In this document: positions 1 through 64,000 of the stretch, piece after piece
Position numbering within the stretch: position 1 is the first letter of the stretch
Layout of the letters: the number at the start of each line of letters is the position of its first letter
NCBI RefSeq assembly: GCF_900109525.1
Contig: NZ_FOAN01000001.1
Coordinates: 62,001 to 126,000 of the forward strand
DNA length: 64,000 nucleotides
DNA from: Allobosea lupini
GTDB lineage: Bacteria; Pseudomonadota; Alphaproteobacteria; Rhizobiales; Beijerinckiaceae
Direction of reading: 5' to 3'
Translations under genes and position numbers: made by a program
The notes under the pieces: generated by a model
Seen by the model: the letters and a program-made list of their open reading frames with translations, nothing else
What the model was told of the DNA's origin: nothing
Database searches by the model: none

Positions 1-875
1 CCGCAGCGGCGGCCGGCCTGGGCGACGGACAGGCCCTGTTCGAGCAGGCGGCGCGCCGTTTCGATCCTGATTTCCTCGACGGCGCGGGCCGGCGTGCGGC
101 CGGTCGCCTCGCGGTAGTGCCTCGCGAAGCTGCGCAGGCTCATATTGGCCTGTCCGGCCAGCCGCTCCAGCGAGAGATCGCCGCGCAGGTTCTCGACGAT
201 CCAGCCATGCAGCCGGTCGAAGCGCTCGTCCTTCTCCTGCAACGTCAGCGCTGCGCTGAACTGGGCCTGGCCGCCGGGGCGCTTGAGGAAGACGACGAGC
301 TGGCGGGCGATGGCGAGCGCCGGCTCGCGGCCGAGATCGGCTTCGACCAGAGCGAGCGCGAGGTCGATGCCGGCGGTGACGCCGGCCGAGGTCCAGACCT
401 CGCCGTCGCGAATATAGATCGGATCGGGCTCCAGCTTCACCGCCGGGAACATCGCCCGGAACTCGGCGCAGCGGCCCCAATGCGTCACGGCGCGCCTGCC
501 GTCGAGCAGGCCTGCCGACGCCAGCAGGAAGGCGCCGCTGCAGACCGAGGCGACACGCTGCGCCGCCGCGGCGCGCTGCCGGACCCAGTCGACGAGTGCC
601 GCATCCCGGCAGGCTGCGTTGACGCCGTAGCCGCCGGCGACGACCAGCGTGTGCAGCGGCGCGGCCGGCTCGGGAAGTGGGGCCGCGCCAAGCTCGAGCC
701 GCGCGCTCGTGATCACGCGACCTTCGCCAGCGACGACCGCCGTCTCATAGGGCAGGGGTCGAGCGGCGAGATGAGCGAGGTCGTTGGCGGTGGCGAAGAC
801 CTGCAAGGGCCCGGCGACGTCGAGCAGTTGCCCGCCGGGAAAGGTCAGGATCTCGATGCGGCGCGGGTTTGGCAT
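1..875 (-). CDS. GlxA-family transcriptional regulator (DJ-1/PfpI + AraC HTH), 3' end cut by window
   Basis: Reading the minus strand from an ATG at 875 gives 291 codons that run off the left edge. Residues about 5-165 form a DJ-1/PfpI-like domain, with the VCSGAFLLA elbow and AVTHW strand. Residues about 215 onward form an AraC-type helix-turn-helix (LAGQANMSLRSFARHYRE, then RIETARRLLEQG). This is the GlxA architecture: a catalytically inactive amidotransferase-like sensor fused to a DNA-binding domain. It diverges, 74 bases apart, from a DJ-1 family enzyme gene and probably regulates it; that link is inference. The ligand is unknown. The final HTH helices are missing from the window. Confidence 0.9.
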   Translation of the reverse strand, partial: MPNPRRIEILTFPGGQLLDVAGPLQVFATANDLAHLAARPLPYETAVVAGEGRVITSARLELGAAPLPEPAAPLHTLVVAGGYGVNAACRDAALVDWVRQRAAAAQRVASVCSGAFLLASAGLLDGRRAVTHWGRCAEFRAMFPAVKLEPDPIYIRDGEVWTSAGVTAGIDLALALVEADLGREPALAIARQLVVFLKRPGGQAQFSAALTLQEKDERFDRLHGWIVENLRGDLSLERLAGQANMSLRSFARHYREATGRTPARAVEEIRIETARRLLEQGLSVAQAGRRC

Positions 876-949
876 GAAGCGAGGGGTGCTTGGCAGTTCG
901 GCCAGAGCTTTGCCTGCTAGGCTGCTCCCGTCAATCAGGAGTTCCGCCC

Positions 950-1615
950 ATGTCCCTCAGCTTCGGCATTCTCGTCTTTCCGCAGGTCCAGCAGCTCGAT
1001 CTGACCGGCCCCTATGAGGTCTTCGCGTCGGCAAGGGATGCGCAGGTGCATCTGATCTGGAAGGATAAGGCGCCGCTCAAGGCCGCGACCGGGCTGACAC
1101 TGACGCCGACCACGACCTTCGCCGAGTGCCCGCCGCTCGATGTGCTCTGCGTGCCGGGCGGGGCCGGGGTCAATCCGCTGCTGACTGACGAGACCGTCCT
1201 CGCCTTCCTGCGCGAGCGGGCCGGGCAGGTGCGCTATCTCACCTCGGTCTGCACGGGATCGCTGGTACTGGGGATGGCCGGGCTGCTGAAAGGGAAGCGC
1301 GCGACCAGCCACTGGAACGCCCATGACCTGCTGGCGCGCTTCAGCGCGATCCCGACCGAGGGGCGCGTGGTGCGCGACGGCAATCTGATCACGGCGGGCG
1401 GTGTCACCTCCGGCATCGATTTCGGGCTCACCGTGATCGCCGAACTGCTCGGCGAGGAGGAGGCGCAACTGATCCAGCTCTCGCTCGAATATGCGCCTGA
1501 GCCGCCGTTCCGGGCCGGCACGCCGCAGGAGGCGCCGGAGGCGATCCTGGCTGCGGCAAGGCAGCGCCTTGCCGGCTCGCGCGCGGCGCGCGAAAAGCTG
1601 CTGGCGGCGCTGTAG
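950..1615 (+). CDS. DJ-1/PfpI family protein, isonitrile hydratase-like
   Basis: This 221-residue cytoplasmic protein covers a whole DJ-1/PfpI domain. The nucleophile elbow SVCTGSLVLG places the reactive cysteine at residue 101. PGGAGVNPLL, SHWNAHDLL and TAGGVTSGIDFGL are typical of the isonitrile hydratase (InhA) branch, whose catalytic cysteine I recall as Cys101. Such enzymes hydrate isonitriles to N-substituted formamides; the natural substrate here is unknown. The start was chosen at 950 because AGGAG lies 8 bases upstream, although the frame stays open to 890. The divergent GlxA-type regulator shares the fold and may control it. Confidence 0.85.
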   Translation: MSLSFGILVFPQVQQLDLTGPYEVFASARDAQVHLIWKDKAPLKAATGLTLTPTTTFAECPPLDVLCVPGGAGVNPLLTDETVLAFLRERAGQVRYLTSVCTGSLVLGMAGLLKGKRATSHWNAHDLLARFSAIPTEGRVVRDGNLITAGGVTSGIDFGLTVIAELLGEEEAQLIQLSLEYAPEPPFRAGTPQEAPEAILAAARQRLAGSRAAREKLLAAL

Positions 1616-1638
1616 GCTGCGGTTGAAGCGGGGCGAGC

Positions 1639-1986
1639 ATGGCCGAGGACCGTAGCATTCTCCTGTTCTCCTACGGCACGCTGCAGCAGGACAATGTCCA
1701 GCTCGCCTCGTTCGGGCGCCTGCTCGACGGCCATGACGACGCCATGCCGGGCTTCGCCCAGACCATGCTGGAGATCACCGATCCCGAGGTGATCCGCACC
1801 AGCGGCAAGCGCTTCCATCCGGTGGTGGCGCCGAGCGACGATCCCGCCGACAGCGTGCCCGGCAAGGTCTTCAGCATCACGGCCGAAGAGCTCGCTGCCG
1901 CCGACCGCTACGAGGTCGCTGACTACAAGCGGATCAGCGTCCGGCTGGCCTCGGGCAAGGAGGCGTGGGTCTACGTCAAGGCGTGA
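1639..1986 (+). CDS. gamma-glutamylcyclotransferase (AIG2-like) family protein
   Basis: The 115-residue protein begins with LLFSYGTLQ, the substrate-loop signature of the AIG2/GGCT fold, and ends with a short strand (AWVYVKA). The family cyclises gamma-glutamyl amines to 5-oxoproline, but many bacterial members have no assigned substrate. The acidic residue expected in the second half is plausibly in GKVFSITAEELAAADRYE, which resembles the family's conserved LDxYE region. It lies 23 bases after the DJ-1 gene on the same strand, so co-transcription is likely. Confidence 0.8.
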   Translation: MAEDRSILLFSYGTLQQDNVQLASFGRLLDGHDDAMPGFAQTMLEITDPEVIRTSGKRFHPVVAPSDDPADSVPGKVFSITAEELAAADRYEVADYKRISVRLASGKEAWVYVKA

Positions 1987-2010
1987 ACGCCACGCATTCG
2001 TCCGCGGGCC

Positions 2011-2583
2011 TTAGAGCGGGCGCTCCCGCAGTGCCTTGAGCGCAGCGTCCTTGGCGCCCTGCGCGAGCGCTTCCGTCGGGTAGTCCTGGCTGCGGAAGCG
2101 CCATTTGTCGCGCAGCAACCCGGCTTTGGCGACCGGTTCGGCGGTGAGCCGGGCCAGCTCGCCTTGCCGCTGCTCTCGCTTTGCTTCCAGCGCGGCCGCA
2201 GTTTCCACCGCCTGGCGCTGCGCCCTCTCCCGGTCACGCTCGGCCTGCTGCGCCTCGGTGATCTCGACCCAGCGCTGGGCCATCACCACGAGGCCTTCGG
2301 TATAGGGCGCGCCGTAGCCGACGCCGTAGCCGCCCCAGTTGGTGCGATCGAGCGAAACAGAGTACTGGCTGGCTGCATAGTAATAGCTGGCGGTGAGCGG
2401 CGTTACGGACTTGATCTCCCAGCCGCCCTCGGTCAGCTCGGCGATCAGCCCCGACAACTGCTCGTCCAGCGTCGACCGGTCGGGGGCGATGTGGCCCCAA
2501 ACGGCATCGCCCTTGCTGCCCGTGTCTTCGTTCCGGTAGCCGCAGTGGAGCCGGCGGGTACAGCTCTCGATCAACCTCGGCAT
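2011..2583 (-). CDS. hypothetical protein with C-terminal coiled-coil region
   Basis: I do not recognise this 190-residue protein. It has no signal peptide or membrane segment. Residues 40-100 are a mixed region rich in Tyr and Gly (SYYYAASQYSVSL, GGYGVGYGAPY). Residues 105-150 are charged and helical (ITEAQQAERDRERAQRQ and following), probably a coiled coil. It begins 2 bases after the stop of the upstream secreted-protein gene on the same strand, so the two form an operon. Its 3' end faces the cyclotransferase gene. Coding is supported by the tight spacing and good GC3 pattern, not by homology. Confidence 0.6.
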   Translation of the reverse strand: MPRLIESCTRRLHCGYRNEDTGSKGDAVWGHIAPDRSTLDEQLSGLIAELTEGGWEIKSVTPLTASYYYAASQYSVSLDRTNWGGYGVGYGAPYTEGLVVMAQRWVEITEAQQAERDRERAQRQAVETAAALEAKREQRQGELARLTAEPVAKAGLLRDKWRFRSQDYPTEALAQGAKDAALKALRERPL

Positions 2584-2585
2584 GG

Positions 2586-3011
2586 TCAGATGTCGCCAGC
2601 CTCTTCGAAGACCAGCCGCGAATGGGCGCCGGTGCTGCCGATGATTGCGCAGGAGGCCTTGTCGCGCTTCGGCGCCGGCCCGGTCAGGACGATCCGCGAG
2701 CCGAAGCCGTTTGGATTGTCCTCCATCATCCCCGCGACCGGGTAGGCGGCCGGCTCGCAGCCCTTCTTGAAGACATAGGCGGTACCACTGATCCGCTTGC
2801 CGTTGAAGCGTCCCTCGAACAGCAAGGTTCCGGAGCGGACCGTGCCGGCAATCGCGGCCTTGGGCTCGTCATAGACGATCCTGCCACGAGCCTCGTCGAC
2901 GAGGACGGTCGAACCATTATGGTTCCAGAGCGAGCCGTCGAGCCCCGCGGCCGAGGCTTGTGCGATTGTTGTTGCGAAGGCGATGGCGGCCAGGCTGGTG
3001 ATGCGCTGCAT
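2586..3011 (-). CDS. hypothetical exported protein
   Basis: This 141-residue protein has an N-terminal signal peptide (MQRITSLAAIAFATTIAQASAAG, cleavage near residue 22). The mature part is small and probably beta-rich: SLWNHNGSTVLVDEARGRIVYDEP, then GTLLFEGRFNGKRISGTAYVF. It has two cysteines (KKGCEP and KASCAI) that could form a disulfide in the periplasm. I chose the ATG at 3011 rather than the upstream one at 3080 because GAGAGGAG lies just upstream and the signal peptide starts there. It is the first gene of a two-gene operon with the downstream hypothetical gene. Function unknown. Confidence 0.7.
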   Translation of the reverse strand: MQRITSLAAIAFATTIAQASAAGLDGSLWNHNGSTVLVDEARGRIVYDEPKAAIAGTVRSGTLLFEGRFNGKRISGTAYVFKKGCEPAAYPVAGMMEDNPNGFGSRIVLTGPAPKRDKASCAIIGSTGAHSRLVFEEAGDI

Positions 3012-3197
3012 GATGCTCCTCTCTGCTTGCAAGCTGCATAGCAGCGACGTGTAAGCAATCGGTCCGCTTGCGGCGCGCAAGTCGAGCGAGCGAATTCATC
3101 GATGATTAGGATGGCACGGCACGTGCCCGGCTGCGGCGGTTCGGCTGATGGACAGCGGCCAGGCAGGTCGCTATCGACGGTGCCGGGGAGCCGGTCC

Positions 3198-3587
3198 TTG
3201 AGCGCAGCCAAGTCCATCAGAGCAAGATCCTGGGTCGCGATCGTCGCGGCCTATGTGCTCGTGCTGCAGGGGCTTTTCGGCGCGCTCGTCTCCGGGCAGA
3301 GTCTCGCGCCGGCGCTGCTCGATCGCGCCGCGCATCTGACGCTGTGCGCTCCCGGTTCCGAGAGCGTGCCGGTGCCGGGGCAGGAGCCCGCGCCACATCT
3401 GCCGGCCTGCTGCCTGCTCGGCTGCGCCTGGGTCGGCGCGGCGTATGCGCCGCCCGACCGGCCGGCGCTCCTCGAGGAGGTCGAGGCCGGCGTCACGATC
3501 GTCGGCTTTGACGATCTGACCGAACGGCCGCTGCCGGGGCAGGAGCGGCTCGCCGCACGCCCGAGAGGACCGCCCATTCGGACCTGA
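3198..3587 (+). CDS. DUF2946-like small membrane/periplasmic protein
   Basis: The protein has one N-terminal hydrophobic segment (WVAIVAAYVLVLQGLFGALV) followed by a cysteine-rich extracytoplasmic part (LTLCAPGSE, then HLPACCLLGCAWVG), the layout of DUF2946 proteins, which often lie beside metal-uptake genes. The frame is open from an ATG at 3102. I prefer the TTG at 3198 because GGGGAG lies 7 bases upstream and the product (129 residues) then fits the family length; the first 30 codons of the longer form look unlike protein. It precedes a PepSY membrane protein by about 100 bases, suggesting a shared role in metal handling. Start uncertain. Confidence 0.65.
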   Translation: MSAAKSIRARSWVAIVAAYVLVLQGLFGALVSGQSLAPALLDRAAHLTLCAPGSESVPVPGQEPAPHLPACCLLGCAWVGAAYAPPDRPALLEEVEAGVTIVGFDDLTERPLPGQERLAARPRGPPIRT

Positions 3588-3689
3588 CGCCGCGGCGGCC
3601 TTGAGGCCGCTTCCGCCGCAATGACCAAATGCTCCGCCAGGCCAGCGCGCCGGCGGCATTTCGGCAGGTCCATTTCGGGAAACCCAGCC

Positions 3690-5075
3690 ATGACCGCTCA
3701 CGCGGATATCCGCACGCGCGCCGATGCCGGCCGCGCCTTCGCATTATCGTCCGAATTCAAAGCCTTCATCGCGAGGCTGCACTTCTATGCCGGGCTGTTC
3801 GTCGGCCCGTTCATCCTGGTCGCGGCGCTGACCGGCACGCTCTATGTGCTGACGCCGCAGATCGAGAACCTGATCTATCGCGAGCAATTGACCGCGACCC
3901 AGGCGGGCGACCCCGCTTCGCTCGCCGCCCAGACCGAGGCCGCGCGAAAGCACATCGGCGAGGGGCCGCGCTTCTTCGCCATCCGCCCCGCCCCAGCCGC
4001 TGGCCAGACGACGCGCGTCATGTTCGCTCAAGCCGGTCTCGGCGATTCCGAAAGCCGGGCGATCTTCGTCGACCCGGTCTCGCTGGCGATCAAAGGCGAC
4101 CTCATCGTCTACGGCACCAGCGGCATCCTGCCGTTCCGGACGCAGCTCGACTATCTGCATCGCAACCTGCTGCTCGGCGAATTCGGCCGCAACTACAGCG
4201 AGCTTGCCGCATCCTGGCTCTGGGCGGTGGTTCTGGGCGGCGTCCTGATGTGGTTCTGGCGGCGCCATCCACGAGCCGCCGAGCGGGCGCGGACGAACCC
4301 TGCGCTGCGCGACCGGCGCTGGCACGGGCTGATCGGGCTGACGCTGTCGCTCGGCCTCGTCTTCCTGTCGATCACCGGGCTGACCTGGTCGAAATACGCA
4401 GGCGACCGGATCGATGCGCTCCGGGCCAATCTAGGCTGGGTGACCCCTTCGGTCTCGCTGAAGCTCGGCGCGGCGCCCGCTACCGACGCGCATGCCCATC
4501 ACGGCGATCATGACTCGGCCGTGGGTTCGGCCGCGCCTGGGAGCTTTCAACAGCTCGATGCGGTCTTTTCCGCCGCAAGGGCGGCCGGCATCGATTCTCC
4601 GCATGTCGAGATGCGCCCGCCCCGGGCCGAGGGCCAGGCTTGGCTCGTGCGCGAATACGATCGGAGCTGGCCGACGCAGGTCGACACGGTCGCGCTTGAT
4701 CCGCGCGATCTCTCCATCGTCAGCCGGGCCGACTTCGAGACCTTTCCGCTGATCGCCAAGCTGATCCGCTGGGGCATCGACGCCCATATGGGCATCCTGT
4801 TCGGCTGGCCGAACCAATTGCTGATGACGGGCCTCGGCCTCGCGCTCGTCGTGACGACATTGCTCGGCTACCGGATCTGGTGGCGCCAGCGGCCGGCGCC
4901 GGGCTCGCTGCCGCGCACGCTGGTCCAGGCCTGGCTGCGGCTCGGCTGGGCGGGCAGGGCGATTGCGGCCGTCGTTGCCGCGGGATTGGGCTGGGCGCTG
5001 CCGCTGGTGGGCTTGAGCCTCGCAGCCTTCCTGCTCGTCGACATCGCCCGCTGGCGGCGGGCGCGAACGGCCTGA
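3690..5075 (+). CDS. PepSY-associated TM helix protein (iron/copper uptake-associated)
   Basis: This 461-residue inner-membrane protein has the PepSY_TM layout. The first TM helix follows FIARLHFYAGLFVGPFILVAALTG (about residues 30-50). A periplasmic PepSY domain follows, then helices near residues 170-190 and 215-240, a second periplasmic domain, and helices near 360-390 and 425-455. A histidine-rich stretch (DAHAHHGDHD, about residues 268-277) could bind metal. Family members usually neighbour TonB receptors and are thought to act as periplasmic ferric or cupric reductase-like or assembly factors; the exact role is unproven. The ATG at 3690 was chosen because the upstream extension is Arg-rich and lacks a leader. 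Confidence 0.8.
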   Translation: MTAHADIRTRADAGRAFALSSEFKAFIARLHFYAGLFVGPFILVAALTGTLYVLTPQIENLIYREQLTATQAGDPASLAAQTEAARKHIGEGPRFFAIRPAPAAGQTTRVMFAQAGLGDSESRAIFVDPVSLAIKGDLIVYGTSGILPFRTQLDYLHRNLLLGEFGRNYSELAASWLWAVVLGGVLMWFWRRHPRAAERARTNPALRDRRWHGLIGLTLSLGLVFLSITGLTWSKYAGDRIDALRANLGWVTPSVSLKLGAAPATDAHAHHGDHDSAVGSAAPGSFQQLDAVFSAARAAGIDSPHVEMRPPRAEGQAWLVREYDRSWPTQVDTVALDPRDLSIVSRADFETFPLIAKLIRWGIDAHMGILFGWPNQLLMTGLGLALVVTTLLGYRIWWRQRPAPGSLPRTLVQAWLRLGWAGRAIAAVVAAGLGWALPLVGLSLAAFLLVDIARWRRARTA

Positions 5076-5098
5076 GCCCAAGCTCGATCCGGGGCGGC

Positions 5099-5731
5099 TC
5101 AGCCGCTCCGGATCACCGCCCTGATGCCGTCGATGACGAACTGCACCGCCAGCGCGGCGAGAATGACGCCGAGCAGGCGGGTCAGCACGACATTGCCGGT
5201 GACGCCGAGCAGGCGCGCGATCGGCACCGCCATCAGGAAGACGACGAGGCAGGAGAGGATCACCAGCCCGCAGATCGCGGCGAGCGAGGACAGCATTACG
5301 ATGTCGCCGTTGGCGCGGCCGGCGAGCAGCATCATCGCGGTCAGGGCGCCGGGGCCGGCCATCAGCGGGATCGCCAGCGGGAAGGCGGCGACATTGCGGA
5401 TATGGTCTTGGGTGATCGCGGTGTCGGCCGTCTGCTGCTTGCGCTCGTTGCGGCGCTCGAACACCATCTCGAACGAGATCCAGAACAGCAGGAAGCCGCC
5501 GGCGATGCGGAAGGCCGGCAGCGAGACGCCGAGCGCCTTCAGCACGACATCGCCGGCGAGGCCGAAGAAGGCCATGATGCAGAAGGCGATGATGCAGGCG
5601 CGCACCGCGACCTGCCGCCGCTCATTCGCCGACATGCCGCGCGTCAGCGACAGGAAGATCGGCGCCAGCCCCGGCGGGTCGAGCGTCACCAGCAAGGTGA
5701 CGAGCGCGGAAGAGAGATATTCGGCGAACAT
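5099..5731 (-). CDS. MarC family integral membrane protein
   Basis: This 210-residue protein with about six hydrophobic segments matches the MarC/UPF0056 family. Typical features are TLLVTLDPPGLAPIFLSLT at residues 12-30, FRIAGGFLLFWISFEM around residue 75, and FPLAIPLMAGPGALTAMM around 117-134. MarC was once linked to multiple antibiotic resistance in enterobacteria but its transport function is unproven. It stands alone, convergent with the PepSY gene, and its start faces the gyrA upstream region. Confidence 0.9.
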   Translation of the reverse strand: MFAEYLSSALVTLLVTLDPPGLAPIFLSLTRGMSANERRQVAVRACIIAFCIMAFFGLAGDVVLKALGVSLPAFRIAGGFLLFWISFEMVFERRNERKQQTADTAITQDHIRNVAAFPLAIPLMAGPGALTAMMLLAGRANGDIVMLSSLAAICGLVILSCLVVFLMAVPIARLLGVTGNVVLTRLLGVILAALAVQFVIDGIRAVIRSG

Positions 5732-5909
5732 GTCTCACCCCGAGCTTATTGCACTGCTCTTGTTGTCCTCTCGCCATTCCGGTGCTGCGCCGCGAGGCGG
5801 ATTGTCCGGAACGACGGCGCGATTCCGCGCTTGCCGGGGCACTCTAGGCTCGGCCCGCAGCACCCGTCACGCAGGAAACATGGCGAGATTGGGGAGCCGA
5901 CGCGAAAGC

Positions 5910-5999
5910 GAATCAAAAACGCCTCGTAAGTCGCTGCGATAAAACGGTTTTATTTTCTCTGAATAGATTCGCGTTTTGCTGGCTTCATGCGCCGGAATC
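5910..5999 (+). promoter_or_regulatory. gyrA upstream region: 15-bp palindrome and three GANTC sites
   Basis: The AT-rich DNA before gyrA holds a perfect palindrome, ATAAAACGGTTTTAT, at 5939-5953 (7-bp arms around one base). It also holds three GANTC sites at 5910-5914, 5966-5970 and 5995-5999. GANTC is the CcrM methylation target in alphaproteobacteria, so cell-cycle-linked control of gyrA is plausible. No confident -35/-10 pair was identified. The rest of the 315-base gap between marC and gyrA shows nothing else recognisable. Confidence 0.45.
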
Positions 6000-6046
6000 G
6001 GGTAGCCAGAGCGTTGAAAAACCAGCGGTAAACGGGACTTTTTCCC

Positions 6047-8833
6047 TTGAGCGAAGACAACGACGACAAGCGCGACGACGGCCCGCAGCCGGGTGGCGAC
6101 ATCAAGCCGATCGCGATCACCGACGAGATGAAGAAGAGCTATCTCGATTACGCCATGAGCGTGATCGTGAGCCGCGCTCTCCCGGACGTCCGCGACGGCC
6201 TCAAGCCCGTGCACCGGCGCATCCTGTTCTCGATGCACGAGAACAAGAACCTGCCCGACCGACCCTATACGAAGTGCGCGCGCATCGTCGGCGACACGAT
6301 GGGTAAATACCATCCGCACGGCAATCTCGCGGTCTATGACGCGCTGGTGCGCATGGCGCAGGACTTCTCGCTGCGCCTGCCGCTGATCGACGGCCAGGGC
6401 AATTTCGGCTCGATGGACGGCGACAGCCCGGCGGCCGATCGCTACACCGAGGCACGCCTCGACAAGGCGGCGATGCCGCTGTTGGAAGATCTCGACCTCG
6501 ACACCGTCAACTTCCAGCCGAACTATGACGGCAAGGAGCACGAGCCGACGGTCCTGCCGGCGCGCTATCCGAACCTCCTGGTCAACGGCGCCGGCGGCAT
6601 CGCCGTCGGCATGGCGACCAACATTCCGCCGCACAATCTCGGCGAGGTCATCGACGCCTGCATCGCGCTGATCGACGAGCCCGAGCTTTCGATCGACGAC
6701 CTGATCGCGATCGTGCCAGGCCCGGATTTCCCGACCGGCGCCCAGATCATGGGCCGCAGCGGCATCCATTCGGCCTATCACACCGGGCGTGGCTCGATCG
6801 TGATGCGGGCCAAGACGCATATCGAGGAGCTGCGCAAGGAGCGCGAGGCGATCATCGTCACCGAGGTTCCCTATCAGGTGAACAAGGCGACGATGGTCGA
6901 GAAGATCGCCGATCTCGTCCGCGAGAAGCGGATCGAGGGCATCTCCGACCTTCGCGACGAATCGAACCGCGAAGGCGTACGCGTCGTCATCGAGATCAAG
7001 CGCGACGCCGTCGCCGATGTGGTGCTGAACCAGCTCTACCGCTTCACGCCGCTGCAGACCTCGTTCGGCGCCAATATGGTGGCGCTGACCGGCGGGCGGC
7101 CGGAAGTCCTGAACCTCAAGGACTTCATCTCGGCCTTCGTCGAGTTCCGCGAGGAAGTGGTCTCGCGGCGTACCCGCTACCTGCTCAACAAGGCGCGCGA
7201 GCGCGCCCATGTCCTGTGCGGCCTCGCCACTGCCGTCGCCAATATCGACGAGGTCATCCGGCTGATCCGCACGGCACCGACGCCGTCCGCCGCACATGAG
7301 GCCCTGATGGCGCGCGACTGGCCGGCCGACGACATCGCGCCGCTGATCGCGCTGGTCGACGATCCGCGTCACCCGATGAATGCGGATGGTACCTACCGCC
7401 TCTCGGACGCGCAGGCCAAGGCGATCCTCGAGCTGCGCCTTGCCCGCCTGACCGCTCTCGGCCGCGACGAGATCGGCGACGAGCTGGAGAAGCTCGCCAA
7501 GGAGATCGCCAACTATCTCGACATCCTGCGCTCGCGGGTGCGCATCCAGGAGATCATCAAGACCGAGCTCCTGGAGGTGAAGACCGCCTTCGCGACGCCG
7601 CGCCGCACCGAGATCCACGATTGGGGCTCGGATCTCGACGACGAGGACCTGATCGCCCGCGAGGACATGGTCGTCACCGTCTCCCATGCCGGCTACATCA
7701 AGCGCGTGCCGCTCTCGACCTATCGGGCGCAGAAGCGCGGCGGCAAGGGCCGCTCCGGCATGTCGACCCGCGACGAGGATTTCGTCACCCGCCTCTTCGT
7801 TGCCGACACGCATACGCCGATCATCTTCTTCTCCTCGCTGGGCCAGGCCTACAAGGAGAAGGTCTGGCGGCTGCCGCTTTCGGCGCCCAATGCGCGCGGA
7901 AAATTCCTCAACAACATGCTGCCGCTGGACAAGGACGAACGCATCACCACCGTGATGCCGCTGCCGGAGGACGAGGAGAGCTGGGGCCGGCTCGACGTGA
8001 TGTTCGCCACCAAGACCGGCAATGTCCGGCGCAACAAGCTCTCCGACTTCGTCCAGGTCAACCGCAACGGCAAGATCGCGATGAAGCTCGACGAGGGCGA
8101 TTCCATCGTCGACGTGCAGATCTGCTCCGAGCATGACGACGTCCTGCTGACCACGGCCGAGGGCCAGAGCATCCGCTTCGCGGTGCCGGAGGTGCGCGTC
8201 TTCAAGGGCCGCGACTCGACCGGCGTACGCGGCATCAACCTCGCCAAGGGCGACGAGGTGATTTCGCTTGCGATCCTGCACCATCTCGATGCGACGCCGG
8301 ACGAGCGGGCTGCTTACCTGAAGCTCGCTTCGGCGGCCCGCCGCGCCGTGACCGGCGACGGTGACGAGGCGGCCGCGCCGGTCGCCGATGCGGAAGAGGC
8401 TGCCGGCGACATCGAACTCGGCCAGGACAAGTACGCCGAGATGGGCGCGTCCGAACAGTTCATCCTGACGGTGTCGGAAAAGGGCTACGGCAAGCGCACC
8501 TCGTCGTTCGAGTACCGGGTCACCGGGCGCGGCGGCAAGGGCATCACCGCAATGGTCGTCAATGAGCGCAACGGCAAGCTGATCGCCTCGTTCCCGGTGA
8601 CCGACACCGACCAGATCATGCTGGTCACCGATGGTGGCCAGGTCATCCGGATCCCGGTCGAAGGGCCCAAGCCGATCCGCATCGCGGGGCGCTCGACCCA
8701 GGGCGTCACCATTTTCGACACGGCCGAAGGCGAGAAGGTCGTCTCGGTCGAGCGTATCGGCGAGGAGTCCGAGGAAGAGGGCGAGGCCGGCGAGACCGAG
8801 AATGGCGGTGAGGAGCCGGCCGGGGAGGCGTGA
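6047..8833 (+). CDS. gyrA: DNA gyrase subunit A
   Basis: This 928-residue type IIA topoisomerase subunit introduces negative supercoils together with GyrB. The breakage-reunion domain has the catalytic tyrosine at residue 133 (DRYTEARL). The GyrA-box QKRGGKG at 562-568 separates it from ParC. The C-terminal beta-pinwheel carries an insertion of roughly 50 Ala/Glu-rich residues before [18 protein letters not shown], and the protein ends in an acidic tail. The start is a TTG at 6047; no in-frame ATG precedes the conserved [17 protein letters not shown]. In the quinolone region it reads [10 protein letters not shown], so E. coli Asp82-Ser83 correspond to Asn93-Leu94, an unusual pair for drug sensitivity. 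Confidence 0.97.
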
Positions 8834-8840
8834 GCCTCCC
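8823..8840 (+). other. hairpin spanning the gyrA stop codon
   Basis: GGGAGGC (8823-8829) pairs perfectly with GCCTCCC (8834-8840) around a GTGA tetraloop that contains the TGA stop of gyrA. No T tract follows, so it is not a classical terminator. It could stabilise the 3' end of the mRNA or slow ribosome release. Confidence 0.4.
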
Positions 8841-8877
8841 TATCGGCTTCTCCTAACATTCTCCCGTTCTTGAAAGT

Positions 8878-8993
8878 GCGGGTCGTCCCGGGCGAAGCGG
8901 AGCGAAGAGCCGGGACCATTCCGGAACCTCTTCGGACGGGCTCCGGAATGGAGCCCGGATCGGCGCGGCTTGCCGCTTGTCCGGGATGACGCG
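8878..8993. repeat. intergenic palindromic repeat element
   Basis: The element reads as an imperfect inverted repeat: CCGGG...CCATTCCGGA from 8910 pairs with TCCGGAATGG...CCCGG ending at 8958. It is flanked by GTCGTCCCGGG on the left and CCGGGATGAC on the right. The style (rich in CCGGG, GTCAT and AGCGAAG) recurs in several gaps of this window, so it is probably one copy of a dispersed REP-like family. It fills most of the gap between the convergent gyrA and AsmA genes. Confidence 0.6.
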
Positions 8994-9014
8994 GATGTGG
9001 AGAGTGATAGGCGC

Positions 9015-10793
9015 TCAGCGCAGCAGCGGGATCGCCTGGCCAATCGGCCGCAAGGCCGCATCGATCTCGGGCGTGAAGGCGGCGCCGAAGAACGGGCCGC
9101 GCAGGTCGAAGGGCACGCGCGTCGAGGTCGTCGTCGAATTCAACGCGCCGTTGAGGTCGAGCCAGCGCCGGGTGAGATCGGCAGTGCCGTTGAGGACCAC
9201 AGTGTAGCCGGAGCCGGCGATCTGCGTGTCGGTGATGTAGAGCACGCCGAGATTGGCGAGCGCCGAGAGCTGCAGGGTCTCGAAGGTGCTCTTTCCCTGG
9301 CGCCAGTCGCGCGCGGAGGTCGGCGGCTTTTCCGCCTTGCGCAGCAGGTCTGGGAAGGCGATGCCGCGGAACTCGCCCTGCCGGATCGTCAGTCCGGCGC
9401 GGCCCGTCAGCGAACTCACCACCTGTTCCAGGCTGTTGCCGACGCCATCGAAGGCGAGTTGCCCGGTCGCGGTGCCGCTGAGGCGGGCGAGCGTCGGCAG
9501 GTCATCGGCGACCAGAGCGAGATTCACCTTCTCGAGGCCGAGCTGCAGCTTGACGTCGGCGCCGGCGGCGACCGGTGTGGCGAGGACGCGGGCGCGAGCC
9601 GAGCCGCCATAGGCCGAGGCGCGCAGCAGCGACGCCTCGAAGCGGCCCTTGCGGATCAGAAGCTGGGCCGCGAGATCCCCGAACCGGGCCGTGCCGATCC
9701 GGGCGGAGTCGAGGGACAGGCGCAAGTCGACATCATTGGTCGTCCAGCCGTCGAACTCGAGCGGTGTGCCGGCGTTGTCACCGTTGCCGGTCGGTGCCTG
9801 CGGTTCGGCCTGGCGCAGCAGGCGCCCGAGATCGAACTCGGCGCCGGCGAGCGTGCCGGAGAGCGCCCAGTTCGGCATGGCGCCGTCGAGCTTGAGAGCG
9901 CCCTCGAGCTGGTCGCCGTCGACCATGGCGACGACCGAGTCCAGCGCGACGCTGCTCTGGTTGATCTGGGCCTGCGCGGTCAGCTCGACCTGCCGGACGA
10001 GCGAAGCGATGCGCGGACGCGGGCCGATCCAGGCCAGGGCATCGGACAGCGATTTCGTGCTGAACTCGATCTGGCCACTGGTCGCATTCTGGGCGGCCGA
10101 GCGCGTGCCGTTGAGACGCAGATTCAGCAGGCGCGAGCCAAGCGAAAAGGCGGTGCGGGCCCGCTCGCCGGCTACCGGCCAGAGGATGTCGACCTTGGTG
10201 GCTTCGCCGCGCCAGGTGAAGGAGCCGGCGAGCGCGACCGGAGCCTGCGCTGTCCGTTCCTCGATCACCAGGTTGACGTCGCGCAGCGTCGTCAGGACCG
10301 TGCGGTCGGCGCGCATCATGACGCTGCCGGAGGTCAGGATGAGCCTGGTCTGGCCATCGAGCCGCGCGAGATAGCCGAGGACGCGATCGAGCCAGCCGGC
10401 ATATCCGCCGCCGGATTCGTCGGATGCGACGTCGATCTCGGGGGCGACAAGATCGATGCGGTCAAAGTCGAGCTGGCCTGTGAGCAATGGGAGAAGGCGG
10501 GCGCGGGCGCGCAGGCGCGCCGCCTTGCCGGCGAGCACGCCCTGCGGATCGGCGAAGGTCACGTCGGACAGGCTGATCCGAGGCAGCGGGAGGATCGCGA
10601 TCTCGGCCCGGCGCAGCCCCGTCACCTTGAGGCCGGTACGGGTCTCGATGCCGGCGACGACGGAGCGCTCGACCTGCGACACCGCGAGATTCCACGACCG
10701 CAGCCCGAGGGTGAGCAGCAGCGCAGCGGCCGCGGCGAGGCCGATCAGGAGTGCGCGTCGTGACATGGCCTGGTGTGTGGCCTTCATCTGCAT
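9015..10793 (-). CDS. AsmA family protein
   Basis: This 592-residue protein has one N-terminal membrane anchor (ALLIGLAAAAALLLTLGL, residues 12-29) and a long periplasmic beta-rich part. The N-terminal AsmA signature is present (VVAGIETRTGLKVTGLRRAEIAILPLPRISLSDVTF, residues about 43-78), as is the C-terminal AsmA_2-type region (LNGTADLTRRWLDLNGALN). AsmA proteins bridge the periplasm and are implicated in phospholipid transport and outer-membrane assembly. ATG 10793 is taken as start; internal ATGs at codons 3 and 10 are possible. It is convergent with gyrA and lies downstream of the iron transporter permease, 146 bases away. Confidence 0.87.
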   Translation of the reverse strand: MQMKATHQAMSRRALLIGLAAAAALLLTLGLRSWNLAVSQVERSVVAGIETRTGLKVTGLRRAEIAILPLPRISLSDVTFADPQGVLAGKAARLRARARLLPLLTGQLDFDRIDLVAPEIDVASDESGGGYAGWLDRVLGYLARLDGQTRLILTSGSVMMRADRTVLTTLRDVNLVIEERTAQAPVALAGSFTWRGEATKVDILWPVAGERARTAFSLGSRLLNLRLNGTRSAAQNATSGQIEFSTKSLSDALAWIGPRPRIASLVRQVELTAQAQINQSSVALDSVVAMVDGDQLEGALKLDGAMPNWALSGTLAGAEFDLGRLLRQAEPQAPTGNGDNAGTPLEFDGWTTNDVDLRLSLDSARIGTARFGDLAAQLLIRKGRFEASLLRASAYGGSARARVLATPVAAGADVKLQLGLEKVNLALVADDLPTLARLSGTATGQLAFDGVGNSLEQVVSSLTGRAGLTIRQGEFRGIAFPDLLRKAEKPPTSARDWRQGKSTFETLQLSALANLGVLYITDTQIAGSGYTVVLNGTADLTRRWLDLNGALNSTTTSTRVPFDLRGPFFGAAFTPEIDAALRPIGQAIPLLR

Positions 10794-10939
10794 AACGGCG
10801 GGGCCCCGTCGTCAGGCAATCCGATAACGCGAGCGATTCGACCGGCGGCCGGCATATCGTCGCGGCAAGGGTTTAGTCCTCCGGCCGGGGAATGTCGAGT
10901 TCGCGGCCCCTCCGGACGTCGAAAAGGCGGGGAAACATC

Positions 10940-12634
10940 TCAGTTTTCGCGTGAAACCGACGTTTGCTCGCCTGCGCGGGCGAGTCTCAGCGCCGGATAG
11001 ATGCCGATCGCCACGATCAGCAGTGCCGCCAGCGCGCCGTCCTCGAAGACGCCGCGGGCGGCGTGGCCGTAGACCACCGTGGCGAGTGTGTCGAAGTTGA
11101 GTGGGCGCAGCAGCAGCGTCGCGGGCAGTTCCTTCATGCAGTCGACGAAGACGAGCAGGGCCGCAGCTGCGATGGCCGGGCGCATCAGCGGCCAATGCAG
11201 CCGGCGCAGCAATTCGCGCCTGTCGGCGCCGAGCGAGCGCGCGGCGTCGTCGATGCGCGGCGAGATGCGGGCATAGCCGCTCTCGACCCCGTTCACGGCA
11301 ATCGTCAGGAAGCGCACGAGATAGGCGATGACCAACGCAGCGCCCGAGCCGAGCAGCAGCAGGCCAGGGCTCGCGCCGAAGAGCGCGCGGCTCGCATCGG
11401 CGACGACATTGTCGAAGGCGGCTAGCGGCACCAGCAGCCCGAGCGCCAGAACCGTGCCAGGTAGCGCATAGCCGAGCGAGGCGATGCGGGCGAGCAGCGG
11501 CAGGGCGCGCTCGCGCCCGAGCCGCAGCGCGGCGGCGATGCCGATGCCGATCACGACGATCAGCGCCGCGGCGAGCGCCGAGATCGCGACGGTGTTGGCG
11601 AGTGCGCGCCAGAGCGTCGGATCGGCCTGGGCGACGAGGTCGCGGCGCCACAACTCGCCGAGCAGGTAATAGAGCGGCAGCACCGCCCCGAATAGCGCTG
11701 GCAGGAAGCAGGCGAGCGACGCGATCCAGCCGCGAGCGCCGGAGAGCCGGATACGGCCGACCGGCCGCGGCCGCTTCACGGGGAGTGCGAAGCGTCGTGC
11801 TCCGCGCGTGCGCGCCTCGGCGGCCATCAGTCCGACCACGACAAGCAGCATGACACAGGCGATCTGGGTGGCGCCGGCCAGCGAGCCGCGATTGATCCAG
11901 GTGGTATAGACCGAGATCGTCAGGGAGCGGACGCCGAGATATTCGCTGGCGCCGATGTCGTTCAGCGTCTCGAGCAGAGCGAGCGTCAGCCCGGCGGCAA
12001 GGGCGGGGCGAGCCATCGGCAGGCCGATGCGCCAAAACAGCGGCCAGCGCCTTGTGCCGAGCGTGCGGGCGGATTCGATCAGCGCGGCGCTCTGCATCGA
12101 AAAAAGCGCGCGCACGCTGAGATAGACATAAGGGTAGAGCACGATCCCGAGGATGAAGACCGCACCCGGCAGGTTGCGCGGATCGGGAAACCAGTAGTCG
12201 CGCAGAGAGCGCCAGCCGGTCAGCGCCCTGAGCGCGCTCTGGAACGGTCCCTGGAAGCCGAGGATTTCGACGTAGACGTAAGCGGTGATGTAGGTCGGCA
12301 GCGCCAGCGGCATCACGAGCAGCCATTCGAGGCTGCGGCGGCCGGGAAACTCATATTGCGTCACCAGCCAAGCCGCGCCGGTGCCGACCGCCCCGCAGAA
12401 GAGTGCGACGCCGGCGAGGAGCAGCGCAGTGTTCCAGAGCGCGACGGGCAGGACGTTGGCGGCCAGGTGCGGCCAGACCGTCAGCGCCTCGCGCGACAAT
12501 GCGGTGAAGGCGAGCGCCAGCACCGGCAGCGCGACCAGGCAGGCGGCGGCGGCCGTCAGATAGGCCAGACGCGTCGACGGCCGCCAGCGAGCTGGCGGCC
12601 GTGCTTGATGTGCTGCGGACGCGCTCAGGCTCAA
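10940..12634 (-). CDS. ferric iron ABC transporter permease (FbpB/SfuB type)
   Basis: This 564-residue inner-membrane protein carries two permease halves of about six helices each, the fused layout of ferric-iron and thiamine-type permeases. An EAA-like loop is recognisable in each half: MARPALAAGLTLALLETLNDIGASEYLGVRSL, and later MRPAIAAAALLVFVDCMKELPATLLL. The start is a TTG at 12634 whose last bases overlap the TGA of the binding-protein gene (TTGA), indicating translational coupling. No ATP-binding subunit gene follows; the next gene is AsmA. The ATPase must be supplied from elsewhere. Confidence 0.92.
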   Translation of the reverse strand: MSLSASAAHQARPPARWRPSTRLAYLTAAAACLVALPVLALAFTALSREALTVWPHLAANVLPVALWNTALLLAGVALFCGAVGTGAAWLVTQYEFPGRRSLEWLLVMPLALPTYITAYVYVEILGFQGPFQSALRALTGWRSLRDYWFPDPRNLPGAVFILGIVLYPYVYLSVRALFSMQSAALIESARTLGTRRWPLFWRIGLPMARPALAAGLTLALLETLNDIGASEYLGVRSLTISVYTTWINRGSLAGATQIACVMLLVVVGLMAAEARTRGARRFALPVKRPRPVGRIRLSGARGWIASLACFLPALFGAVLPLYYLLGELWRRDLVAQADPTLWRALANTVAISALAAALIVVIGIGIAAALRLGRERALPLLARIASLGYALPGTVLALGLLVPLAAFDNVVADASRALFGASPGLLLLGSGAALVIAYLVRFLTIAVNGVESGYARISPRIDDAARSLGADRRELLRRLHWPLMRPAIAAAALLVFVDCMKELPATLLLRPLNFDTLATVVYGHAARGVFEDGALAALLIVAIGIYPALRLARAGEQTSVSREN

Positions 12635-13644
12635 TTGTCGAAGCCGGCCTTGTCGACCAGCTCGGAGGCGGCCTTACGGTTCTTGGCGATGTCGGCGAGC
12701 GGCAGCTTGTCCGGGGTGACGGCGCCGAGCAGCTTCACGGCCGCGGCTTCCTTGACGTCGGCATTGACCGGGAACTCGAAATTGCCGTCGGCATAGATGT
12801 GCTGCGCCTTCTCGCCGAGCATGTACTCGATCAGCTTGACGGCGTTCTCCTTGTTCGGCGCGTGCTTGGCGATCGCGGCGGCCGAGACGTTCACATGGGT
12901 GCCGCCATTGGCGAAGGTGGTCTTGAGCGGCTTGATCGCCTCGTACCAGCCCTTCTGCTCGTTCGTCGCCTTGCTCATCAGCCCGATATAGTAGGTGTTG
13001 ATGATGGCGATGTCGCACTGGCCCGAGAGGATGTCGCGGGCGACGTCGCGGTCGCCGCCGCCGGGCTTGCGGGCGGTGTTGGCCTTGAGCGCCTTGAGAT
13101 AGGCTTCCGTCTTCTCCGCGCCGTGATGGCCGAGATAGGCCGAGAACAGCGCCGTGTTGTAGGGGTGCTGGCCCGAGCGGATGCAGAACTTGCCCTTCCA
13201 CTTGGGATCGGCGAGGTCCTCATAGGTGATCGCGTCCTGCTTGACCCGGTCCTTGGAGACGATGACGATGCGGGCGCGCTTGGTCAGCGTGATCCAGTTG
13301 TCGCCGGCGCCGCGCAGCTGGGCCGGCACGATCTTGTCGACCAGCGCCGACTTGACCGGCTGGGTGACGCCGGCATCGGCCGCCGCCTGGATCTCGCCGA
13401 CATCGACGACGAGCATCACGTCGGCCGGGCTGTTGGCGCCCTCGGCCTGGATGCGCTGCTGCAGGCCGTCCTTGAGAAAGACCGCGTTGACCTTGATGCC
13501 GGTGTCCTTGGTGAAGGCCTCGATCACCGGGTTGAGCAGAGCCGGCTCACGCGTCGTGTAGAGGTTGACGCTCTGCGCAAGGGCAGGGGCGGCCAGCAGG
13601 CAAGACGCCAGGGCTGTCGCGGCGAGCGCTGTGCGGATGGTCAT
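12631..13644 (-). CDS. ferric iron ABC transporter substrate-binding protein (FutA/FbpA type)
   Basis: This 337-residue periplasmic binding protein has a signal peptide (residues 1-23, ending ALAQ) followed by SVNLYTTREPALLNPVIEAFTKDTGIKVN, typical of class II iron-binding proteins. The paired tyrosines of the iron site are likely the YY in IINTYYIGLM near residue 220, with an earlier Tyr near the N-terminus. I chose the ATG at 13644, with GGAG upstream, over the longer frame from 13722. It is the first gene of the transporter operon and is preceded by an AT-rich promoter with TTCTAA-type repeats, consistent with iron-responsive control. Confidence 0.93.
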   Translation of the reverse strand: MTIRTALAATALASCLLAAPALAQSVNLYTTREPALLNPVIEAFTKDTGIKVNAVFLKDGLQQRIQAEGANSPADVMLVVDVGEIQAAADAGVTQPVKSALVDKIVPAQLRGAGDNWITLTKRARIVIVSKDRVKQDAITYEDLADPKWKGKFCIRSGQHPYNTALFSAYLGHHGAEKTEAYLKALKANTARKPGGGDRDVARDILSGQCDIAIINTYYIGLMSKATNEQKGWYEAIKPLKTTFANGGTHVNVSAAAIAKHAPNKENAVKLIEYMLGEKAQHIYADGNFEFPVNADVKEAAAVKLLGAVTPDKLPLADIAKNRKAASELVDKAGFDN

Positions 13645-13747
13645 GGTTCGCTCCTTCGGGCGGGGGCTGTGCAAATCGGCCATTCGGGAGGGAGCGGTAG
13701 TGCGGCAAATCCAGGCGGTCAAGGGAATATCCCTGTCATTTCAATGT

Positions 13748-13791
13748 GTTATATAGATTCTAAACTGGCTTCTTATTTGATGAATTCTAAT
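13748..13791 (-). promoter_or_regulatory. candidate iron-responsive promoter with two ATTCTAA repeats
   Basis: In a locally AT-rich stretch, 104 bases before the iron-binding-protein gene, ATTCTAAA (13757-13764) and ATTCTAAT (13784-13791) recur 27 bases apart. On the minus strand the first reads TTTAGAATCTATATAAC. This resembles half of the Irr-type ICE motif (TTTAGAA with TTCTAAA arms) of Hyphomicrobiales and also offers a -10-like TATAAC. The match is partial, so the regulator (Irr, RirA or Fur-like) is a guess. Confidence 0.35.
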
Positions 13792-14302
13792 CTATGGAGC
13801 CTCAAAGGCACGGCAGCGCTGCACTTGGTATCGGCCCAACGGTTCAAAAGTCACAGCACTTCAATGATTTGGCGGGAAGGGGCGCTGTTCCTGAGGCAGT
13901 TCGGGTCGGCGCCTGCCGAGCTGGCGATATTCGCTTGGTCCGTGCAACATCCGGCGTAGTGGCGGGATCGTGAGCACCGAGCGACGGGCGGCTGCACGCT
14001 GGGGTTGCAGGTGACGGCGCTATCGATGCCGTGGCGAGCCCTGGGGACGTGACTTTTCTACAACATCGGCAGCTATTGCAGCGTTGCGGCGGCGGGCTGC
14101 CACGATTGCCGCGAAGCCGCCACAAAGCGGCCCCAGCTGCAAACTTCAGTAACTATCTGAGATACGGAAGAATTAAGCCCCCTCAGGCAGGATGTAGAGC
14201 AGAAAAATGCTCGCGGCCGGCTCGGGGGCGGATGATTGCACCAGCGGGCGGCGGCGTGGCACATCTGGCGCCCGCCAGGTGGGGTGGCGGGACAGAGTTT
14301 GA
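13792..14302. other. intergenic region before ilvD, no gene recognised
   Basis: About 510 bases lie between the divergent iron promoter and ilvD. Short frames exist (for example 13844-14125 minus) but their translations are Arg/Pro/Ser-rich and unlike protein. Base composition is lower in GC than the flanking genes up to about 14190. A leader for ilvD must lie here, but I see no T-box-like element, no clear attenuator peptide rich in branched-chain residues, and no tRNA. Confidence 0.3.
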
Positions 14303-16033
14303 ATGGACGCGCGCGTATTCGATAAGTCGAAGCTGCCCAGCCGGCACGTCAGTGTCGGGCCGGCCCGTGCGCCGCATCGCTCCTATTATTATGCGATGGG
14401 CATGACCGCGAAGCAGATCGCGCAGCCCTTCGTCGGCGTCGCCTCCTGCTGGAACGAGGCTGCTCCCTGCAACATCGCCCTGATGCGTCAGGCCCAGGCC
14501 GTGAAGAAGGGCGTTGCCGCGGCCGCCGGCACGCCGCGCGAGTTCTGCACGATCACCGTGACCGACGGCATCGCCATGGGCCACCAGGGCATGAAGTCGT
14601 CGCTGGCCTCGCGCGAGGTCATCGCCGACTCGGTCGAGCTCACCATGCGTGGCCATTGCTACGACGCGCTGGTCGGCCTCGCCGGCTGCGACAAGTCGCT
14701 GCCCGGCATGATGATGGCGATGGTGCGCCTCAACGTGCCCTCGATCTTCATCTATGGCGGCTCGATCCTGCCGGGCAATTTCAAAGGCCAGCCGGTCACC
14801 ATCCAGGACGTGTTCGAGGCCGTCGGCAAGCACTCGGTCGGTGCGATGTCTGACGAGGATCTGAAGGAGCTCGAGGAGGTCGCCTGCCCGTCCTCCGGCT
14901 CCTGCGGCGCCCAGTTCACCGCCAACACCATGGCGACCGTGGCCGAGGCGATCGGCCTGGCGCTGCCCTATAGCTGCGGCGCGCCGGCGCCCTACGATGT
15001 CCGCGACACCTTCTGCTACACCGCCGGCGAGATGGTGATGGACCTGATCGCCCGGAACATCCGTCCGCGCGACATCGTCACCCGCAAGGCGCTGGAGAAT
15101 GCCGCGATGGTCGTCGCTGCCTCGGGCGGCTCGACCAATGCGGCGCTGCATCTGCCGGCGATCGCGCATGAATGCGGCATCGATTTCGACCTGTTCGCCG
15201 TCGCCGAGATCTTCAAGAAGACGCCCTACGTCGCCGATCTGAAGCCGGGCGGCAAATACGTCGCCAAGGACATGTTCGAGGTCGGCGGCATTCCGCTCCT
15301 GATGAAGACGCTGCTCGACAACGGCTATCTGCACGGCGACTGCATGACCGTGACCGGCCGCACCATCGCCGAGAACCTCGCTTCGGTGAAGTGGAACGAC
15401 AAGCAGGACGTCGTCCATCCCGCGAACAAGCCGATCACGCAGACCGGCGGCGTCGTCGGCCTCAAGGGCAATCTCGCCCCGGAGGGCGCGATCGTGAAGA
15501 TCGCCGGCATGCCGACCGAGAGCCTCGTCTTCGCCGGCCGGGCGCGCTGCTTCGACTGCGAGGAGGATGCCTTCAAGGCCGTCACCAACCGCGACTACCA
15601 GGTCGGCGACGTGCTGGTGATCCGCTATGAGGGCCCCAAGGGCGGCCCGGGCATGCGCGAGATGCTGTCGACCACCGCGGCGCTCTACGGCCAGGGCATG
15701 GGCGACAAGGTCGCGCTGATCACAGACGGGCGCTTCTCGGGTGCGACCCGCGGTTTCTGCGTCGGTCATGTCGGTCCGGAAGCCGCCGTCGGCGGGCCGA
15801 TCGGCCTGATCCGCGACGGCGACATCATCGAACTCGACGCCATCACAGGAAAGCTCGCAGTCCGCCTTTCTGATGCCGAACTTGAAGCGCGTCGTAAGGA
15901 CTGGACGCCGCGCCAGACGGATTATCGGTCGGGTGCGCTTTGGAAATACGCGCAGACGGTCGGATCCGCCAAGGGCGGCGCCGTCACCCATCCGGGAGGC
16001 GCAGCCGAGATACAGTGCTATGCGGATATCTGA
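14303..16033 (+). CDS. ilvD: dihydroxy-acid dehydratase
   Basis: This 576-residue IlvD/EDD-family dehydratase converts 2,3-dihydroxy-isovalerate and -methylvalerate to the 2-keto acids in valine and isoleucine synthesis. The three Fe-S cysteines are at residues 49 (VASCWNE), 129 (LAGCDKS) and 201 ([11 protein letters not shown]), the pattern of the [2Fe-2S] class. The catalytic serine region ([20 protein letters not shown]) is intact near the C-terminus. ATG 14303 starts the protein at the normal position before [21 protein letters not shown]. Its last 14 bases overlap the start of the exoR-like gene, so the two are translated from one message. Confidence 0.95.
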
Positions 16034-16967
16034 GGCCATCATTGCAGGAGCATTGCTTGCTCTGGGCTGCCAGTCGGCAGCCTGGGCACAGAATGCGTCC
16101 GTAGAGCGCGTGCCGCTGCCGCCGCTACCGATTCCAGGCGCCGCCCTGCCGGAGCCGGAGGTGGAGAGCCGCGCTGCGCCCGTGCCGCTCAGCCGCGGCG
16201 TGATCGCGCCGGCGCCGAGCGGGCCGGCCGCCCACACCGCCTTGCCGATCGCCCCGTTCAGCAGCGCCCGCGACGCGCTGAAGGCCTGGATGCGCGATTC
16301 GACCGCCGGCGATCAGGCCGGTGCCGTCAAGGCGCTCGAATATGCGGCTGCTCAGGGCCATCTCGCCGCGCAGTTCAAGCTCGGCCGGGTCTATGCCAGC
16401 GGCGATGGCGTTCCGACCAATGATCTCAAGGCGTTCGAGTATTTCTCGAAGATCGCGGACGAGAACGCCGACGAAATTCCCGGCACCTCGGACGGGCGCA
16501 TCGTCGCGGCCGCCTTCGTCGCGCTCGGCGGCTATTTCCTCGACGGGGTCAAGGGCACCTATGTGAAGCCCAATCCTGACCGCGCCTTCGACATGTTCCA
16601 CTACGCCGCCTCCTATTTCGGCGACCCGGACGGCCAGTACAATCTTGCCCGGCTCTATCTCAACGGCACCGGCGTGGCGCGCGATCCGCGCCAGGCGGCG
16701 CGCTGGATGAAGCTCGCGGCCGAGAAGGGCCATGCCCCGGCGCGCGCCGTCTTCGGCGACATGCTGCTGCGCGGTGGCGACGGCGTGCCGCGCCATCCGA
16801 TCATGGGCCTGATGTGGCTCGCGCTGGCCCGGGAGGGCGCCGACACTGCCCGCGAGGGCTGGATCGTCGAGCGCTACGATGCGGCCTTCGCCAATGCGAG
16901 CGCAGGCGACCGGACGGCTGCGCTTGCCCTGGCCGAGCGCCAGCACGGTCGCGCCGAGCGGCGCTGA
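16020..16967 (+). CDS. exoR: ExoR-like periplasmic Sel1-repeat protein
   Basis: The 315-residue protein has a signal peptide ([24 protein letters not shown]), a Pro/Ala-rich linker to about residue 80, then Sel1/TPR-like repeats: AAAQGHLAAQFKLGRVYASGDGV, DPDGQYNLARLYLNGTGV, and EKGHAPARAVFGDMLLRGGDGV. Order and wording match ExoR of rhizobia as I recall it, including RAFDMFHYAASYFGDPDGQYNLARLYL. ExoR is a periplasmic inhibitor of the ExoS/ChvI two-component system controlling exopolysaccharide, motility and acid response. The linker makes it longer than rhizobial ExoR (about 268 residues). The ATG at 16020 overlaps the ilvD stop. Confidence 0.8.
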   Translation: MRISEAIIAGALLALGCQSAAWAQNASVERVPLPPLPIPGAALPEPEVESRAAPVPLSRGVIAPAPSGPAAHTALPIAPFSSARDALKAWMRDSTAGDQAGAVKALEYAAAQGHLAAQFKLGRVYASGDGVPTNDLKAFEYFSKIADENADEIPGTSDGRIVAAAFVALGGYFLDGVKGTYVKPNPDRAFDMFHYAASYFGDPDGQYNLARLYLNGTGVARDPRQAARWMKLAAEKGHAPARAVFGDMLLRGGDGVPRHPIMGLMWLALAREGADTAREGWIVERYDAAFANASAGDRTAALALAERQHGRAERR

Positions 16968-17031
16968 CGATCTCTGCATCCATTCCGTGCCGGGCGACGT
17001 AGCCGAGATATCGCATCTCGGAGTCTTCGCC

Positions 17032-17400
17032 ATGCGCGACGCGGCATTCTTCAGCTTCCTCGGGGTCTGCGCCGCACTCGCCTTTCACGGGGCCGGCGCG
17101 CAGGAGCGCTTCGAAGACTGGCCGGTGCTGACGAATCCGTTCCCTAGCACGGGCGGCGGCGGCATCATGATCCATGACTATGATCCGGTCGTCGCCAGCG
17201 GCCGGTGCACGACGAAGTTCCGCGCCGTCGAGCCGAACGGGACGACCTATCACAACCTGATCGAGTTTGAGGCGGCCGAGACGCAGGGTGGCGTGCTCTG
17301 CAGCAACGGCCAATGGCGCTCCGCTGACGGCACTGCCAGCGGCACGACGCCTTTTCGGGTGTTCATCAAGGACGGTGTCAAGCGCGGCTCGCCGCAATAG
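17032..17400 (+). CDS. hypothetical small exported protein
   Basis: This 122-residue protein starts at an ATG at 17032 with GGAG 9 bases upstream. The signal peptide MRDAAFFSFLGVCAALAFHGAGAQ is followed by a mature part with two cysteines (SGRCTTKF and GVLCSNGQW) that may pair in the periplasm. GTTYHNLIEFEAAETQGGVLC suggests a small beta-sandwich. I do not recognise the family. It lies 64 bases after the exoR-like gene on the same strand and could share its transcript. Confidence 0.65.
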   Translation: MRDAAFFSFLGVCAALAFHGAGAQERFEDWPVLTNPFPSTGGGGIMIHDYDPVVASGRCTTKFRAVEPNGTTYHNLIEFEAAETQGGVLCSNGQWRSADGTASGTTPFRVFIKDGVKRGSPQ

Positions 17401-17404
17401 CGCC

Positions 17405-17456
17405 GGCATTCATTCCGGGCGAGCTGCGAAGCCGCGGAGACCTTGGATGACAGCCT
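17405..17456. repeat. short intergenic repeat-like sequence
   Basis: GGCATTCATTCCGGGCGAGCTGCGAAGC, split across a bulge and followed by GGATGACAGCCTG, uses the same word set (ATTCCGGG, CGAAGC, GATGAC) as the other intergenic repeats of the window. It lies between the convergent small secreted-protein gene and xthA. Confidence 0.4.
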
Positions 17457-17485
17457 GATAGATGGGTGAGTCCGCCGAGCGCGAC

Positions 17486-18265
17486 TCAGTTCAGCTCGAC
17501 CAGCACCGGGACATGATCCGAGGCCTTCTCCCAGCCGCGGACATGCTTGGCGATCGAGACCGCGCCGAGCCTGTCGGCGGCCTGCGGCGAGAGCAGGAGA
17601 TGGTCGATGCGGATGCCGTTGTTCCGCTGCCAGGCGCCAGCCTGATAATCCCAGAAGGTGTAGAGGCCGGGTGCGTCAGTGGTGGCCCGCAACGCCTCGG
17701 TGAAGCCGAGGCTCTGCAGCTTGCGGAAGGCGGTGCGGGTCGGCGGCAGGAAGAGCGCATCGCCGGTCCAGGCGGCAGGGTCGCGAGCGTCGCGCGGCTC
17801 GGGGATGACGTTGTAGTCGCCGGCCAGCACCAATGGCTCCTCATGGGCCAGCAAGCCCTTGGCATGCACCGCAAGCCGCTCCATCCAGGCGAGCTTGTAG
17901 GGGTATTTCTCGGTGTTCGGCGGGTTGCCGTTGGGCAGGTAGATCGAGGCGAGGCGGACGACGCCGTCGCCCAGCGGCAGCACGCCTTCGAGATAGCGCG
18001 CCTGCTCGTCGCTTTCATCGCCCGGCAGACCGCGCCTGACATCCTCGAGCGCATGGCGCGAGATGATGGCGACGCCGTTGAAGCCTTTCTGGCCGTGAGT
18101 GGTGACCTGCCAGCCGGCGTCCTCGATCTCGGCGCGCGGAAAGTCGGCGTCGACGCATTTCAGCTCCTGCAGGCAGAGCGCATCGGGCTCGGCCTCCTTC
18201 AGGAAAGCGAGGACATGGGTCAGCCGCTGACGGATCGAGTTGACGTTCCAGGTGGCGATGCGCAC
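17486..18265 (-). CDS. xthA: exodeoxyribonuclease III
   Basis: This 259-residue AP endonuclease/3'-5' exonuclease acts in base-excision repair. Motifs of the Exo III family are complete: MRIATWNVNSIRQR at the start, LQELKC with the metal-binding Glu34, GDYNVIPEPRD, RIDHLLLS, and the C-terminal SDHVPVLVEL with the catalytic His. Length is normal. It is transcribed alone on the minus strand, convergent with the small secreted-protein gene. Confidence 0.96.
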   Translation of the reverse strand: MRIATWNVNSIRQRLTHVLAFLKEAEPDALCLQELKCVDADFPRAEIEDAGWQVTTHGQKGFNGVAIISRHALEDVRRGLPGDESDEQARYLEGVLPLGDGVVRLASIYLPNGNPPNTEKYPYKLAWMERLAVHAKGLLAHEEPLVLAGDYNVIPEPRDARDPAAWTGDALFLPPTRTAFRKLQSLGFTEALRATTDAPGLYTFWDYQAGAWQRNNGIRIDHLLLSPQAADRLGAVSIAKHVRGWEKASDHVPVLVELN

Positions 18266-18341
18266 GGGCCGGCTCCGATTCAGACGAGCGGAGACTAAGA
18301 GCCGGCCAAGCCGTCAATGCAAGTCAGCAGCGGTCATAAAA

Positions 18342-18367
18342 AACCTCCCGACCTGGGCCGGGAGGTT
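18342..18367 (-). terminator. rho-independent terminator of the BA14K gene
   Basis: AACCTCCCG (18342-18350) pairs with CGGGAGGTT (18359-18367) around an 8-base loop. The plus-strand A run just before it (18338-18343) becomes a T tract after the hairpin on the minus strand, 28 bases past the BA14K stop. Confidence 0.85.
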
Positions 18368-18394
18368 CTGATCATTCGGCGTATCGGCCGTGCC

Positions 18395-18835
18395 TTACGG
18401 GCAGGCGCGAACCACGCCGCCGGAGGCGATATAGGTACCGGTCTGCGGGTCGTAGCTGCGGAAGCGGCGCGAGCAATAGGCGATCGCGTCGGCATCCGGC
18501 TCCACGTAGACAGGTCGGGGCGCAGCATAGACCGGCGGCGGGACCGGCTCGGCATAGACCGGCCCGGGCGCGAGCAGGGCGCCTGCGGCAAGAGCGCCGA
18601 GCGCGCCCGCTGCAATGCCGGCGCCGACGGCTGCGCCGCGGTTATAGCGATAGCCGCGCCCGTAATAGCCATAGCGCGGGCCATAGTAGCGGCGGTACTG
18701 TACCTGCTCGACGAGATTGGTCGAGCCGGCGGTCGCTATGGCGGCGGAGGCCGGCGCGAGCGGCGCGGCCGTCGCCGGTGTCGCGAGGGCGAAACCGCCA
18801 GCGAGGGCGGCGGCGATCATCGTCGTCCTGATCAT
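18395..18835 (-). CDS. BA14K family protein
   Basis: The 146-residue product has an N-terminal signal (MIRTTMIAAALAGGFALATPATA), a Tyr/Arg/Gly-rich stretch (YRRYYGPRYGYYGRGYRYNRG), a hydrophobic Ala/Gly segment (GAGIAAGALGALAAGALLA) and the C-terminal BA14K motif AIAYCSRRFRSYDPQTGTYI. BA14K proteins were described in Brucella as immunoreactive lectin-like surface or periplasmic proteins and are abundant in Hyphomicrobiales. The ATG at 18835 has AAGGAG upstream; the frame stays open further but without a leader. A strong terminator follows. Confidence 0.88.
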   Translation of the reverse strand: MIRTTMIAAALAGGFALATPATAAPLAPASAAIATAGSTNLVEQVQYRRYYGPRYGYYGRGYRYNRGAAVGAGIAAGALGALAAGALLAPGPVYAEPVPPPVYAAPRPVYVEPDADAIAYCSRRFRSYDPQTGTYIASGGVVRACP

Positions 18836-19046
18836 CTCGAACTCCTTGTCCCTCCGAACGGGAGGATTCACGGGCGAACCTACCGGCATTGCCCGAACTC
18901 TGTCACCTTACCTTAGGAAGTAGACGCAAAACGCGGCCAAATTTCAACGACTTCCGGCTTTCATCTGTATTTTTCGGCTTGCGTACGGCCGCGTGAGGCC
19001 CCATCTGGCGGACGTTTCCGCAGCGCACAATCCATCTGGGAGCCCC

Positions 19047-19616
19047 ATGTCGCAGCCAGCCGATCCCGCAGACCAGCCTGCCCAAGGCCTGAAGCCGCTG
19101 CCGATGGTGATCTTCGCCTCGCGCTGGCTGCAGGTGCCGCTCTATCTCGGCCTGATCGTGGCGCAGTGCGTCTACGTCTTCCTGTTCCTCAAGGAGCTCT
19201 GGCACCTCGTCAGCCACGCCTTCGATTTCAGCGAGCAGCAGATCATGCTGGTCGTGCTCGGCCTGATCGACGTGGTGATGATCTCGAACCTGCTGATCAT
19301 GGTGATCGTCGGCGGCTACGAGACCTTCGTCTCGCGTCTGCGCCTGCAGGGGCATCCCGACCAGCCGGAATGGCTGAGCCATGTCAACGCCTCGATCCTG
19401 AAGATCAAGCTCGCCATGGCGATCATCGGCATCTCCTCGATCCACCTGCTGCGGACCTTCATCGAGGCCGGCAACATTGGCGGGCCGACGGCAACAAACT
19501 ACACCGCGACCGGCGTGCTGCTGCAGACGCTGATACACACCATCTTCATCTTCTCGGCGATCGGCATCGCCTGGGTCGATCGGATGACGCTCGGCGGCAC
19601 CGGCAAGGGGCATTGA
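19047..19616 (+). CDS. YqhA/UPF0114 family membrane protein
   Basis: This 189-residue protein has about four hydrophobic segments and reads as the UPF0114 (TIGR00645) family: FASRWLQVPLYLGLIVAQCVYVFLFLKEL, then VLGLIDVVMISNLLIMVIVGGYETFVSRL, and a C-terminal helix HTIFIFSAIGIAWVDRM. The function is unknown. The ATG at 19047 has GGGAG upstream. It stands alone between the divergent BA14K promoter and a repeat element. Confidence 0.9.
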   Translation: MSQPADPADQPAQGLKPLPMVIFASRWLQVPLYLGLIVAQCVYVFLFLKELWHLVSHAFDFSEQQIMLVVLGLIDVVMISNLLIMVIVGGYETFVSRLRLQGHPDQPEWLSHVNASILKIKLAMAIIGISSIHLLRTFIEAGNIGGPTATNYTATGVLLQTLIHTIFIFSAIGIAWVDRMTLGGTGKGH

Positions 19617-19670
19617 AGGTAGCCGTGGGCGCCACGTAAGCGGCGAGCCTGGCTAGAGTCGCGACGGTTC

Positions 19671-19817
19671 GTCATGCTCGCCCTTGTGGCGAGCATCCAC
19701 GTCTTGAACACCGCGCTCGATCAGCAAGGCGAAGGCGTGGATGGTCGGGACAAGCCCGCCCATGACGGGGAAGGGCGTCGATCCTGGATTCCGGGCTCAG
19801 GCCTGTCCCTGAACGAC
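19671..19817. repeat. intergenic repeat element with GTCATG/CATGAC ends
   Basis: The element begins GTCATGCTCGCCC at 19671, contains GCGAGCATCCACGTCTTGAAC and GGTCGGGACAAGCCCGCCC, and closes with CATGAC at 19761-19766. A second half with GGATTCCGGGCTCAGGCCTG follows to about 19817. I recognise this wording as a dispersed intergenic repeat type of Hyphomicrobiales genomes. It lies between the convergent YqhA and HerA-like genes. Confidence 0.65.
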
Positions 19818-19823
19818 GAGAGG

Positions 19824-21356
19824 TTACCCCCGTGCCCGCCTCGGCGGCAGGCCCTTGACCAACGGCGAAGCCAGGCCCGGCGCGGTCTCGACGCCGAGCG
19901 CGGGCAGGGCGAGCGTACGCTGGCCGCGGAAGTCGACATGGCAGACGAGCAGGCCGCGCTCCTCGATATAGCCGATGAGGCGGCGCGCCCGGCTCGGCGA
20001 ATGGCTGCCATAGGCTTCGGCCAGCTCGGCGTCGGACGGGCAGGGCGCACCCTCGATCGCGCTGCGGGCGATGAACAGGAAGAGCCCGTGCAGGTCTTCC
20101 GGCAGGGTCTCCGCGGCGGTCAGCGCCTTTTCCCAGGCCTCCGACGACAAGACTGCTTCGCTCGCCCCGGCACGGGCGACGGCGAGGCGCTTGCGGAAGG
20201 CATCCAGGCTGGTCTCCGGCCCGCTGACGCGGCGCATCCGGCAGCGCACGGTGAAATCCTGGTAGAGCACCGCGACCGGGCGGTCGCGCGCCTCGGGATC
20301 GTCGAGCAATTCGTTGAGGATCTCGACCAGCGCCGCGGCGCGCTCGGCCGGATCCATCTCGATCTCGGGCTCTGGCGGCGGCACCGGCTGGTGCGTCTCG
20401 ATCCGGCGGATGATCTCGGGCGCCACCATCGGCCGCGGGCGCGGCTGCTTCGGCCAGGGCGCCGGCGCGACCTCGTCCTCTCCCGCGGTGAAGATCAGCT
20501 TGCTGGCGTCTTCCGGTGCCTGGTCGGGCAAAGGCAGCAGGCCAGGCGCGCCGCCGCGATCGATCGAAGCGACCGGACCGATCCGCACCGGCAGCGGCTT
20601 CTTCGAGAGGGCCGGCCCGAGCGCGACGAACTGGCCGCGTTCGAGATCGCGGAACATCTCGGCCTGGCGCCGGTCCATGCCGAGCAGGTCGGCGGCGCGC
20701 TGCATGTCGATGTCGAGAAAGGTGCGGCCCATCAGGAAATTGGACGCCTCGGCCGCGACGTTCTTGGCGAGCTTGGCAAGGCGCTGCGTCGCGATCACGC
20801 CGGCAAGGCCGCGCTTGCGGCCGCGGCACATCAGGTTGGTCATTGCGCCGAGGGACAGGCGTCGCGCTTCGTCGGAGGCCTCGCCCGCCATCACCGGGGC
20901 AAAAAGCTGGGCCTCGTCGACCACGACCAGCATTGGGTACCAATGAGCGCGGTCGATGTCGAAGAGCCCGCCGAGGAAGGCGGCGGTGGCGCGCAATTGC
21001 TCGTCGGCGTCGAGTTCCTCAAGGTTGAGCACCACCGAGACCCGGTGCTGGCGCACGCGCAGCGCGATCTTCTGCAATTCGACCGGGCTCGCCGTGCCGT
21101 CGACCACGACATGGCCGAACTGGTCGGCCAGCGAGACGAAGTCGCCCTCGGGATCGACGATGGCCTGCTGCACGAGGGGCGCGCTCTGTTCGAGCAGGCG
21201 GCGCAGCAGATGCGACTTGCCCGAGCCGGAATTGCCCTGGACCAGCAGGCGCGTTGCCAGCAATTCGGCAAGGTCGAGCTCGGCGGGCTCGCCGCCGCGC
21301 GTCGACCCCATGTCGATGCCAGTCTTCATGCCGGAATCCAGGCCGCTCCTTGCCAT
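19824..21356 (-). CDS. HerA-like ATPase (DUF87-type DNA translocase)
   Basis: This 510-residue P-loop ATPase belongs to the HerA/FtsK branch. Walker A is GNSGSGKS at 41-48, Walker B is MLVVVDEAQ near 140, and VIATQRLAKLAKNVAAEASNFLMGR follows as the sensor and arginine-finger region. The C-terminal half (from about 310) is a helical region without a recognised domain that ends in a small winged-helix-like part (AYGSHSPSRARRLIGYIEERGLLV). HerA ATPases act in DNA end processing with NurA or in phage defence with Sir2/DUF4297 partners; neither partner is adjacent. Codon 10 (Met) with AAGGAG upstream is an alternative start. Confidence 0.82.
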   Translation of the reverse strand: MARSGLDSGMKTGIDMGSTRGGEPAELDLAELLATRLLVQGNSGSGKSHLLRRLLEQSAPLVQQAIVDPEGDFVSLADQFGHVVVDGTASPVELQKIALRVRQHRVSVVLNLEELDADEQLRATAAFLGGLFDIDRAHWYPMLVVVDEAQLFAPVMAGEASDEARRLSLGAMTNLMCRGRKRGLAGVIATQRLAKLAKNVAAEASNFLMGRTFLDIDMQRAADLLGMDRRQAEMFRDLERGQFVALGPALSKKPLPVRIGPVASIDRGGAPGLLPLPDQAPEDASKLIFTAGEDEVAPAPWPKQPRPRPMVAPEIIRRIETHQPVPPPEPEIEMDPAERAAALVEILNELLDDPEARDRPVAVLYQDFTVRCRMRRVSGPETSLDAFRKRLAVARAGASEAVLSSEAWEKALTAAETLPEDLHGLFLFIARSAIEGAPCPSDAELAEAYGSHSPSRARRLIGYIEERGLLVCHVDFRGQRTLALPALGVETAPGLASPLVKGLPPRRARG

Positions 21357-21457
21357 GGCGGGAAACGCAAGGCGGCGCTTCTAGCACGCCCGCCGGCAAG
21401 TGAGGCAAGGCCCGGCCCGCATTCCACAGCTTTGCGCGATGGAGGTGACGGCCCCTG

Positions 21458-21820
21458 TCAGGGGCGGCGGCGCAGGATCATGCCGCCATGGTGGAGTGTG
21501 TCCGCGTCGACGAAGGTGCCGTCGGCGGTGAAGCCGGTATCGTCCCAGTACTCGATATAACTGCCGGTGACCTTGTAGCGGCCGCGATAGGCGCTTTCGC
21601 GACTGCCGCGCGCCTCGTCATAGCGGCCATTCGGCAGCAGCTCGTGACGGACATGGTTGTCGGCGGTGACCCACATGCCGACATAGGGGTGGCTCTCGGC
21701 AGCGGCTGCCTTGGTGATGGTCATGCGGGAGGATCCTTCCGGTCCCTTTTCAATGGTCGTGGTGGCGAGGCCGATGCCGGCGGCCAGCAAAAGCGAGGCG
21801 TTTACGAGCAAGCTGTTCAT
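21458..21820 (-). CDS. Atu4866-domain protein, exported
   Basis: The 120-residue protein has an N-terminal hydrophobic leader (LLVNASLLLAAGIGLATT) and one compact domain: YVGMWVTADNHVRHELLPNGRYDEARG, YRGRYKVTGSYIEYWDDTGFTADGTF, LHHGGMILRR. This matches the Atu4866 beta-barrel-like family, which I know as uncharacterised. A GTG five codons upstream at 21835 forms a GTGA overlap with the preceding gene's stop, so translation may begin there instead. It is the last gene of an SDR/CMD operon beside a LysR regulator. Confidence 0.85.
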   Translation of the reverse strand: MNSLLVNASLLLAAGIGLATTTIEKGPEGSSRMTITKAAAAESHPYVGMWVTADNHVRHELLPNGRYDEARGSRESAYRGRYKVTGSYIEYWDDTGFTADGTFVDADTLHHGGMILRRRP

Positions 21821-21831
21821 GATCGTTGCCC

Positions 21832-22293
21832 TCACTGCCTGCGGCGTTCGGCGAAGACCTCCGACAATGCCTGCGACGCCGCGATCGCCCGCGAGATCCC
21901 GGCAGGGACGGTGATCAGGTAGACGATCTCCTTCAGCTCTTCCTCGGGCACGCCGATGTTCAGCGCGTAGCCGGCATGAACCTTCATGAAGGCGGTCTGG
22001 CCGGTCGCGGCGAAGGCCGCCACCGCTGCGAGCTGGCGCGTCCGATTGTCGAGGCCGGTCCGCGACCAGACATCGCCGAGCGCATAGGCCTCGGTCGCCT
22101 CGGCGAGGAAGGGAAACTCCTGCCGCATGCGCTCCAGCGCCGGCTGGGCTTCGCCCCTGTTCAGGCTGCGGATGACAGCTTCACCGCGCTTGCGCCGTTC
22201 GTCGCTCGACTCGGCGATGACGGGTGCGGGCATCGCCACGATGGCGAAGGCGGCTGCGGCGGCGCGCAGCGGAGATGAGATGGTCTTGCTCAT
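21832..22293 (-). CDS. carboxymuconolactone decarboxylase family protein, exported
   Basis: This 153-residue protein has a signal peptide (ending MPAPVIAES) before a CMD/AhpD-like helical domain: GDVWSRTGLDNRTRQLAAVAAFAATGQ, then HAGYALNIGVPEEELKEIVYLIT. The AhpD CxxC motif is absent, so it is probably not a peroxidase-type member. Export of a CMD protein is unusual but recurrent in such operons. The ATG at 22293 follows GAGGA. It lies 10 bases after the SDR gene and overlaps the Atu4866 gene's upstream GTG. Confidence 0.85.
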   Translation of the reverse strand: MSKTISSPLRAAAAAFAIVAMPAPVIAESSDERRKRGEAVIRSLNRGEAQPALERMRQEFPFLAEATEAYALGDVWSRTGLDNRTRQLAAVAAFAATGQTAFMKVHAGYALNIGVPEEELKEIVYLITVPAGISRAIAASQALSEVFAERRRQ

Positions 22294-22303
22294 GGCTTCA
22301 TCC

Positions 22304-23026
22304 TCAGCGGGTTGCGGTGGGGCGGACGACGATCTCGTTGACGTCGACATCGTCAGGCTGCTCGATCGCGAAGCGTACGGCGCGGCCGATCGCGTCGGGC
22401 TGGAGCGCGATGGCGCGATAGCTCTTCATCAGCTCGGCAGCGGCCGGGTCGGTGATCGTGCTGGCGAGCTCGCTCTCGACCACGCCGGGATGGATGCAGG
22501 TGACGCGCAGGTTGGCGTGCTCCTGGCGCAGACCGTCCGAGATCGCGCGCACGGCGTATTTCGTCGCGCAGTAGACGGCTGCCGTCGGCGAGACCGCGAG
22601 CGCGCCGATCGAGGCGATGTTGACGATCTGGCCGGAGCCACGCGCCAGCATTCCGGGCAAGACCGCGGCAATGCCGTAGAGCACGCCCTTGATGTTGACG
22701 TCGACCATCCGGTCCCACTCGTCGACCTTGAGCGAGGCCATCTGCGAGAGGGGCATGACACCGGCATTGTTGACGATGACGTCGACGCGGCCGAAGGCCT
22801 CGCGCGCCGCTTCGGCACAGGCGGCGACGTCGGCGCGATCGGTGACGTCGAGCCGGCGGGTGCGGACATCGCCACCTTTCGCGTTGAGCTCGTCGGCGAG
22901 CGAATCGAGGCGGTCGGTGCGACGCGCGCCGAGCATGAGCTTTGCTCCGGCCGCCGAGAGTTCGCGGGCGATGCCGGCTCCGATCCCGCTGGAGGCACCG
23001 GTGATGAGGACGACCTTGTTGGCCAT
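22304..23026 (-). CDS. SDR family NAD(P)-dependent oxidoreductase
   Basis: This 240-residue classical short-chain dehydrogenase has the cofactor motif TGASSGIG (9-16), NNAG near residue 86, a catalytic Ser in NIASIGA and YxxxK in VYCATK. It resembles YdfG/serine 3-dehydrogenase-type members, but the substrate is unknown. The basic residues after the second strand (GARRTDRL) suggest NADP preference. It is the first gene of a three-gene minus-strand operon and faces a LysR gene 119 bases away, which probably controls it. Confidence 0.92.
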   Translation of the reverse strand: MANKVVLITGASSGIGAGIARELSAAGAKLMLGARRTDRLDSLADELNAKGGDVRTRRLDVTDRADVAACAEAAREAFGRVDVIVNNAGVMPLSQMASLKVDEWDRMVDVNIKGVLYGIAAVLPGMLARGSGQIVNIASIGALAVSPTAAVYCATKYAVRAISDGLRQEHANLRVTCIHPGVVESELASTITDPAAAELMKSYRAIALQPDAIGRAVRFAIEQPDDVDVNEIVVRPTATR

Positions 23027-23093
23027 GTCTGCTCCGTCTGGTTGTTTCGGGTCACCGCGCTGCTGCGGTTGCCCGAAAGCTAGGAGCAGGTCA

Positions 23094-23140
23094 TTGTCGC
23101 GATAAGTCGTTCATTCCTTCCCAGACTGGAGAGCTAGTCT
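23094..23140. promoter_or_regulatory. candidate LysR operator between SDR and LysR genes
   Basis: The divergent spacer holds a near-perfect palindrome TTGTCGCGATAA (23094-23105) and an inverted repeat AGACT-N8-AGTCT (23123-23140) ending 5 bases before the LysR start. LysR regulators usually bind dyads of this kind, activating the neighbouring operon and repressing themselves. Confidence 0.4.
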
Positions 23141-23145
23141 AACCA

Positions 23146-24060
23146 ATGGAGATGGACCTCAATGCGCTCGCCGTGTTCGCGCTCGTCGCCGAGGAAAGGA
23201 GCTTTCGCGGCGCAGCCGACCGCATCGGCGTGACGCGTTCGGCGGTGAGTCAATCGATCCGGAAGCTGGAGGAGCGGCTCGGCTTTGCGCTGGTGCAGCG
23301 GACTACGCGCAGCGTCAGCCTGACCGAGGCGGGTGAGCGCCTCCTCGCCGATCTCGATCCAGCCCTGGCTGATCTGCGGGCCGCCGTCGAGGCGACGCGG
23401 GATCTGCGCGCCGGAGCGCGCGGGCGCCTGCGCCTCGCCGTGTCGTCGATCGCCGAGCGCTTCCTATCGGGGCCATTCCTGTCGAGTTTCGTCGCGGGCC
23501 ATCCCGAGGTCGAGCTCGACATCACCGTGACAGACGAGGAGTTCGACATCGTCGCCGCCGGTTACGATGCCGGCGTCAGGCTCGGCGAGGTCATCGAGCA
23601 GGACATGATCGCGGTCGCGATCGGCGGCGAGGAGCGCCAGCTCGCCGTCTGTGCGCCGGCCTATCGCCAGCGCTTCGGCATCCCTTCGCATCCGCGCGAG
23701 CTGGCGACGCATCGCTGCATCGGCTGGCGGCCGGGCCCGAAGCTGCCGCCCTATCGCTGGGAGTTCGCCGAGGATGGCAGGGAATTCAGCGTCGCTGTCG
23801 CGCCCGAGATCACGACCAGCGACATGGCCTTGATGATCAAGCTCGCGGTAGCGGGGGCCGGCATCACCTTCGGCATGGAAGAGAGCTTCCGCCCGGCGAT
23901 CGCGCGTGGCGAGCTGGTGCCGTTGCTGGAGGAATACAGCCCGTATTTCGCGGGCTTCTATCTCTATTATCCCAGCCGCCGCGCCATGGCGCCGAAGCTG
24001 CGTGCCCTGGTCGACCATCTGCGCGGCTTCGATTGGGACAGGCACAGGGCGACGGCCTGA
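23146..24060 (+). CDS. LysR family transcriptional regulator
   Basis: This 304-residue regulator has an N-terminal winged HTH (LNALAVFALVAEERSFRGAADRIGVTRSAVSQSIRKLEERLG, about residues 5-46) and a periplasmic-binding-protein-like effector domain. The effector part has the AAGYDAGVRLGEVIEQDMIAV signature of the group that regulates adjacent oxidoreductases. ATG at 23146 or 23152 (two codons later) could be the start. It diverges from the SDR/CMD/Atu4866 operon, its likely target. The inducer is unknown. Confidence 0.93.
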   Translation: MEMDLNALAVFALVAEERSFRGAADRIGVTRSAVSQSIRKLEERLGFALVQRTTRSVSLTEAGERLLADLDPALADLRAAVEATRDLRAGARGRLRLAVSSIAERFLSGPFLSSFVAGHPEVELDITVTDEEFDIVAAGYDAGVRLGEVIEQDMIAVAIGGEERQLAVCAPAYRQRFGIPSHPRELATHRCIGWRPGPKLPPYRWEFAEDGREFSVAVAPEITTSDMALMIKLAVAGAGITFGMEESFRPAIARGELVPLLEEYSPYFAGFYLYYPSRRAMAPKLRALVDHLRGFDWDRHRATA

Positions 24061-24219
24061 ACGGGATCGGCTATGCTCTGATTCCAGGCGCGGCCCGCGC
24101 CTCCGCCCTCCATCAGGGAAGCACGTTGCCGTGCAGGGTATTTCCGTCATCGAACCGACTGTTCGAGCGCTGCGCATAAGGAGGGGTTGCGGATCTGGCT
24201 CGCATCAGGAGGTCCATCG

Positions 24220-24933
24220 ATGAAGCTTTCCGCCCCCATCTATCGCCTGAAGCGCAAGGCCAAGGAGCTGGCGCGCAAGGACGACATCCCGCTCCATCTC
24301 GCGCTCGACCGCGTCGCCATTGGCGAAGGCTTCGGCGCCTGGAGCCTGCTCGCGGCCAGATCCGCCGAGAGCCTGTCTGCCGAGGGGCCGCTGGCCTGGC
24401 TGGAGCCAGGCGACCTGCTGCTGATCGGCGCGCGGCCCGGGCATGGCAAGACGCTGCTCAGCCTCCAGCTCGCGGTCGAGGCGATGAAGGCCGGCCGCCG
24501 CGCGGTGTTCTTCACGCTGGAATACACGGCCCGGGATGTGGTTGGCCGCTTTCGCGCACTCGGTGTCGATCCCGCCCAATTCGAGGCGCTGTTTTCCTTC
24601 GACGATTCGGAGGCGATCAGTGCCGACCACATCATGCGGGCGCTGGCGGAGGCGCCGCGCGGCACGCTGGCGATCGTCGACTATCTGCAACTGCTCGACC
24701 AGAAGCGCGGCAATGCGGAGCTGGCGGACCAGATCCGCGATCTCAAGGCGTTCGCGCTGGCGAGGGGCGTAATCCTCGCCTTCATCTCGCAGATCAACCG
24801 GTCCTACGATCCGGCGGCGAAACCCTGTCCCGATCTTGGGGATGTTCGCCTGCCGAACCCGCTCGACCTCTCGCTGTTCAGCAAGACCTGCTTCCTGAAC
24901 GAGGGCGAAGTCCGGTTTCAGGCGGCGGGGTAG
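24220..24933 (+). CDS. DnaB-helicase C-terminal-like ATPase
   Basis: The 237-residue protein is a single RecA-type ATPase domain. Walker A is GARPGHGKT (70-78), the glutamate switch is FFTLEYTARDV, Walker B is LAIVDYLQLLDQK, and AFISQINRSYD is the DnaB motif 4-like loop. It lacks the DnaB N-terminal primase-binding domain and the full hexamer linker, so it is not the replicative helicase. The ATG at 24220 follows a strong AGGAGG. Short DnaB-like proteins of this type recur in Hyphomicrobiales chromosomes with unknown function. It is convergent with a YARHG gene. Confidence 0.8.
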   Translation: MKLSAPIYRLKRKAKELARKDDIPLHLALDRVAIGEGFGAWSLLAARSAESLSAEGPLAWLEPGDLLLIGARPGHGKTLLSLQLAVEAMKAGRRAVFFTLEYTARDVVGRFRALGVDPAQFEALFSFDDSEAISADHIMRALAEAPRGTLAIVDYLQLLDQKRGNAELADQIRDLKAFALARGVILAFISQINRSYDPAAKPCPDLGDVRLPNPLDLSLFSKTCFLNEGEVRFQAAG

Positions 24934-24950
24934 CGGCTTTGAAATGGTCC

Positions 24951-24978
24951 GTCATCCCGGCGCTGCGGCCGGAATGAC
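24951..24978. repeat. intergenic inverted repeat (GTCATCCCGG/CCGGAATGAC)
   Basis: GTCATCCCGG (24951-24960) pairs with CCGGAATGAC (24969-24978) with one mismatch, between convergent genes. The wording matches the window's dispersed repeat family. It may serve as a bidirectional transcription end, though no T tract is visible. Confidence 0.5.
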
Positions 24979-24997
24979 GGCAAATGACAATCGTCGT

Positions 24998-25279
24998 TCA
25001 GCGAGGGCAGCGGCTCGTGCGTTCGGCGCGCTGGATGTCGGCGATGATGCGGCGCTGCGTCGCCGAGAGCGGCACGTCCTCGACATTGTCGTACTGGCAG
25101 CCGGCATTGCCGAAAGCGCTGATGCCGCGCTGGGTGCGGAAGCAATAGCCCTGCGCCTTGTAGATCTCGTTGCGCTGGTACCACAGGTCCTCGCAGCTCT
25201 GGGCGGCCGCGGGCGTCACAGTCCCGAAGAGCGGCAGGGCGACGCCGAGAGCGAGGACAGGGGTGAGCAGCTTCGACAT
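24998..25279 (-). CDS. YARHG-domain small exported protein
   Basis: This 93-residue protein has a signal peptide (MSKLLTPVLALGVALPLFGTVTPAAAQ) followed by a YARHG-type domain: CEDLWYQRNEIYKAQGYCFRTQRG, then FGNAGC and a C-terminal Cys (TSRCPR). The paired cysteines suggest a disulfide-stabilised extracytoplasmic domain. The function of YARHG is unknown; it is thought to be a cell-surface module. The ATG at 25279 follows AGAGG. The frame is open upstream to 25438, but the leader fixes the start. Confidence 0.82.
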   Translation of the reverse strand: MSKLLTPVLALGVALPLFGTVTPAAAQSCEDLWYQRNEIYKAQGYCFRTQRGISAFGNAGCQYDNVEDVPLSATQRRIIADIQRAERTSRCPR

Positions 25280-25609
25280 GACGACCTCTTGCGGTGCGAA
25301 CGTTATGTTGTCGCCCTTTGCGGACGCGACAAGTCTTTTCGCTCGCTGCCATGGCAGGATCACGATCTTGTTGCACGAGGGCGCGATCGCCCCGCTGGCA
25401 AAGCTGTGAATTGACGCAGCCTTGCCTGCGGAGGACAAGAATTGAGGGATTTTTCAGCCTTTCGCCTCCCAGATCGAGGCGAGCCGGGTTCCGGCCAAAT
25501 TGCCGCAGGGATCGCCGGCGGCACTGCGCGCAGGTGCCGTCATCAGGTATGTTCCTCCCGACAAACAATGATAGTGAGCGCGAATCGCGCCCTGGAAAGG
25601 ACCGTCGTC
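25280..25609. other. divergent promoter region between YARHG and DsbA-like genes
   Basis: About 330 bases separate the two divergent secreted-protein genes. The region is less GC-rich at 25280-25340 and 25440-25470, as expected for promoters. An in-frame ATG at 25568 could extend the DsbA-like gene, but the signal peptide begins at 25610. I see no RNA gene or clear operator. Confidence 0.3.
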
Positions 25610-26392
25610 ATGATCTTCTCTTCGCTGCGCCGTCTGGCGCTCGCCGGCTTCGCCGCCTGTGCGCTTGGCGTCGCCGTCGCGCCGGCCCAGGCCCAGTCGC
25701 TCTCGGCCGAGCAACGCAGCGCCGTGGTCGAGCTGATCAAGGAGACGCTGCTTAAGAATCCGGAGCTGATCCAGGAGGCGCTGGTCGAACTCGAGAAGCG
25801 CAACCAGGTCGCGCAGGTCGAGGCGCAGCGCAATGCGCTCTCGGCCGAGAAGGCGAGCCTGACCGATCCCGCGACCTCGGTGATCGCCGGCAACCCGCAG
25901 GGTGACGTCACCCTCGTCGAGTTCATGGATTACAATTGCGGCTTCTGCAAAAGGGCGATGGAAGACGTTCGCGCCCTCGCCAAGGACGATGCCAAGCTCA
26001 AGGTCGTGATCAAGGACTTCCCGATCCTCGGCCCCGACTCGGTCGAGGCCAGCCGCGTCGCCATCGCCGTGAAGAACCAGCTGCAGGGCCAGAAATACTG
26101 GGACTTCCATCTCAAGCTGATGGCGACCAAGGGCCGGATCAATGGCGCCAAGGCGCTGGAGATCGCCAAGGAAGCCGGCGCCGACATCGAACGCGTCAAG
26201 AAGGAGATCGATGCTCCGGCGACGCGCGCCGTGATCGAGCAGACGGTCGCGCTGGGCGACCGGCTCGGCCTCACCGGCACGCCGGCCTTCATCATCGGCG
26301 ACGAGGTGGTGTTCGGCGCGGTCGGCCAGGCGGCGCTGAAGCAGAAGATCGAAGCCGTCCGCAAATGCGGCAAGGCGACCTGCAGCGGTTGA
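25610..26392 (+). CDS. DsbA family thiol:disulfide oxidoreductase (ScsC/Com1-like)
   Basis: This 260-residue periplasmic thioredoxin-fold protein has a signal peptide (residues 1-29, ending AQAQS). An N-terminal helical extension (LSAEQRSAVVELIKETLLKNPELIQEALVELEKR) is typical of trimeric ScsC-like or Com1-like isomerases. The active site is CGFC at 110-113 (VEFMDYNCGFCKR), and the cis-proline loop is LTGTPAFIIGD. Two further cysteines lie at the C-terminus (KCGKATC). The start at 25610 has GGAAAGG upstream. It precedes accB, a neighbourhood I recall from other Hyphomicrobiales, though there aroQ usually intervenes. Confidence 0.92.
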   Translation: MIFSSLRRLALAGFAACALGVAVAPAQAQSLSAEQRSAVVELIKETLLKNPELIQEALVELEKRNQVAQVEAQRNALSAEKASLTDPATSVIAGNPQGDVTLVEFMDYNCGFCKRAMEDVRALAKDDAKLKVVIKDFPILGPDSVEASRVAIAVKNQLQGQKYWDFHLKLMATKGRINGAKALEIAKEAGADIERVKKEIDAPATRAVIEQTVALGDRLGLTGTPAFIIGDEVVFGAVGQAALKQKIEAVRKCGKATCSG

Positions 26393-26470
26393 ACCGATAC
26401 GACCTTCAAGCTGGCTCGCGGCGTCGTTTGCTGTGGACCAACGCGCGGGATGGCGGCGATTTGCATAGGC

Positions 26471-26500
26471 AAGGTGCCCACAGGGCGCCTTCGCCCTTTT
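26471..26500 (+). terminator. probable terminator after the DsbA-like gene
   Basis: AAGGTGCCC (26471-26479) pairs with GGGCGCCTT (26483-26491), with one G-T pair, around an ACA loop. CGCCCTTTTCC follows. It lies about 80 bases after the DsbA-like stop and before accB. Confidence 0.55.
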
Positions 26501-26640
26501 CCTGACCCGCCGTTCCGGGTAAAGACGCGCGACATCGCGAGGCTGCCGGCTTGATCCGGCGCCATTCATTCGCATATGCGCATCCTCTTCGGGACCTGCC
26601 GTCCCGCCCAACCGAGCTCACGAAGACGGTGAAATCCGCC

Positions 26641-27105
26641 ATGGCGACCAAGAGCCCTATCGATCCCGAACTCGTGCGCGAGATGGCGCAACTGATCAAC
26701 GAGACCGATCTGACCGAGATCGAGGTGCAGAAGGGCGACCTGCGCATCCGCGTCGCCCGTACCATCACCGCGACGGTGATGGCTCCGGTTGCGCCTGCGC
26801 CGGCCTTCGCGCCTGCACCTGTGGCGGCCGCCGCTGCCGCTCCGGCCGAAGCCAAGGCCGCCGCTGCCCATCCCGGCACGGTCAACTCACCGATGGTCGG
26901 CACCGCCTATCGCCGGCCCTCGCCGGACGCCAAGCCGTTCATCGAGATCGGCCAGGAGGTGAAGGCCGGCGAGCGCGTGCTGCTCGTCGAAGCCATGAAG
27001 ACCTTCAACGACATCGTCGCCCCGCGTGCCGGCAAGGTCGTCGCGATTCTCGTCGAGGACGGCCAGCCGGTCGAATACGGCGAGCCCCTGCTGGTGATCG
27101 AGTGA
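26641..27105 (+). CDS. accB: acetyl-CoA carboxylase biotin carboxyl carrier protein
   Basis: This 154-residue carrier of acetyl-CoA carboxylase acts in the first step of fatty-acid synthesis. It has an N-terminal helical region ([32 protein letters not shown]), an Ala/Pro-rich linker (about 48-80), and a C-terminal biotinyl domain with the biotinylation site EAMKTFND (Lys120). I place the start at the ATG at 26641 because the conserved N-terminus begins there; the frame is open to 26551. It is co-transcribed with accC 29 bases later. Confidence 0.96.
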
Positions 27106-27134
27106 GGATTCATCCGGGCGGGAGCGGGCTCAAG

Positions 27135-28499
27135 ATGTTCGACAAGATCCTGATCGCCAATCGCGGCGAGATCGCGCTGCGGGTGCTGCGAGCTGCCAAG
27201 GAACTCGGCATCGCGACGGTTGCGGTGCATTCGACCGCAGACGCCAACGCCATGCATGTGCGCCTCGCCGACGAGAGCGTCTGCATCGGCCCGCCGCCGG
27301 CGCGCGAGAGCTATCTCAACATCCCGGCCCTGATCGCCGCCTGCGAGATCACCGGTGCCGACGCGGTCCACCCCGGCTACGGCTTCCTCTCGGAGAACGC
27401 CCGCTTCGCCGAGATCCTCGAACGGCACAACATCGCCTTCATCGGCCCCAAGGCCGAGCATATCCGCAGCATGGGCGACAAGATCGAGGCCAAGCGCACG
27501 GCCAAGCGCCTCGGCATCCCCTGCGTGCCGGGCTCCGAGGGCGGGGTCGCCGATGACGATGAGGCGCTGCGCATCATCAGAGAGATCGGGCTGCCCGTCA
27601 TCATCAAGGCGGCGTCCGGCGGCGGCGGCAAGGGCATGAAGGTCGTGCGCAGCGAGGACGAGGTGTCCGTCGCGCTTGCCACGGCCCGCAGCGAGGCCAA
27701 GGCCAATTTCGGCGACGACGCCGTCTATATCGAGAAATACCTCGAGAAGCCGCGCCATATCGAGATCCAGGTGCTCGGCGACGGCAAGGGCCGGGCGATC
27801 CATCTCGGCGAGCGCGACTGCTCGCTGCAGCGCCGCCACCAGAAGGTCTGGGAGGAGGGGCCGTCGCCGGCCCTCAATGCCGGCGAACGCGACCGGATCG
27901 GCAACATCTGCGCCAAGGCGATGGCCGATATGGGCTATCTCGGCGCCGGCACGATCGAGTTCCTCTACGAGGACGGCGAGTTCTACTTCATCGAGATGAA
28001 CACCCGCATCCAGGTCGAGCATCCGGTCACTGAGATGATCACCGGGATCGACCTCGTCAACGAGCAGATCCGGATCGCTGCCGGGGCGCCGCTCTCGATC
28101 AGCCAGAAGGACGTCGTCATCGAGGGCCATGCCATCGAATGCCGCGTCAATGCCGAGCATCCCGCGACCTTCCGACCCTCGCCGGGCAAGATCGCCTCGT
28201 TCCATACGCCTGGCGGGCTCGGCGTGCGCGTCGATTCGGCGGCCTATCAGGGCTATGTCATCCCGCCGCATTACGACTCGCTGGTCGGCAAGCTGATCGT
28301 GCACGGCCGCAACCGGGCTGAATGCCTGATGCGCCTGCGCCGTTCGCTCGACGAGTTCGTCGTCGACGGCGTCGATACCACGCTGCCGCTGTTCCGCACG
28401 CTGGTGCGCAATCCGGACATCCTGAACGGCGACTACAACATCCACTGGCTGGAGAAATTCCTCGCCAATGGCGGCATGGACCAGCCGGGCGAGGTGTGA
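27135..28499 (+). CDS. accC: acetyl-CoA carboxylase biotin carboxylase subunit
   Basis: This 454-residue ATP-grasp enzyme carboxylates biotin on AccB. It starts [19 protein letters not shown] binding is at [10 protein letters not shown]; metal and active-site residues lie in [27 protein letters not shown]; and the C-terminal domain contains [13 protein letters not shown]. The ATG at 27135 with GGGAG upstream is preferred over a GTG at 27102 that overlaps the accB stop. Length is normal for AccC. Confidence 0.97.
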
Positions 28500-28519
28500 G
28501 GTCCGGGGCATGCCGTCAA

Positions 28520-28612
28520 GCTCGGGCCTGACCCGAGCCTCTCAGGCGAGAAGGGCTCGGTAACGCCTTCTCGCCACGAGATTCCCGGGTCTGCGCTTCG
28601 CTCCACCCGAGA
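28520..28612. repeat. intergenic repeats: two hairpins between accC and aat
   Basis: GCTCGGG-CCTGA-CCCGAGC (28520-28538) is a perfect hairpin. GGCGAGAAGG (28545-28554) pairs with CCTTCTCGCC (28566-28575), and CCCGGGTCTGCGCTTCGCTC follows. The wording matches the dispersed repeat family. The hairpins could also act as an mRNA boundary after accBC. Confidence 0.55.
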
Positions 28613-28661
28613 ACGACGCTTCGGGTTTGACTCAACCGCCGACCCGCGCTCCCATCGCCGC

Positions 28662-29339
28662 ATGAAGGCCCGTTCCACACCCGCGCGCACGCCAGCGATC
28701 ACGCCGGAGATCCTGCTGCGCGCCTATGCGGCCGGCGTCTTCCCGATGGCGGAGAGCGCCGACGATCCCGGCCTGTTCTGGGTCGAGCCGGAAATTCGCG
28801 GCATCATCCCGCTCGACGCCTTCCATCTGCCGGGCCGGTTGGCGCGCACTGTCCGGTCCGATCGTTTCGAGATCCGGATCGATCACGACTTCGCCCGCGT
28901 GATCGCGGCCTGCGCCGAAAGCCGGCCAGACCGGACCGAGACCTGGATCAACGGCCGCATCCGGGCGCTCTATGGCGAGCTCTTCCATCTCGGCTATGTT
29001 CACACCGTCGAATGCTGGCGCGAGGACAGGCTGGTCGGCGGGCTCTATGGCCTGTCGCTGGGCGGCGCCTTCTTCGGCGAGAGCATGTTCCACCGTGAGA
29101 CCGACGCCTCGAAGGTGGCGCTTGTCCATCTCATCGCCCGGCTCCGGCGCGGCGGCTACCGCTTGCTCGATACCCAGTTCCAGACCGCGCATCTCTCACA
29201 GTTCGGCACGCGCGAGGTCCCGCGCGAGGCCTATCGCGAACTGCTCGACGCGGCGGTCGCGGCCGATGGCGACTGGTGGGCCTGGCCTGCCGGGCAGGCG
29301 GTCACCGGGGGCGAGGCGCTTGCCGAGCTGTCCGGCTGA
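28662..29339 (+). CDS. aat: leucyl/phenylalanyl-tRNA--protein transferase
   Basis: This 225-residue transferase attaches Leu or Phe from tRNA to proteins with N-terminal Arg or Lys, marking them for ClpS/ClpAP degradation. Family signatures are complete: [61 protein letters not shown], and [32 protein letters not shown]. Aat following accBC is a common order in Hyphomicrobiales. It ends 7 bases from a convergent VOC gene. Confidence 0.96.
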
Positions 29340-29346
29340 GAGCCGG

Positions 29347-29727
29347 TCAGGTCGCCTGTCCGCCGCTCGCCATCGGCGAGGGCTCCCAGAGCTCGATCGG
29401 ATTGCCCTCGGGATCGTGGATGCGGCAGATGCGGCCGACTTCCGAATCCCATTCCGGTCGGGTCTCGACCGCGATGCCCGCGGCACGGAGCGAAGCCATC
29501 ATCGCATCGAGATCGTCGACGCGGAAATTGACCATCCATTGCTGGTCCGGCCTGCCGAAATAGGCCGTCGTTGCAGCGAAGGGGCCGAAGATGGTCGGCC
29601 CGGCATCCTGGCTCCAGACCGCCTTGTTCATGTCGGCGATGCCGAGGTGAAGCTCGTACCAGGCCGATAGAGCCTGTGGATCGCGGCCGCGGAAGAACAG
29701 GCCACCAATGCCGGTGACCCGCGCCAT
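29347..29727 (-). CDS. VOC superfamily (glyoxalase-like) protein
   Basis: This 126-residue protein has two beta-alpha-beta-beta-beta modules. The first starts IGGLFFRGRDPQALSAWYELHLGI and the second MVNFRVDDLDAMMASLRAAGI, ending HDPEGNPIELWEP with the usual metal-ligand Glu. The substrate is not predictable. It starts 2 bases after the stop of the DUF2155 gene on the same strand, so the two form an operon. Confidence 0.88.
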   Translation of the reverse strand: MARVTGIGGLFFRGRDPQALSAWYELHLGIADMNKAVWSQDAGPTIFGPFAATTAYFGRPDQQWMVNFRVDDLDAMMASLRAAGIAVETRPEWDSEVGRICRIHDPEGNPIELWEPSPMASGGQAT

Positions 29728-29729
29728 GG

Positions 29730-30335
29730 TCAGTTGTTGCCGGCCGGGTCGCGGCCCTGCACTGGATTGGTCGGGAAGAAGCGCTGCGAGGGCGTCTGGC
29801 GCGGCTGCACCGGCACGCCCTGCGGCGGGGCGACATCGATGCGCTGGTTCGGCGGCGGCGTCTGCTGGGCGGGACGGGCCGGGCGACGCTGCTCGGGAGT
29901 GAGAGGCGGAGGCGCGGTCTCCGGCTCCTTCGGATCGACCACGAGTTCGGTGCCGCCTTTGCAGTCGGTCAGCCAGACATCATAGATCGCGTGTTCGACG
30001 CCATGCAGGCCCGGGCTGGACGCATACATCCAGCCGGTGAAGATGCGCCGGTACTCATTGTTGAACGTGACCTCGTCGACCTCGGTGAAGGAGGTCGTCT
30101 GCGGCGCCTCGGTCGGTGGACGGGTCCAGCAGATGCGCGGCGTGATCTGCAGCGCGCCGAACTGCACGGTCTCGTCGATCGCCACCTCGAAGGAGATGAT
30201 CCGGCCGGTGATCTTGTCGAGCCCGGCGAAGACCGCCGTCGGATTGCGGATACGGTCGGCCTTGGCGGGGACGGCCAGTGCGAGCGCTGCGCCGGAGACG
30301 GCGGCGAGGGCGAGGATCCTGCGGAGCGAAGGCAT
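29730..30335 (-). CDS. DUF2155 domain exported protein
   Basis: This 201-residue protein has a signal peptide (ending ALAVPAKA). Its DUF2155 domain covers about residues 30-130, with AVFAGLDKITGRIISFEVAIDETVQFGALQITPRICW and FTGWMYASSPGLHGVEHAIYDVWLTDC. The C-terminal tail is Pro/Gln-rich and disordered. DUF2155 genes typically sit between aat and the NDUFA12 gene in Hyphomicrobiales; here four other genes come between. The function is unknown. The family's two cysteines are present (ICW, TDC). Confidence 0.92.
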   Translation of the reverse strand: MPSLRRILALAAVSGAALALAVPAKADRIRNPTAVFAGLDKITGRIISFEVAIDETVQFGALQITPRICWTRPPTEAPQTTSFTEVDEVTFNNEYRRIFTGWMYASSPGLHGVEHAIYDVWLTDCKGGTELVVDPKEPETAPPPLTPEQRRPARPAQQTPPPNQRIDVAPPQGVPVQPRQTPSQRFFPTNPVQGRDPAGNN

Positions 30336-30530
30336 GCCGGTATGCGATTCTCTTCAAGCGGGCCCGAGCCGCGATGGGGCGCAGTAGCACGGCAATCGCA
30401 GCGGAAAAAGGGCGAGAGGCCGGTGAATGCCCGGGCTCGCACCGCAAGCGCGACGACGCTCCGTCGCCGGTCATGCGTTTCCTCGGATAGAGCCGGCATC
30501 GAGACGCATGCCGACCAGCGCTTTCGCTCT

Positions 30531-30573
30531 TGCGAACCGTTTGCATGTCTTTATCTTGCGAATGCACTGCAAG
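30531..30573 (+). promoter_or_regulatory. candidate Mur/MntR manganese boxes before mntH
   Basis: Two adjacent dyads precede mntH: TGCGAACCGTTTGCA at 30531-30545 (near-perfect palindrome, one mismatched pair) and CTTGCGAATGCACTGCAAG at 30555-30573 (CTTGC/GCAAG arms). They share the word TTGCGAA and resemble TGCAA-type manganese-responsive sites of alphaproteobacterial mntH and sitA promoters. The second ends 19 bases before the ATG. Confidence 0.6.
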
Positions 30574-30592
30574 AGCAGAATTGGGATCAGGC

Positions 30593-31939
30593 ATGGACGC
30601 TCGGGTCGAGAAGGTGCCCGCAGGCTGGCGCAGCGAGCGGGGCGAGGCTTCGCTGGCCGATGTCCATCGCTCGATCGCGGTGCGCAACTCGGGACCGGGC
30701 TGGCGCCGTGCCGCGGCCTTCGCCGGGCCGGGCTATCTCGTCGCCGTCGGCTATATGGATCCCGGCAACTGGGCGACCTCGATCGCAGGTGGCTCCAAGT
30801 TCGGCTACACGCTGCTGGTTGTCGCGCTGGTCTCCAACATCATGGCGATCGTGCTGCAGTCGCTCTGCGCGCGGCTCGCCATCGCGTCGGGGCGCGACCT
30901 CGCCCAGGCCTGCCGCGACGCCTTCCCCCGGCCCGTCGCCTATGTGCTGTGGTTCCTCGCCGAAACCGCGATCATCGCGACCGACATCGCGGAAGTGATC
31001 GGGACCGCGATCGGCCTCAACCTGATCTTCGGCATTCCGCTCGAGCTCGGCGTCATCATCACCGCGCTCGACGTCTTCCTGATCCTCTATCTGCAGCGGC
31101 TCGGGTTCCGCTGGGTCGAGGCGTTGATCATCACGCTGCTCGGCGTGATCGCGGTCTGCTTCGCCATCCAGATCGCGCTCGCCGATCCGAACTGGGGGCA
31201 GGTGATCCGCGGCTTTGCGCCGACCACCGAGATCGTCACCAATCCGGAGATGCTGTACCTCGCGCTCGGCATCCTCGGTGCGACGGTGATGCCGCACAAC
31301 CTCTATCTGCATTCGGGCATCGTGCAGACGCGCGCCTATGGCGAAACCTTGCCGGAGAAGCGTCAGGCGCTGAAATTCGCCACGATCGATTCGACGGTCG
31401 CGCTGATGTTCGCGCTGCTGATCAACGCCTCGATCCTGATCCTGGCGGCGGCGACCTTCTACAAGACAGGCCAGACCGAGGTCGCCGAGCTCGGCGACGC
31501 GCACAAGCTGCTTGGCCCGCTGCTGGGCGTGGCGATCGCGCCTACCCTGTTCGGCATCGCGCTGCTCTGCTGCGGCATCAACTCGACGGTGACGGCGACG
31601 CTCGCCGGCCAGATCGTGATGGAGGGGTTTCTCAAGATCAGGCTGGCGCCCTGGCTGCGCCGGCTGATCACCCGAGGCATCGCCATCATACCGGCGGCAG
31701 CGGTGACGATCTGGTACGGCGATTCCGGCACGGCACGCCTCCTGATCCTGACCCAGGTCGTCCTCTCGCTGCAGCTCTCCTTCGCGGTCTTCCCTCTGGT
31801 GATGTTCACTGCCGACAAGGCCAAGATGGGCGAGCTCGTCGCGCCGCGCTGGCTCATCGCCTTCGCCTATCTGATCGCGGTGGTGATCGCGGCGCTCAAC
31901 GTCAAGCTGCTGGTCGACTTTATCGGCGTGGCAGGTTGA
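30593..31939 (+). CDS. mntH: Nramp-family divalent metal (manganese) transporter
   Basis: This 448-residue inner-membrane H+-coupled Mn2+/Fe2+ importer has about 11 helices. TM1 carries DPGNWATS (the DPGN metal site), TM6 carries [13 protein letters not shown] (MPH), and TEMA-like transport residues are in [18 protein letters not shown]. The start at 30593 gives the normal MntH N-terminus; the frame is open to 30530. The tandem palindromes just upstream suggest manganese control. Its stop is one base from that of the convergent CGNR gene. Confidence 0.95.
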
Positions 31940-31940
31940 G

Positions 31941-32525
31941 TCAGCGCGCAGCGCGCCTGCCGCGGAAGCGGGCGACCTTGTCGCGGTTGCCACAGAGGCT
32001 CATCGTGCACCAGCGCCGGGTGTTGTTGCGGCCGCGATCGTAGAAGACGAGTGTGCAATCATCGGCGGCGCAGCGCTTTAGCCGCGCCGGCTCGGCCTCG
32101 CAGACGAAACGGGCGAGATCGAGCGAGATCTGGGCGGCGGGCCCGGCGGGATCGAACGCGAATCCGAGCGCGGGTCCATTGTCCCCGCGCTGCAGGACAT
32201 GGTGGCCGTTGAGGCCGGCCAACCGCCGATTGACCGACGCCAGCACTGCATCGGGCAGCGGCTGGCCTGCCTCAAGCGTCTCAAAGACCGGCCGCAGCTC
32301 CGCGCGCAGAGTGCGCAGATCGGTCATTGCCTCGCTTCCATCTCCGGCAGCATCGCCGAGCCCGGCTGCTCTCAGCCAGGCCAATGCCCGCTCGGGACCA
32401 TCGATCAACTCCTGGGGGCCGGTTTCGCCGGCGGGCGTGGTGTTGAGCAGATCCAGCCAGGTCGAGCCGCCGACGAATGGGAAGCCGTCGCGGAATTCGC
32501 TGGAAGCCTCTGTCGCAGACGTCAT
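31941..32525 (-). CDS. ABATE/CGNR zinc-finger putative transcriptional regulator
   Basis: This 194-residue protein has an N-terminal ABATE (DUF1470) domain (FVGGSTWLDLLNTTPAGETGPQELI, predicted to bind a small molecule). A C-terminal CGNR zinc finger follows: RCAADDCTLVFYDRGRNNTRRWCTMSLCGNRDKVARFR, with four Cys ligands. Such proteins are predicted regulators of stress or catabolic genes. It diverges from an alpha/beta hydrolase gene across a 108-base spacer that holds a strong dyad, so it probably controls that gene and itself. Confidence 0.9.
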   Translation of the reverse strand: MTSATEASSEFRDGFPFVGGSTWLDLLNTTPAGETGPQELIDGPERALAWLRAAGLGDAAGDGSEAMTDLRTLRAELRPVFETLEAGQPLPDAVLASVNRRLAGLNGHHVLQRGDNGPALGFAFDPAGPAAQISLDLARFVCEAEPARLKRCAADDCTLVFYDRGRNNTRRWCTMSLCGNRDKVARFRGRRAAR

Positions 32526-32571
32526 CTCGATCTCGGAGGGATATGTCGATCTGTAACCGCTTATTTATCGA

Positions 32572-32598
32572 TTGACAGGTGTCAAATCAAGTGACACC
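32572..32598. promoter_or_regulatory. operator: three TGACA half-sites in the CGNR/hydrolase spacer
   Basis: TGACA-GG-TGTCA (32573-32584) is a perfect dyad. Its right half continues into a second perfect dyad, GGTGTCA-N7-TGACACC (32578-32598). The sequence also contains a consensus -35, TTGACA (32572-32577), for the hydrolase. A protein bound here would block that promoter. The flanking CGNR protein is the obvious candidate. Confidence 0.6.
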
Positions 32599-32633
32599 GT
32601 TGAAGAAGATAAACAGAGGTTACACCACTCGCG

Positions 32634-33584
32634 ATGCCCCGTTCCCTCAGCCGCTTTGCCGCCATCACCCTCGCCGCAGGAGTTCTTGCCATGACGTCCA
32701 TTGCCGTCGCCGAGCCCGGCCCAACTCAGTTCCGCACCACCGAGATCGCCGGTACCGAGATCTTCTATCGCGAGGCCGGGCCGCAGGACGCGCCGGCGCT
32801 CCTGCTGCTGCACGGTTTTCCGTCCTCGTCGCACATGTTTCGCGGCCTGATTCCGCGCCTTTCGGGGCAGTACCGGGTGATCGCGCCCGACTATCCCGGC
32901 TTCGGCCATAGCGGCGCGCCGTCGCCGGCCGCGTTCGATTATCGCTTCGACCGCCTCGCCGAGGTGGTGGAAGCGCTGGTCGATCGGCTCGGGCTGAAGA
33001 GCTATGTGCTCTATCTGCAAGACTATGGCGGCCCGGTGGGCTTCCGCCTGGCGCTACGCCGGCCGGAGCGGGTGCGCGGGCTGATCGTTCAGAACGCGGT
33101 CGCCAATGCCGAGGGCTGGAACCCCGACATCACGGCGTCGATGGGGCCGTTCTGGCGCGAGCGCAATGCCGAGACCGAGAAGCCGTTTGCCGATCTGCTG
33201 AAGCCGGAAACGACGCGCTTCCAGTACACCCACGGTGCCGCGCGGGCCGAAAGGCTTTCGCCCGATGCGTGGACGATGGACCAGGCCGGGCTGGACCGAC
33301 CGGGCAATCGCGAGATCCAGCTGCGGCTGCTGCACGATTATCAGAGCAATTTCGCAGCCTATCCGGCCTGGCAGCGCTACCTCACCGAACGCCAGCCGCC
33401 GATGCTGATCGTCTGGGGGAAGAACGACCCGTTCTTCACGCTCCAGGGGGTCGACTATCTGAAGCAGCAGGTGCCGGGCGCCGAGGTGCATCTGTTCGAC
33501 GCCGGCCATTTCGCGCTGGAGACGCATGCCGGCGAGATCGCCGAACGCATCCGGGCGTTCATGGCGCGGTTGCCTGCGCGGTAG
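32634..33584 (+). CDS. alpha/beta hydrolase, haloalkane dehalogenase/epoxide hydrolase-like
   Basis: This 316-residue protein has a signal peptide (ending TSIAVAEPG), so it is probably periplasmic. The oxyanion motif is LLLHGFPSSS. The nucleophile is an Asp in LYLQDYGGPVGF (the dehalogenase/epoxide hydrolase form, not Ser). The acid is likely Asp in VWGKNDPFF and the base His in DAGHFALE. The substrate is unknown. It is controlled by a promoter with a TGACA dyad and faces the CGNR regulator. Its last 26 bases overlap a convergent MFS gene. Confidence 0.9.
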   Translation: MPRSLSRFAAITLAAGVLAMTSIAVAEPGPTQFRTTEIAGTEIFYREAGPQDAPALLLLHGFPSSSHMFRGLIPRLSGQYRVIAPDYPGFGHSGAPSPAAFDYRFDRLAEVVEALVDRLGLKSYVLYLQDYGGPVGFRLALRRPERVRGLIVQNAVANAEGWNPDITASMGPFWRERNAETEKPFADLLKPETTRFQYTHGAARAERLSPDAWTMDQAGLDRPGNREIQLRLLHDYQSNFAAYPAWQRYLTERQPPMLIVWGKNDPFFTLQGVDYLKQQVPGAEVHLFDAGHFALETHAGEIAERIRAFMARLPAR

Positions 33585-34794
33585 TCCGTGTGCTGGGCTC
33601 CGGCATGAGCAGAAGCAGCAGCGCCAGCGCGATGCCAGCGGCGATTCCGAGCGTGATGAAGGCCGCGCCGTAGCCGTATCCGACGACGATCGCCCCGGCG
33701 ACAGAGGTGCTCAGGGCGCCGCCGATGCCTTGCGCAGTCGCGATGGCGCCCTGGGCGACGTTGAAATGGCCGGTGCCGGCCGTGAGATCGGCGACGATGA
33801 GCGGAAAGAGTGCGCCGAAGATGCCGGCGCCGACGCCGTCCAGCAGCTGGACGCCGATCAGCCACGGCGTCGCATCCGAGAGCGGGTAGAGCAGGCCGCG
33901 CAGGCACAGGACCGCCAGCGCCACCGCAAAGATCCGCTTCCGGCCCCAGCGATCGGCCTTGGCGCCCACGACGAGGGCGACTGGGACCATCACCAACTGG
34001 GCTGCGACGATGCAGGCCGACATCAACGTGGTGGCAAGCTCCGGATTGGCCAACGCGAGCTTCTGGCCGACGAGCGGCAGCATCGCCGCATTGGCGAAAT
34101 GAAAGAGCGTGGTCGACGCGGCGAAGACCAGCAGAGGCGGGCTGGCGAGAAGCACGCTGAAACCCGACGGTCGCGCCTCGCCTGAGCCGGTTGACGCACT
34201 GTCGAGGCCGCGGGCGACGTCGTGATCGATTGCAGCCGCGGGCACGCTCAGCGTGGCGGCGATGCTGGCCACCGCCATCGCCGCCATCAGCCAGAAGACC
34301 GCGACGGGGCCAAGCCAATAGGCAAGCGCCCCGGCGAGCAAAGCGGCGACGGCGTTGCCGGCATGGTTGAAGGCCTCATTGCGGCCGATCCGGGCCGCAA
34401 ACGCCTTCGGTCCGACGATGCCGAGCGTGATCGCGGCGATCGCCGGAGGGAACACGGCGCCGGCGACCCCCGAGATCGCCTGCAGGATCGTGACCGGCAC
34501 CAGGCCGGGAAAGAGCGGAATGGCGAGCGAAGCGGCCGTGATCGCGAGCGCAGCGGCGACGAGAATGGCGCGTTTTGCCCGTACGACATCGATCAGCGCA
34601 CCCGCCGGCGTCTGCGCGACGATTCCGGCGATCCCCGCCGCCGAGAGCGTGAAGCCGATCGAGGCCTCGTCCCAGTGCTGAACCGTCAGCAGGTAGATCG
34701 CGAGATAGGGGCCGAGGCCGTCGCGGACATCGGCGAGGAAGAAGTTCAGCGCGTCGAGCGGCCCGCGAGCCGATGAGGTGCGATCAGGGGCCAT
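33559..34794 (-). CDS. MFS transporter
   Basis: This 411-residue membrane protein has about 12 helices. The MFS signature loop between helices 2 and 3 appears as TPAGALIDVVRAKRAILV, and the second-half repeat as VGAKADRWGRKRIFAVA. LNFFLADVRDGLGPYLAIYLL at the start is the pattern of a subgroup of predicted drug or metabolite exporters. Substrate unknown. The 3' end overlaps the hydrolase gene by 26 bases, tail to tail. Confidence 0.9.
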   Translation of the reverse strand: MAPDRTSSARGPLDALNFFLADVRDGLGPYLAIYLLTVQHWDEASIGFTLSAAGIAGIVAQTPAGALIDVVRAKRAILVAAALAITAASLAIPLFPGLVPVTILQAISGVAGAVFPPAIAAITLGIVGPKAFAARIGRNEAFNHAGNAVAALLAGALAYWLGPVAVFWLMAAMAVASIAATLSVPAAAIDHDVARGLDSASTGSGEARPSGFSVLLASPPLLVFAASTTLFHFANAAMLPLVGQKLALANPELATTLMSACIVAAQLVMVPVALVVGAKADRWGRKRIFAVALAVLCLRGLLYPLSDATPWLIGVQLLDGVGAGIFGALFPLIVADLTAGTGHFNVAQGAIATAQGIGGALSTSVAGAIVVGYGYGAAFITLGIAAGIALALLLLLMPEPSTRTTAQATAP

Positions 34795-34866
34795 ATCGAT
34801 CTCGCGGCTAGAACGGCGCGCCGATCAACGGGCGAGGACGAGCCTGGTTCCCTTGCGTCCAGGCAC

Positions 34867-34897
34867 AAAAAAACCGGCGATGCGTGGCACCGCCGGT
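34867..34897 (-). terminator. rho-independent terminator of the NDUFA12-like gene
   Basis: ACCGGCG (34873-34879) pairs with CGCCGGT (34891-34897). On the minus strand a run of T (plus-strand A run 34867-34873) follows the hairpin, 26 bases past the stop of the NDUFA12-like gene. Confidence 0.85.
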
Positions 34898-34922
34898 GTG
34901 ATCTCGCATCTTCGTCCGCCTG

Positions 34923-35333
34923 TCAGCGGCCGGGCGTCCAGGCCTGATAGTCGCCGGTCGCGGCCGGGGTCTTGTTCTCGCCGAGGGTCGAGCCAGGCGG
35001 GTGATAGGCCATGGCGGTGCCGGTATAATTCGGCTGGTGCGGCTTCTGCCATTCGCGCGGGGTATACTTTTCCTCGGAGGGAGCGACATCGACGGTGTGA
35101 TGGAGCCAGCCGTTCCAGCCGGGCGGGATGATCGAGGCTTCGATCGGGCCGTTGTAGACCACCCAACGGCGCTGGATGCCGAGCGCCTTGTCCTTCACGC
35201 CGCCTTTGGTGCGGTAGTAGACGTTGCCGAACTCGTCCTCGCCGACCTTCTCGCCGAAGCGCCAGGTGTGGAACCGCGTGCCGATCGTCTGGCCGTTCCA
35301 CCAGGTGAAGAGCTGGAGCAGGGTCTTGGTCAT
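34923..35333 (-). CDS. NADH:ubiquinone oxidoreductase subunit NDUFA12 family protein
   Basis: This 136-residue protein matches the 17.2-kDa complex I accessory subunit shared by mitochondria and alphaproteobacteria: FTWWNGQTIGTRFHTWRFGEKVGEDEFGNVYYRTK, RRWVVYNGPIEASIIPPGWNGWLHHTVD, and TGTAMAYHPPGS. It supports stable assembly or function of respiratory complex I at the inner membrane. A terminator follows. In relatives it usually follows DUF2155; here about 4.6 kb of other genes lie between. Confidence 0.93.
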   Translation of the reverse strand: MTKTLLQLFTWWNGQTIGTRFHTWRFGEKVGEDEFGNVYYRTKGGVKDKALGIQRRWVVYNGPIEASIIPPGWNGWLHHTVDVAPSEEKYTPREWQKPHQPNYTGTAMAYHPPGSTLGENKTPAATGDYQAWTPGR

Positions 35334-35600
35334 CGCTTTGCGTCCGCGCAGGCCTTGGAGCCGTCGCGCGACTTATGAAGAGCGAGGCGAGGGATGTCCA
35401 GTGCGGCCCGGCGCAGCAGCGTCGTCGGGTTCGAGATGATGAATGGCCACGAGGTAAGGATGGCCATTCTCGATATCGCCTGTGCCTGGCGGCAGCCGCT
35501 CGCGGCCCCTTGTACCGAAGCCAGCCAGGAGCTGTCGCTATACGGCATGGCGGAACGCCGGTGCGACCGATCTCGCCTGCCACGTCGCGGCGTCCCTCGC
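35334..35600. other. intergenic region, no gene recognised
   Basis: Short frames on both strands (for example 35330-35614 minus and 35375-35635 plus) give Arg/Ser/Ala-rich translations with no recognisable fold or leader, and no convincing ribosome binding site. The region probably holds the promoter of the NDUFA12 gene near 35340-35420. Confidence 0.3.
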
Positions 35601-35603
35601 CAC

Positions 35604-35955
35604 GATTCGGTCATGATTCGGAGCGCCTTCGATGAGCCTCGCTGACGGGCTAGCCGCCCAAGCTTCGCGCGGATTCAAGCACTTGTGGCTGCCGCTGCAG
35701 AGAGGACTTCCGCTAGTAGGGTTCGCCAAGTCCTGTTGATGCCCTGTTAACCATGGTCCGGCGGATTTTAGTGATTTCACACCGGCAAGGATCGTTGCAA
35801 GCTCGCAACGGCGCCGCGATTCCACATGTGATTCCTTGAGCTTAGCAGGTGCCTTGAAACTTATCCCCATGATCCACATCTCCCTACAAGATGTCGTATC
35901 CACACCTATCGCCTCGCACTAATCCTTGACGGCGCGACCCAATCGGGACTAAATT
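35604..35955 (+). promoter_or_regulatory. nrdJ control region: GANTC cluster, TTAACCAT, DnaA-like boxes, promoter
   Basis: Five GATTC (GANTC) sites start at 35604, 35615, 35672, 35818 and 35830. TTAACCAT, a CtrA half-site sequence, lies at 35747-35754. Three 9-mers one mismatch from the DnaA box TTATCCACA lie at 35861 (TTATCCCCA), 35870 (TGATCCACA) and 35896 (GTATCCACA). An inverted repeat ACATCT-N7-AGATGT overlaps them at 35876-35894. A likely sigma-70 promoter is TTGACG (35926-35931), 18 bases, TAAATT (35950-35955). The set suggests cell-cycle-linked expression of the ribonucleotide reductase. Confidence 0.5.
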
Positions 35956-35983
35956 TTGACGGTCGCGTGACGGTTGGCGGAGA

Positions 35984-36179
35984 CGCCTTTTTCGACCCGC
36001 GAAACGAGTTCCCAGACGGGTCAAGGCGATCACCGCGGCGCGCCAGAGATGGCGACGGCGAACGGCGACGTGCGTGCTCCGGCTGGCCGCATCAGGAAAC
36101 CGATGACGGGGCACACCGTCGCGGGATCCGGGAGCATCAAACCGAGTTGGTCTGACATCAGGAGCCGGTGAGCAACCGG
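35984..36179 (+). other. structured 5' leader of nrdJ
   Basis: Between the predicted promoter and the nrdJ ATG lie about 270 transcribed bases with several stems. A 12-bp stem, CGCCTT/AAGGCG plus GACCCG/CGGGTC with a 4-base bulge, spans 35984-36028. GACGG/CCGTC pairs at 36105-36120 and CCGGT/ACCGG at 36165-36179. I do not find the conserved core of cobalamin riboswitches. The leader may carry another regulatory RNA or simply be long. Confidence 0.35.
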
Positions 36180-36229
36180 CCGCGCGGGGCGCCATGATGC
36201 GTCCGCGGCAAGCATTGGGGACGAAGCTT

Positions 36230-39200
36230 ATGCGCATCGAGCGCCGCCATACCACCGCCGGCCAGTCGCCCTATGCGGCGATCCCGTTCCGCTCGGCGGT
36301 AAGCGAGATCCGCAATCCCGATGGTTCGATCGTCTTCCGGCTCGAAGGCATCGAGGTGCCGGAGGCCTGGTCGCAGGTGGCGAGCGACGTGCTCGCGCAG
36401 AAGTACTTCCGCAAGGCCGGCGTTCCGGCCGCGTCCAAGAAGGTCGAGGAGAACGACGTCCCGTCCTTCCTCTGGCGTTCGGTTCCGGACGAGGCTGCGC
36501 TCGCCAAGCTGCCGGAAGACAAGCGTTTCGGCTCCGAGATCTCGTCCAAGCAGGTCTTCGACCGGCTCGCCGGCTGCTGGACCTATTGGGGCTGGAAGGG
36601 TGGCTATTTCTCCTCGGAGGAGGATGCCCACGCTTTCCATGACGAGCTGCGCTTCATGCTGGCCTCGCAGATGGTCGCGCCGAACTCGCCGCAATGGTTC
36701 AACACCGGCCTGCACTGGGCCTATGGCATCGACGGGCCGAGCCAGGGCCATTTCTACGTCGACTTCAAGACCGGCAAGCTGGTGAAGTCGAAGTCGAGCT
36801 ACGAGCACCCGCAGCCGCATGCCTGCTTCATCCAGGGCGTGCAGGACGACCTCGTCAACGAGGGCGGCATCATGGACCTGTGGGTCCGCGAGGCGCGCCT
36901 GTTCAAGTACGGCTCCGGCACCGGCTCGAACTTCTCGATGCTGCGCGGCGAGGGCGAGAAGCTCGCCGGCGGCGGCCGCTCCTCCGGCCTGATGTCCTTC
37001 CTCAAGATTGGTGACCGTGCCGCCGGCGCGATCAAGTCCGGCGGCACCACCCGCCGCGCCGCCAAGATGGTCGTCGTCGACGTCGATCACCCGGACATCG
37101 AGACCTATATCGACTGGAAGGTGAAGGAGGAGCAGAAGGTCGCGGCGCTCGTCGCCGGCTCCAAGATCGTCCAGAAGGCGATGAAGGCGGTGATGAAGGC
37201 CTGCGTCAACTGCGAGGCCGCCGACGATGCCTGCTTCGATCCCGAGAAGAACCCGGCGCTGAAGCGCGAGATCAAGCTCGCCCGCAAGGCGATGGTGCCT
37301 GACAACTACATCAAGCGCGTCATCCAGTTCGCCAGGCAGGGCTACACCGAGATCCAGTTCGACACCTACGACACCGACTGGGATTCGGAGGCCTATCTCA
37401 CCGTTTCCGGCCAGAACTCGAACAATTCCGTCTCGCTGACCGACGACTTCCTGCGCGCGGTCGAGAATGACGGCGACTGGAACCTGATCGGCCGCACCAC
37501 GGGCAAGGTCACCAAGACCCTGAAGGCGCGCGACCTCTGGGAGAAGATCGGCTACGCCGCCTGGGCCTCGGCCGATCCCGGCCTGCACTTCAACACCACG
37601 ATGAACGACTGGCACACCAGCCCGGCCTCGGGACGCATCCGCGCCTCGAATCCGTGCTCGGAGTACATGTTCCTCGACGACACCGCCTGCAACCTGGCCT
37701 CGGCCAACCTGCTGCAGTTCTACGACCGGCAGACCAAGGCCTTCGACGTCGCCGGTTACGAGCATCTCTGCCGCCTCTGGACCATCGTGCTCGAGATCTC
37801 GGTGACGATGGCGCAGTTCCCGAGCCGCGAGATCGCCGAGCTCTCCTATGAGTACCGCACGCTCGGCCTCGGCTACGCCAATATCGGCGGCCTGCTGATG
37901 ACCATGGGCCTCGGCTACGACAGCGACGAGGGCAGGGCGCTCGCCGGCGGCCTGACCGCGATCATGACCGGCGTCGCCTATGCGACCTCGGCCGAGATGG
38001 CGGGCGAGCTCGGCCCGTTCCCGGGCTACAAGAAGAACGCCCAGCACATGCTGCGCGTCATCCGCAACCACCGCGTCGCGGCCCATGGCCAGGCCTCCGG
38101 CTATGAGGGCCTGCAGGTCACGCCGGTGCCGCTCGACCATGCCACGCTGGAGCGCCTCGGCGGCTCCTCGGCGACGGTGTCGGAGCGGGCCAAGGCGAGC
38201 TGGGACGAGGCGCTGGCGCTCGGCGAGAAGCACGGCTACCGCAACGCCCAGTCGACCGTGATCGCGCCGACGGGCACGATCGGCCTGGTCATGGATTGCG
38301 ACACCACCGGCATCGAGCCCGACTTCGCGCTGGTGAAGTTCAAGAAGCTCGCCGGCGGCGGCTACTTCAAGATCATCAACGGTGCGGTTCCCGATGCGCT
38401 GCGTGCGCTGGGCTATCGCGAGGCGGATATCGCCGAGATCGAGGCCTATGCCGTCGGCCATGGCTCGATGAAGCAGGCGCCAGGCATCAACCCCGGCTCG
38501 CTCCGGGCCAAGGGTTTCAGCGACGAGAAGATCGAGGCGGTCGAGAAGGGGCTGAAGAGCGCTTTCGACATCAAGTTCGTCTTCAACAAGTGGACGCTGG
38601 GCGAGGACTTCCTCACCGGCACGCTCAAGGTTCCGGCCGAGAAGCTGAACGACATGTCGTTCGAGCTCCTGCCCTTCCTCGGCTTCAGCAAGGCCGAGAT
38701 CGAGGCCGCCAACGTCCATGTCTGCGGGGCGATGACGCTGGAAGGCGCGCCGCACCTGAAGAAGGAGCACTACAACGTCTTCGACTGCGCCAACCCCTGC
38801 GGGCGCATCGGCAAGCGCTATCTCTCGGTCGAGAGCCATATCCGCATGATGGCGGCGGCGCAGCCCTTCATCTCGGGCGCGATCTCCAAGACCATCAACA
38901 TGCCGAACGACGCCACCGTCGAGGATTGCAAGAGCGCCTATCTGCTTTCCTGGAAGCTGGCGCTGAAGGCGAACGCCCTCTACCGCGACGGCTCGAAGCT
39001 GTCGCAGCCGCTGAACTCGGCCCTGATCGCCGACGAGGACGACGACGCGGATGAGGCGACCGAGGCGCTCTACCAGCAGCCGCTGGCAGCGCGCGCCACC
39101 CAGATCGCGGAAAAGATCGTCGAGCGCGTCGTCGAACGCGTGGAACGTGTTCGCGAGCGCGAAAAAATGCCGGCGCGGCGCACCGGCTACATCCAGAAGG

Positions 39201-39955
39201 CGGTGGTCGGCGGCCACAAGGTCTATGTCCACACCGGCGAATATGCCGATGGCCGCCTCGGCGAGATCTTCATCGACATGCACAAGGAAGGCGCGGCCTT
39301 CCGGGCGATGATGAACAACTTCGCCATCGCGGTCTCGCTCGGCCTGCAATACGGCGTGCCGCTGGAGGAGTATGTCGAGGCCTTCACCTTCACCCGCTTC
39401 GAGCCCTCGGGCTTCGTGCAGGGCAACCAGTCGATCAAGAACGCGACCTCGATCCTCGACTACGTCTTCCGCGAGCTGGCGATCTCCTATCTCGGCCGGC
39501 ACGACCTCGCCCATGTCGATCCCAGCGAGATCGGCCATGACGTGATGGGCAGCGGCGTCGAGCAGGGCAAGGCGCCGGATGCGGCCGGGCCGATCACCTC
39601 GACCCCGCTGGCCTCCTCGGGCTTCCGCCGCGGCAAGCCGATCAACCTGCTCGCCATCCAGGGCGGGGCGGCGGCCAACGATGCGGTCGCCCGCGGCGGC
39701 GCCAGCGTGACCGGCATCTCGACGCTCGGCGCCACCGCGCTGAAGGAAGAGCCGGAGGCTTATGGCGAAGAGCAGATGAGCAAGCTCGGCTTCGCCGCTC
39801 CCGCCGCCCAGCCGACCGCCTCCGAGCGCCGGGCCGAGGCGATCATGAAGGGCTATGTCGGCGACAGCTGCGGCGAGTGCGGCAACTTCACGCTGGTGCG
39901 CAACGGCACCTGCCTGAAGTGCAATACCTGCGGCTCGACGACCGGGTGTTCGTGA
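36230..39955 (+). CDS. nrdJ: adenosylcobalamin-dependent (class II) ribonucleotide reductase
   Basis: This 1241-residue class II reductase makes deoxyribonucleotides using a cobalamin-generated thiyl radical, independent of oxygen. The catalytic N-x-C-x-E is NPCSE at 474-478, with Cys476 as radical site. The N-terminal half has [20 protein letters not shown] and [11 protein letters not shown]. The long alphaproteobacterial C-terminal extension ends in a cysteine-rich knuckle ([25 protein letters not shown]). I chose the ATG at 36230 because GGGGAC precedes it and [15 protein letters not shown] is the usual N-terminus; an upstream ATG at 36194 adds 12 codons. A strong terminator follows. Confidence 0.96.
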
Positions 39956-39996
39956 GGGATCTCTCTTTTCTCGAAACCCAGTCGACACTAACAATG

Positions 39997-40023
39997 AGGC
40001 CGGCCCTATTAGGGCCGGCCTTT
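39997..40023 (+). terminator. rho-independent terminator after nrdJ
   Basis: AGGCCGGCCCT (39997-40007) pairs over 11 bp with AGGGCCGGCCT (40011-40021) around an ATT loop, followed by a short T run. It lies about 40 bases after the nrdJ stop. Confidence 0.85.
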
Positions 40024-40043
40024 GCATGTGAGCTGACGATTTG

Positions 40044-40892
40044 ATGCCGGGCGAGAGCTGGTCTGATTACGAAAACGATCTAACGGTCGTCACATACTTC
40101 GAGATGCTCTCGGCCGAGCTGAGACGAGAGCCATACGTGAAATCCCAAGCACGTGATGCGTTGGTGCCATTGCTAAAGGGTCGTTCAGCAAAAGCGGTAG
40201 AGTATAAATTTCAGAATATCAGCGCGGTGCTCCTACTGTTGGGAGAGCCGTGGATTGATGGCTACAAGCCGGCAACTCGCTTCCAGAACAGCTTGGTCGA
40301 TGCCGTCCTTAGATGGTTTGACGCGCACCCTCTGTGGACGACGCAACAACTGGAGAGGACCGCCAGAACGCTCGCGCGAAATGAGTTTCGTGATGAAGCA
40401 AGCCTCTGGATTGGCCCGCCGCCGACATTCTCGAATAGTCTTTCGCTAATCGAGCCGGCTTTGGTCGAACTGGTTGCTAGAAAATTTGATGTTGCGGCCC
40501 GTGATGCGCGCAATCGTGCTCTCGGAGAGGCGGGAGAGGGACTCGTCCTCGCCCATGAGAGGAATACCTTACGCGCTGCTGGCCAAGAGACCTTAGCGGC
40601 TCGGGTTCGCTGGGTTTCACGTGAAGATGGAGATGGGGCCGGATTTGATATTGCAAGCTTTGAGGCAGACGGGCGTTCGCGACTGATCGAAGTGAAGACG
40701 ACGAATGGTTGGGAACGAACGCCTTTTCACATTACTCGCACTGAGATAGCCGCTGCCGACAGTCATCGCGATAACTGGCATCTTGTAAGGCTCTGGAATT
40801 TCGCGCGCTCCCCACGTGCATTCTCCATTCGACCGCCGCTCGATGTTCACGTGCAGCTAACGCCCACGACCTTTCTCGCGTCACTTCATTGA
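40044..40892 (+). CDS. DUF3883-domain protein, nuclease-like, probably horizontally acquired
   Basis: The 282-residue protein has two parts. Residues 1-100 (NDLTVVTYFEMLSAELRREPY, then KAVEYKFQNISAVLLLLGEPWIDGYKPA) form a helical region I know from restriction-like and HNH proteins. Residues about 160-270 form a DUF3883 domain with AGFDIASFEADG, RLIEVKTTNG and ITRTEIAAADSHRDNWHLVRLWNF. The Asp and Glu-Val-Lys resemble a PD-(D/E)xK nuclease core. Base composition is clearly less GC-rich than the neighbours, and codon use is less biased. It stands alone between the nrdJ terminator and a repeat. A role in DNA restriction or defence is inference. TTG at 40041 is an alternative start. Confidence 0.8.
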   Translation: MPGESWSDYENDLTVVTYFEMLSAELRREPYVKSQARDALVPLLKGRSAKAVEYKFQNISAVLLLLGEPWIDGYKPATRFQNSLVDAVLRWFDAHPLWTTQQLERTARTLARNEFRDEASLWIGPPPTFSNSLSLIEPALVELVARKFDVAARDARNRALGEAGEGLVLAHERNTLRAAGQETLAARVRWVSREDGDGAGFDIASFEADGRSRLIEVKTTNGWERTPFHITRTEIAAADSHRDNWHLVRLWNFARSPRAFSIRPPLDVHVQLTPTTFLASLH

Positions 40893-40904
40893 AAGTAGAC
40901 ACCC

Positions 40905-41056
40905 TCGGCGCAAAGAACCCGTCTCCGTGTGGGAGAAGGGCAGGGGTGAGGGACCGCCGCTGATGATTTGAATGCAACGGCGCCGCTGCGGCCTTCTGCG
41001 GATAGCGCAGGCCCTCATCCGGCGCTCCGCGCCACCTTCTCCCATCCGGGAGAAGG
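40905..41056. repeat. intergenic repeat pair with GGGAGAAGG hairpin
   Basis: CCTTCTCCC (41035-41043) pairs perfectly with GGGAGAAGG (41048-41056). TGGGAGAAGGGCAGGGGTGAGGG near 40929-40953 is the same word in the opposite orientation to CCCTCATCC...CCTTCTCCC at 41012-41043. The segment is therefore a large inverted repeat of the kind scattered through alphaproteobacterial gaps. The 337-base gap between the DUF3883 and deacylase genes holds nothing else I recognise. Confidence 0.6.
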
Positions 41057-41229
41057 TTGGGACGAGGTTCCGGCGCGTCGATTCACAGGCTCAGCCCCGA
41101 TCCGACATGCGTCATCCGCCAAGGCGCTTCACCGGCAACGCGCTTGTCTCGGCAATTCCCGATCGGCCAACATCGGCTGCTTCGCGGTCACTGGTCGCGG
41201 GCCAACCGAGGCATGAGGGGCAAAGGCAG

Positions 41230-42723
41230 ATGAGCGGACTGTTGATTTCGGGTGGCCGTGTCGTCGATCCGGAAAGCGGCCATGATGGCATCGCCGATGT
41301 CGCGATCGCAGACGGAAAGATCGTCGCGATCGGCTCCAGCCTCGGCAGCGCCGAGCGCGTGATCGACGCGCGCGGGCTGGTCGTCGCGCCCGGCTTCATC
41401 GACCTTCATGCCCATGGCCAGTCGATCCCCGCCGACCGCATGCAGGCCTTCGACGGGGTCACCACGACGCTGGACCTCGAGGCCGGCGTGCTGCCGGTCG
41501 CCTCCTGGTATCGCCGCCAGGCGGAGCAGGGCCGCATCCTCAACTACGGCGCCGCCACGAACTGGGCCTTCGCCCGGATCGGCGCGATGATCGGGATCAA
41601 CGAGGAATCGTCGCTGGAAGCGTTCGGACGCGCGATGCGCGATCCGCGCTGGATGGATGAGATCTCCTCGCCCTCCGAACAGCAGAACATCCTCGAGCGC
41701 ATCGCGGCGGGGCTCGACGAGGGTGGCATCGGCATCGGCATCCTGAACGCCTATGCGCCCGGCGCCGGCGTGCAGGAGCTGACCGCGCTCTGCCAGCTCG
41801 CCGCCGAGCGCGGCGTGCCGACCTTCACCCATATCGCCTATATGGCGAACACCGACCCGAAGAGCGCGGCCGAGGCCTATATCCGCCTGATCGGCTATGC
41901 CGGCGCCACCGGCGCGCATATGCACATCTGCCACTTCAACAGCTCCAGCAAGACCGATGTCGAGCGCTGCGCGCGGCTGATCAAGCAGGCGCAGGCGCAG
42001 GGCCTGCCGATCACGGTGGAGGCCTATCCCTATGGCACCGGCTCCACGGTGATCGCGGCGGCGTTCTTCAGCGATCCCGAATTCGAGCGCCGCAATGACA
42101 CCCGCTACGAGCAGATCCAGTTCGTCACCAGCGGCCGCCGGATCCAGGACCGCGAGGACCTGCTGTCCGCGCAGTCGGAGGACCCGTCGCAGCTCGTTCT
42201 CTGGCATGTGCTCGACACCGAGAACAACGCCCGCCATCGCGACATGCTCGACCTCTCGGTCCTGTATCCCGGTGGCGCGATCGCCTCGGACGCCATGCCG
42301 TGGTCGATGCCGGACGGATCGACCTATACCGGCGATGCCTGGCCGCTCCCGGATGAAGCGACTTCGCATCCGCGCTCGTCCGGCACCTTCACGCGCTTCC
42401 TGCGGCACTGGGTGCGCGAGCGGCAGGCGGTCAGCCTGCAGGAGGGGATCGCGAAATGCACCCTGATCCCGGCCGAGATCCTGGCCGCGAGCACGCCCGC
42501 CATGCGTGACAAGGGCCGGCTGAAGGCCGGAGCCGATGCCGATGTCGTGGTGTTCGACCTCGACACGCTGACCGATCGGGCGGAGTTTTCGGCGATGAAC
42601 CGGCCGGCCGAAGGCGTCCGGCATCTCATCGTCAGCGGGGAGCCGGTCATCGCCGACGGAGTCATGGACGTCGCGGCACGGCCGGGCCGGCCTGTGCGCC
42701 GACCGCTCAGTGCGGCGGCCTGA
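41230..42723 (+). CDS. N-acyl-D-amino-acid deacylase-type amidohydrolase
   Basis: This 497-residue metal-dependent amidohydrolase resembles D-aminoacylase. It has LLISGGRVVDPESG at the start, the metal motif GFIDLHAHGQ (HxH), a later FTHIAY and MHICHFN histidine pair, the IASDAMPW aspartate near residue 355, and a C-terminal GRLKAGADADVVVFD. The family hydrolyses N-acyl-D-amino acids or related amides; the exact substrate is unknown. The ATG at 41230 follows AAAGG. The frame is open upstream to 40972 through repeat DNA, which is not coding. A COG0523 GTPase gene starts 4 bases after its stop, which hints at metal supply to this enzyme. Confidence 0.88.
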   Translation: MSGLLISGGRVVDPESGHDGIADVAIADGKIVAIGSSLGSAERVIDARGLVVAPGFIDLHAHGQSIPADRMQAFDGVTTTLDLEAGVLPVASWYRRQAEQGRILNYGAATNWAFARIGAMIGINEESSLEAFGRAMRDPRWMDEISSPSEQQNILERIAAGLDEGGIGIGILNAYAPGAGVQELTALCQLAAERGVPTFTHIAYMANTDPKSAAEAYIRLIGYAGATGAHMHICHFNSSSKTDVERCARLIKQAQAQGLPITVEAYPYGTGSTVIAAAFFSDPEFERRNDTRYEQIQFVTSGRRIQDREDLLSAQSEDPSQLVLWHVLDTENNARHRDMLDLSVLYPGGAIASDAMPWSMPDGSTYTGDAWPLPDEATSHPRSSGTFTRFLRHWVRERQAVSLQEGIAKCTLIPAEILAASTPAMRDKGRLKAGADADVVVFDLDTLTDRAEFSAMNRPAEGVRHLIVSGEPVIADGVMDVAARPGRPVRRPLSAAA

Positions 42724-42727
42724 CGCC

Positions 42728-43654
42728 ATGCCGGTTCCGATCCTGCTGGTGACGGGCTTTCTCGGAGCCGGCAAGACGACGCTGGTCAACCGCATCCTGC
42801 AACGGGCCGACGGGCGACGCATCGCCGCCGTCGTCAATGATTTCGGCGCGATCAACATCGATGCGGAGCTGATCGCCGGTGCGGAGGACGGGGTCGTCAG
42901 CCTCGCCAATGGCTGCATCTGCTGCACGCTGGAAGGCGATCTGCTGCGGACGCTGTCCAATCTGCTGCGGCGAACCCCGCGCCCCGAAGCCATCGTGATC
43001 GAGACCAGCGGCGTCGCCGATCCCGAAGACATCATCCGTAACCTGATGGACCCGGTGATCTGGCGCGCAGCGCCCCTGGAGACGGTGCTGTGCGTCGTCG
43101 ATGCGGCGGCACCGGAGGCGCTGCTCGACGACCCGCTGTTCCTGAGCCAGCTGCGAGCCGCCGATCTTCTCGCCGTCAGCAAGGGCGATCTCGTCGACAA
43201 GGCCTCGCTCGACGAGCGTTGCCGCTCCCTGTCGCAGATCAACCGCCGGGCCACCCTCGTAGAGGCGACCGGCGGCGATATTCCGCTCGATCTTGTCTTT
43301 CCTGAAGTCGGGACGGCTCGCGAGCGGACGACGCGCCCGAAAAGGCCGAGCATCGATCGGTTCGAGACCTTCAACTGGACATCCGGCACGCCGATCTCGC
43401 TCGCCGGCTTTCAGCAGGTCGTCGGTCGGCTTGCGCCGCGGCTCGTCCGTGCGAAGGGATTTCTCGACACGATCGAGAAGCCCGATGGCCGATATCTCTT
43501 TCAGCTCGCGGGTGGGAGAGCCACGCTGGCGCCTCTCGATCGGGACGAGCCGGCGCGAGGCACCAGAATCGTCTTCATCGCGGAGATCGGCAGGATCACT
43601 CAGGTGGACATCGATGACGCGATGATCCGGGCGAGTGGGCATCAGGGCCAGTAG
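42728..43654 (+). CDS. CobW/COG0523 family GTP-binding metallochaperone
   Basis: This 308-residue G3E GTPase has Walker A GFLGAGKT (10-17), the metal-binding CxCC motif NGCICC (63-66), the Walker B-like region EAIVIETSGVADP, and SKGDLVDK as base-recognition motif. The C-terminal CobW_C domain is present and ends RITQVDIDDAMIRA. Members deliver Zn2+, Co2+ or other metals to client enzymes. It starts 4 bases after the amidohydrolase stop, so that metalloenzyme is a plausible client. No zinc-uptake regulator site was seen. Confidence 0.92.
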   Translation: MPVPILLVTGFLGAGKTTLVNRILQRADGRRIAAVVNDFGAINIDAELIAGAEDGVVSLANGCICCTLEGDLLRTLSNLLRRTPRPEAIVIETSGVADPEDIIRNLMDPVIWRAAPLETVLCVVDAAAPEALLDDPLFLSQLRAADLLAVSKGDLVDKASLDERCRSLSQINRRATLVEATGGDIPLDLVFPEVGTARERTTRPKRPSIDRFETFNWTSGTPISLAGFQQVVGRLAPRLVRAKGFLDTIEKPDGRYLFQLAGGRATLAPLDRDEPARGTRIVFIAEIGRITQVDIDDAMIRASGHQGQ

Positions 43655-43687
43655 CCCGGCACTCACAGACATTCCTGACCTGACGGT

Positions 43688-44356
43688 TCAGGCACGCGGC
43701 ATGTCGAGCCCCATCTGCCAGAAATCGGCCTCCAGCTTCGAAGCCTGGCCGAACAGGGCGGCGAGCTCGGAAAAGCGCGCTTCGGTCATCGCCCGCGCCG
43801 CGAGCGCGTCGAGATGGCGGCGGGCGTCGCGGGCGACCTGCTGATAGGCCTGCCCGGCATATTCGCCGATCCAGTCGCGATAGGGATGGTCGTCGAGCGC
43901 AGGTCCGAGCTCTCCGGCGAGCCTAGCGCCGATCTCGGCATAGCCGACGATGCAGGGGCTGAGCGCGACATGCAGGTCGAGCAGGTCGCCCGAGACGCCG
44001 CAATCGAGCACGAAGCGGGTATAGGCGACCGTCGCCTGATGCTCGGGCGCGGCTTCAAGCTGCTCGGGCGAGAGGCCCCAGCGGCCGCAGAGCCGGACAT
44101 GCAGGTCCATTTCGAGGTCGAGGATCGCCGACAGGCCGGCCTTGGCGGCGCGCATGTCGGCGAGGGTTCGGCTCTTATACGCCGCCAGCGCATAGGCGCG
44201 GGCGAACTGGATCAGGAAGAGATAGTCCTGCACGAGATAGGCCCGGAAGGCGGCCTGCGGCAGCGAGCCGTCGCCCATTTGCCGGACGAAATCATGTTCG
44301 ACATAGGACGCCCAATCGGCGGCTGCGGTGGCCTTCAACCTGTCGAAAATGTCCAC
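43688..44356 (-). CDS. tenA: TenA/thiaminase II family protein
   Basis: This 222-residue all-helical protein salvages thiamine pyrimidine (aminopyrimidine aminohydrolase). The catalytic cysteine is at residue 135 in ALSPCIVGYAEIG, the same number as I recall for Bacillus TenA, and the C-terminal Glu lies in ASKLEADFWQMG. I chose the GTG at 44356 (AAGGAAG upstream) because the family begins with FDRLKATAAADW; the longer frame from 44503 is improbable. No other thiamine gene is adjacent and no THI-box riboswitch was seen. Confidence 0.9.
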   Translation of the reverse strand: MDIFDRLKATAAADWASYVEHDFVRQMGDGSLPQAAFRAYLVQDYLFLIQFARAYALAAYKSRTLADMRAAKAGLSAILDLEMDLHVRLCGRWGLSPEQLEAAPEHQATVAYTRFVLDCGVSGDLLDLHVALSPCIVGYAEIGARLAGELGPALDDHPYRDWIGEYAGQAYQQVARDARRHLDALAARAMTEARFSELAALFGQASKLEADFWQMGLDMPRA

Positions 44357-44519
44357 GGCTGGGGCTTCCTTCCGGATCGGATTCGCGCGGCAGTCATAGC
44401 GCAAACCGCCGCTGCGCGGCGTGCCGCGGATGACGCAGGTTTGATCCGCGCCGGCGGCGACAGGGTGCAGATGCCGCGTTAGCCTTCCACCGTGTCTGGA
44501 CAATCAGGAGGGTGCGACC

Positions 44520-44909
44520 ATGACCAGTTTCGCGATCGGCCGGCGGGCGCTTCTCTGCGGAGCGGCCGTTTCCATTCTTGCCTTGCCGGCCCTGGCGCAT
44601 CATGGCTGGGGCTGGGCGGTCGACGAACAGAGCGAGCTCAAGGGCACGATCCGCGCGATCTCGATGGCGCCGCCGCATCCGACGCTGCAGGTCGCGGCGA
44701 CCGATGGCGTCCTCTGGCAGATCGATCTCGGCAATCCCAGCCAGACCGCACGGGCGAATTTTACCGGCGACACAGCGAAGGTCGGCGACGCCATCACCGT
44801 GCTCGGCAACCGGCATCAGGACGCCAGCAAAAGGCAGATGAAGGCGGTACGCATCACCATCGCTGGCAAGAACTACGACATGTATCCGGAGCGGATCAAA
44901 ACGAACTGA
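44520..44909 (+). CDS. DUF6152-family exported protein
   Basis: This 129-residue protein has a Tat- or Sec-like leader (GRRALLCGAAVSILALPALAHHGWGW) with a HHGW motif right after cleavage. A small OB-like beta domain follows: LKGTIRAISMAPPHPTLQVAATDGVLWQIDLGNP, then KVGDAITVLGNRHQD. This fits the DUF6152 family, whose function is unknown; the His pair could bind metal. A GGAG lies 9 bases upstream of the ATG. A membrane-protein gene starts 6 bases after its stop, so they form an operon. Confidence 0.83.
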   Translation: MTSFAIGRRALLCGAAVSILALPALAHHGWGWAVDEQSELKGTIRAISMAPPHPTLQVAATDGVLWQIDLGNPSQTARANFTGDTAKVGDAITVLGNRHQDASKRQMKAVRITIAGKNYDMYPERIKTN

Positions 44910-44915
44910 GCGCCT

Positions 44916-45383
44916 GTGGCGACAGTGATCGACTGGCTCGGTAACTGGCCGGGAGCGTTGCTGCTGCAACGCTCCGGCACCGCATATCTCTTGGTCAACG
45001 CCGCGCACATCCTCGGCATCGGCCTGCTGCTCGGGGCGATCCTGCCGCTCGATCTCCGGCTGGCCGGCGTCTTGCGCGCCTCGGCGCTGCCGCTGATCGG
45101 CCCGATCCTGATCCGCACGGCCGCATTCGGGCTGGTGCTGGCGCTTACGACCGGGCTCTGGCTGTTCACAGTAAAGCCGGGCGAATATCTCGGGAACACC
45201 GCCTTCCTGAGCAAGCTCGGCCTGCTGGTCCTGGCGCTCGGCAACATCGCGCTACAGCATCATGGCTTCAAGCCGGCACTGGCGGGCGGTGTGATCGGCC
45301 TGCGCGTTCGGGTGCTGGCCATGGTTTCCGCCTCGCTCTGGCTCTGCGTGTTGGTCGCCGGGCGCTGGATCGGCTTCGTCTGA
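44916..45383 (+). CDS. four-helix membrane protein (DUF6644/DUF2214-like)
   Basis: This 155-residue protein has four predicted membrane helices: LLVNAAHILGIGLLLGAILPLDL, TAAFGLVLALTTGLWLF, FLSKLGLLVLALGNIAL, and VLAMVSASLWLCVLVAGRWIGF. A histidine sits in helix 1 (AAHILG) and two near helix 3 (LQHHGF), which could hold a heme, as in small cytochrome b-like proteins; that is inference. It starts with GTG at 44916, 6 bases after the DUF6152 gene, with which such genes typically pair. Function unknown. Confidence 0.75.
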   Translation: MATVIDWLGNWPGALLLQRSGTAYLLVNAAHILGIGLLLGAILPLDLRLAGVLRASALPLIGPILIRTAAFGLVLALTTGLWLFTVKPGEYLGNTAFLSKLGLLVLALGNIALQHHGFKPALAGGVIGLRVRVLAMVSASLWLCVLVAGRWIGFV

Positions 45384-45594
45384 CCAGGCCGAGACCTCGC
45401 CGATGGTGTCGCGCTGGTCGGTCATGGACATGGCAACCTGGTAGCGCCTCCGCCTGATGGAAGGTCAAGCGCCACCGAAATCGATCGAATGCAAGCCATC
45501 GCGGCAAGGCGGGCGAAACCCTGCCGGGCGAAAGCTGTGTGCCCAGCACCCGCCGTCAAAGCGGCGTTAGCCAGTTGCCGCCATTGTCCTGCGC

Positions 45595-46821
45595 GTGCAC
45601 GCCCCACGCCACGATCCGATCTCCAGGCCTGCCGAGCCGGCGGGCGAACCGCCGAGCGCTGGGGCGGTGGGGCGTCGCCTCGACGGTCTCGGCTTCGAGC
45701 CGGTGCTGGAACGCGAGTATCGGCAGCACATGCGCGCCGACCAGCGCCGCAGCACGCTGGTCTGCCTGATCACGGCGCTCGGCATCTGGCTGACCTTCAT
45801 CGGGCTCGACCTGACGCGCCTCGACAATCTCATCGCGATCGGGAGCCAGGACAGCTTCGTCGAACTCGCGATCGTGCTGAGGCTGGGGACGCTCGCCGTG
45901 ATCCTGCGCCTGCTCTGGATCGTGCGCCGCAACCGCCAGGCCCATGCCTATCACCACCTCACCATGCTTGCGCTGGCGCTGATCGGGGTGACCTGCGCCT
46001 TCATCGCCAACATGTACAAGCTGCGCGGCCTGCCGCAGGCCGACATCGCTCAGCTCGTGATCATTGCTGCTGTCTTCCTGCCGGTCGGGCTGACCTTCCT
46101 GCAGAGCCTGGGCATCGCTTTGCTGATCGCGGTGTTCACCACTGTGCTTGGCGTGCTGATGCTCGAACCGGCGCAACTGGCCGAGCATGGGCGGCTGTCG
46201 ATCCTGCTGTTCTTCGCAGTCTTCGTCAGTGCCGTCGGTGCCTGGCTGCGCGAGAGAGCCGAGCGCGACCAGTTCCTGCTACGCCGCATGCTGCACAGCC
46301 GGGCAATGTCGGATGCGCTCACTGGCATCGCCAACCGGCGCGGCTTCGAGGAACATGTTGCGATGGCATTGCTGCAGGCGCGGCGGGAGCGGGTGCCGGT
46401 CGTCTTCGCGGTGCTCGATGTCGACCATTTCAAGCGCTACAACGACCGCTATGGCCACCAGGCCGGTGACATCGCGCTGGCCCTGATCGCCCGCGCGATC
46501 GACAGCAAGCTGCGTCCGCCGATGGACATGGTCGGGCGACTCGGCGGCGAGGAATTCGGCCTGCTGCTCTACGACACCACGCCGCAGAGGGCTCAGGAGC
46601 GGCTGGAACGGGTCGCGCAGGCGATCGCCGAGCTCAGGATCGAGCACGCAGCGTCGCCGACGGCGTCATACATCACCGTCAGCATGGGGGCGGTCGGCTT
46701 CGACGGGCAGGAGACGGCGGTCGATCTCTACCGGCGCGCCGACGCGGCGCTCTATGCCGGCAAGGCTTCGGGCCGGAACCGGGTCGAGCTGATCAAGGGC
46801 GGCGAACGCCGGGCGGGGTAG
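45595..46821 (+). CDS. GGDEF diguanylate cyclase, membrane-bound
   Basis: This 408-residue protein has about five or six membrane helices (residues about 55-215) followed by a GGDEF domain (about 235-400). The active-site motif is GGEEF at 317-321 (VGRLGGEEFG) and the nucleotide-binding segment is FAVLDVDHFKRYND. The canonical RxxD inhibitory site is not aligned: the sequence reads RPPMD, with Arg one residue too far. Product inhibition may therefore be lost. It makes cyclic di-GMP, favouring sessile life. The GTG at 45595 lacks a clear ribosome site, so the start is uncertain; no ATG lies nearby. Confidence 0.9.
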   Translation: MHAPRHDPISRPAEPAGEPPSAGAVGRRLDGLGFEPVLEREYRQHMRADQRRSTLVCLITALGIWLTFIGLDLTRLDNLIAIGSQDSFVELAIVLRLGTLAVILRLLWIVRRNRQAHAYHHLTMLALALIGVTCAFIANMYKLRGLPQADIAQLVIIAAVFLPVGLTFLQSLGIALLIAVFTTVLGVLMLEPAQLAEHGRLSILLFFAVFVSAVGAWLRERAERDQFLLRRMLHSRAMSDALTGIANRRGFEEHVAMALLQARRERVPVVFAVLDVDHFKRYNDRYGHQAGDIALALIARAIDSKLRPPMDMVGRLGGEEFGLLLYDTTPQRAQERLERVAQAIAELRIEHAASPTASYITVSMGAVGFDGQETAVDLYRRADAALYAGKASGRNRVELIKGGERRAG

Positions 46822-46879
46822 CCTGCTGCATTGCCGAGCTGCTATGCGGCCTGCGTCCTGACGCGATGAGAGATTTGCC

Positions 46880-47842
46880 ATGTCCGCACCCGTTTCCATC
46901 GGCCTGATCGGCGCCGGCATCATGGGCGAGCGCATGCTGCGCGCGATCCTGGCGCAATCGCCGGAGCTGGTGCGCGCTGCCGGCATCTGGGACCCGTCCG
47001 GCGAGGCTCTGGCGCGGATCGCCAGCGAGCTGCCGGATGTCGCGCAGAAGCCCGACGCGGCCGCCGTGATCGCGGCGAGCGACTGCGTCTACATCGCCTC
47101 GCCGCCGGCCTCGCATCTCGGCCATGCCCGCGCCGCGCTCGCGGCCGGCAGAACCGTCTTCTGCGAGAAGCCGCTCGCGATCGACGTCGCCGATTCCCGT
47201 GCCTTCGTCGCCGAGGCGGGTGTGCGCGGAGCAGTCAATTTCCCGTTCGCCTCCTCGCCGGCGGTCGCGCAATTGCAGGATTGGGCCGGCGGCGTCGGTG
47301 GCAACCGGCGAATCTCAATCGAGGTCGCCTTCGCAACCTGGCCGCGCTCCTGGCAGGCCGATGCGGCAGGCTGGCTCGACCGGCGCGAACAGGGCGGCTT
47401 CACCCGCGAGGTCGTCTCGCATTTCCTCTTCCTGAGCCGGCGGCTCGGCGGGGTGCTTCGCGGCCTGCAGGCCAGTGTCTCCTTCCCGGAGGAGGGCAAG
47501 TCTGAACGCCGGATCGAGGCACGCCTGATGGCGGGCGACATCCCGGTGACGCTGATCGGCAGCGTCGGCACGACGCCAAAGGACGATCACAACATCTGGA
47601 TGCTGGAAGGTGAGGGCGGCGCGATCCGGCTCTGCGACTGGTCGCTGGCCGAGCAGCGCAAGCCGGACGGCTCCTGGCAGCGGGCTCCGGATGCGCTGAC
47701 GCAGCTCGAAGCGCGGCCGGTCGCGCTGAAGCGGCAGCTCGAAGGCGTCGCCAGGCTGGCGCGCGGCGAGGCGCACCAGCTGGCGACGCTGGAAGAAGCG
47801 CTGAATGTCCAGGAGATCGTCGAGGCGATCCTGGCGAGCTGA
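46880..47842 (+). CDS. Gfo/Idh/MocA family oxidoreductase
   Basis: This 320-residue NAD(P)-dependent dehydrogenase has an N-terminal Rossmann fold (VSIGLIGAGIMGERMLRAI, residues 4-22; CEKPLAIDVADSRAF with the EKP motif near 96). The C-terminal alpha/beta domain typical of the family follows. The substrate (sugar, inositol or other polyol) is not predictable from sequence. It follows the GGDEF gene by 58 bases on the same strand. Confidence 0.9.
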   Translation: MSAPVSIGLIGAGIMGERMLRAILAQSPELVRAAGIWDPSGEALARIASELPDVAQKPDAAAVIAASDCVYIASPPASHLGHARAALAAGRTVFCEKPLAIDVADSRAFVAEAGVRGAVNFPFASSPAVAQLQDWAGGVGGNRRISIEVAFATWPRSWQADAAGWLDRREQGGFTREVVSHFLFLSRRLGGVLRGLQASVSFPEEGKSERRIEARLMAGDIPVTLIGSVGTTPKDDHNIWMLEGEGGAIRLCDWSLAEQRKPDGSWQRAPDALTQLEARPVALKRQLEGVARLARGEAHQLATLEEALNVQEIVEAILAS

Positions 47843-47903
47843 CCGCCTTCGTTGAGATGACATGGCAAGGGCACTATGATCGGCGGGCTCAGGAGGCCTG
47901 CCG

Positions 47904-48470
47904 ATGCGCCATGCCTTCCTCACCGATGCGCAGATCGACGCTCGCGCCCTGGCGCATCGGCGCGGGCTCGGCTTTCGCGACGACGAGGCCGTAGAGGTCG
48001 CTGTGCTGCTGGCGAGGCTCAAGGCGCGCTACCCCGAATTCTCCTATGAGCGGGTGCTGGACGGCGCGCTCGGCGAGGCCGAGGCACAGTGGGATTCGCA
48101 AGCCAGGCGGCTGCTGCTTCCGGAGGCGGTGTTCCAGGCAGCCGAACGCGGCGAGGGCAGGGCGCTGATGACGGTTGCGCACGAGATCGGCCATGCGCTG
48201 CTCGGCCATGAGGGCAGTCTGAACCGGGGGCCGGCCGGCGGACGGGCCGAGCGGGTTTCGGCGAAGCTCCGGTCGATGGAATATCAGGCGCGGCGCTATG
48301 CGGCCGCCTTCCTGATTCCGGACACCCCGGCGGTGCGCCGGCTCGACGCGACCGCGCTCAGCGAGCGCTACCGGGTCAGCATGAGCGCCGCGATCGTGCG
48401 CCATAGCGAACTGAAATCCGGCGAGAGCGCACGAGCCCTGTCTTCGCGGCAAGGCTCGCTCGACCTCTGA
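47904..48470 (+). CDS. ImmA/IrrE family metallo-endopeptidase, stand-alone
   Basis: The 188-residue protein has a zincin motif HEIGH at 93-97 (ALMTVAHEIGHALLGH) and the C-terminal helix EYQARRYAAAFLIP that supplies the third ligand and fold of ImmA/IrrE proteins. Classical members cleave a partner XRE-type repressor encoded next to them. Here neither neighbour encodes an HTH protein, so the target is unknown. The ATG at 47904 has CAGGAGG upstream. Confidence 0.9.
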   Translation: MRHAFLTDAQIDARALAHRRGLGFRDDEAVEVAVLLARLKARYPEFSYERVLDGALGEAEAQWDSQARRLLLPEAVFQAAERGEGRALMTVAHEIGHALLGHEGSLNRGPAGGRAERVSAKLRSMEYQARRYAAAFLIPDTPAVRRLDATALSERYRVSMSAAIVRHSELKSGESARALSSRQGSLDL

Positions 48471-48534
48471 GCCGCTTGCGGTCGGCGCGCCCGCAGGGCA
48501 TGGCTCGGGCAACGTGACTGCTATCGAGGACGCC

Positions 48535-49725
48535 ATGACCATCGCCGCTACCGGCCTGCCGCCGGCGCCGAAGCCCGCGCAACGCGCGCAGGGCGTTTCG
48601 CCCTTCATCGTCATGGACGTGATGAACGCGGCCGAGGCGATCGAGCGGCGCGGCGGCTCGGTCGTGCACATGGAGGTTGGTCAGCCTTCAGCGGCGACGC
48701 CGGCCAGCATCCGGGCCGCCGCGGCGCGGGCGCTGGAGCATGGCCGCATCGGCTATACCCAGGCGCTCGGCATCGGCTCGCTCCGGGCCCGGATCGCGCG
48801 GCACTATCGCGACACCTACGGCGTCGAGGTGCCGGCCGAGCGCGTCGTGGTGACGACCGGGTCTTCCGGTGGCTTCATCCTTTCCTTCCTCGCCTGCTTC
48901 GAGCCGGGCGCGCGCATCGCGATCACTGCGCCGGGCTATCCGGCCTATCGCAACATCCTGATCGCGCTCGGGCTCGAGCCGGTCGCGATCCCCGTTGGAC
49001 CGGAAACACGCTATGCGCTGACACCGGAGCTGATCGCCAAGGCCCATGCCGAAAGGCGGCTCGCCGGCGTGCTGACGATGAGCCCGGCCAACCCGACCGG
49101 CGTGGTGATGACGCCAGAGGCGATCGCTGCGGTGGCGGCCGAATGCCGGCGGCTCGGCCTCTGGTACATCTCCGACGAGATCTATCACGGCCTGACCTAT
49201 GAGAGGCCGGCGACGACGGCGCTTGCCGCCGACCCTGACGCGATCATCGTCAACTCCTTCTCCAAGTACTACTGCATGACCGGCTGGCGCGTCGGCTGGC
49301 TGGTGGTGCCGGAGCGGCTGGTGCGGGTGATCGAGCGGCTGCAGCAGAATTTTTCGATCTCGGTGCCGATGCTGAGCCAGGTCGCAGGCGAGGCCGCCTT
49401 CGACGCAACCGATGAATGCGAAGCGATCAAGGCCGGCTACGCGGAAAACCGTGCTTACCTGCTGAAGGCGCTGCCGGAGATTGGGCTGGGCGATTTCCTG
49501 CCCGTCGACGGCGCCTTCTACATCTATCTCGACATCGGACGATATTCGAACGATTCCATGAGCTTCTGCCGCGATGCTCTCGAGAATGCCGGAGTCGCGA
49601 TCACGCCAGGGCTCGATTTCGACGAGGAGCGCGGGGCGAGGACGGTGCGGCTTTCCTTCGCTGGTTCGCTGGCCGAATGCGAGGAGGCGGTGGCGCGCCT
49701 GGGGCGCTGGCTGAAGACGCGTTGA
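48535..49725 (+). CDS. class I/II pyridoxal-phosphate aminotransferase
   Basis: This 396-residue fold-type I aminotransferase of the aspartate family has VVTTGSSGGFILSFLACFEPGARIAI, then MSPANPTGV, YISDEIYHGL, and the PLP-lysine motif SFSKYYCMTGWRVGW near residue 255. The C-terminal Arg motif TVRLSFAG is present. The amino donor is not predictable. I chose the ATG at 48535 (GAGGA upstream); a GTG at 48514 would add 7 codons. Confidence 0.93.
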   Translation: MTIAATGLPPAPKPAQRAQGVSPFIVMDVMNAAEAIERRGGSVVHMEVGQPSAATPASIRAAAARALEHGRIGYTQALGIGSLRARIARHYRDTYGVEVPAERVVVTTGSSGGFILSFLACFEPGARIAITAPGYPAYRNILIALGLEPVAIPVGPETRYALTPELIAKAHAERRLAGVLTMSPANPTGVVMTPEAIAAVAAECRRLGLWYISDEIYHGLTYERPATTALAADPDAIIVNSFSKYYCMTGWRVGWLVVPERLVRVIERLQQNFSISVPMLSQVAGEAAFDATDECEAIKAGYAENRAYLLKALPEIGLGDFLPVDGAFYIYLDIGRYSNDSMSFCRDALENAGVAITPGLDFDEERGARTVRLSFAGSLAECEEAVARLGRWLKTR

Positions 49726-49783
49726 AGCGGCGCTTGCCAAGGCGAAGCGGTAGACTCAATCTGATCCGGCTTGGGGGCAGGAC

Positions 49784-52024
49784 ATGGTCGCGATGCGGAA
49801 CTGGCTGAAAGCCATGGCGTTGTGCGCGGCGGCGCTGCTGGCTGGCGTCGCCGCGGGCCCGGGCGCCGCGCAGCAGGCCAAGACGGATGCTGCGCCGGTC
49901 CTGACGCTGCGCGGCGACGAGACGCCCGAGACGGTGCGGAACCTGGTCGATGCCCTGTCGACCGGCGGACGCAAGGTCGAGATCAGGATCGCAGGCAAGG
50001 ACGAGGTCAAGGCCCCAGCCGCGCCGGCCGCCGCGGCAGCGAGCCCTGGTGCTGCACCGCCAGCCAGTACTCCCGCCGAAAGCGAAACGCCTGCCGAGGC
50101 GTTCTGGGACCATTTCGTCGATGGCGTGACGCAAGGCCTCGGAGCCTTGCCGCGCCTTGCCCAGATACCGGACGCCTGGCGTGCTGCCTGGGCGCAGAAC
50201 CGCAATGGTTCGGCCGGCTGGTGGCTTTCGGTGGCCGTTGTACTCGCGTTTGCCGTAGCCTGGCTGTTTCGGCTCGCGACCAAAGATTGGTTCACGCGCC
50301 GGCTGCAGCCGCAAGGGCCGGAGTTCACGCCGCGCCTGATCGCGTCGTCCTGGGGCTTGCTGCAGGACCTGGCGACACTCGGGCTCTGGCTTGCAGTGCT
50401 GCATGCGGTCCGCAAATTCTGGCTGCCGGAGCCCGACCTTGCCCATATGGTGCTGCGCACGATCGCCAACGGCCTCACCATTGGCTCCGGATATCTGATC
50501 CTCGGACGCTTCCTGCTCGCTCCCGGGGCCTCGGAACGTCGGATCATGCCGCTGCCGCGGGCCGAGCGGGCTTTCAAATTCCTGATCTTCTTCGGCATTC
50601 TCACACCCGTACTGCTGACGGCGACGGTGTCGATCCAGCATGCCACCGGCCCTGGAACCGTCGTCGGGCTGTTCGCCCTGGTCAGCATTGTCTCGACCTT
50701 GTTCAAGGTCTGGTGGTTCATCGATGCACGGCACGATCTTGCGGCGCTCATCCTTGCCTCGGCCCATGAGCCCGGGCCGGCGCGCCGCGTGATCGCGTGG
50801 ACGACGGGTTGGCTCTATGCAGCGCTCGCCGTGCTGATCTGGATGGTCGGCAATGCCTCCTCGATGATGGAGGGGGGCGCGCGCTGGGCGGAGGCTGCCG
50901 CACTGACGCAGTTCATCATCGTGCTGGCACCGATCCTGGCGGTCGGCGTTACCAGCCTGATGGCCTGCCGGCAGGCACATGCGGCGGCGATGGGCGAGAC
51001 GGCGCCGCTTTCGCTCGCGGTCGGACATGCGCTGCGGGCTGCCGCCGGCGGCGCGATCTGGGCCAGCGGCTTCTATTTGCTGGCGCGGCTCTGGGCCGGC
51101 TTCCTTTTTGGCGTCAGTTCCGATCAGTTCGCCGTGCTGATGCGCCAGGCGGGGGGCGTTGCCGTGCTCGCCTTCGCGGGCTGGGTCGCGATCGTTTTCC
51201 TGCGCAGCTTCTTCGACGCCTATGCGCCGCCCCGGGCTGTGGCTGGCCCGGCCGATGAGGATGCGGTTTCGCACGACCATGTGCCGTCACGGCTGGCGAC
51301 TGTGATGCCGATCCTGCGCGGCGTGGTACTCACCGCCGTGTTCGGCCTGACCGGGCTCGTCCTGCTGTCGCGCCTGGGTGTCGATATCGGTCCGCTGCTG
51401 GCGGCCTTCAGCATCCTCGGCCTCGCGATTTCGTTCGGTTCGCAGGCGCTGGTGCGCGACATCGTCTCCGGCTTCTTCTTCATGCTGGAGGACGCTTTCC
51501 GCGTCGGCGAATATGTCGATACCGGCCGGCTCAAGGGCACGGTCGAGAAGATCTCGTTGCGTTCGATGCAGCTCCGCCATCAGAGCGGCCAGGTCCACAC
51601 CGTGCCGTTCGGCCAGGTCCAGTCGCTGACCAATGCCAGCCGCGACTGGGCGACGGTGAAGTTCAACGTCCGCCTCGACCATTCCGCCGACATCGAGAAG
51701 GCGCGCAAGACGATCAAGAAGATCGGGGCGGCGCTGCTGGAGGATCCGGAATACGGGCCGCATTTCATCGCCCAGCTCAAGATGCAGGGCGTCGCCGACA
51801 TCACCGAAGCGGCGATCGTGATCAGGCTGAAATTCACCGCCAAGCCGAACCAGGCCTCGATGCTGCAGCGCGAGGCGCTGAAGCGGGTCTATCGCGGGCT
51901 GATCGAGGCGGAAGTGCCTTTCGCCTCCAATGCCGTCACCGTGAAGGAAGGGAGCGGCAAGAGCGCTGCCGCGGCGATCGCGACCATCCCGCCGCCGACG
52001 CCGCTCGCACCGGCAGCGGAGTGA
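49784..52024 (+). CDS. MscS-family mechanosensitive ion channel with large N-terminal domain
   Basis: This 746-residue protein has a signal peptide, a periplasmic region (to about residue 135), and roughly ten membrane helices. The MscS channel core is near 530-640: AFSILGLAISFGSQALVRDIVSGFFFMLEDAFRVGEYVD (TM3 pore helix) and QSGQVHTVPFGQVQSL (beta domain). It opens under membrane tension to release osmolytes. The extra helices place it with the larger YnaI/YbdG/MscK-like group. A weak purine stretch precedes the ATG at 49784. Confidence 0.92.
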   Translation: MVAMRNWLKAMALCAAALLAGVAAGPGAAQQAKTDAAPVLTLRGDETPETVRNLVDALSTGGRKVEIRIAGKDEVKAPAAPAAAAASPGAAPPASTPAESETPAEAFWDHFVDGVTQGLGALPRLAQIPDAWRAAWAQNRNGSAGWWLSVAVVLAFAVAWLFRLATKDWFTRRLQPQGPEFTPRLIASSWGLLQDLATLGLWLAVLHAVRKFWLPEPDLAHMVLRTIANGLTIGSGYLILGRFLLAPGASERRIMPLPRAERAFKFLIFFGILTPVLLTATVSIQHATGPGTVVGLFALVSIVSTLFKVWWFIDARHDLAALILASAHEPGPARRVIAWTTGWLYAALAVLIWMVGNASSMMEGGARWAEAAALTQFIIVLAPILAVGVTSLMACRQAHAAAMGETAPLSLAVGHALRAAAGGAIWASGFYLLARLWAGFLFGVSSDQFAVLMRQAGGVAVLAFAGWVAIVFLRSFFDAYAPPRAVAGPADEDAVSHDHVPSRLATVMPILRGVVLTAVFGLTGLVLLSRLGVDIGPLLAAFSILGLAISFGSQALVRDIVSGFFFMLEDAFRVGEYVDTGRLKGTVEKISLRSMQLRHQSGQVHTVPFGQVQSLTNASRDWATVKFNVRLDHSADIEKARKTIKKIGAALLEDPEYGPHFIAQLKMQGVADITEAAIVIRLKFTAKPNQASMLQREALKRVYRGLIEAEVPFASNAVTVKEGSGKSAAAAIATIPPPTPLAPAAE

Positions 52025-52036
52025 AGCAAGTCCCGC

Positions 52037-52411
52037 TCAGCCGGTCTGCTGCCCGAATTCCAGGATGAGGAAGAAGCCGAAGCCGACGAGAGCCAGCAGA
52101 GTCCTCATGCCGGCGGCGAGGCGGGCGGCCGAGAGCTGGCGCTGCCATGCATGGCGCCGATCGGCGCGCTCGGCGTCGTGCTCGCGGCCGTGCTTGCCGA
52201 ACTGGCTGGCATAGAGATCGGGCGTCATCTGCGGGCCGACCGGCAGATTCCCCTCGAGCTCGTAGCGCACCGCAACGAAAAGGGTGAACAAGCCGATGAG
52301 GCCGACGCCGAGCCAGCCGATCGCCTGCTGGGCGATGACGGCCACGCCGATCAAGCCGGCGCAGGCAAGGGCGGCGATCACGCCTCGCTCGGCGTTTCGC
52401 GGTGGCCGCAT
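52037..52411 (-). CDS. hypothetical two-helix membrane protein
   Basis: The 124-residue protein has membrane helices at about 11-40 (VIAALACAGLIGVAVIAQQAIGWLGVGLIGLFTLFVAV) and near the C-terminus (TLLALVGFGFFLILEF), with a charged loop between (KHGREHDAERADRRHAWQRQL). I do not recognise the family. The ATG at 52411 follows GGAGAGC. It is convergent with the MscS gene and 53 bases downstream of rne. Confidence 0.65.
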   Translation of the reverse strand: MRPPRNAERGVIAALACAGLIGVAVIAQQAIGWLGVGLIGLFTLFVAVRYELEGNLPVGPQMTPDLYASQFGKHGREHDAERADRRHAWQRQLSAARLAAGMRTLLALVGFGFFLILEFGQQTG

Positions 52412-52464
52412 ATGCTCTCCGCCTAAGGAAAAGGCCGCCGCGATCGCTCGCGACGGCCCTGATC

Positions 52465-55242
52465 TCACTTGCGTCCGGCCAGCTTGTTCCACCAGCCACC
52501 GCGCTTAGGCCGGTCCGGATCCGGCGGCGTCAGCACGACCGCGACGGGCTCCTCGACGACCCGTGGAGCAGGCGCCGCTTCGACGACCGGTTCGGGGGCC
52601 GGAGCGGCAACGGCTTCAGGCGTTGCCGGCTCGGGAGCAGGCGCGACCTCAGCCGGGGCGGCGGCGACGCCATCTTCGCTGATCGGCACGACCTTCTTGC
52701 GCGAGCGGCTCCGCTTGGGCTTTTCCGCCGGCTCGGCGACGCTCTCCGCTGCGCTCTCCACTGCCTTGGCAGCTTCCTTCACAGCCTTCTTGGGGGCTTC
52801 GGCGGTTTCAGACTGTGCCTCTGTCTCTGCCTCCGCCTTCTTGGCACGGCCGCGGCGCGCCCGCTTCGGCTTGGCATCGGCCTCCGGCTCCGCAGCAGGG
52901 GCTTCGGTCACGGCCGGAGCTTCCTCCTCTGGGGTAGCCGCGACAGGAGCCGAAGCAGTGTTCTCGTCCTCGCCGGAGTCGTCTTCGTCGCTTTCGGCCT
53001 GGTCGTCGCCCTCGGCAGCGCCCTGCTGGTCCTGCCCGTCACGCTCGCCACCACGCCGGCGACGCCGGCGCCGACGCCGGCGGCGCCCGTCGCGACTCTC
53101 CTGGCTTTCGCCCTCGGCAGCGGCGCGCGGCTCAGCCGCGGTCTCACGTTCGGCCCCGCTTTCAATCTCTGCCTCGGCCTCAACCTCGACTTCGACGATG
53201 TCCTCGTCCTCGGGCTCGTCGATGATCGCTTCGGCGCGCATGCTGGAGACCGGCACGACGCGGTTCTCGTTGCCGACGAACTCGCCGCGCTCGACCTCGA
53301 AATAGCGGGTGCCGAGCAGGGCCGCGTCGGCCGAGACGGTGATCGTGATGTTGAAGCGCTCTTCCAGGTCGCGCAGATGGGCGCGCTTCTGGTTGAGGAC
53401 ATAGAGCGCGACCTCGGGCCGGGTGCGGACCTCGAGATTATGCGAGGCGCTCTTGATCAGCGCCTCTTCGAGGGCGCGCAGGATCTGCAGCGCGATGGAG
53501 GGCGTCGAGCGGACGAGGCCGGCGCCGGCGCAATGCGGGCACGGCACCGAGGAACTCTCCAGCACGCCGGTGCGGATGCGCTGGCGCGACATCTCGAGCA
53601 GGCCGAAGGCGGAGATGCGGCCGACCTGGATGCGGGCCCGGTCGTTCTTCAGGCACTCCTTCAGCTTCTTCTCGACCGCGCGGTTGTTGCGGTTCTCCTC
53701 CATGTCGATGAAATCGATCACGATGAGGCCGGCAAGGTCGCGCAGGCGCAGCTGGCGCGAGATTTCCTCGGCAGCTTCGAGATTGGTCTTGAGGGCGGTG
53801 TCCTCGATGTTGTGTTCGCGGGTCGAGCGCCCGGAGTTGATGTCGATCGCGACCAGCGCCTCGGTCTGGTTGATGACGATATAGCCGCCCGATTTCAGCG
53901 TCACCGTGTTCGAGAACATCGCGTCGAGCTGGCTCTCGACGCCGAAGGCGGCGAAGAGCGGGGTCTGCTCGCGATAGGGCTTCACGCTCTTGGCATGGCT
54001 CGGCATGAGCATGCGCATGAAGTCCTTGGCCTCGCGATAGGCGCTCTCGCCGGCGACGTGAACCTCGTCGATATCCTTGTTGTAGAGGTCGCGGATCGAG
54101 CGCTTGACGAGGTTGCCCTCCTCATAGACCAGCGCCGGAGCGACCGAACCGAGCGTCAATTCGCGAACGCTCTCCCACATCCGCATCAGATATTCGTAGT
54201 CGCGCCTGATCTCCGGCTTGGTGCGGGAGGCGCCGGCGGTGCGCAGGATGATGCCCATCCCCTCCGGCACCTCCAGCTCCTGGGCGATCTCCTTGAGGCG
54301 CTTGCGGTCCTCGGCATTAGTGATCTTGCGCGAGATGCCGCCGCCCTTGCCGGTGTTCGGCATCAGCACCGAATAGCGGCCGGCGAGCGAGAGGTAGGTG
54401 GTGAGGGCCGCGCCCTTGTTGCCGCGCTCCTCCTTGACGACCTGGACCAGGATGATCTGGCGGCGCTTGATCACCTCCTGGATCTTGTACTGGCGACGCA
54501 GATTGCGGGGGCGCTCGGGCATGTCGTCGAGGGCGTCGCCGCCGCCGAGCTGCTCCGGCTCTTCCTGGGCTTCGTCGCCGCTGTTCTCCTCGCCGTCCTC
54601 GTCGTCCTGCGACGGGCGCCGCGCTTCAGCCGCTTCGTCGCCATCCTCGGAGGCCGGCGCCTCGGCGGTGGTCTCGAAGGTCAGCGGCGCGGAATTCTCG
54701 GCCGCGTCCTCATTGGCGGATTCGGCGATCTCGGGCGCGAAGCTCTCGCCGAAGGCGGGGGCGCCTTCGTTGACCATGGCCGCTTCCTTGCCGTTGGTCT
54801 CGACCAGGTCCTCGGGCTGGGCGGCGCCGGCATCGACCTCGGCGCTGACGGTCTCGCCGCTCTCGGCGGCACGCTTGGGCCGGTTGTCGCGGTCGCGGCG
54901 GCCGCGGCGGCCACGGCGCTCGCGCTTCTCCTCGTCGCGCTCCTCTTCGCGCTCGGCGCGAGCTTCCTCGGCGAGCAGGGCCTGCCGGTCGGCGACCGGG
55001 ATCTGGTAGTAGTCCGGATGAATCTCGGAGAAGGCGAGGAAGCCGTGGCGGTTGCCGCCATACTCGACGAAAGCGGCCTGGAGCGAAGGCTCCACCCGCG
55101 TCACTTTCGCCAGATAGATATTGCCGCGGAGCGGCTTGCGGCTGGCTGATTCGAAATCAAACTCTTCGATACGCGAGCCGCGAGACACCACGACCCGGGT
55201 CTCTTCCGGGTGGGTGGCGTCGATGAGCATCTTGTTGGCCAT
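52465..55242 (-). CDS. rne: ribonuclease E
   Basis: This 925-residue endoribonuclease is the scaffold of RNA decay. The N-terminal catalytic half has the S1 domain (GNIYLAKVTRVEPSLQAAFVEYGGNRHGFLAF), interrupted by a long acidic and Arg-rich insertion (about residues 75-255). DNase I-like motifs follow with catalytic Asp in VAIDINSGRST and LIVIDFIDM, then the zinc-link CPHCAGAG. The C-terminal third is disordered, with an Arg run (RRRRRRRRRRG) and Ala/Pro/Glu-rich tracts for RNA and partner binding. The start at 55242 was chosen because MANKMLIDATHPEETRVVV is the usual N-terminus; the longer frame to 55407 is Arg/Pro-rich. Confidence 0.96.
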   Translation of the reverse strand: MANKMLIDATHPEETRVVVSRGSRIEEFDFESASRKPLRGNIYLAKVTRVEPSLQAAFVEYGGNRHGFLAFSEIHPDYYQIPVADRQALLAEEARAEREEERDEEKRERRGRRGRRDRDNRPKRAAESGETVSAEVDAGAAQPEDLVETNGKEAAMVNEGAPAFGESFAPEIAESANEDAAENSAPLTFETTAEAPASEDGDEAAEARRPSQDDEDGEENSGDEAQEEPEQLGGGDALDDMPERPRNLRRQYKIQEVIKRRQIILVQVVKEERGNKGAALTTYLSLAGRYSVLMPNTGKGGGISRKITNAEDRKRLKEIAQELEVPEGMGIILRTAGASRTKPEIRRDYEYLMRMWESVRELTLGSVAPALVYEEGNLVKRSIRDLYNKDIDEVHVAGESAYREAKDFMRMLMPSHAKSVKPYREQTPLFAAFGVESQLDAMFSNTVTLKSGGYIVINQTEALVAIDINSGRSTREHNIEDTALKTNLEAAEEISRQLRLRDLAGLIVIDFIDMEENRNNRAVEKKLKECLKNDRARIQVGRISAFGLLEMSRQRIRTGVLESSSVPCPHCAGAGLVRSTPSIALQILRALEEALIKSASHNLEVRTRPEVALYVLNQKRAHLRDLEERFNITITVSADAALLGTRYFEVERGEFVGNENRVVPVSSMRAEAIIDEPEDEDIVEVEVEAEAEIESGAERETAAEPRAAAEGESQESRDGRRRRRRRRRRRGGERDGQDQQGAAEGDDQAESDEDDSGEDENTASAPVAATPEEEAPAVTEAPAAEPEADAKPKRARRGRAKKAEAETEAQSETAEAPKKAVKEAAKAVESAAESVAEPAEKPKRSRSRKKVVPISEDGVAAAPAEVAPAPEPATPEAVAAPAPEPVVEAAPAPRVVEEPVAVVLTPPDPDRPKRGGWWNKLAGRK

Positions 55243-55795
55243 GGCACAATTCCATTGGCGCGGCGGCCTCGGCAATCCGCCGGGCCGCGGACATGCGTCC
55301 ACGGCCGCGGGCAGGGGCACCGCGCGTTTGCCGGCTGAAGCCGGCCTGTTGCAGGGAGAGCAGTTCGGTCTGGGACGGACGACGGGAGCGGGCGGCGGAG
55401 CGGGCAATCAGCCCGTCGCCACCTGAGAGGTTTCGACGAAACACCGAAAAGGAGAACGGCGTCGTTTGCTCCGACATCTTACCTTTGACCTGCAGCGCGC
55501 CTCGAACGGGGCGCACCGCGTTGACACGCTCGCGGACAAGAAGACCGGCGCCGATTGCTGCCTGGCGCAAGCCCGTCCGCGGACGATTCCGTTGCTGGCT
55601 GCCTTCGCGCCGGCCTGGATCGGGATGATCCGGTCGTTCGGCCAGTTCGCAGGGCGTCAGCGGGCCAGGGACCCGGTTTGCGCGCTGCGGTAGCCTTCGC
55701 GATGCAACCGTCTCCATTACAGACAGGCGATGTATTTTTGCAAGCGCGTTAACGGTGGGTGATCGGGCAGGCGCGGTTTCCGCTGCCGGTCGGCC
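55243..55795 (-). other. rne upstream/leader region
   Basis: About 550 bases separate rne from the amidase promoter. Frames exist (55157-55813 minus) but the translation is low-complexity. A hairpin GTTTC-GAC-GAAAC lies at 55430-55442. RNase E commonly autoregulates through its own leader, so a long 5' untranslated region is expected here. The promoter itself was not pinpointed. Confidence 0.35.
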
Positions 55796-55827
55796 GTGGT
55801 AACGGGTTGTCAACGATTGGCGACGCT

Positions 55828-55845
55828 ATGGTTAAGTCTTGTTAA
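55828..55845. promoter_or_regulatory. CtrA-like motif before the amidase gene
   Basis: On the minus strand the site reads TTAACAAGACTTAACCAT, that is TTAA-N6-TTAACCAT. It is one base short of the canonical CtrA spacing TTAA-N7-TTAA. It lies 83 bases before the amidase ATG. CtrA controls cell-division genes in alphaproteobacteria, so control of a septal amidase would make sense, but the spacing weakens the call. Confidence 0.35.
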
Positions 55846-55927
55846 GCGTCGAACCAGCGAATCGAGGAGCTTCCTCCTGCTTCACCGGCTTCGCCTCTCC
55901 GCAAAGGGCGTCCCGCACCGCATCGCC

Positions 55928-57151
55928 ATGCCGGCCTTGCGGCTTCTCGCATGTGCGGCACTGCTTCTATCGTCGCTATCTCTCGCAGCTGCGAATTCGC
56001 CGGCGCGTCCTGCCGCCACCGACCTTCCGGTCGCCACCGACGCGCGGCTCGAGGTAAATGGCGAGAATGTCCGGCTGACCATGGCGCTGTCGCGGCCGGT
56101 GAGCGCGAGCGCCACGGTCATGGCAGGGCCCGATCGCGTCATCGTCGAGCTGCCCTCGATCAACTTCCAGGTCGACCCGAAACAGGGGCGCAAGTCCGCA
56201 GGCTTCGTCTCCGGCTTCCGCTACGGCCTGTTCATGGCCGACCGATCCCGCATCATCCTCGATCTCGCCCAGCCAGCCGCGGTAGCGAGCGTCTCGGTCA
56301 AGCCGGTGCGCGGCGGCTTCGGCGAGCTGGTCGTCGAGTTGAAGCGGACGAGTCGCGAGGAGTTTGCCGCGCTCGCCCGCGAAGCGACGGCGAAGACGCA
56401 GCTGCCGAGTATCCCTGTCGAGCGCAAGGCCGAGGGCGATTCGCGCCGGATCGTGGTGATCGATCCCGGACATGGCGGCATCGACCCCGGGACCCAGGTC
56501 GCGGCGATCGCCGAGAAGGCGGTCGTCCTCGCCTTCGGGCTGAAGCTGAAGGAACAGCTCGAGGCGCAGGGGCGCTACCGGGTGATCATGACCCGCTCGG
56601 ATGACACCTTCATTTCGCTGAACGACCGTGTCCGTATCGCACGCGGCGTCGAGGCCAGCCTTTTCATCTCGATCCACGCCGATTCGCTGGCGCAGGCCCA
56701 GGACGTGCGCGGCGCCACCGTCTACACCGGCTCGGAGCGCGCCAGCGATGCCGAGGCGGCGCGGCTGGCGGCCAAGGAAAACCAGGCCGATGCCGTCGCG
56801 GGCCTCGACTCGAGCGAGGACGTGCATGATGTCGCGGGCATCCTGATGGATCTCGCCAAGCGCGAGACCCGCAGCTTCTCGACGATCTTCGCGCGAAACC
56901 TGGTCGAAAGGCTCGGTGGCTCGGTGAAGATGCACAAGGTGCCGTTGCGTTCGGCAGGTTTTCGCGTATTGACCGCGCCTGACGTGCCGTCGGTGCTGAT
57001 CGAGCTCGGCTACATGTCGAGCCCGAAGGATGCCGAGCTCCTGAATTCCGAGGGCTGGCGCACGCAGGCTTCCGCGGCCGTCCAGCAGGCGATCGACCAG
57101 TATTTCGAGCGCCTGCAAAGCCCCGGCAAGGCCGCGCAAAGCAAGCCTTGA
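55928..57151 (+). CDS. amiC: N-acetylmuramoyl-L-alanine amidase (AmiC-like, AMIN + Amidase_3)
   Basis: This 407-residue exported amidase cleaves the bond between MurNAc and L-Ala in septal peptidoglycan. It has a signal peptide (LRLLACAALLLSSLSLAAANS), an AMIN domain targeting it to the septum (about residues 35-140), and a zinc Amidase_3 domain. The zinc site begins in IVVIDPGHGGIDPG and continues in LFISIHADS, with the catalytic Glu in VLIELGYMSS. An ATG at 55928 was chosen because the leader begins there; no close ribosome site is visible, and the frame is open to 55796. It precedes mrcA, as is usual in this order. Confidence 0.9.
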   Translation: MPALRLLACAALLLSSLSLAAANSPARPAATDLPVATDARLEVNGENVRLTMALSRPVSASATVMAGPDRVIVELPSINFQVDPKQGRKSAGFVSGFRYGLFMADRSRIILDLAQPAAVASVSVKPVRGGFGELVVELKRTSREEFAALAREATAKTQLPSIPVERKAEGDSRRIVVIDPGHGGIDPGTQVAAIAEKAVVLAFGLKLKEQLEAQGRYRVIMTRSDDTFISLNDRVRIARGVEASLFISIHADSLAQAQDVRGATVYTGSERASDAEAARLAAKENQADAVAGLDSSEDVHDVAGILMDLAKRETRSFSTIFARNLVERLGGSVKMHKVPLRSAGFRVLTAPDVPSVLIELGYMSSPKDAELLNSEGWRTQASAAVQQAIDQYFERLQSPGKAAQSKP

Positions 57152-57306
57152 CTGTTCGACGGTCGAAGATGGCGATTTGTGGTCGCAAAGCCACGGTTCC
57201 GCCATTTCTGCCGTGATATAGGAATGAGTTGAAAATCAGCCGGGCAGGTCGCGACGCCAAAGGGGGAGGGCGCCGACACTGCCGCTAGCCAGGGTCAAAA
57301 TTCTCG

Positions 57307-59754
57307 ATGCGGTTCATACTGCGCCTTTTCGGATGGGCGTTCGCCGTCGGTACGATCCTGTTCGTGATCGGCGTCGCGGGCGCGGCCGGCGTGATCTGGC
57401 ACTACTCCAAGGACCTGCCCGATTCGGCGCAGCTGCGGAATTACGAGCCGCCGGTGATGAGCCGCGTCCATGCCGGTGACGGCAGCCTGATCGCCGAGTT
57501 CGCGCGCGAGCGGCGGCTCTATCTGCCGATCCAGGCGGTGCCGAAGCTGATCATCGACGCCTTCCTCTCGGCCGAGGACAAGAATTTCTACAAGCATTTC
57601 GGCGTCGATCCTGAGGGCCTGGCCCGCGCCGCGGTCTCGAACTTCCGCAATCGCGGCTCCGGCCGCCGGCCGCAGGGCGCCTCGACCATCACCCAGCAGG
57701 TGGCGAAGAACTTCCTGGTCGGCTCCGAGCAGAGCATCGAGCGCAAGATCCGCGAAGCGCTGATCGCGCTGCGAATCGAGTCGACCTATTCGAAGGACAA
57801 GATCCTCGAGCTCTACCTCAACGAGATCTATCTCGGCGCGCCGGCGCCGGGGCAGGGCAGCTACGGCGTCGCCGCCGCGGCGCTGAACTATTTCGGCAAG
57901 TCGGTGCATGAGCTCAACGCGCAGGAGGCGGCCTATCTCGCCGCGCTGCCGAAGGCGCCGACCGACCTGCACCCGTTCCGCAACCGCGAGCGCGCGATCG
58001 AGCGCCGCAACTACGTGCTCGACCGCATGGCCGAGAACGGTTTCCTCAAGCGGCCGGATGCCGATGCTGCGAAGAAGCAGCCGCTCGGCGTCAACCCGCG
58101 CACGGTTTCGCCGAACCAGATCGCCGCCGGCTATTTCGCCGAGGAAATCCGGCGCGAGCTGCAGGACCGCTATGGCGAGAAGAAGCTGCTCGAAGGCGGC
58201 CTCTCGGTGCGTGCCACGGTCGATCCCAAGATGCAGCTGATGGCGCGCAAGGCGCTGGTCGACGGTCTCGTGCGCTTCGACGAGGCGCGCGGCTGGCGCG
58301 GCGCGATCCAGAAGATCGACGCCGCGAGCCGCGAATGGGGCCTCGCCATCGCCGAGCTGCCGGTGCTCGGCGACGTCAAGCCCTGGCGCCTGGCCGTCGT
58401 GCTCGACGCCAGCGGCGACAGCGCTCGCCTCGGCCTGCAGCCTGTCCGCGAAGCCTCGGGCCAGCTCCGTCCGGAGCGCGAGACGGTGACGCTCGGGCCG
58501 GACGGCATCCGCTGGACGCGGCGTACCCGCGTTTCGCAGGCCGTCTCGCCGGGTGACGTCGTCTATGTCGAGCCGATCGACGGCAAGCCGGGCCAGGTTC
58601 GCCTGCGCCAGATGCCCGAGGTCAATGGCGCGATCACCGTGATGGACCCGTTCTCGGGCCGCGTGCTCGCCATGGTCGGCGGCTTCTCGCATGACCAGTC
58701 CGAGTTCAACCGCGCGACGCAGGCGCTGCGCCAGCCGGGCTCGTCCTTCAAGCCCTTCGTCTATGCGACCGCGCTCGACAACGGCTACACCCCGTCCAGC
58801 ATCGTGCTCGACGCGCCGATCGAGGTCGACCAGGGCGGTGGTCTCGGTATGTGGACGCCGAGCAATTACGACGGCAAGTTCACCGGCCCGCGCACGCTGC
58901 GCTACGGCATCCAGTTCTCGAAGAACCTGATGACGGTGCGCCTCGCCAAGGATGTCGGCATGCCGCTGATCGCGGAGTATGCCCGCCGCTTCGGCATCTA
59001 TGACGACATGCTGCCGGTGCTCTCGATGTCGCTCGGTGCCGGCGAAACCACGGTCATGCGGATGACTGCGGCCTATTCGATGCTGGCGAACGGCGGCAAG
59101 CGCATTCGTCCGACGCTGATCGACCGCATCCAGGACCGCTGGGGCGCGACGATCTTCAAGCACGACCAGCGCACCTGCGAAGGTTGCGAGGCCGAAAAGT
59201 GGAGCAACCAGCGTGAGCCGCGCCTGATCGACAATCGCGAGCAGGTCCTCGATCCGCTGACCGCCTACCAGATGGTCTCGATGCTCGAAGGCGTCGTCAA
59301 TGCCGGCACCGCGACGGTGGTCAAGTCGGTCGGCAAGCCGCTCGCCGGCAAGACCGGCACGACCAACGACGCCAAGGACGTCTGGTTCGTCGGCTTCTCG
59401 CCGGACCTCGCCGTCGGCGTCTATATGGGCTTTGACAAGCCGAAGTCGCTCGGCAACTCGGCGACCGCCGGCCAGTACGCCGCGCCGATCTTCCGCGACT
59501 TCATGCAGGTCGCGCTGAAGGACAAGCCGGCGACGCCGTTCCGCGTGCCGCCCGGCATCAAGCTGATCCGCGTCGATCCCCGCACCGGCATGCGCGCCGG
59601 CGGCGAAGGCGGCATCCTCGAAGCCTTCAAGCCGGGCACGGCGCCGCCGGACAGCTATTCGGTGATCGGCGCTTCTGACGGCACCGGCGGGGCGATGAGC
59701 GTCGCGCCGGCGGGCGGGCGCTCGGTCGGCTCGGGCACCGGCGGTCTCTACTGA
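57307..59754 (+). CDS. mrcA: penicillin-binding protein 1A
   Basis: This 815-residue bifunctional peptidoglycan synthase has an N-terminal anchor (residues 10-32). The GT51 transglycosylase domain has Glu90 in SAEDKNFYKHFGVD and QGASTITQQVAKN. An OB-like insert and the transpeptidase domain follow, with SxxK at 479-482 (GSSFKPF), an SKN motif in QFSKNLMTVRL, and KTG in LAGKTGTTND. It inserts and cross-links new glycan at the inner membrane. It follows the amidase by 155 bases. Its last 7 bases overlap the tail of a convergent Rid gene. Confidence 0.95.
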   Translation: MRFILRLFGWAFAVGTILFVIGVAGAAGVIWHYSKDLPDSAQLRNYEPPVMSRVHAGDGSLIAEFARERRLYLPIQAVPKLIIDAFLSAEDKNFYKHFGVDPEGLARAAVSNFRNRGSGRRPQGASTITQQVAKNFLVGSEQSIERKIREALIALRIESTYSKDKILELYLNEIYLGAPAPGQGSYGVAAAALNYFGKSVHELNAQEAAYLAALPKAPTDLHPFRNRERAIERRNYVLDRMAENGFLKRPDADAAKKQPLGVNPRTVSPNQIAAGYFAEEIRRELQDRYGEKKLLEGGLSVRATVDPKMQLMARKALVDGLVRFDEARGWRGAIQKIDAASREWGLAIAELPVLGDVKPWRLAVVLDASGDSARLGLQPVREASGQLRPERETVTLGPDGIRWTRRTRVSQAVSPGDVVYVEPIDGKPGQVRLRQMPEVNGAITVMDPFSGRVLAMVGGFSHDQSEFNRATQALRQPGSSFKPFVYATALDNGYTPSSIVLDAPIEVDQGGGLGMWTPSNYDGKFTGPRTLRYGIQFSKNLMTVRLAKDVGMPLIAEYARRFGIYDDMLPVLSMSLGAGETTVMRMTAAYSMLANGGKRIRPTLIDRIQDRWGATIFKHDQRTCEGCEAEKWSNQREPRLIDNREQVLDPLTAYQMVSMLEGVVNAGTATVVKSVGKPLAGKTGTTNDAKDVWFVGFSPDLAVGVYMGFDKPKSLGNSATAGQYAAPIFRDFMQVALKDKPATPFRVPPGIKLIRVDPRTGMRAGGEGGILEAFKPGTAPPDSYSVIGASDGTGGAMSVAPAGGRSVGSGTGGLY

Positions 59755-60155
59755 GCCGCCGGGCCGAGCGCGGTACAGTCGATCTCAAGATCGAAGGGCT
59801 TTGGCCAGGACGCGACCGGGACGAAGGTTCTGGCCGGTGGATCGACCGGGAAGAATTGCGCGTAAACCCGGTTGATCGTGTCGTAATGGCCGGCGTTCGC
59901 GGCGTAGACCCGGATCATCAGGACGTTTTCGGCACGCGATCCGGCCGCCGTCAGGCAATGCAGCAAAGCCTCCAGACAAGCCTTGGTCTGGGTGGCGATG
60001 TCGCCCTCGCGAAGCTTGCCGCTGTCGAGATCCAGCGGCGGCATTCCCGAGACGAAAACCAGACCGCCTCCGGCCGTCACCAGCGACAACGGCACGTTCA
60101 TATCCCGGAGTGCCGCAGAGAGTACCGGTACTTCGACGATGCGCCGCGCGCTCAC
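59748..60155 (-). CDS. RidA/YjgF family protein
   Basis: This 135-residue Rid protein has the fold signatures LVFVSGMPPLDLDSGKL, ATQTKACLEALLHCLTAAG and the conserved Arg in PPARTFVPVASWP. The C-terminus has DLEIDCTALG in place of the usual IEIEVVA. Canonical RidA deaminates reactive enamines or imines; related members include 2-aminomuconate deaminases. It starts with GTG at 60155, overlapping the racemase-like stop (GTGA). The pair is an operon facing away from the XRE-cupin gene. Confidence 0.9.
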   Translation of the reverse strand: MSARRIVEVPVLSAALRDMNVPLSLVTAGGGLVFVSGMPPLDLDSGKLREGDIATQTKACLEALLHCLTAAGSRAENVLMIRVYAANAGHYDTINRVYAQFFPVDPPARTFVPVASWPKPFDLEIDCTALGPAAQ

Positions 60156-60850
60156 CGCTCCTCTCCCATTGCATGTCGCAACGCCGCCCGAGCGAGCAAT
60201 CGAGTCGAATCGAGTGTCGGCAGCGCGGAATTATCGTCATCGATGATGAGCGGGATTTCGGTGCAGCCTAGAATGACGGCATCGCATCCCTGACTCTTGA
60301 AGTCGTCGATGACGCGCTGGAACGTCAGGACTGAATCCCGGCAGAATTTTCCGTAGACCAACTCGTCCATGATGATCCTGCTTGTCAGGTCGCGATCGGC
60401 GGCGGACGGCCTGCGCCACTCCAGGCCGATACGGTCGAGGGCCTCAGGGTAGACTTCGCTGTCGACCAGCCACGCCGTCCCGGTGAGGCCGAGGCGACGA
60501 CAGCCGCGCCGCTGCGCTTCTGCGGCCACGACTTCGGCAATATGCAGCCATGGACGCGGTGAGCGCCCGGCCAACAGCGAAAATGCTTGATGGATCGTGT
60601 TGTCGGGGCAGATCAGAAAATCCGCACCGGCGGACGCAAGCTTATGCGCCGAGGCGAGCATAAGGTGGGCAACGCCGACCAAGTCGCCATGATCGAGGTA
60701 CGCGACATACTCCGCGAGGGAGGGGGTGTGCAGCGATACTTCCGGGTGGGCATGCGGGCCAAGCAACGCTGCTCCCTCTGAGCAGATGGTGCGGTAGCAC
60801 AGTGCCGCCCCCTCGGCCGAGCAGCCGACAATACCGATATGCAGCGTCAT
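60152..60850 (-). CDS. aspartate/glutamate racemase family protein
   Basis: This 232-residue protein of the Asp/Glu racemase superfamily has LHIGIVGCSAEGAALCYRTI at the start and the two catalytic cysteines in FLICPDNTIHQAF (about residue 82) and ILGCTEIPLII (about residue 196). The superfamily includes aspartate racemases, maleate isomerases and hydantoin racemases, so the reaction is open. It is the first gene of an operon with the Rid gene and shares a palindromic promoter region with the divergent XRE-cupin gene. Confidence 0.9.
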   Translation of the reverse strand: MTLHIGIVGCSAEGAALCYRTICSEGAALLGPHAHPEVSLHTPSLAEYVAYLDHGDLVGVAHLMLASAHKLASAGADFLICPDNTIHQAFSLLAGRSPRPWLHIAEVVAAEAQRRGCRRLGLTGTAWLVDSEVYPEALDRIGLEWRRPSAADRDLTSRIIMDELVYGKFCRDSVLTFQRVIDDFKSQGCDAVILGCTEIPLIIDDDNSALPTLDSTRLLARAALRHAMGEER

Positions 60851-60892
60851 TCTCCGATCTCCAGACTGGCGCCGTCAAAGTGGTGCCTTATG

Positions 60893-60926
60893 TTGCATTA
60901 TATCGAACAACAGTACAATATAATGC
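60893..60926. promoter_or_regulatory. divergent overlapping promoters in a 9-bp inverted repeat
   Basis: GCATTATAT (60895-60903) and ATATAATGC (60918-60926) form a perfect 9-14-9 inverted repeat in a notably AT-rich spacer. Each arm contains a consensus -10 TATAAT: plus-strand 60919-60924 toward the XRE-cupin gene, minus-strand 60897-60902 toward the racemase/Rid operon. A repressor bound to the dyad would cover both -10 elements at once. The adjacent XRE-cupin protein is the likely ligand. Confidence 0.7.
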
Positions 60927-60985
60927 TATTGGTGGGATGCCGGTCAAGAGAATCGGCGGAGCCGCCGGTCAAGAGGGGGTGTCTC

Positions 60986-61582
60986 ATGTCGATCGGAGCC
61001 GAGAAGGGGCCGCATCACGGCCCGGCAGAGGACGCAACCGGACCGAGCGCGCTTGTCGCACTCGCCGTACGTCGCGAGCGTGAGCGTCTGGGGCTGACGG
61101 CAAGCGATCTGGCGAAGCGCGCTGGCCTTTCGAAATCGACGCTGTCGCAGCTCGAGGCCGGCAACGGTAACCCGAGCATCGAGACTCTCTGGGGACTGGC
61201 TGGCGTCCTCGGCGTGCCGGTCAGCCGCTTGATCGAACCGCCGCGGCAGGGTGTGACCGTGGTGCGCGCCGGGCAGGGAGCGACGGTACGCGCAGAGCAA
61301 TCGGATTATGCTGCGACGTTGCTCGCGACGTGCCCGCCCGCGGCGCGACGAGACATCTACAGGCTCGTCGTGCAGCCTGGTCAGCCGCATGAATCCCAGC
61401 CGCATCGGCCTGGCACGGTCGAGCACCTTCTGCTCTGTCAGGGGCGTGCCCTGGCCGGCCCGATCGGAAGCGCCGTCGAATTGTCCGCGGGCGATTTCAT
61501 CAGCTACCCGGCCGACGTCCCGCATCTGTTCGCAGCTTGCGAGCCAGATACCAGCGCGATGCTCATCATTGAAACCATCTGA
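60986..61582 (+). CDS. XRE-family transcriptional regulator with C-terminal cupin domain
   Basis: This 198-residue regulator has an XRE helix-turn-helix (VALAVRRERERLGLTASDLAKRAGLSKSTLSQLEAGNGNPSIETLW, about residues 25-70). A small cupin domain (about 120-195, with VEHLLLCQGRALAGPIGS and LSAGDFISYPADVPHLFAA) senses a metabolite. Members such as SutR and PuuR control amino-acid or amine catabolism. The ATG at 60986 has GAGGGGG upstream. The hydratase-like gene starts 10 bases after its stop, so the two form an operon. Confidence 0.92.
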   Translation: MSIGAEKGPHHGPAEDATGPSALVALAVRRERERLGLTASDLAKRAGLSKSTLSQLEAGNGNPSIETLWGLAGVLGVPVSRLIEPPRQGVTVVRAGQGATVRAEQSDYAATLLATCPPAARRDIYRLVVQPGQPHESQPHRPGTVEHLLLCQGRALAGPIGSAVELSAGDFISYPADVPHLFAACEPDTSAMLIIETI

Positions 61583-61592
61583 GGGCCAAGCG

Positions 61593-62375
61593 ATGTTGAC
61601 CGAAGAGCAATCCCATCAGGCCGCCGAGCTGCTTGTCGAAGCGGAGAGGACGCGCCAGCGCATGCCCCAGCTCAGCATGCTCCATCCCGAGATAACGCTC
61701 GACGAAGCCTATCGTATCCAATCGTCATATGTGCGCCAACGCCTCGATGGAGGCGCTCGCATCGTCGGACACAAGATCGGCCTGACGTCACGGGCCATGC
61801 AGATCGCTGCCGGGATCGCAGAGCCGGACTATGGTTGCATCCTCGATGACCGGCTGTTCCGCGATGGCAGCCAGATCTCCGCGGCGATGTTTCTGGCGCC
61901 CAAGATCGAGGTCGAACTCGCCTTCGTCATGGGCGAGGATCTGACCGGGCCGGGATGCGCGGTTCATGATGTGCTGCGTGCGACCGAGTTCGTCATGCCG
62001 GCGCTCGAGATCATAGATTTTCGCACGGAGCCGCCACTCGTCGTGACTGATACGATCGCCGACAATGCCGCATTCGGTGCACTCGTAACCGGCGGGAGGA
62101 TCGTCCGGCCATATGAGGCCGACCTGCGCTGGATCGGTGCTACGCTGTCGCGCAATGGCGTGATCGAGGAATCGGGCGTGTCGGCGGCGATTATGGGACA
62201 TCCCGCAGCTGGCATCGCCTGGCTCGCCAACAAGCTTGCAGCTCACGGCGTCACGCTCCGACGGGGCGAGATCGTGCTCTGCGGCTCCTTCACGCGCGCC
62301 GTCGACGTGGTGGCCGGCGATGTCTTCCACGCCGATTTCGGCCGACTCGGCGCAATCGGAGTTTCGTTCGTCTGA
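61593..62375 (+). CDS. 2-oxo-hept-4-ene-1,7-dioate hydratase-like (HpaH/2-keto-4-pentenoate hydratase family)
   Basis: This 260-residue protein aligns along its length with HpaH of E. coli as I recall it: [77 protein letters not shown], and GSFTRAV. The metal-binding Glu pair is in IEVELAF. HpaH hydrates the dienol product in homoprotocatechuate meta-cleavage; relatives decarboxylate 4-oxalocrotonate. No ring-cleavage dioxygenase is nearby, so the pathway is open. It is co-transcribed with the XRE-cupin gene. Confidence 0.88.
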
Positions 62376-62481
62376 AGCTTGCTCCGCCGGTTACCGTCGA
62401 CGATTGAGCATTTACAGCTGGCATCATCCCCCCTATCTCCAGCTGCCAACAGCGACCGAAAGCGGACAACGCGAACCAATC

Positions 62482-63610
62482 ATGCGACCCGAAATCCAGA
62501 CGCAACTCGACAACGCCAAGCAGTCGATCGGACTGCTGAGGAGGCATCTTTGACTGGGATGTCGCACAACGACGCCTGGCGGAGCTGAACGCGCTCTCCG
62601 AAGGCCCCGATTTCTGGAACGACGCGGAAGCCGCGCAGAAGCTGATGCGCGAGCGCACCCAGCTCGAGACGCAGATCGAGGGCATCACGCGGCTCGAGCG
62701 TGAGGTCGAGGATGCGCTGACCCTGATCGAGCTCGGCGAGATGGAAGACGACGCGGCCACCATCGCCGAGGGCGAAGCTGCGATCAGGACGGTCGAGGTC
62801 GAGGCTGGCCGGCTGCAGGTCGAATCGCTGCTCTCCGGCGAAGCCGACATGCTCGACACATATGTCGAAATCCACCCCGGCGCCGGTGGTACCGAGAGCC
62901 AGGACTGGGCCGAGATGCTGCTGCGCATGTATCGGCGCTGGGGCGAGCGGCGAAAGTTCAAGGTCGACATGCTGGAATACCAGGATGGCGACCAGGCCGG
63001 CATCAAATCGGCCACGCTGCAGTTCAAGGGCCATAACGCCTATGGCTGGCTGAAGACGGAGTCGGGCGTGCATCGGCTGGTGCGCATCTCGCCGTTCGAC
63101 TCCAATGCGCGGCGACAGACGTCCTTTGCGTCGGTCTGGGTCTACCCGGTCGTCGATGACCGCATCGTCATCGACATCAAGGAATCGGACTGCCGCATCG
63201 ACACCTACCGGGCCCAGGGTGCCGGCGGCCAGCACATCAACACCACCGATTCGGCGGTGCGCATCACCCATATCCCGACCGGTATCGTGGCGGCCTGCCA
63301 GCAGGAGCGTTCGCAGCACAAGAACCGGGCCAAGGCCTGGGACATGCTGCGCGCCCGCCTCTACGAGGCGGAGCTGAAGAAGCGCGAGGAGAAGGCCAAT
63401 GCCGAGCAGGCCTCCAAGACCGATATCGGCTGGGGCCACCAGATCCGCTCCTATGTGCTGCAGCCCTATCAGCTGGTGAAGGACCTGCGCACGGGCGTGA
63501 CCTCGACGGCGCCCTCCGATGTGCTCGACGGCGATCTCGACCCGTTCATGGAAGCGTCGCTGGCGCAGCGTGTCTACGGCACGAGCGTCGAAGTCGAAGA
63601 CATCGACTGA
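62482..63610 (+). CDS. prfB: peptide chain release factor 2 (programmed +1 frameshift)
   Basis: RF2 terminates translation at UGA and UAA. It is encoded in two frames: 23 codons from the ATG at 62482 to a TGA at 62551-62553, then, after a +1 shift, 352 codons from GAC at 62552 to the stop at 63608-63610, giving 375 residues. Recognition motif SPF ([15 protein letters not shown]) and catalytic GGQ ([16 protein letters not shown]) are intact. Low RF2 slows decoding of the in-frame UGA and favours the shift, so the protein controls its own level. Automatic callers may report only the second part. Confidence 0.96.
62539..62554 (+). promoter_or_regulatory. prfB: prfB programmed frameshift site
   Basis: AGGAGG (62539-62544), CAT, CTT TGA C (62548-62554) reproduces the E. 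coli prfB site in order and spacing: internal Shine-Dalgarno, three bases, slippery CTT, stop TGA followed by C. The reading frame downstream is open only in +1. Confidence 0.95.
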
Positions 63611-63645
63611 GAGCGGGCTCGCTCCGACTGGCTTATCAAATCAAA

Positions 63646-63680
63646 ACAACCGGTTGCAGGTCAATGCTGCAGCCGGTTGT
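63646..63680. terminator. terminator between prfB and the M23 peptidase gene
   Basis: ACAACCGGTTGCA (63646-63658) pairs with TGCAGCCGGTTGT (63668-63680), with one T-G pair, around a 9-base loop. On the minus strand TTTTGATTTG follows the stem, so it best fits the M23 gene, but it can also end prfB transcripts. Confidence 0.75.
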
Positions 63681-63709
63681 CAGGGTTTGCGCTCGTCAGT
63701 CGCGGACGG

Positions 63710-64000
63710 TCAGAGCTGCCCGGCCAGCTTGTCGCCGGCACGCAGGAAACGATTCGGATCGGCAGGCTCGCCGTCGATGCGGGTCTCGTAGTGCAGATGA
63801 GGGCCCGTCGAGCGGCCGGTGGAGCCGACACGGCCGACTAGCGTGCCGGCCGTCACCATCTGCCCCTCGCTGACCAGGATCGCCGACATGTGGGCATAGC
63901 GGGTGCTAAGGCCGCCGGCATGCTCGATCTCGACCATATTGCCGTAGCCGCCGGAATACTCGGCCGTCACGACCTTGCCAGGGCCGGTCGCGCGCACCGG
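63710..64000 (-). CDS. M23 family metallopeptidase, 5' end cut by window
   Basis: The visible 96 codons are the C-terminal part of a lysostaphin-type peptidase domain: VVTAEYSGGYGNMVEIEHAGGLSTRYAHMSAI, then VTAGTLVGRVGSTGRSTGPHLHYETRIDGEPADPNRFL. The HLH of GPHLHYE and the upstream YAHMS provide zinc ligands and the catalytic His. Such peptidases cut peptidoglycan cross-bridges, or act as LytM activators when degenerate; here the visible motifs are intact. The N-terminal part lies beyond the window. Confidence 0.88.
   Translation of the reverse strand, partial: PVRATGPGKVVTAEYSGGYGNMVEIEHAGGLSTRYAHMSAILVSEGQMVTAGTLVGRVGSTGRSTGPHLHYETRIDGEPADPNRFLRAGDKLAGQL

Follow-up and report, generated by a model that had tools for sequence, protein, structure and literature searches.

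Tandem TGTAACC-type dyads between a CGNR/ABATE regulator gene and a divergent hydrolase gene: a probable autoregulatory operator that accompanies CGNR genes across bacterial phyla

Introduction

Which DNA motif does a CGNR/ABATE regulator recognise, and is it contained in the spacer between such a regulator gene and a divergently transcribed hydrolase gene? The question is raised by a locus in the window (the whole stretch of DNA analysed here, 64,000 nucleotides in length, C15:62001-126000 of a Bosea-type genome), where a preliminary description had noted the sequence TTGACAGGTGTCAAATCAAGTGACACC at 32572-32598, read it as three TGACA half-sites that overlap the -35 element of the hydrolase gene, and proposed it as the operator of the CGNR protein. 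ABATE/CGNR proteins were called putative regulators in 2009 on the basis of one structure, the dimeric crystal structure of Jann_2411 (PDB 3h0n), which is the founding structure of the family (PMC2954205). Its authors put forward, as a proposal and not a measurement, that the treble-clef finger binds DNA and that the ABATE domain senses a ligand (PMC2954205). No DNA target, regulon or ligand was reported for Jann_2411 (PMC2954205). In the literature searched by family names and domain accessions, in which subscription papers were thinly covered, the 2009 structure paper was joined by passing mentions only, and we found no CGNR operator, regulon or ligand, in agreement with the earlier statement that no well-defined operator is known for these proteins. 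A search with the bare motif letters returned unrelated matches only, among those listed.

Results

The regulator gene occupies 31941..32525 on the minus strand and encodes a protein of 194 amino acids, which was identified by Pfam, by orthologue alignment and by a fold match to 3h0n. The ABATE domain (PF07336) scored 61.3 bits against a cut-off of 24.4 and the zf-CGNR domain (PF11706) scored 68.1 bits against a cut-off of 24, and the treble-clef finger has its four cysteines and the CGNR motif. In an alignment of 8 orthologues, Cys152, Cys157, Cys173 and Cys178 were invariant together with G179, N180 and R181, the CGNR motif being residues 178-181. When a structure model of the regulator (pLDDT 70, with the finger region below 50) was searched with Foldseek, 3h0n was the sole match below E 0.001 (E 1.1e-6, TM ~0.55), and by sequence the two proteins matched at E 7e-6 over the zinc finger. 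They share the two-domain plan and the four-cysteine finger, but Jann_2411 has CQNR where the regulator in the window has CGNR. A gene for an Nramp-type metal transporter (30530-31941) stops 1 bp from the end of the convergent CGNR gene.

The divergent gene, the presumed target, lies at 32634..33584 on the plus strand and encodes an alpha/beta hydrolase of 316 amino acids (Abhydrolase_1, 136 bits), with synteny retained in L001-L008 and in further orthologues; both gene calls of the preliminary description were borne out by Pfam. The N-terminus was judged by eye to resemble a signal peptide, and the nucleophile elbow was read from the sequence as QDYGG (residues 129-133) with Asp130, so that the protein is predicted to be an exported Asp-nucleophile hydrolase. 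Its nearest solved relatives are the haloalkane dehalogenases (E ~1e-25), which likewise have Asp at the nucleophile elbow. In these enzymes a halide-binding Trp usually stands beside the nucleophile Asp, whereas in the hydrolase of the window Asp130 is followed by Tyr, so that this mark of a haloalkane dehalogenase is missing.

The sequence TTGACAGGTGTCAAATCAAGTGACACC is present between the two genes exactly as had been described, and it is rare. If up to 3 mismatches are allowed, 0.02 occurrences of the composite TGACAGGTGTCA-N7-TGACACC are expected in 64 kb; one perfect site was observed (plus its own shifted reverse strand), and in the 6.13-Mb genome TTGACANNTGTCAA and GGTGTCA-N7-TGACACC occur once each, both only at this spacer. 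When CGNR/hydrolase spacers from other Bosea species, Sphingomonas, Sphingobium and Novosphingobium were aligned, the alignment was gapless over 73 bp, and the conserved element proved to be longer than described, extending from 32552 to 32624 and including the outer half-sites TGTAACC (32552-32558) and GGTTACA (32618-32624) that had been missed. This 73-bp array consists of four 13-bp half-sites with a TGTAACCGTTAAA-like consensus, alternating in orientation every 20 bp at offsets 0, +20 (reversed), +40 and +60 (reversed). As defined by the four-site alignment, these are S1 (TGTAACCGCTTAT, 32552..32564, plus strand), S2 (TGACACCTGTCAA on the minus strand, 32572..32584, with TTGACA as its inner end), S3 (TGACACCGTTGAA, 32592..32604, plus strand) and S4 (TGTAACCTCTGTT on the minus strand, 32612..32624). 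They combine into two tandem dyads, 40 bp apart, that both match TGWMACC-N19-GGTKWCA exactly and are both conserved in orthologues, namely O1 (TGTAACCGCTTATTTATCGATTGACAGGTGTCA, 32552..32584; matrix score 31.5) and O2 (TGACACCGTTGAAGAAGATAAACAGAGGTTACA, 32592..32624; matrix score 29.6), neither of which is assigned to a strand. The array starts 27 bp before the ATG of the CGNR gene and ends 10 bp before the ATG of the hydrolase gene. In 16 orthologous spacers, from Bosea to Sphingomonadaceae and down to a CGNR identity of ~40%, the 20-bp half-site spacing was invariant while the intervening letters varied; since a 20-bp step is about two helical turns, the half-sites should lie on one face of the DNA. 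Outer half-sites of the TGTAACC type and inner half-sites of the TGACACC type occur within one array, and the recognised letters are therefore not fully settled.

Two pairings of these half-sites had to be compared, the convergent TGTAACC-type dyad and the earlier reading, in which TGACA is the half-site, the protein binds GGTGTCA-N7-TGACACC as its dyad, and the -35 element supplies a third half-site with its own TGACA. The latter draws on letters that are exact and occur nowhere else in the genome and on an N7 distance that is preserved in close orthologues; nevertheless, it is hardly credible. The outer TGTAACC/GGTTACA pair is conserved to the same degree as the inner half-sites and the N19 spacing is constant, which rules out TGACA as the half-site. 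Nor is the third TGACA preserved as an independent half-site, as orthologues have TTGACA, TTGACT, TTTACA or TTGAAA at this place; these letters are instead the inner AA.T end of S2, and GGTGTCA-N7-TGACACC is merely the junction of S2 and S3, where two units 40 bp apart come together. Across the family, TAACC-like pairs upstream of CGNR genes were tallied by spacer length without a matrix; in 99 loci, which include repeats of one gene, the tally peaked at N19 (59 loci) and N18 (29 loci; control regions, 1 and 1). Several loci, such as L020, L095 and L109, have a single dyad only, and where dyads are paired the step from one to the next is mostly 39-43, is 46-58 in others, and is at least 65 in a few (97-123 bp among them). 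Because N18/19 is constant, single dyads occur and the dyad step varies, the unit is TGTAACC-N18/19-GGTTACA, usually present twice.

The preliminary description had named conservation of the dyad upstream of CGNR orthologues as one point on which its proposal would stand or fall. This comparison was carried out and the spacer passed it: the idea of a CGNR motif in this spacer held, among orthologues and family-wide, while the operator structure that had been given for it did not. For the family-wide comparison, arrays of the Bosea/Sphingomonadaceae type served as the sole training set for a matrix, which was then run on independent CGNR loci, of which 30 were picked by the zf-CGNR model alone from 398 Pseudomonadota genomes and others came from plasmids. 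A dyad was found at p<=0.005 relative to dinucleotide shuffles in 45 of the 60 CGNR upstream regions, and a matrix score above 12 was reached in 44/60, versus 0 of the control regions of the same loci. With the proteins grouped at 50% identity, TGTAACC-N18/19-GGTTACA was present upstream of 24 of 37 CGNR clusters, a count that includes a few training clusters, and in 0/37 for control DNA; in the other 13 clusters the long dyad was absent upstream of the CGNR gene, some having a short form and others nothing recognisable. The positives span at least six phyla and include Alpha-, Beta- and Gammaproteobacteria, Bacillota (Alicyclobacillus, Mesobacillus, Planococcus) and MAGs named Gemmatimonadota, Eremiobacterota and Planctomycetota, the Planctomycetota match being weak (score 13). 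Two N17 dyads are present at a Streptomyces locus whose divergent gene encodes an MFS protein, and at a Deinococcus locus GTAACT-N19-AGTTAC was seen by eye with a matrix score under the threshold.

The dyad tracks the CGNR gene and not the neighbouring gene. The divergent neighbours at dyad loci include dehalogenase-like hydrolases, other hydrolases, EamA, flavodoxin-like, SDR, NTF2-like and MFS proteins, as well as a periplasmic (ABC) binding protein. The CGNR gene follows the hydrolase gene on the same strand in Rhizobium daejeonense (L060) and in a Phyllobacteriaceae MAG (L036); these operon promoters were inspected because the operator model predicted dyads there, and two dyads (step 40 or 42) were found upstream of the hydrolase gene, at the operon promoter.

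In the 398 genomes, exact TGTAACC-N18/19-GGTTACA occurs at 16 sites. Half of them (8/16) are placed at the start of a CGNR gene, with the zf-CGNR domain 442-553 bp further on. Since a backwards control pattern gave 18 sites in the same genomes, exact sites away from CGNR genes are at background level; four of them sit within open frames of at least 350 codons. Within its own genome (6.13 Mb), TGWMACC-N19-GGTKWCA has two exact matches, O1 and O2, and the exact N18 dyad is found only before a CGNR paralogue at C14:234656, so that exact sites are present at two of the three CGNR genes of this genome and nowhere else. The third CGNR gene (L024) has no dyad. A wider regulon in this genome was rejected for now: allowing up to one mismatch in the N19 search added one site, C18:101563, which is G+C-rich, and the N18 search found none beyond the paralogue. 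At the paralogue (C14:234588-234617; loci L020 and L130) there is one N18 dyad only, and the divergent gene encodes a Peripla_BP_6 binding protein (branched-chain amino acid type); further genomes of the genus show this arrangement too.

As to promoter layout, a -35-like TTGACA of the putative hydrolase promoter (32572..32577, plus strand) is embedded in S2, and in 78% of motif-positive loci the best dyad has at least four of the six TTGACA letters in its right half. A weak -10 candidate, CACCGT (32595..32600, plus strand), was picked from the sequence 17 bp after TTGACA and inside S3. In Alicyclobacillus and Eremiobacterota a good -10 hexamer (TATGAT and TAGAAT, respectively) is found at the same distance of 17 bp, and Pantoea has one (CATAAT) at 16 bp. 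With so weak a -10 at the hydrolase gene, the promoter layout, and hence repression, is uncertain.

Discussion

The analysis shows a conserved motif of defined spacing that is tightly linked to CGNR genes in many phyla; direct binding, the dimer stoichiometry, repression rather than activation, and a ligand are what we infer. The spacer is quite probably an autoregulatory operator at which a CGNR dimer on each dyad represses both genes until a ligand of the ABATE domain releases it. As we picture it, one dimer would occupy each dyad with one zinc finger on each GTAACC half-site, O1 would cover the -35 element of the hydrolase gene and the promoter region of the CGNR gene, and O2 would cover the -10 element, start and leader of the hydrolase gene. 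The occupied array should block both promoters, because it reaches to within 10 bp and 27 bp of the hydrolase and CGNR start codons, respectively, and the bound protein would thus shut off the hydrolase gene and its own gene (autorepression). A small molecule recognised by the ABATE domain, plausibly one that the hydrolase consumes or produces, would then free the repressor.

The sign of the regulation could be otherwise, with CGNR as an activator or dual regulator at the same operator. Two sites with unlike half-sites could serve dual control, but an array that begins upstream of the -35 element, spans the putative -10 and stops 10 bp short of the hydrolase ATG would exclude RNA polymerase, and the half-site itself contains TTGACA, so that we regard activation as improbable. 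It is very unlikely that the dyads belong to an unrelated regulator that controls CGNR genes, or that they are a promoter or RNA element. Dyads of the TGTAACC type do look like the targets of other dimeric repressors in general, and that CGNR proteins bind them is what we infer; however, the sites track CGNR genes in at least six phyla despite differing neighbours and strand arrangements, and elsewhere in the genomes the exact pattern is found only at the background level. An RNA element fits poorly with O1 and O2, which are imperfect palindromes (TGTAACC with GGTGTCA): their mismatches would interrupt an RNA stem, yet the spacing is preserved.

Read as a CGNR operator, the locus has in common with divergent autoregulated pairs of the LacI/TetR type a divergent target, a common spacer, an operator over both promoters and a single local site. 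It differs from them in its C-terminal treble-clef zinc finger, where LacI/TetR-type regulators use a helix-turn-helix, in the unusually long N18/19 between 7-bp cores, and in the tandem dyads.

Extended to the family, the view that we favour by a narrow measure is that CGNR/ABATE proteins would be bacteria-wide local autoregulatory repressors whose treble-clef finger reads GTAACC half-sites, arranged mostly as tandem dyads with two spacings that differ by one helical turn (N18/19 and, in some subfamilies, N8/9), the promoter -35 and perhaps the -10 being built from half-sites. A family-wide operator would make the hypothesis that CGNR proteins are regulators directly testable, would allow sequence alone to predict the target of many members, namely the gene that is divergent or co-operonic, and would supply DNA for co-crystals and for ligand hunting by a simple reporter.

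The shorter spacing was seen at four loci that have short dyads and no good long dyad, namely ACTAACC-N8-GGTTAGT (L085), TAACC-N8-GGTTA (L088 and L107) and ACACC-N9-GGTGT (L009). On these few loci, the short dyad, one helical turn shorter, may represent a second binding geometry. No long dyad was found at the CGNR genes of Streptomyces plasmids L074, L124 and L126, which lie next to, and downstream of, ABC-F genes, or at their relative L125, which has another neighbour. At the gene start of all four, TCACC-N9-GGTGA is conserved and touches the start-codon region, and in L074, L124 and L126 a GTCACC lies ~19-20 bp beyond it.
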